A model generated the notes under the pieces. The model did no database searches. It was not told where the DNA came from and was given only the letters and a program-made list of their open reading frames with translations. This document shows, piece by piece, positions 1 through 13,748 of a stretch of DNA of 13,748 nucleotides. Origin of the DNA: an uncultured Selenomonadales bacterium (GTDB taxonomy: Bacteria; Bacillota; Negativicutes; Selenomonadales; Selenomonadaceae); NCBI GenBank assembly GCA_937901445.1, contig CALDHY010000037.1, positions 1 through 13,748 on the forward strand, in the 5' to 3' direction. Within the stretch, counting starts at the first letter, position 1; each line of letters starts with the position of its first letter. Both the position numbers and the translations under genes were made by a program.

Positions 1-91
1 GGATTAGTGAAAAGGAATCGCCCGCCGCACTCCGTTTTTGTAAAAAAAGAAAGTACATTTAAAAATTAAAATTAGATTAAAAATAAAAATC
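1..91. other. Left-edge region, 3' side of an unseen upstream unit
   Basis: AT-rich stretch ahead of the terminator at 92-115. Two plus-strand frames are open from the window edge: one stops at 67-69 (22 codons, ending S-T-F-K-N) and one at 60-62 (19 codons, ending R-K-Y-I). Either could be the C-terminal tail of an upstream plus-strand gene, and the terminator just downstream supports such a gene. Both open stretches are short enough to occur by chance. The first seven bases, GGATTAG, would also fit the end of a heptad array like those found elsewhere in the window, but seven bases cannot establish that. Confidence 0.3.
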
Positions 92-115
92 CGCTCCATT
101 GGGGGGCGTTTTTTT
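92..115 (+). terminator. Intrinsic terminator upstream of rel
   Basis: Six-pair stem, CGCTCC (92-97) against GGGGCG (103-108) with one T-G wobble, loop ATTGG, followed directly by seven T (109-115). It would end transcription entering from the left, so rel depends on its own promoter. Confidence 0.75.
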
Positions 116-135
116 ATAAAAAATTTTTGCACATA

Positions 136-144
136 TGCTATAAT
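136..144 (+). promoter_or_regulatory. rel promoter, extended -10
   Basis: TGC followed by the perfect -10 hexamer TATAAT (139-144) gives an extended -10 element. No convincing -35 box lies 16-18 nt upstream. The expected start near 151 would leave a leader of only about 14 nt, barely containing the ribosome binding site. The ten bases GCTATAATAT recur in the promoter at 2505-2514. Confidence 0.6.
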
Positions 145-164
145 ATAAAAAAGAGGTGAGCAGA

Positions 165-2432
165 ATGAACGATAAAGACAAAAAACCCGTAACAATAGAA
201 TCAATTATAAGCGCGGTAAAAAGTTATCAGCCGGACGCAGATTTAGAAATGATTGAGCGAGCTTACCTTGTGGCGAAAGAGGGACATCAAACGCAGACGC
301 GGGCAAGCGGCGAACCATATATAAATCATCCGCTGAACGTGGCGGCAATTTTAACTGAACTGCAACTGGACGATACAACAATAGCCGCCGCACTTCTTCA
401 CGACGTGGCAGAGGATACACTTTTTACTATTGAAGAAATTCAAGATATGTTCGGCGATGAAATGGCGTTGTTAATCGACGGCGTAACGAAAATTGGAAAA
501 ATCCCAATCAGTTTGGTTAAAAAAGGTGACAGCGAAAAATCTAAATCAGACGCCGCCCGCGCAAAACTCAAGGAAGAACAAAAACTTGAAACTTACCGCA
601 AAATGATTATCGCAATGGCTAAAGATATTCGAGTTATTATGATAAAACTTGCCGACCGCCTGCACAATATGCGAACGCTGAAATATACAAGTCCCGACAA
701 ACAAAAACGTATTGCCCAAGAAACGTTGGAAATTTACGCGCCGCTTGCAAACAGGCTCGGTATTTCAAGTATTAAATGGGAACTCGAAGATTTAAGCCTT
801 CGTTATCTGGAGCCGGAAATTTACTACAATTTAGTTAAAACCGTCGTACAAAAAAGAAAAGACCGTCAAATTTATATAACTGAAGCTGTCAAACAGATTG
901 AAGAAGAATTTGACGATTTAGATATACACGCCTCAATCAGCGGGCGCGCCAAACATTTTTACAGCATTTACAAAAAAATGAAACGCGATAACAAAGATAT
1001 TGGCGAAATTTACGACCTTTCCGCAATCAGAATTTTGGTTGACGACGTGAAAGATTGTTATCACGTTTTAGGGATAATTCATGCACGCTGGAAACCAATT
1101 CCCGGACGTTTCAAAGATTATATCGCCGTGCCGAAAAGCAACGGCTACCGCTCCCTTCATACAACCGTAATGGTTTTGGGTTATCCCATTGAAATTCAAA
1201 TTCGTACCTACGCAATGCACCAAATTTCAGAATACGGCGTGGCGGCGCACTGGAAATATAAAGAGGCGGGTAAAAGCGTCAAAACAAATTCTGCCGACCA
1301 AAAAATGTCGTGGCTTCATCAAATGGTACAACTTCAACGCGAAATTAAAGACCCGAAAGAATATCTTGAGGCGTTGAAGATTGATATTTTCAGTGACGAA
1401 ATTTTTGTATTCACGCCCGCCGGCGATTTAATTTCACTGCCGCAAGGTTCAAATCCCATAGACTTTGCATACCGCATTCATAGCCAAGTAGGACATCACT
1501 GCGTAGGCGCAAAAGTCAACGGCAAAATTGTTCCGCTCGAATACAAACTTCATACCGGCGATTACGTCGAAATTATTACCAATCGTTCAAACAACGGACC
1601 GAGTCAAGATTGGTTGAATATCGTTGCCTCAAGTGATACGCGCGCCAAAATTCGTTCATGGTTTAAACGTGAAAACCGCGAGGAAAATATTCAGCACGGG
1701 CAAGAATTAATTGTTGAAGAGCTTAAAAAGTTAGGGTACATTCCAAAAGATTTACTTAAAGAAAACCGCCTTGAAAAAATCGCCGAGCAAATGAACATTG
1801 GCACGGAAGAAGATTTACTCGCGCAGATTGGCTACGGCAGCGCACATTTAAACGGCGTCATTGCAAGGCTGATTGAATTTCACAAAAAGGAACTTGCAGA
1901 AAATACACCGCCGGATATTTCCGCAATGCTCAAAGAAATTAAAAAACCTGTACAAGACGGCAAGGCAAAAAATGACAGCGGCATTTTGGTTGAGGGCGAA
2001 AGCGGCTTTGTCGTACGGCTTGCCAAATGTTGCAATCCAATTCCCGGCGATGAAATTTCCGGCTACATAACACGCGGGCGCGGCGTTTCTGTTCATCGCG
2101 TAGACTGCCCAAATATCTTGAAAGGGATTGAACTTGACAGGATGATAGAGGTTAGCTGGGCGAACTCGAAAGAAAATATTTACGTTGTCGAACTTGAAAT
2201 TGTCTGCAACGATAAAAGCGGCGCGTTGACTGAAATTTTGGCAATACCGGCAACTTTGCAATTAAACATTCATTCGATTCACGCCACGCCGAATAAAAGT
2301 AACAAAACTTCCACAATTCGGCTTGGTCTTGAAGTCAAAAATTCCGACGACGTTAAAAGAATGATGACGCAACTTCGCCGCGTCAAAGATGTTTACAGCG
2401 TCACGCGCCCTATTAATCTTCCCAACGATTAA
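165..2432 (+). CDS. relA: Bifunctional (p)ppGpp synthetase/hydrolase (Rel)
   Basis: Cytoplasmic stringent-response enzyme that makes (p)ppGpp from ATP and GDP/GTP and hydrolyses it; 755 residues, the normal full length. The order is an N-terminal HD hydrolase domain with the metal-ligand pattern intact (R46, H55, HDxxED at 79-84, D164), a synthetase domain (about 195-365) with the RFKD motif typical of bifunctional enzymes at 315-318 and EIQIRT at 343-348, a TGS domain (about 408-472), a zinc-finger-like segment with CC at 622-623, and a C-terminal ACT domain (about 675-750). ATG at 165 is chosen because AAGAGGTGA lies 5 nt upstream. The GTG at 156 in the same frame overlaps that ribosome binding site. 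The gene is monocistronic, flanked by its own promoter and terminators. Oddity: about 18 extra charged residues in the hydrolase domain (about 114-136). Confidence 0.97.
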   Translation: MNDKDKKPVTIESIISAVKSYQPDADLEMIERAYLVAKEGHQTQTRASGEPYINHPLNVAAILTELQLDDTTIAAALLHDVAEDTLFTIEEIQDMFGDEMALLIDGVTKIGKIPISLVKKGDSEKSKSDAARAKLKEEQKLETYRKMIIAMAKDIRVIMIKLADRLHNMRTLKYTSPDKQKRIAQETLEIYAPLANRLGISSIKWELEDLSLRYLEPEIYYNLVKTVVQKRKDRQIYITEAVKQIEEEFDDLDIHASISGRAKHFYSIYKKMKRDNKDIGEIYDLSAIRILVDDVKDCYHVLGIIHARWKPIPGRFKDYIAVPKSNGYRSLHTTVMVLGYPIEIQIRTYAMHQISEYGVAAHWKYKEAGKSVKTNSADQKMSWLHQMVQLQREIKDPKEYLEALKIDIFSDEIFVFTPAGDLISLPQGSNPIDFAYRIHSQVGHHCVGAKVNGKIVPLEYKLHTGDYVEIITNRSNNGPSQDWLNIVASSDTRAKIRSWFKRENREENIQHGQELIVEELKKLGYIPKDLLKENRLEKIAEQMNIGTEEDLLAQIGYGSAHLNGVIARLIEFHKKELAENTPPDISAMLKEIKKPVQDGKAKNDSGILVEGESGFVVRLAKCCNPIPGDEISGYITRGRGVSVHRVDCPNILKGIELDRMIEVSWANSKENIYVVELEIVCNDKSGALTEILAIPATLQLNIHSIHATPNKSNKTSTIRLGLEVKNSDDVKRMMTQLRRVKDVYSVTRPINLPND

Positions 2433-2443
2433 AAAAATTTCAC

Positions 2444-2472
2444 GCGGTACAAAATTTGTACTGCATTTTTTT
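2444..2472 (+). terminator. Intrinsic terminator of rel
   Basis: Seven-pair stem, GCGGTAC (2444-2450) with GTACTGC (2458-2464), one G-T wobble, loop AAAATTT, then one A and seven T (2466-2472). It starts 12 nt after the rel stop codon. Confidence 0.85.
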
Positions 2473-2494
2473 ATGCAATTTTAATGTTCAATAA

Positions 2495-2513
2495 AAATTT
2501 TTAAGCTATAATA
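2495..2513 (+). promoter_or_regulatory. Promoter of first LPP20-like gene
   Basis: Contains the perfect -10 TATAAT (2507-2512) in the block AAATTTTTAAGCTATAATA. The same 19 bases with one change occur at 3425-3443, before the second LPP20-like gene. There is no good -35. The best match, TGTTCA at 2485-2490 with a 16-nt spacer, has only three consensus bases. Confidence 0.6.
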
Positions 2514-2544
2514 TCTTTAAAATTTCAAATTGGAGGTTTTTAAA

Positions 2545-3306
2545 ATGAAGAAAAAATTTTTAGGGATTCTGGCGGCAGGAATTTTTTTGTTTGTAAGTTT
2601 AGTTTCGGCGGCAGAAATTCAAGGCAACGGTTACATTGAAGTTGAAGAAATTCAGTATTATATACAGGGAAAATCACTCAATGATTTAAAACGAATGGCA
2701 GAAATGCGCGCTTACAGAAAACTTGCAGAGGAACTCGGCGAATTGCACATTTCGTCAAATACCGTAATGAAAAATGAAATGCTTGACGATGAAATAAAAG
2801 TTGCAGTTGAAAAAACCGTGCGCGGTGCAAAAGTTACAACAATTCGTGATGCCGAAAATAATTTTATTGCAAAATGTCGCTTGAATTTATTTGGCGGGCA
2901 AAATTCCATTGCAAATATCGTTGTGCCGCAAAATGAAAATTCCGTTCCCTTTCCAAAGCCAATAGTTATGAATATCGACGCAAATTATACCGGCTTAATC
3001 ATCGATTGCAGCGGGCAAAATCTTTCAACCGCCGTTTTACCCAAAATTTTTTCTGAAAGCGGCGAAGAAATTTACGCCTTCAAATATCTTGACAGAAATA
3101 TGGTAGTCAATCGCGGGATGGTTGCTTATTCTGACAGCGCAACTTCCGGCGTGCAACGCGCAGGCAGTAACCCTTTGACAGTTCAAGCAATGTTTATTCA
3201 AAACGATTGTGATGTTATTGTAAGCGATGACGACGCGCAAAAAATTTTGGCGGCTAATCAAAAATCCAATATCTTGAAAAATTGTATGGTAGTTTTCATT
3301 AAATAA
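2545..3306 (+). CDS. Exported LPP20-like protein of unknown function
   Basis: 253 residues. ATG at 2545 is chosen because GGAGG (2532-2536) sits 8 nt upstream. The TTG at 2530 lies within that site. Residues 1-22 form a Sec signal peptide (MKKK, hydrophobic core, cleavage about VSA|AEI), so the product is probably periplasmic or surface exposed. The next roughly 95 residues carry the pattern A-x3-A-x2-K-L-A-E-E-L, VMK and DDEIK, resembling the N-terminal domain of the LPP20/FlgT-type family and of the next gene. The C-terminal half (about 130-253) has a conserved-looking core with TGLIIDCSG, RAGSNP and a final CMVVFIK, which I recall from hypothetical proteins of Negativicutes. No catalytic residues are evident. 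It has its own promoter and is probably monocistronic. Family assignment is by pattern only; function unknown. Confidence 0.85.
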   Translation: MKKKFLGILAAGIFLFVSLVSAAEIQGNGYIEVEEIQYYIQGKSLNDLKRMAEMRAYRKLAEELGELHISSNTVMKNEMLDDEIKVAVEKTVRGAKVTTIRDAENNFIAKCRLNLFGGQNSIANIVVPQNENSVPFPKPIVMNIDANYTGLIIDCSGQNLSTAVLPKIFSESGEEIYAFKYLDRNMVVNRGMVAYSDSATSGVQRAGSNPLTVQAMFIQNDCDVIVSDDDAQKILAANQKSNILKNCMVVFIK

Positions 3307-3312
3307 AAATTT

Positions 3313-3423
3313 CCTGTCAAAAACGCGCAGAATCGATTTTAAGCCACGTTTTAAATTTTTTGACAAAGTTGTATTGATGAACTCAAAACGCGGCTTACAG
3401 GGCATTTCAGGCGCGTCTGAAGG
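3313..3423. repeat. 111-nt nested inverted repeat between the LPP20-like genes
   Basis: The outer arms pair CCT(g)TCA (3313-3319) with TGAAGG (3418-3423), then ACGCGC (3323-3328) with GCGCGT (3411-3416). The inner arms pair 3341-3352 (AAGCCACGTTTT) with 3385-3396 (AAAACGCGGCTT), 11 of 12 positions, around a 32-nt loop. No T-run follows, so it is not an intrinsic terminator. AAATTT lies beside both ends (3307-3312 and 3425-3430), which could be a target duplication or chance in AT-rich DNA. It may be a MITE-like element or a structured RNA segment. Confidence 0.5.
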
Positions 3424-3424
3424 C

Positions 3425-3443
3425 AAATTTTTAAGCTTTAATA
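3425..3443 (+). promoter_or_regulatory. Promoter of TPR/LPP20-like gene
   Basis: The block AAATTTTTAAGCTTTAATA matches 18 of 19 bases of the promoter block at 2495-2513, with -10 hexamer TTTAAT (3437-3442) instead of TATAAT. It lies 22 nt before the start codon. No clear -35 was found. Confidence 0.5.
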
Positions 3444-3465
3444 ATTTAAAAATGAGGTGAATGCC

Positions 3466-4476
3466 ATGAAAAAATTTTTAGGTATCACTTTTTTAGTTTT
3501 CGCCCTAAGTTGTCAGATTGTTTTTGCCAAGCAAGAATTAATTGAGGCAACGGGAACTTACATAATGGATTCAAATCTTGATGAAACTCCGGCAAGTGCA
3601 ACCGCCCGCGCCCGTGAAGAGGCTAAACGCGCCGCCATTGAAAAAGCCGGCGTTTATTTGCAAAGTTATTCTGTTATGAAAGATTTTGTGCTTGAATACG
3701 ATGAAGTTAAAACCGTCGCCGCGCAACTTTTAAAAATTCAAGACGAAACAAAAAAAATTGAACCCTATCAAGACGATTTATTAAAATTTACCGTAACGAT
3801 TAGAGCTATTGTCGAAGACAGCAACGACGAAATTTTGAAGACCATTATGCAAGACAAAAACAATTTGGAAGAAGCAACCGAACGCTACAAAAAACTTCAA
3901 GCCGAATATGACACGCTTAAAAAGCAAATGGATGAACTCAAGCAAAATTACAATTCTGCTGATGATTCTCAAAAAGCCGAAATTAAAAATTCCGTCGCGC
4001 AGAACAGCAAATATTTTAACGCGCTTTTAGAATTGGAACAGGGCAACAAATTTTATTTTAACAAAAATTATCAAAGTGCCATTCAAGCTTACAGCCGCGC
4101 AATAAATTTAAATTCTAATTTTGCTGAAGCGTATAACAATCGCGGCAATTCCTATTTCCAATTGCAAAATTATTCTCAAGCGCAACAAGATTTACAAATT
4201 GCCGCAAGGTTTAATAATTTTGATGCGCGTATACATAACAATTTGGGCAGTGCGTATCTTTTGCAAAATATGTATGACGCCGCAATTAACGAATACACGC
4301 AGGCTATAAATCTCAATCCCAATCTTTTCACGGCTTATTATAACCGCGCGCTTGCTTATTGTTACGCCGGAAAATTTCAAGAGGCGTTACCGGATTCAAG
4401 GCGCGCCATGCAATTAAATCCTTCAAGCGTCGAGGCGCAAAATTTATACAATCAGATTTTAGAAAGATTGAATTAA
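3466..4476 (+). CDS. Exported LPP20-like protein with coiled coil and TPR repeats
   Basis: 336 residues. ATG at 3466 follows GAGGTGA (3454-3460) by 5 nt. The GTG at 3457 lies inside that site. The signal peptide spans about 1-21, with probable cleavage VFA|KQE. Residues 25-115 resemble the N-terminal domain of the preceding exported protein (Ala/Arg-rich helix, SVMKDF, DEVK), suggesting tandem paralogues. A charged coiled coil covers about 130-165. Four TPR units of 34 residues cover about 186-321, with the usual NNRGNSYF, NNLGSAYL and YNRALAY signatures. TPR arrays bind protein partners, so an envelope scaffold or assembly role is a reasonable inference; the partner is unknown. The gene ends before a bidirectional terminator. 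A lipoprotein reading was considered (ALSC at 13-16), but the residue at -3 is Ala, so it is weak. Confidence 0.88.
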   Translation: MKKFLGITFLVFALSCQIVFAKQELIEATGTYIMDSNLDETPASATARAREEAKRAAIEKAGVYLQSYSVMKDFVLEYDEVKTVAAQLLKIQDETKKIEPYQDDLLKFTVTIRAIVEDSNDEILKTIMQDKNNLEEATERYKKLQAEYDTLKKQMDELKQNYNSADDSQKAEIKNSVAQNSKYFNALLELEQGNKFYFNKNYQSAIQAYSRAINLNSNFAEAYNNRGNSYFQLQNYSQAQQDLQIAARFNNFDARIHNNLGSAYLLQNMYDAAINEYTQAINLNPNLFTAYYNRALAYCYAGKFQEALPDSRRAMQLNPSSVEAQNLYNQILERLN

Positions 4477-4501
4477 TAAATTTTATATCGCAAAAAAATA
4501 A

Positions 4502-4526
4502 TCGGTCTGCGCGACCGACTTTTTTT
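4502..4526. terminator. Bidirectional terminator between convergent genes
   Basis: Perfect six-pair stem, TCGGTC (4502-4507) with GACCGA (4513-4518), loop TGCGC. Seven T follow on the plus strand (4520-4526). On the minus strand the stem is followed by TTATTTTTTT. It ends the TPR gene from the left and the cyclo-ligase operon from the right. Its plus-strand T-run overlaps the cyclo-ligase stop codon. Confidence 0.85.
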
Positions 4527-5085
4527 ATTTTAAGATTCTTTTTTCTGTAATAATCATATCAACTTTAAAATCGTGCGGTTCGGTTGGTACGGCATCGACA
4601 ATTTGGAAATCGTAAGCAAGCGCAATTTTTTTTGCATTGACTGCGCGTGGTAAAAATTTATCGTAGTAGCCGCCGCCGAGTCCCAATCTGTTAAAATTAA
4701 AATCAAACGCCGCGCCCGGTACGATGACGCAATTAATTTTTTCCGGCGCAATAATTTTTCTTAAATCTTTACGCACTGTCAAAATTCCAAATGCTCCAAC
4801 TTCCAGCGCGTCAAAACTTTCAACTTGCACGGCGCACATTTCGCCCTTGCCGATTATTAACGGTATCGCCAAAATTTTTTTGTTTGCAAATGCATCAACG
4901 AAAATTTCTCGCAGTTGAACTTCTTCAGCCATTGAAACATACGCCATTACAATTTTTGAATTTCGGTAAACTTCCTGCGCCAAAATTTTTTTTGTAATTT
5001 CGTTGCTGAAATTTTGCCGTTCAATTTCTGAAAGAGACTTTCGCCGCGCTTGCATTTCTTTTCGCAGTAATTTTTTTTCGTTCAA
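4525..5085 (-). CDS. fau: 5-formyltetrahydrofolate cyclo-ligase
   Basis: Cytoplasmic enzyme of one-carbon metabolism: ATP-dependent conversion of 5-formyltetrahydrofolate to 5,10-methenyltetrahydrofolate. The length of 186 residues is normal. Family signatures are the N-terminal K-x2-L-R-K-E-M-x-A-R-R pattern (5-15), VPGAAFD (122-128), RLGLGGGYYDKFL (133-145) with its Gly-rich phosphate-binding turn, and EPHDFKVDMIITE near the C-terminus. The start is TTG at 5085. It is preferred over the ATG at codon 11 because the intervening residues match the family N-terminus, and AAGGG lies 10 nt upstream. Only 6 nt separate it from the gatA stop, so it is the last gene of the gatC-budA-gatA operon and probably translationally linked to gatA. 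Confidence 0.93.
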   Translation of the reverse strand: MNEKKLLRKEMQARRKSLSEIERQNFSNEITKKILAQEVYRNSKIVMAYVSMAEEVQLREIFVDAFANKKILAIPLIIGKGEMCAVQVESFDALEVGAFGILTVRKDLRKIIAPEKINCVIVPGAAFDFNFNRLGLGGGYYDKFLPRAVNAKKIALAYDFQIVDAVPTEPHDFKVDMIITEKRILK

Positions 5086-5091
5086 TTTAAA

Positions 5092-6525
5092 TTAGCCCTT
5101 GTTTTGCTCGTAAGTGAACGCTGCGCGAATAATTGTTTCTTCGTCAAGTGCTTTACCGATTAATTGAAAACCTATTGGCAATTTTTCTGAAGTAAAGCCG
5201 CAAGGTATGGAAATTCCCGGTAACCCTGCAAGATTAAGCGGCACTGTGCAAATATCCTGCAGGTACATTTTCAGCGGGTCATTAATCATTTCGCCAATTT
5301 TAAAAGCGGCGTTCGGCGTTGTCGGTGTCAAAATTATATCAACATTTTTAAAAGCGTCGGTAAAATCTTTCTGAATCAACGTGCGAACTTTCAACGCCTT
5401 CAAATAATAAGCGTCATAATAGCCCGCGCTAAGTGCGTAGTTGCCAATCATTATGCGGCGTTTGACTTCTTCGCCGAATTTTTCTGTACGGGTATTCGTC
5501 ATCATTTCAACAATATCTGCGCCGTCAACCCTTGCGCCGTAACTTACGCCGTCATAGCGTTCAAGATTGGTTGCCGCCTCCGCCGGTGCGATAATGTAAT
5601 AAGTTGAAATTGCAAATTCTGTATGCGGCAAGGAAATTTCTACAATCTGCGCGCCGAGTTTTTCATAAATTTCAGTTGCCTCAATTACGGCGTCTTCAAC
5701 TTCTTTATCCATACCGCTTGCAAAATATTCTTTCGGCAAGCCTATTTTCAAATTTTTGACGTCGCTGATTAAACTTTTTGTGAAGTCAGGAACGGCGGCA
5801 GGAGTTGACGTTGAATCCATTTCGTCAAGCCCGCAAATTGCATTTAAAACCGTCGCGCAGTCCGTAACGTCTTTTGTAAGCGGTCCAATCTGGTCAAGTG
5901 AAGAGGCAAAGGCAACAAGCCCGTAACGAGAAACGCGCCCGTAAGTCGGCTTCATACCAACAACGCCGCAAAAACTGGCAGGTTGACGAATGGAGCCGCC
6001 CGTATCACTGCCGAGCGTAAAAATTGCCTCGCCTGCCGCAACTGCCGCCGCACTGCCGCCGGAACTGCCGCCCGGTACTCTTGATAAATCGTGCGGATTT
6101 TTTGTGACGTGATACGCCGAATTTTCGGTACTTCCGCCCATTGCAAATTCATCCATATTAAGTTTGCCGAGAATTATTAAATTTTGCGCGTACAACTTTT
6201 TCATAACGGTTGCATCATACGGCGGCACGAAATTTTCAAGAATCTTTGAAGCGCAAGTGGTTTTAATTCCCTTAGTGCAAATGTTATCTTTAATCGCGCA
6301 GGGAATGCCTTCAAGCGCGGAAATTTTTTCGCCGCGTGAAATTTTTTCGTCAACGAGTTTTGCAGTTTCCAACGCTTGAGTTTTTGTAATTTCAAGGTAC
6401 GCGCCAATTTCAGTTTCTTTTTCGTCGATACGGCTAAATAAATCTTTTGTAAGTTCAAGCGCGCTGATTTTTTTTGAAGTCAAAAGTTCGTGGAGTTCGT
6501 GCGCGGTTTTTTCGTACAGTTTCAA
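5092..6525 (-). CDS. gatA: Aspartyl/glutamyl-tRNA amidotransferase subunit A
   Basis: Glutaminase/amidase subunit of GatCAB, which converts mischarged Glu-tRNA-Gln (or Asp-tRNA-Asn) to the correct amide form. The product has 477 residues. The amidase-signature triad is intact: Lys79 in GIPCAIKDN, Ser154 in [11 protein letters not shown] and nucleophile Ser178 in [10 protein letters not shown]. These positions coincide with those I recall for the Staphylococcus aureus enzyme, which supports the start chosen here. That start is TTG at 6525, 8 nt after GGAGG (6534-6538). An in-frame TTG at 6540 overlaps that site and is unlikely. It lies 23 nt downstream of the acetolactate decarboxylase gene, an unusual neighbour since gatC normally sits directly ahead. 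gatB does not follow; the cyclo-ligase gene does. Confidence 0.97.
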
Positions 6526-6533
6526 AATTTTTT

Positions 6534-6538
6534 CCTCC
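6534..6538 (-). promoter_or_regulatory. Ribosome binding site fixing the gatA start
   Basis: GGAGG on the minus strand, followed by eight A/T bases and TTG at 6525. It overlaps the alternative upstream TTG (6540), which therefore cannot be served by it. Confidence 0.75.
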
Positions 6539-6548
6539 AATTAACAAA

Positions 6549-7442
6549 TTAATTTTCAACCGTTGCAATATCTTCATCTGTTTCAGGCGTTTCAGTTTCA
6601 GTTATTTCTTCAGGTATTATATCTGTATCTGTTTCAGTTAAATTTTTGCCCTGTTCGCTAACTTGAATATCTGCGCTTAAATCCTGCGCGAGGTCCAATT
6701 TTTGAAAACTTTTCTTTTTGGGAAGTCTCATGGCAAAATTGTCGGTTTTGTCAAATTGAACTTCGCCGCTTTTAATTTTAAGCTGTAAAACGTGTCCGCC
6801 CAAAGTTTTATCAACTGAAATAAAATGAAAGTGCCATCCGGGCGTATTTAAGCCGCTCATATAAGGCGGGCAATACAAGCCTACAATCGTGCCGTAAGTG
6901 TTATACAAAGTTTTTTCTTTTTGGTCGACTTCCAACGCCTGTACTAAAGTTTTGTAGGGTTTTTCCTGCGCCTTTTCACTGCGAATTAAAATTTCACTGA
7001 ACATACCGTCAATTTTAACGAAATAAAAACTGTTCGCGCCGTATTTGTCGACAAGCGAATTTAATTTTTCCTCAAGTAAATCTTTGTTTGAAATATTTTT
7101 GAGTTTAACAGAAAAATCTTTCTCAAAAAAAGTTACGTTTGCAAAAGGCACTGTAACTTTATCTTCGACAACATTAATTTTTAAATCTGCACCGGCGCGG
7201 TAAACTACGCCATCCAAAACAATCATTTCGCCGTCCAAGCCGTCAAAAGTTCCAAGTCCAATATCGCCCAAAGTTTTCAATTCTTCAACAGTAATGCTGC
7301 CGTCAAAGTGTCCGAGCGTCAAAGATTGTAACAACGCAACTTGATTATTTGTTTCACGTTCGACGGGTTCAGCCGCGTTTGCCGTACTAAATAAAATTGC
7401 GCCGGTTAATGCTGTAATTCCAAAAATTTTTTTATAATGCAT
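6549..7442 (-). CDS. budA: Exported alpha-acetolactate decarboxylase
   Basis: Converts 2-acetolactate to acetoin and CO2. The product has 297 residues. An N-terminal signal peptide (1-23, cleavage about ANA|AEP) indicates export, unlike cytoplasmic BudA/AlsD but like the secreted Brevibacillus AldB. The family core is complete: FDGSITVEEL (46-55), GLGTFDGLDGEM with Glu72, PFANVTFF (99-106), Arg154 in ILIRSEKAQEKPY, zinc ligands His204, His206 (PGWHFHF) and His217 (GGHV), and a C-terminal Glu263 in the place expected for the active-site glutamate. A 30-residue Thr/Glu/Asp-rich tail (268-297) extends past the family end. ATG at 7442 is preceded at 7 nt by AGGGG, which belongs to a heptad array. 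It sits between gatC and gatA, where no such gene is expected, and looks like an insertion into the operon. Confidence 0.9.
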   Translation of the reverse strand: MHYKKIFGITALTGAILFSTANAAEPVERETNNQVALLQSLTLGHFDGSITVEELKTLGDIGLGTFDGLDGEMIVLDGVVYRAGADLKINVVEDKVTVPFANVTFFEKDFSVKLKNISNKDLLEEKLNSLVDKYGANSFYFVKIDGMFSEILIRSEKAQEKPYKTLVQALEVDQKEKTLYNTYGTIVGLYCPPYMSGLNTPGWHFHFISVDKTLGGHVLQLKIKSGEVQFDKTDNFAMRLPKKKSFQKLDLAQDLSADIQVSEQGKNLTETDTDIIPEEITETETPETDEDIATVEN

Positions 7443-7448
7443 TTCAAT

Positions 7449-7483
7449 TCCCCTAGTCCTTATTCCTTAACCCCTAGTCCTTA
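7449..7483 (-). repeat. Heptad array A (five units) between gatC and budA
   Basis: Read on the minus strand: TAAGGAC, TAGGGGT, TAAGGAA, TAAGGAC, TAGGGGA, five units in exact 7-nt register. It begins 2 nt after the gatC stop codon and fills the gap to budA. The last unit supplies the budA ribosome binding site. No promoter is visible inside it. Confidence 0.85.
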
Positions 7484-7485
7484 AA

Positions 7486-7776
7486 TTATTCCTCCAGCAC
7501 GCGCGGAACTTTAAAATAGCCGTCCTCTTTCAAAGGCGCGTTAGAAAGTGCAAGTTCCCTGTCAATCGAAGGTTTAACTTTATCTTCACGAAAAACATTT
7601 TGCATAGGCAGCGCGTAGGTTGTCGGTTCAATGTTGGTTGTGTCGATTGAATTTAAATTTTCAATGTAGGTTAAAATTTCGTTGAGTTGTCCAAGAATTT
7701 TTGCAGATTCATCCGGGCGAATTTTGAGCCGCGACAAACTTGCAACATTCTGAATATCAGTTTCAGTTATTTTCAT
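7486..7776 (-). CDS. gatC: Aspartyl/glutamyl-tRNA amidotransferase subunit C
   Basis: Small subunit of GatCAB that wraps around GatA and stabilises its contact with GatB; cytoplasmic. The 96-residue length is normal. Recognised by the N-terminal helix pattern D-I-x2-V-A-x-L-S-R-L-K-I, the central L-N-x-I-L-x-Y-I-x-x-L segment, the D-T-T-N-I-E-P-T linker that threads along GatA, the FREDKV motif and the ending F-K-V-P-R-V-L-E. ATG at 7776 follows a strong AAGGAGG at 7 nt. It opens the operon gatC-budA-gatA-cyclo-ligase behind the terminator of the upstream gene and a possible extended -10 promoter. The 3' end carries GGAGGA, an incidental ribosome-binding-like sequence. Confidence 0.95.
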   Translation of the reverse strand: MKITETDIQNVASLSRLKIRPDESAKILGQLNEILTYIENLNSIDTTNIEPTTYALPMQNVFREDKVKPSIDRELALSNAPLKEDGYFKVPRVLEE

Positions 7777-7806
7777 AAAAAATCCTCCTTAAAAATTGCC
7801 GCGCAA

Positions 7807-7815
7807 ATTTTACCA
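7807..7815 (-). promoter_or_regulatory. Possible gatC promoter, extended -10
   Basis: On the minus strand TGG-TAAAAT forms an extended -10 with one deviation from TATAAT, about 30 nt before the gatC start and just after the upstream terminator. There is no credible -35. Its position makes a promoter likely; the exact site is tentative. Confidence 0.4.
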
Positions 7816-7825
7816 CAATTACCGC

Positions 7826-7851
7826 AAAAAAAATAGCGGGAAATTCCCCGC
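7826..7851 (-). terminator. Intrinsic terminator of the rnhB/FliK-like unit
   Basis: On the minus strand the GC-rich stem GCGGG/CCCGC (7847-7851 with 7836-7840, extendable by a G-T pair) is followed by TA and eight T. It lies 10 nt past the stop of the glutamine-rich gene and separates that unit from gatC. Confidence 0.85.
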
Positions 7852-7861
7852 CTTGAAAATT

Positions 7862-10117
7862 TTATGAGGCAAGCATTCTTTCGCCAATGCTGCCAATTCT
7901 TATTTCGCCAAGATTAAAGTTTGTACCGCGAATTGAATCGCGCAGGTTTGAAACATACGCGCGGAAATCTTCAGCGGCTTCAATTTCAGAAAAGTAAAAG
8001 CGCATATCAAGTTGGTTGCCTTCGTAGACGCGGAAAATTAATTCAGCCGCGCCGATATTGTCAGTAAGCACGCAAATTCTAAGCCACGTTTCTTTTTTCT
8101 CAACGCCGGTTTCAGGGTCTTTTGCGTTTTCGTCGTAGACGCTTAAATAAGTCGGATAACTTGTAGCATTTTCGCCCAGATACAGCGGCAACATCATTTG
8201 AAAAGAGCGTTGGTTTTGAACGGTTGAATTGTCGCTGCTTGTAAAATTTCTCATAATGTTTGCAAAGTCAGAAACGTCACGACCGGCGCGCTTGAAGGCG
8301 CGGGGCGTCATTTTTGAAGTTAAATTCGCCATATCGCAAAGTTGCATAAAAGCCCAGAGGCGCGGCAAGTCGGGCAATTTGTGTTGGACGGCGGCTTGTT
8401 GCACGGTTGAAGGTACATTTTGTTGACAAAGGCGCAGTAAATTTTGTAAGTGGCGCGCTTCAGCTTCCGGCATCATTTTTTGAGAATTATTTACAAAGTT
8501 TTGAAGGAGTGCGGCGTCACGCGGCGTCATTGTTTGAGAATTTTTCATTAAAAACTGCGCGAGGCTTTTCATTGTATCCATAGTTTGCGGCGTATTTTGC
8601 AGCGGTTGTTTCAGTAAAAGCGTTTTGGCTTCCTGCATTTGATTTTTAAGTTCCTGCTGTTTCGACAAGAAATTTTCATTCGGTACAGGCGTTGCTTCAC
8701 GCAAAAAATTGGACGCTTGATTTTGTTGTTGAAGATTTTGAGGCTGATTTTGTTGCTGGAGATTTTGAGGCTGATTTTGTTGTTGGAGATTTTGTGGCTG
8801 ATTCTGTTGTTGGAGATTTTGTGGCTGATTCTGTTGCTGAAGATTTTGAGATTGATTCTGTTGCTGAAGATTTTGTGGCTGATTCTGTTGTTGGAGATTT
8901 TGAGGCTGATTCTGTTGCTGAAGATTTTGAGGCTGATTTTGTTGTTGAAGATTTTGAGGCTGATTCTGTTGCTGAAGATTTTGAGGCTGATTCTGTTGCT
9001 GGAGATTTTGAGGCTGATTCTGTTGCTGGAGATTTTGAGGCTGATTCTGTTGTTGAAGATTTTGAGGTTGATTCTGTTGCTGGAGATTTTGAGGCTGATT
9101 CTGTTGTTGGAGATTTTGAGGCTGATTTTGAGATTGATTCTGCTGTTGGAGATTTTGGGGCTGATTTTGAGATTGATTCTGCTGTTGGAGATTTTGAGGC
9201 TGATTTTGAGATTGATTCTGCTGTTGAAGATTTTGAGGCTGATTCTGTTGTTGAGTTGGAGAATTTGGCGTTTGTTGGAAATATTGAGGCGTTCGATTTT
9301 GGGCGGCTTGTTGTTTAGGGAGATTAGCGTAGGGGTCGTCAAGTTGCCGGTACATAGAATTTAAAAGGCGTTGAGTCGGCGTAGGGGTCGGGCGTTGTTG
9401 AGTTTGCTGTTGAGTTTGTTGCTGATTTTGAGTTTGTGCAGATGAAGTATCGGTATTTGGGCGCGGCATAAAAAATTTAATCAGCTGATTTAAAAATTGC
9501 ATACCTTCAGATTGTTGAGGCTGATTTAATGTGGCAGAAGTTGCCATTGTTTGTGAAAGTTGCGCCAAAATTTCATACAGTGCTTGCGGCAGTTGGTCGG
9601 GGTTTTTACTGTCGATAAGTTCAAAGGCGGATTTTGACATTAAAACGGGTTCCAAAAAATTCCCGCCGTTTTCAGATACAACTAAATTTTTGAACTGCGA
9701 AAGTAAAGTTTTAGTTTCGTCGCTCAATTCCATTGAAAAACCTTTTTCTGCAAGCGCGCCAATTTGTGAAAGCATCCTTGCTAAAATCATCAGTTGATCA
9801 TTAGAAAAGCGTTGACTTTCAATCGTACTGCCTATTCCCTGCGCGAGGGTTGCATTTACTGAAAAGGCTTGTTGCAAAATATTTCGTACAACCTGCCCAA
9901 TATCAGACGGCAATTTTTCAAAGCCAAATTTTTCTTGCGCGGCGATTTTTGACAAAGTACCTGCCAAATCTTCAATGGCAGTTTGCAAAGTTACGTTAGT
10001 TTGTGGTCGAAAACCATCTATAAGAGTATCGCCGCGTCGCTGTATACCTTCAGTTTCGCCCGTCGGTCTTTGCGGGGCTACCGGCTGAATTCCTATCGCT
10101 CCTGCGTTTATTGGCAT
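7862..10117 (-). CDS. Glutamine-rich FliK-like protein (possible YlqG counterpart)
   Basis: 751 residues, no signal peptide or membrane segment. Residues 1-205 form a mainly helical region. Residues 205-293 are Gln/Thr/Pro-rich. About 294-467 is a repeat tract of 18 units of N-Q-P-Q-N-L-Q-Q-Q or a 13-residue variant. Residues 468-751 resume ordinary composition and end in a domain reminiscent of the FliK C-terminal fold (alternating strands with LPLYLG, AAELIFRVYEGNQLDMRFYF, a helix, then LGEIRIG). ATG at 10117 follows AGGAG at 8 nt. It lies 37 nt after rnhB, so they form one unit. In Bacillus subtilis, as I recall, ylqG follows rnhB and precedes an FlhB-like gene, so positional orthology is plausible. 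Here no FlhB-like gene follows. Function unknown; a length-gauge or secretion-related role is speculative. Confidence 0.8.
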   Translation of the reverse strand: MPINAGAIGIQPVAPQRPTGETEGIQRRGDTLIDGFRPQTNVTLQTAIEDLAGTLSKIAAQEKFGFEKLPSDIGQVVRNILQQAFSVNATLAQGIGSTIESQRFSNDQLMILARMLSQIGALAEKGFSMELSDETKTLLSQFKNLVVSENGGNFLEPVLMSKSAFELIDSKNPDQLPQALYEILAQLSQTMATSATLNQPQQSEGMQFLNQLIKFFMPRPNTDTSSAQTQNQQQTQQQTQQRPTPTPTQRLLNSMYRQLDDPYANLPKQQAAQNRTPQYFQQTPNSPTQQQNQPQNLQQQNQSQNQPQNLQQQNQSQNQPQNLQQQNQSQNQPQNLQQQNQPQNLQQQNQPQNLQQQNQPQNLQQQNQPQNLQQQNQPQNLQQQNQPQNLQQQNQPQNLQQQNQPQNLQQQNQPQNLQQQNQSQNLQQQNQPQNLQQQNQPQNLQQQNQPQNLQQQNQPQNLQQQNQASNFLREATPVPNENFLSKQQELKNQMQEAKTLLLKQPLQNTPQTMDTMKSLAQFLMKNSQTMTPRDAALLQNFVNNSQKMMPEAEARHLQNLLRLCQQNVPSTVQQAAVQHKLPDLPRLWAFMQLCDMANLTSKMTPRAFKRAGRDVSDFANIMRNFTSSDNSTVQNQRSFQMMLPLYLGENATSYPTYLSVYDENAKDPETGVEKKETWLRICVLTDNIGAAELIFRVYEGNQLDMRFYFSEIEAAEDFRAYVSNLRDSIRGTNFNLGEIRIGSIGERMLAS
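8718..9239 (-). repeat. 27-nt tandem coding repeat, 18 units
   Basis: Fifteen 27-nt units and three 39-nt units (15, 16 and 17 counted from the left) in tandem, encoding N-Q-P-Q-N-L-Q-Q-Q, or N-Q-S-Q plus that unit. Every length is a multiple of three, so all frames stay open and long spurious reading frames appear on both strands. Differences between units are almost all synonymous (CAA/CAG, CTT/CTC, CCT/CCA). The clear amino-acid change among the 27-nt units is Pro to Ser in unit 5. Confidence 0.95.
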
Positions 10118-10154
10118 TTTCTCAACTCCTTTTTTATTGAAATATTTTTTTTAT

Positions 10155-10832
10155 TTAAAACAATGACGGCTGAAATTTTTGTCGAATCATACCTTTTACC
10201 GGCTCGAAAGTTTTTCTGTGAATTGGCGTAAATCCTATTTTTTCAATCGCCGCCAAATGTTCCCGCGTGCCGTAACCGGAATTTTTTTCAAAGCCGTATC
10301 CCGGAAAATCTTTGCCCCAATCCTGCGCCAATCTGTCACGAGTAACTTTAGCGATTATCGACGCGGCGGCAATGCTTGCAGAAAGTGAATCGCCGTGAAT
10401 CAGCGCGCGGCTTTTAATTTTATTGTTGAATTGCGGTCTCATTGCGTCCGTCAAAACAAAATCCGGCTGAATCGTCAAACAGTTCACGGCTCTAATCATT
10501 CCCTGCAAAGTTGCCTGATAAACATTCAAAGTATCAATTTCGTCAGCACTTACAGCGACGCTTGCAACGCTTACGGCATTTGAAATAATTTCGTCATAAA
10601 GTTTTTCACGAATTTTGGGCGAAAGTTTTTTTGAATCGTTGAGTTTTTCAAGATATAAATTCGGCGGCAAGATAACCGCGCCGACTATAACCGGTCCGAT
10701 AAGTGAACCGCGCCCTGCCTCGTCAACGCCTGCAATGAATTTGTAGCCTTCATCCAGCGCATCATTTTCAAATTTGTAAAGTTTTGCAACGCGGGCTTTA
10801 TCTTCATCAAGATTTAACTTTTTTATCGTCAT
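10155..10832 (-). CDS. rnhB: Ribonuclease HII
   Basis: Cleaves the RNA strand of RNA-DNA hybrids and initiates removal of ribonucleotides misincorporated in DNA; cytoplasmic. The product has 225 residues. The four acidic catalytic residues are present: Asp37 and Glu38 in GVDEAGRG, Asp129 in LTDAMRP and Asp148 in IHGDSLSAS. Other family signatures are LNDSKKLS, SIAAASIIAKVTRDRL and GYGTREHLAAI...TPIHRKTFEPV. ATG at 10832 is favoured because GCGGTG lies 5 nt upstream. The ATG at 10847 (five residues longer) has no ribosome binding site, but cannot be excluded. It is the first gene of a two-gene unit with the glutamine-rich protein and is transcribed divergently from argS. Confidence 0.95.
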   Translation of the reverse strand: MTIKKLNLDEDKARVAKLYKFENDALDEGYKFIAGVDEAGRGSLIGPVIVGAVILPPNLYLEKLNDSKKLSPKIREKLYDEIISNAVSVASVAVSADEIDTLNVYQATLQGMIRAVNCLTIQPDFVLTDAMRPQFNNKIKSRALIHGDSLSASIAAASIIAKVTRDRLAQDWGKDFPGYGFEKNSGYGTREHLAAIEKIGFTPIHRKTFEPVKGMIRQKFQPSLF

Positions 10833-10860
10833 TTCAACACCGCTCATTCAATTTTTTTAA

Positions 10861-10869
10861 ATTATACCA
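10861..10869 (-). promoter_or_regulatory. rnhB promoter, extended -10
   Basis: On the minus strand TGG-TATAAT, a perfect -10 with the TGn extension, 28 nt before the rnhB start. The -35 region falls at the edge of heptad array B and shows no match to TTGACA. Confidence 0.6.
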
Positions 10870-10884
10870 TAATCTGTAAAAAAA

Positions 10885-10919
10885 ATCCCTAATCCTTAGC
10901 TCCTATTCCCTATCCCCTA
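10885..10919 (-). repeat. Heptad array B (five units) between divergent rnhB and argS promoters
   Basis: On the minus strand: TAGGGGA, TAGGGAA, TAGGAGC, TAAGGAT, TAGGGAT, in exact 7-nt register. It lies between the -10 of rnhB (10861) and the -35 of argS (10923). Unlike arrays A, C and D it does not follow a stop codon. The third unit, TAGGAGC, is the least regular. Confidence 0.8.
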
Positions 10920-10922
10920 ATT

Positions 10923-10951
10923 TTGACATTGCGGCGGCGTCATTGTATAAT
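10923..10951 (+). promoter_or_regulatory. argS promoter, perfect sigma-A consensus
   Basis: TTGACA (10923-10928), 17-nt spacer, TATAAT (10946-10951): both hexamers and the spacing match consensus exactly. Transcription should begin near 10958, giving a leader of about 84 nt. Confidence 0.85.
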
Positions 10952-10979
10952 TGCCAAAAAATATTTACGAAATTTATTG

Positions 10980-10999
10980 CGCCGTCAACTTAGGCGGCG
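10980..10999 (+). other. Hairpin in the argS leader
   Basis: CGCCG (10980-10984) can pair with CGGCG (10995-10999) around a 10-nt loop. No T-run follows and the T-box motif (AGGGTGGNACCGCG) is absent, so it is neither a terminator nor a T-box. A small structural role in the leader is possible. Confidence 0.35.
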
Positions 11000-11041
11000 T
11001 GTTTAGCGTAAAGGAAAAAATTTTCTACAGGAGGAAAAATT

Positions 11042-12700
11042 TTGGACGTAAAAATTAAAATTATCGACGCGGTAAATTCTGCAGTTGACGCGGCAATTTC
11101 TGCCGGAATTTTTAAGACTGCCGATAACTTGCCGGAAATTTCTTTGGAAGTGCCGCCTAAAAAAGAGTTCGGCGATTTTTCAACAAACTTTGCCATGCAG
11201 TCGGCGAAAATTTTTCATATGAATCCAAAAAAAATTGCCGAAGAAATTAAAACTCGAATTGCGGCAGATTGGCTTGAAAAAATCGAAATTGCGGGCGCGG
11301 GCTTTATGAATTTTTATCTTAAGCCGGACGTGATTTACCTTGAACTGAAAAATATTTATGACAACTTGGAAAATTTTGGGCAACTTCCCAACAAAAAAAA
11401 TGTTCCAATTCAAATTGAGTACGTCAGCGCAAATCCGACGGGACTTTTGCACGTGGGACACGGGCGCGGCGCGGCGGCGGGCTCTGCCATTGTAAATATT
11501 TTGCGCGCGGCAGGTTACAACGTCGAAAGTGAATATTATATCAATGACGCCGGCAACCAAATGGAAAATCTTGCAAAGTCTGTAAACGCACGCTACCTTC
11601 AACATTTCGGCGTAGAAATTGAATTTCCCGAAAACGGCTATCACGGCGCAGATATTCTTGACACAACCAAAAGAATTATCGAACGCGACGGCGATAAATA
11701 TTTGAACTTGCCGGAAAGTGAACGCCTCAAAATTCTTGAAAATCTTGCTTATGCTGATAAACTCGACGAACTCAAAAAAGATTTAAAAAATTTCAAAGTT
11801 GAATTTGACGTTTGGTTCAGTGAACGAACTTTACACCCCGATAAAATTAATGACGCCGTAAAAGTCCTGCGCGAGCGCGGCGAAATTTACGAAAAGGACG
11901 GAGCGTTATGGTTAAATTCCACGAAATACGGCGACGACAAAGACCGCGTTGTAGTTCGTGAAAACGGTGTACCAACTTATTTGGCGGCTGATATTGCCTA
12001 CCACAAAAATAAATTTGAACGCGGCTTTTCCACTTTGATAAATCTTTGGGGCGCGGATCATCACGGTTATATTTGCAGGGTTAAGGCGGCTATGAGTGCG
12101 CTTGGTTTTAACGCCGATAATCTGAAAATTTTATTGTTGCAAATGGTTTCACTGTATCGCGGCGGCGAACTTGTCAAAATGTCGAAACGTACCGGAGAAA
12201 GTATAACCCTGCGCGAGCTTATGGAAGAAGTTGGAACGGACGCGGCAAGATATTTTTTCTTAATGCGCTCGATTGACAGTCAACTTGATTTTGATTTAGA
12301 CCTTGCGAAAAAACAAAGTAGCGAAAATCCCGTGTACTATATTCAATACGCGCACGCCAGAATTTGCAGTATTTTTAGGCAGGCTGATGAAGTTGGCTTG
12401 AAACTTGTTGACGCGCCGAAATTTTCAATGATGACTACTGCCGCCGAAATTGATTTAATCAACAAAATTTTTGAATATCCCGCCGAAATTGAACGCGCCG
12501 CCGCCGATTTTGCGCCACAAAGAATCGCCCGCTATGCTTACGATTTAGCCGCGCAATTTCACAGCTTTTATCGTGACTGCAGAATTTTGGGCGTTGACAA
12601 CGAACTCGCGCAGGCGCGCCTTGCACTTGTAAAAATCACGGCTCATACAATCAAACACGCGCTGAATTTATTGGGCGTTTCTGCCCCAACTTCAATGTAA
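11042..12700 (+). CDS. argS: Arginyl-tRNA synthetase
   Basis: Class I synthetase that charges tRNA-Arg with arginine using ATP; cytoplasmic, essential. The 552 residues are full length. Domains: N-terminal tRNA-binding Add-1 domain (about 1-95); catalytic Rossmann domain with YVSANPTG, the HIGH-type motif HVGH (137-140) followed by GRGAA, and the KMSKR loop (379-383); DALR anticodon-binding domain from about 430, ending LLGVSAPTSM (compare the common APERM). The start is TTG at 11042, 7 nt after a perfect AGGAGG (11029-11034), and the N-terminus fits the family. It is transcribed from a perfect consensus promoter, divergent from rnhB. Its stop codon TAA forms the first three bases of heptad array C. 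Confidence 0.97.
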   Translation: MDVKIKIIDAVNSAVDAAISAGIFKTADNLPEISLEVPPKKEFGDFSTNFAMQSAKIFHMNPKKIAEEIKTRIAADWLEKIEIAGAGFMNFYLKPDVIYLELKNIYDNLENFGQLPNKKNVPIQIEYVSANPTGLLHVGHGRGAAAGSAIVNILRAAGYNVESEYYINDAGNQMENLAKSVNARYLQHFGVEIEFPENGYHGADILDTTKRIIERDGDKYLNLPESERLKILENLAYADKLDELKKDLKNFKVEFDVWFSERTLHPDKINDAVKVLRERGEIYEKDGALWLNSTKYGDDKDRVVVRENGVPTYLAADIAYHKNKFERGFSTLINLWGADHHGYICRVKAAMSALGFNADNLKILLLQMVSLYRGGELVKMSKRTGESITLRELMEEVGTDAARYFFLMRSIDSQLDFDLDLAKKQSSENPVYYIQYAHARICSIFRQADEVGLKLVDAPKFSMMTTAAEIDLINKIFEYPAEIERAAADFAPQRIARYAYDLAAQFHSFYRDCRILGVDNELAQARLALVKITAHTIKHALNLLGVSAPTSM

Positions 12701-12732
12701 GGATTAGGGGCTAGGGGCTAAGGATTAGGGAG
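12698..12732 (+). repeat. Heptad array C (five units) between argS and the YkuD-like gene
   Basis: TAAGGAT, TAGGGGC, TAGGGGC, TAAGGAT, TAGGGAG in exact register, followed by TAAAAAA and the start codon at 12740. The first TAA is the argS stop codon. The last unit provides AGGGAG as ribosome binding site for the next gene. Confidence 0.88.
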
Positions 12733-12739
12733 TAAAAAA

Positions 12740-13417
12740 ATGTTGAAAAAATTTTTTTGTTTAATGTTGGTGGTGAGTTTTTTATTGGTTAATAAAGTTT
12801 CAGCCGGAGAATCGCCGCAATGGGTTAAAAATCTTCCTGCCGCCAAAACTGCCACTCAACTTTTAATCGTCGCGCAGGTCGGCGAAAAAACTACCGCGTG
12901 GGTTTCAATGCACGAAAAAATTAACGGCGCGTGGCAACAGATTATGACAACGCCCGGATTTATCGGCAAAAAAGGACTCGGCAAAACTAAGGAGGGCGAT
13001 GCAAAAACGCCCGTTGGAACTTTCCACTTTACAAAGGCGTTCGGAATTGCGCCCAATCCCGGTTGCCGTCTGCCCTATACTCAAGTTGACGAAAATATTT
13101 ATTGGAGCGGCGACGCAAATTACCGCTATAACGAAATGGTAAATATCAAAGATTTTCCCGCGCTTGACATTGAAAACAGTGAACATTTGATTGAAATTTA
13201 TCCGCACTATACCTACGCTTTAAATATCAGCTACAACGAAAACGGCACGCCCGGCAAAGGCTCTGCAATTTTTCTGCACTGCTTAGGCGATAAAAAAACT
13301 TGGACAGACGGCGGTATTGAAATTCCTGAATCTAAAATGCTTTTCGTTATGCAAAATGTAAAGTCTGATTGTGTTGTTGTTATTGATTCGCTGAAAAAAT
13401 TTGGCGGCACTCTTTAA
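12740..13417 (+). CDS. Exported YkuD-like (L,D-transpeptidase fold) protein lacking the catalytic cysteine
   Basis: 225 residues. The signal peptide spans 1-22 (cleavage VSA|GES), so the product acts outside the membrane. The body matches the YkuD-type family in its QLLIVAQVG opening, KTKEGDAKTPVGTFHF (82-97), aromatic SGDANYRYN segment, EHLIEIYPHY and GKGSAIFLHCLG (173-183, with His180). In that family the last motif is T-x-G-C-[VI]; here it reads T-D-G-G-I (189-193), with Gly192 where the catalytic cysteine is expected. One base change (TGT to GGT) would explain it. Cys181 beside His180 is the only nearby thiol. The protein may be an inactive, peptidoglycan-binding homologue or use another residue. 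It lies 39 nt after argS across heptad array C, and array D starts at its stop. The family call is firm; activity is doubtful. Confidence 0.82.
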   Translation: MLKKFFCLMLVVSFLLVNKVSAGESPQWVKNLPAAKTATQLLIVAQVGEKTTAWVSMHEKINGAWQQIMTTPGFIGKKGLGKTKEGDAKTPVGTFHFTKAFGIAPNPGCRLPYTQVDENIYWSGDANYRYNEMVNIKDFPALDIENSEHLIEIYPHYTYALNISYNENGTPGKGSAIFLHCLGDKKTWTDGGIEIPESKMLFVMQNVKSDCVVVIDSLKKFGGTL

Positions 13418-13496
13418 GGGTTAAGGATTAAGGGTTAAGGGTTAAGGGTTAAGGGTTAAAAATCCCTAGTCCTTAATCCTTAGTCCCTAGTCCTTA
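13415..13496. repeat. Heptad array D: six forward units facing five inverted units
   Basis: Forward units at 13415-13456 are TAAGGGT, TAAGGAT and four more TAAGGGT; the first TAA is the stop of the YkuD-like gene. After TAAAA come five units in reverse orientation (13462-13496). Read on the minus strand these are TAAGGAC, TAGGGAC, TAAGGAT, TAAGGAC, TAGGGAT. Aligned unit to unit, the transcript could fold into a stem of about 35 pairs, mostly Watson-Crick and G-U with two A-C mismatches. A-runs, not T-runs, follow it, so it is not a standard intrinsic terminator. Confidence 0.88.
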
Positions 13497-13525
13497 AAAA
13501 AATGACTGAAAGGAAGTTTTTTTAT

Positions 13526-13748
13526 ATGGCTAAAAATTTTGAAGATATGTCTGAAGTAGATGTGGCGTACCAAATTTTGACTGAATCCGGCAAAGATAAT
13601 CCTATTTACTACAAAGATTTAATTTTGGAAATTCTTCAAAAGAAAGGTAAATCTTTGCAAAACGAGGCGGCGGCAATTTCTGAAGTTTATACTATGATTA
13701 ACATGGACAGCCGCTTTCAATATTACGAAAAAGGCAAATGGGGCTTGA
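13526..13748 (+). CDS. rpoE: RNA polymerase delta subunit (RpoE), N-terminal part, cut by window edge
   Basis: Delta is a small RNA polymerase subunit of Bacillota that promotes core recycling and sensitivity to initiating NTP levels. The 74 visible residues form the HARE-HTH domain: V-A-Y-Q-I-L (13-18), N-P-I-Y-Y-K-D-L-I-L-E-I (25-36), the A-A-A-I-S-E-V-Y-T-M-I-N-M-D-S-R-F helix-turn region, and the closing K-W-G-L, matching the TWGL ending of this domain in Bacillus RpoE. The acidic disordered tail expected for delta lies beyond the window. ATG at 13526 follows AAGGAAG (13510-13516) by 9 nt. The in-frame ATG at 13502 has no ribosome binding site. It is downstream of the array D hairpin on the same strand as argS. 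In many Bacillota pyrG follows rpoE; that cannot be seen here. Confidence 0.88.
   Translation, partial: MAKNFEDMSEVDVAYQILTESGKDNPIYYKDLILEILQKKGKSLQNEAAAISEVYTMINMDSRFQYYEKGKWGL

Follow-up and report, generated by a model that had tools for sequence, protein, structure and literature searches.

In a 13,748-nt stretch of contig CALDHY010000037.1 (the window), short tandem arrays built on the heptanucleotide TARGGRN occur in several spacers (Table 1), which raises the question of what kind of element they represent. The initial annotation regarded them as a family of arrays in perfect register, lying outside genes, with exactly five units in each single array.

Table 1. Coordinates of the arrays and of the genes adjoining them in the window
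Feature	Coordinates	Strand	Remarks
alsD-like gene	6549..7442	(-)	PF03306
Single array	7449..7483	(-)	5 perfect TARGGRN units
gatC	7486..7776	(-)	PF02686
rnhB	10155..10847	(-)	PF01351
Single array	10885..10919	(-)	5 units, between divergent rnhB and argS
argS	11042..12700	(+)	Anchor gene for orthology
Single array	12698..12732	(+)	5 perfect TARGGRN units
YkuD L,D-transpeptidase-like gene (ykuD)	12740..13417	(+)	
Convergent pair, left arm	13415..13456	(+)	6 units
Convergent pair, right arm	13462..13496	(-)	5 perfect TARGGRN units

Arrays of the window and their orthologous slots

Perfect TARGGRN units make up the three arrays starting at 7449, 12698, and 13462, and the middle unit of the array at 10885..10919, TAGGAGC, departs from this consensus. 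The stretch 13415-13496, previously taken as one array, is actually a convergent pair of 6 and 5 units. The arrays are mostly intergenic, as proposed, except that those at 12698 and 13415 start within genes: the stop codons of argS and ykuD, respectively, are their first TAA. The G-rich strand of the 7449..7483 array begins after the gatC stop codon (7486-7488), and the last unit of the 12698..12732 array, TAGGGAG, occupies the expected position of the ykuD Shine-Dalgarno site. Units of the form TAAGGAY have only two G in succession, i.e., they are without a G-triplet.

The gene at 11042..12700, which we take to be argS, has a single-copy match in 64 of 66 genomes, and it served to anchor the comparison of spacers. 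Among the 22 relatives listed for the spacer between gatC and alsD, no TARGGRN array is present there. At the rnhB/argS slot, G031 has a TAGGTGTTAGGG-type array and G001 a TAGGGAN/TAGTGGN array. The argS-ykuD spacer is array-free and 13 to 16 bp long in G011, G035, G040, G041, and G050, and the slot of the window pair contains an 8-mer convergent pair in G031 and 18 to 24 bp without an array in G001, G034, G035, G036, G040, and G041. Congeneric species thus carry different units, some of them 8-mers, at the same slots; TARGGRN, first thought to define the family, is one local alphabet among its varying units.

Abundance, unit number, and orientation

The window arrays are real and far more frequent than expected by chance. 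A self-match scan without a fixed unit recovered 16 period-7 arrays from the window plus 20 genus loci and none from order-2 Markov copies (three per locus). Extension to 1.67 Mb (the window plus 61 genomes from the genus of its closest relative) yielded 133 period-7 and 25 period-8 arrays, compared with 0 and 1, respectively, from a single Markov copy, at a threshold that scored just two window arrays, the rest being too short or too varied; the excess over shuffled DNA that had been set as a test is present in both scans. Within the sequence sampled, 30 of these 62 sources (61 genomes and the window) were array-free. Unit numbers are not random either: 104 of 273 genus arrays have 4 units, 96 have 5, and 19 have 6, in a count that takes in arrays flanking IVP genes (see below) and comes from a scan that trims ends and misses very short arrays. 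This cliff at 4 to 5 units bears out the suggested size constraint beyond simple slippage, whereas the fixed number of five survives as a tendency. Restriction to Negativicutes does not hold: 45 stretches fit a pattern derived from the window, and their genomes come from at least 10 phyla, which we presumptively assigned from the genome titles. Viral sequences returned 0 stretches for four window-like units and 49 for a general five-unit pattern. Viral-contig scans for pair order, which have little power, gave 2 convergent loci and no divergent ones.

Neighbouring arrays with no gene between them were convergent in 40 cases and divergent in none within the genus, and they have equal period. 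A stricter count of TARGGRN across loci gave 10 convergent (one of them, L225, from a targeted scan), 1 divergent (L087), and 17 and 4 tandem arrangements. Of 10 convergent gene-less pairs from outside the genus, 3 combine a period of 7 with one of 8; a single divergent pair was also seen there. Gene-less arrays sit between a stop codon and the leader of the next gene, and the G-rich strand starts at the stop codon in 68 of the 77 arrays facing a gene's 3′ end. On the G-rich strand, stops in all frames exceed the permuted expectation only moderately (98 of 163, versus 82.8 with sd 5.3), and the excess is larger on the other strand (48, versus 19.1 with sd 3.5). Given the moderate enrichment on the G-rich strand, a stop-codon island was rejected as the sole purpose of the arrays; all-frame stops were retained as a reason why arrays are tolerated. 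Convergent pairing, stop-codon anchoring, and the link to an IVP gene are features beyond those of the initial annotation.

IVP genes are flanked by arrays

At one orthologous slot, two array arms enclose a PF05635/TIGR02436 gene (IVP). Across the genus, 64 of 70 IVP loci are flanked by an array on one side or both, and 45 of them on both, all 45 with equal period and 41 convergent; by comparison, 33 of 1,367 other genes in the same regions are flanked on both sides, 9 of them convergently. IVP loci from other phyla, in genomes chosen by array, behave similarly (at least one side, 29 of 30; both sides, 23, of which 19 are convergent and 23 of equal period). Among loci not chosen by array, flanking on at least one side was found in 27 of 29 from Gammaproteobacteria (both sides, 18; convergent, 13) and in 26 of 29 from Bacteroidota (both sides, 8; convergent, 6). 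The Bacteroidota arrays are weaker, a score of 10 giving period 7 in 10 of 29 loci and period 8 in 6 of 29; at this score, periods other than 7 or 8 appeared at one flank in the Gammaproteobacteria set (period 12) and at none in Bacteroidota. Divergent bracketing was seen at two IVP loci from Prevotellaceae or Muribaculaceae. Among 30 IVP flanks, those inspected by eye showed coding sequence. An IVP frame in G471 is flanked by GGGAATC arrays that resemble the published Xanthomonas ones.

One slot exists in three states: array-free (G007 and G057), with a gene-less pair (G018), and with an IVP-bearing pair (G002). Of the gene-less arms, just one had an inner edge in common with an IVP element. 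Slots that are reused change their units quickly, with the period tracking IVP lineage: occurrences of the 8-nt period group together on the IVP tree, requiring 3 changes versus a shuffled mean of 7.7 (0 of 500 as low). Array likeness climbs with IVP identity only above ~70%, for which shared ancestry alone could suffice.

Gene-less arrays co-occur with IVP

With IVP-flanking arrays excluded, 27 genus genomes have both array and IVP, 3 an array only, 13 IVP only, and 18 neither (Fisher P = 1.1e-4, a statistic that ignores kinship among genomes and slots of shared ancestry); counting in the IVP-flanking arrays of two regions (G002 and G023) gives 28, 3, 12, and 18. The 13 genomes with IVP only were sampled over 6 to 40 kb, and no IVP was found in the 3 with arrays only. 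All 18 genus genomes with at least 12 arrays per 100 kb have IVP. The 156 free arrays match the IVP arrays of their own genome at 0.408, compared with 0.167 in a genome-exchange control (sd 0.040; maximum of 1,000, 0.334). More widely, 21 of 22 array-bearing genomes from outside Bacteroidota have an IVP above the family cut-off, against 71 of 369 in Gammaproteobacteria and 32 of 199 in the phylum of G001 (two groups unmatched with the array-bearing set). In the phylum of G077 (Bacteroidota by title), 153 of 198 sampled genomes have one. An IVP match was absent from one of 38 array-bearing genomes.

No IVP gene lies within the window, so its membership in an IVP system rests on relatives. Six of these (G001, G031, G034, G040, G041, and G043) have at least one PF05635 match each. 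A slot common to G001, G031, G041, G043, and G027 holds IVP with TAGGGAA-, TAAGGAA-, TAGGGGC-, or TAGGGAC-type arrays, and a sixth IVP at this slot (G049) has AGTTGTC-type units. Some IVP loci in other slots match the window units equally or better.

A proposed IVP-linked element and its alternatives

We consider the window arrays to be probably gene-less members of an IVP-linked dispersed-repeat system. A full element would comprise a 7- or 8-nt tandem array, the gene for IVP (a small four-helix-bundle protein), and an oppositely oriented array. The best reading is that this system works like REP/RAYT, the manner of IVP action being what we infer. IVP, of which two solved relatives have five chains each as deposited, may recognize the array, perhaps with one subunit per unit, which would explain both the 4 to 5 units and the lineage-bound period. 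It would drive or license array growth and spread, as is thought of RAYT for REP. Arms probably extend inward from the gene border by lengthening of the G-rich 3′ end, and pairs would thus be convergent even when their arms are unlike in sequence. With TAA or TAG recurring at a 7- or 8-nt period, and hence stops in every frame, landing on a stop codon would be nearly harmless.

Alternatively, arrays might come first, with 7-nt slippage products gathering in tolerated spacers and IVP genes, as passengers, inserting with a preference for existing convergent arrays. Gene-less arrays do greatly exceed IVP genes (G001 has 30 arrays within 233 kb and a single IVP found in its 2.3 Mb), and heptamers are reported to outnumber the other classes in most genomes with many long simple sequence repeats, for which slippage has been proposed (Mrazek 2007, via PMC4679880). 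However, IVP is missing more often from array-free genomes and present in every array-dense one, and the period follows IVP lineage. Simple slippage is ruled against by the 40:0 convergent order and the length cliff, neither of which it would predict, and we deem this sequence of events unlikely. Selection for an mRNA stem-loop or terminator would agree with the predicted fold of the window pair as RNA (-39.3 kcal/mol, z -5.8), with the codirectional genes that border 37 of 43 pairs, and with pairs folding somewhat better than with unit order shuffled (-25.9 versus -22.3). Yet partner arms are no better matched than arms taken from different pairs of one genome (likeness, 0.803 versus 0.781; folding, -25.9 versus -25.2), 9 of 43 pairs have unlike arms (best match, 0.40 to 0.71), single arrays are as common as pairs, and divergent order, absent from the genus, would fold equally well. 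As arms lack specific matching, hairpin selection was disfavoured despite the slightly better folds, and we give it little probability.

Still less probable is telomere-like addition in which a reverse transcriptase, for example DRT10, copies a short RNA template. The C-poor strand and convergent pairs do resemble fused telomeres. DRT10 makes tandem-repeat DNA (PMC12632851). Against this, PF00078 was matched in 21 of 66 genomes, and the 18 array-dense ones include 11 that gave no match (G011, G012, G016, G018, G020, G021, G023, G025, G058, G063, and G066), bearing in mind that MAGs are incomplete and that PF00078 may miss unusual enzymes; as far as this family shows, a resident reverse transcriptase is unneeded. 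A G-quadruplex function, as proposed for the Xanthomonas and Nostoc repeats, would suit the GGG of many units and the in vitro quadruplexes reported by Rehm 2015 (PMC4692102), but G-poor units without a G-triplet (TAAGAAT, AGCTTTA, GCATTAC, and TAAGGAT) share the geometry, location, and IVP link. Quadruplexes were rejected as the basis on account of these families and seem to us highly improbable.

The IVP-linked reading can be extended. Conceivably, though we would lean against it, IVP and the 7- or 8-nt arrays form a single pan-bacterial selfish or domesticated family, in which an IVP pentamer would read about five units, direct telomere-like extension of G-rich 3′ ends at intergenic breaks, and seed gene-less arrays by the hundreds in each genome; its forms would then take in the STRRs of cyanobacteria, the GGGNATC repeats of Xanthomonas, further bacterial heptamer repeats, and the intervening sequences of 23S rRNA. 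Heptamer arrays have been noticed in bacteria for decades. Their link to IVP, a family described as functionally uncharacterised (PMC11270868), suggests that a type of dispersed genetic element has been overlooked and turns two orphan observations into one testable system. If IVP drives the arrays, short DNA would have a new route for spreading through genomes without a recognised transposase, gene ends and spacers would be remodelled species by species, and the finding would be relevant to how 23S rRNA intervening sequences arose. The parts are already known: in the Coxiella intervening sequence, tandem heptamers, numbering two or three depending on the strain, and one further degenerate copy lie directly before the IVP start codon (PMC4990558). 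Our search of the open-access literature, which is not proof of absence, found no paper joining heptamer arrays and IVP generally.

Comparison with known systems

In REP/RAYT systems, the repeat brackets a single protein gene, gene-less copies are dispersed in large numbers, and inverted pairs occur, as is also the case here. RAYT belongs to the Y1 nucleases and REPs are palindromic, whereas IVP (PF05635/TIGR02436) was unrelated to RAYT in the searches run and the present arrays are non-palindromic. At the protein level, the NCBIfam model of the DGR accessory protein Avd scores the G001 IVP below its cut-off. Avd works with a reverse transcriptase. Cyanobacterial STRRs are intergenic heptamer arrays, patchy among relatives, mostly of one fixed unit and often ahead of start codons. 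The TAACTGA repeats of Beggiatoaceae, Cyanobacteria, and Bacteroidetes are, like ours, intergenic heptamers with a patchy distribution among relatives, but they mostly have a single fixed unit, often precede start codons, and show no IVP link in the account of PMC4679880. Avd is a relative of IVP (PMC10053308). The 23S rRNA intervening sequences with S23p/IVP resemble the full element in being small and in carrying the IVP gene inside terminal inverted repeats; they lie in 23S rRNA and are excised by RNase III (PMC4990558), whereas the elements described here occupy protein-gene spacers, as do all window arrays, and have many gene-less relatives.

Likeness to published heptamer repeats, which the initial annotation noted for cyanobacterial STRRs, extends to the Xanthomonas and Nostoc GGGNATC repeats (Rehm 2015; PMC4692102). 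Those repeats differ in their units and quadruplex interpretation, and the account in PMC4692102 names no protein partner; a G-triplet per unit, which characterizes that class, is lacking from the window (TAAGGAY, two G), and other families have fewer G. Both sets consist of G-rich, mostly intergenic tandem 7-nt units with a preferred unit number (4 in Rehm 2015), arranged singly or in convergent pairs, overlapping stop codons on the coding strand, presenting the other strand before genes, and seldom lying between divergent genes (PMC4692102).

Heptanucleotide arrays appear, vanish, and switch unit at reused slots

The array blocks described in the initial annotation were all recovered in the window (see table), among genes assigned by Pfam to relA/spoT, alsD-like, gatC, rnhB, ykuD-like, and HARE-HTH. 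The count of five perfect TARGGRN units applies to three blocks but not to one that has six, and the common consensus fails in a single unit. Placement outside genes needed correction: the TAA stop codons of argS and ykuD are each the exact starting point of a block. The last two blocks, at 13415-13496, are a convergent pair, i.e., with G-rich strands running toward each other. Leaders like the one adjoining this pair also occur at L206, L210, L215, L223, L245, L228, and L284, in several species and at many convergent pairs; such a translation leader may mark array landing sites.

Coordinates of arrays and accompanying features
Sequence	Positions	Feature
Window	7449-7483	Array
Window	7862-10117	Gene, 751 aa
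Window	8718-9254	Q/P/N-rich repeat within the 751-aa gene, period 27 nt (9 aa); long open stretches also in other frames and on the other strand
Window	10885-10919	Array; one unit off the TARGGRN consensus
Window	12698-12732	Array
Window	13415-13496	Array
Window	13497-13525	Leader motif near CGACTGAAAGGAG plus Shine-Dalgarno site, directly adjoining the convergent pair
L129 (argS-ykuD, G034)	14269-14529	Nested inverted repeats within array-bearing spacer

Genome contigs scanned with a window-modelled pattern yielded 45 matching stretches, by title from Bacteroidota, Verrucomicrobia, Cyanobacteria, Treponema, Acidobacteria, Planctomycetota, Cloacimonadota, Clostridia, and others (Roseiflexus, Anaerolineaceae, Nitrospiria, Desulfacinum, and Oceanisphaera). 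One (L067) was a Selenomonadaceae MAG, G001, whose ArgS is 92% identical to that of the window; its genus (66 genomes, argS match in 64) was taken to be the window's. At the argS-ykuD spacer ("slot"), the window has five TARGGRN units beginning at the stop codon; the slot is occupied by 8-mers TAGGGGTA plus an inverted partner in G001, by TAGTGGN/TAGGGAC units in G034, and by TTAGGAG units in G066; G011, G035, G040, G041, and G050 have a 13- to 16-bp spacer and no array. The ykuD-HARE slot holds the convergent pair of the window, an 8-mer convergent pair in G031 with a similar right flank, and different 7-mer pairs in G042 and G013; there is no array in G001, G034, G035, G036, G040, and G041 (spacer just 18 to 24 bp). 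At gatC-alsD, a TARGGRN array is missing from every one of the 22 listed relatives; G062 has CGCATTA units there. Arrays thus appear, vanish, and switch unit at reused slots. An acetyltransferase-like gene (a putative name) lies in slots that bear arrays elsewhere (L139, argS-ykuD of G031; L132, ykuD-HARE of G028); a run of nine G residues close to its start could act as an on/off switch. The nested repeats of L129 are possibly one element inserted into another.

A scan without fixed unit covered 1.67 Mb (61 of the 66 genus genomes plus the window) and yielded arrays of period 7 (133), 8 (25), 6 (14), 9 (4), 11 (1), and 12 (9); one order-2 Markov copy gave one period-4 and one period-8 array. 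Of these 62, 32 had one or more arrays of period 7 or 8, and the other 30 had none in the 6 to 60 kb sampled from each. Unit numbers of 273 genus arrays were 2 (10), 3 (21), 4 (104), 5 (96), 6 (19), and more (23). At the loci from other genera (44, all but L067; 318 kb), arrays beyond those matched had period 7 (64), 8 (5), 6 (2), 9 (6), or other (5).

Array pairs are convergent

Arrays were oriented by the strand with G over C, which partly accounts for the 4% C of that strand in the genus. Within the genus, arrays separated by no more than 50 bp were convergent in 40 cases (all of equal period: 33 7/7 and 7 8/8), divergent in 0, half-scored in 3, and tandem and unscored in 1 each. Outside the genus (44 loci), neighboring arrays were convergent (10, with periods 7 and 8 mixed in 3), divergent (1), tandem (15), or half-scored (1). 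Relative to genes called with a simple caller, the G-rich strand's 5′ end lay at −20 to +12 of the stop codon end when facing a gene 3′ end (68/77) and 10 to 39 nt away when facing a gene start (41/56); additional ends lay within called genes (19), far from genes (8), or at an edge (2). Flanking genes were codirectional for 37 of 43 pairs (convergent 3, divergent 0, in called genes 2, edge 1) and 52 of 78 single arrays (7, 4, 12, and 3, respectively). Arms of a convergent pair can be unlike, e.g., TAGGGAC and AATTAGG in G064, and the hairpins of pairs follow mainly from a shared alphabet, not arm matching. In Bacteroidales (L080, L081, L086, and L092), a motif near TGGCATCCGCC separates neighboring heptamer arrays. 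AATTAGG-type arrays (L253, L281, L235, L238, L373, and L379) have a common outer end, AGCAATTAG, across species, with or without IVP, the small four-helix-bundle protein treated below; no fixed end of this kind was noticed in TARGGRN arrays.

Arrays bracket IVP genes

Among the orthologous slots listed in a comparison, one has a gene-less pair in G018, whereas in G002 the pair at this slot shares that left edge but encloses a gene (G002:C29), which matches PF05635 (IVP; E 1e-27); G007 and G057 lack arrays at this slot. PF05635 matched in 44 of 66 genus genomes and 0 of 14 controls. At 70 of the 77 match rows, examined within 170 nt (250 nt elsewhere) at a permissive score of 8 in incomplete MAGs, 45 loci had arrays on both sides, 12 had one just on the upstream side, 7 just on the downstream side, and 6 had none; many of these loci share slots and two are identical copies, so that not all count as independent. 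All 45 bracketed loci had equal periods and 41 were convergent. Genes of the sampled regions, two of which themselves contain an IVP gene, had arrays on both sides (33), one side (210), or neither (1,124).

Free arrays, i.e., those without an adjoining IVP gene, were also associated with IVP. After removal of IVP-adjacent arrays, genus genomes had both (27), array only (3), IVP only (13), or neither (18; P = 1.1e-4, computed without regard to kinship), and all 18 genomes with at least 12 arrays per 100 kb had IVP. Likeness of 156 free arrays (27 genomes) to their own genome's IVP arrays was 0.408, versus 0.167 after genome exchange (SD, 0.040; maximum of 1,000, 0.334). Across genomes, array likeness followed IVP identity (Spearman 0.244; permuted maximum, 0.106), rising only above ∼70% identity (0.06 to 0.12 below, 0.33 at 70 to 80%, and 0.74 above 80%). 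Period is lineage bound: on a tree of 61 of the 70 IVPs (without rows lacking an array, having a stop, or under 85 residues), where slot mates mostly cluster, the 8-nt period required 3 changes versus 7.7 when shuffled (0/500 as low). Window units were closer to IVP arrays of the G001/G031/G041/G043/G027/G049 slot (mean, 0.195) than to those elsewhere (0.081), the single best match being a G013 locus in another slot; by unit likeness, the window arrays thus likely, though not exclusively, belong to that IVP lineage.

Beyond the genus, 40 of the 45 loci (38 genomes) were checked, leaving out L067 and L074, L075, L086, and L089, the latter four from isolates already represented. PF05635 matched in 37 of 38 genomes, 35 over cutoff: 14 of 16 Bacteroidota by title, whose base rate is itself high (153/198), and 21 of the other 22, versus 71/369 Gammaproteobacteria and 32/199 in the phylum of G001. 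Arrays flanked 30 IVP loci of these genomes on both sides (23; 19 convergent and 2 divergent), one side (6), or neither (1). Among IVP loci not chosen by arrays, the best scoring per search rather than random (58 in all), 29 gammaproteobacterial ones had arrays on both sides (18; 13 convergent), one side (9), or neither (2), and 29 from Bacteroidota, 8 (6 convergent), 18, and 3. At score 10, the former had period 7 in 24, 8 in one, and 12 in one, and the latter period 7 in 10 and 8 in 6, with other periods in none. In G429, a gammaproteobacterial genome of 1.5 Mb, PF05635 gave 11 weak matches, most of the same score, as if multiplied.

Proposed origin and known relatives

The observations establish association, geometry, turnover, and a lineage-bound period; that IVP acts on the arrays is our inference. 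Because pairs are convergent even with unlike arms, each arm would be made independently, from the gene border inward; its growth would resemble the lengthening of G-rich 3′ ends at a break, and the shared alphabet would come from other arrays in the genome serving as the source of copies. A resident reverse transcriptase, considered as a requirement, is not needed as far as PF00078 shows. We moderately favor the window arrays being gene-less members of an IVP-linked dispersed repeat system, our confidence being slightly lowered by the recount without IVP-flanking arrays and by mixed-period pairs outside the genus.

GGGNATC heptamers are known repeats of Xanthomonas and Nostoc (Rehm 2015, PMC4692102). 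Three exact GGGAATC units were found in G471, presumably a xanthomonad, alone among 369 gammaproteobacterial genomes. Its IVP match has a broken frame and GGGAATC-type arrays on its flanks; the inner edge GGGAATCGTTCAAGC is common to this IVP element and one gene-less arm and absent from the other gene-less arms found there. Solved IVP relatives are XCC0516 (2gsc) and 2rld, with five chains each. We take the XCC tag to be that of the strain studied by Rehm 2015. Judging from its reference title, Xcc0516 of Xanthomonas campestris is an assembly of five four-helix bundles, and the Coxiella 23S IVS has tandem heptamers ahead of its IVP start codon (PMC4990558).
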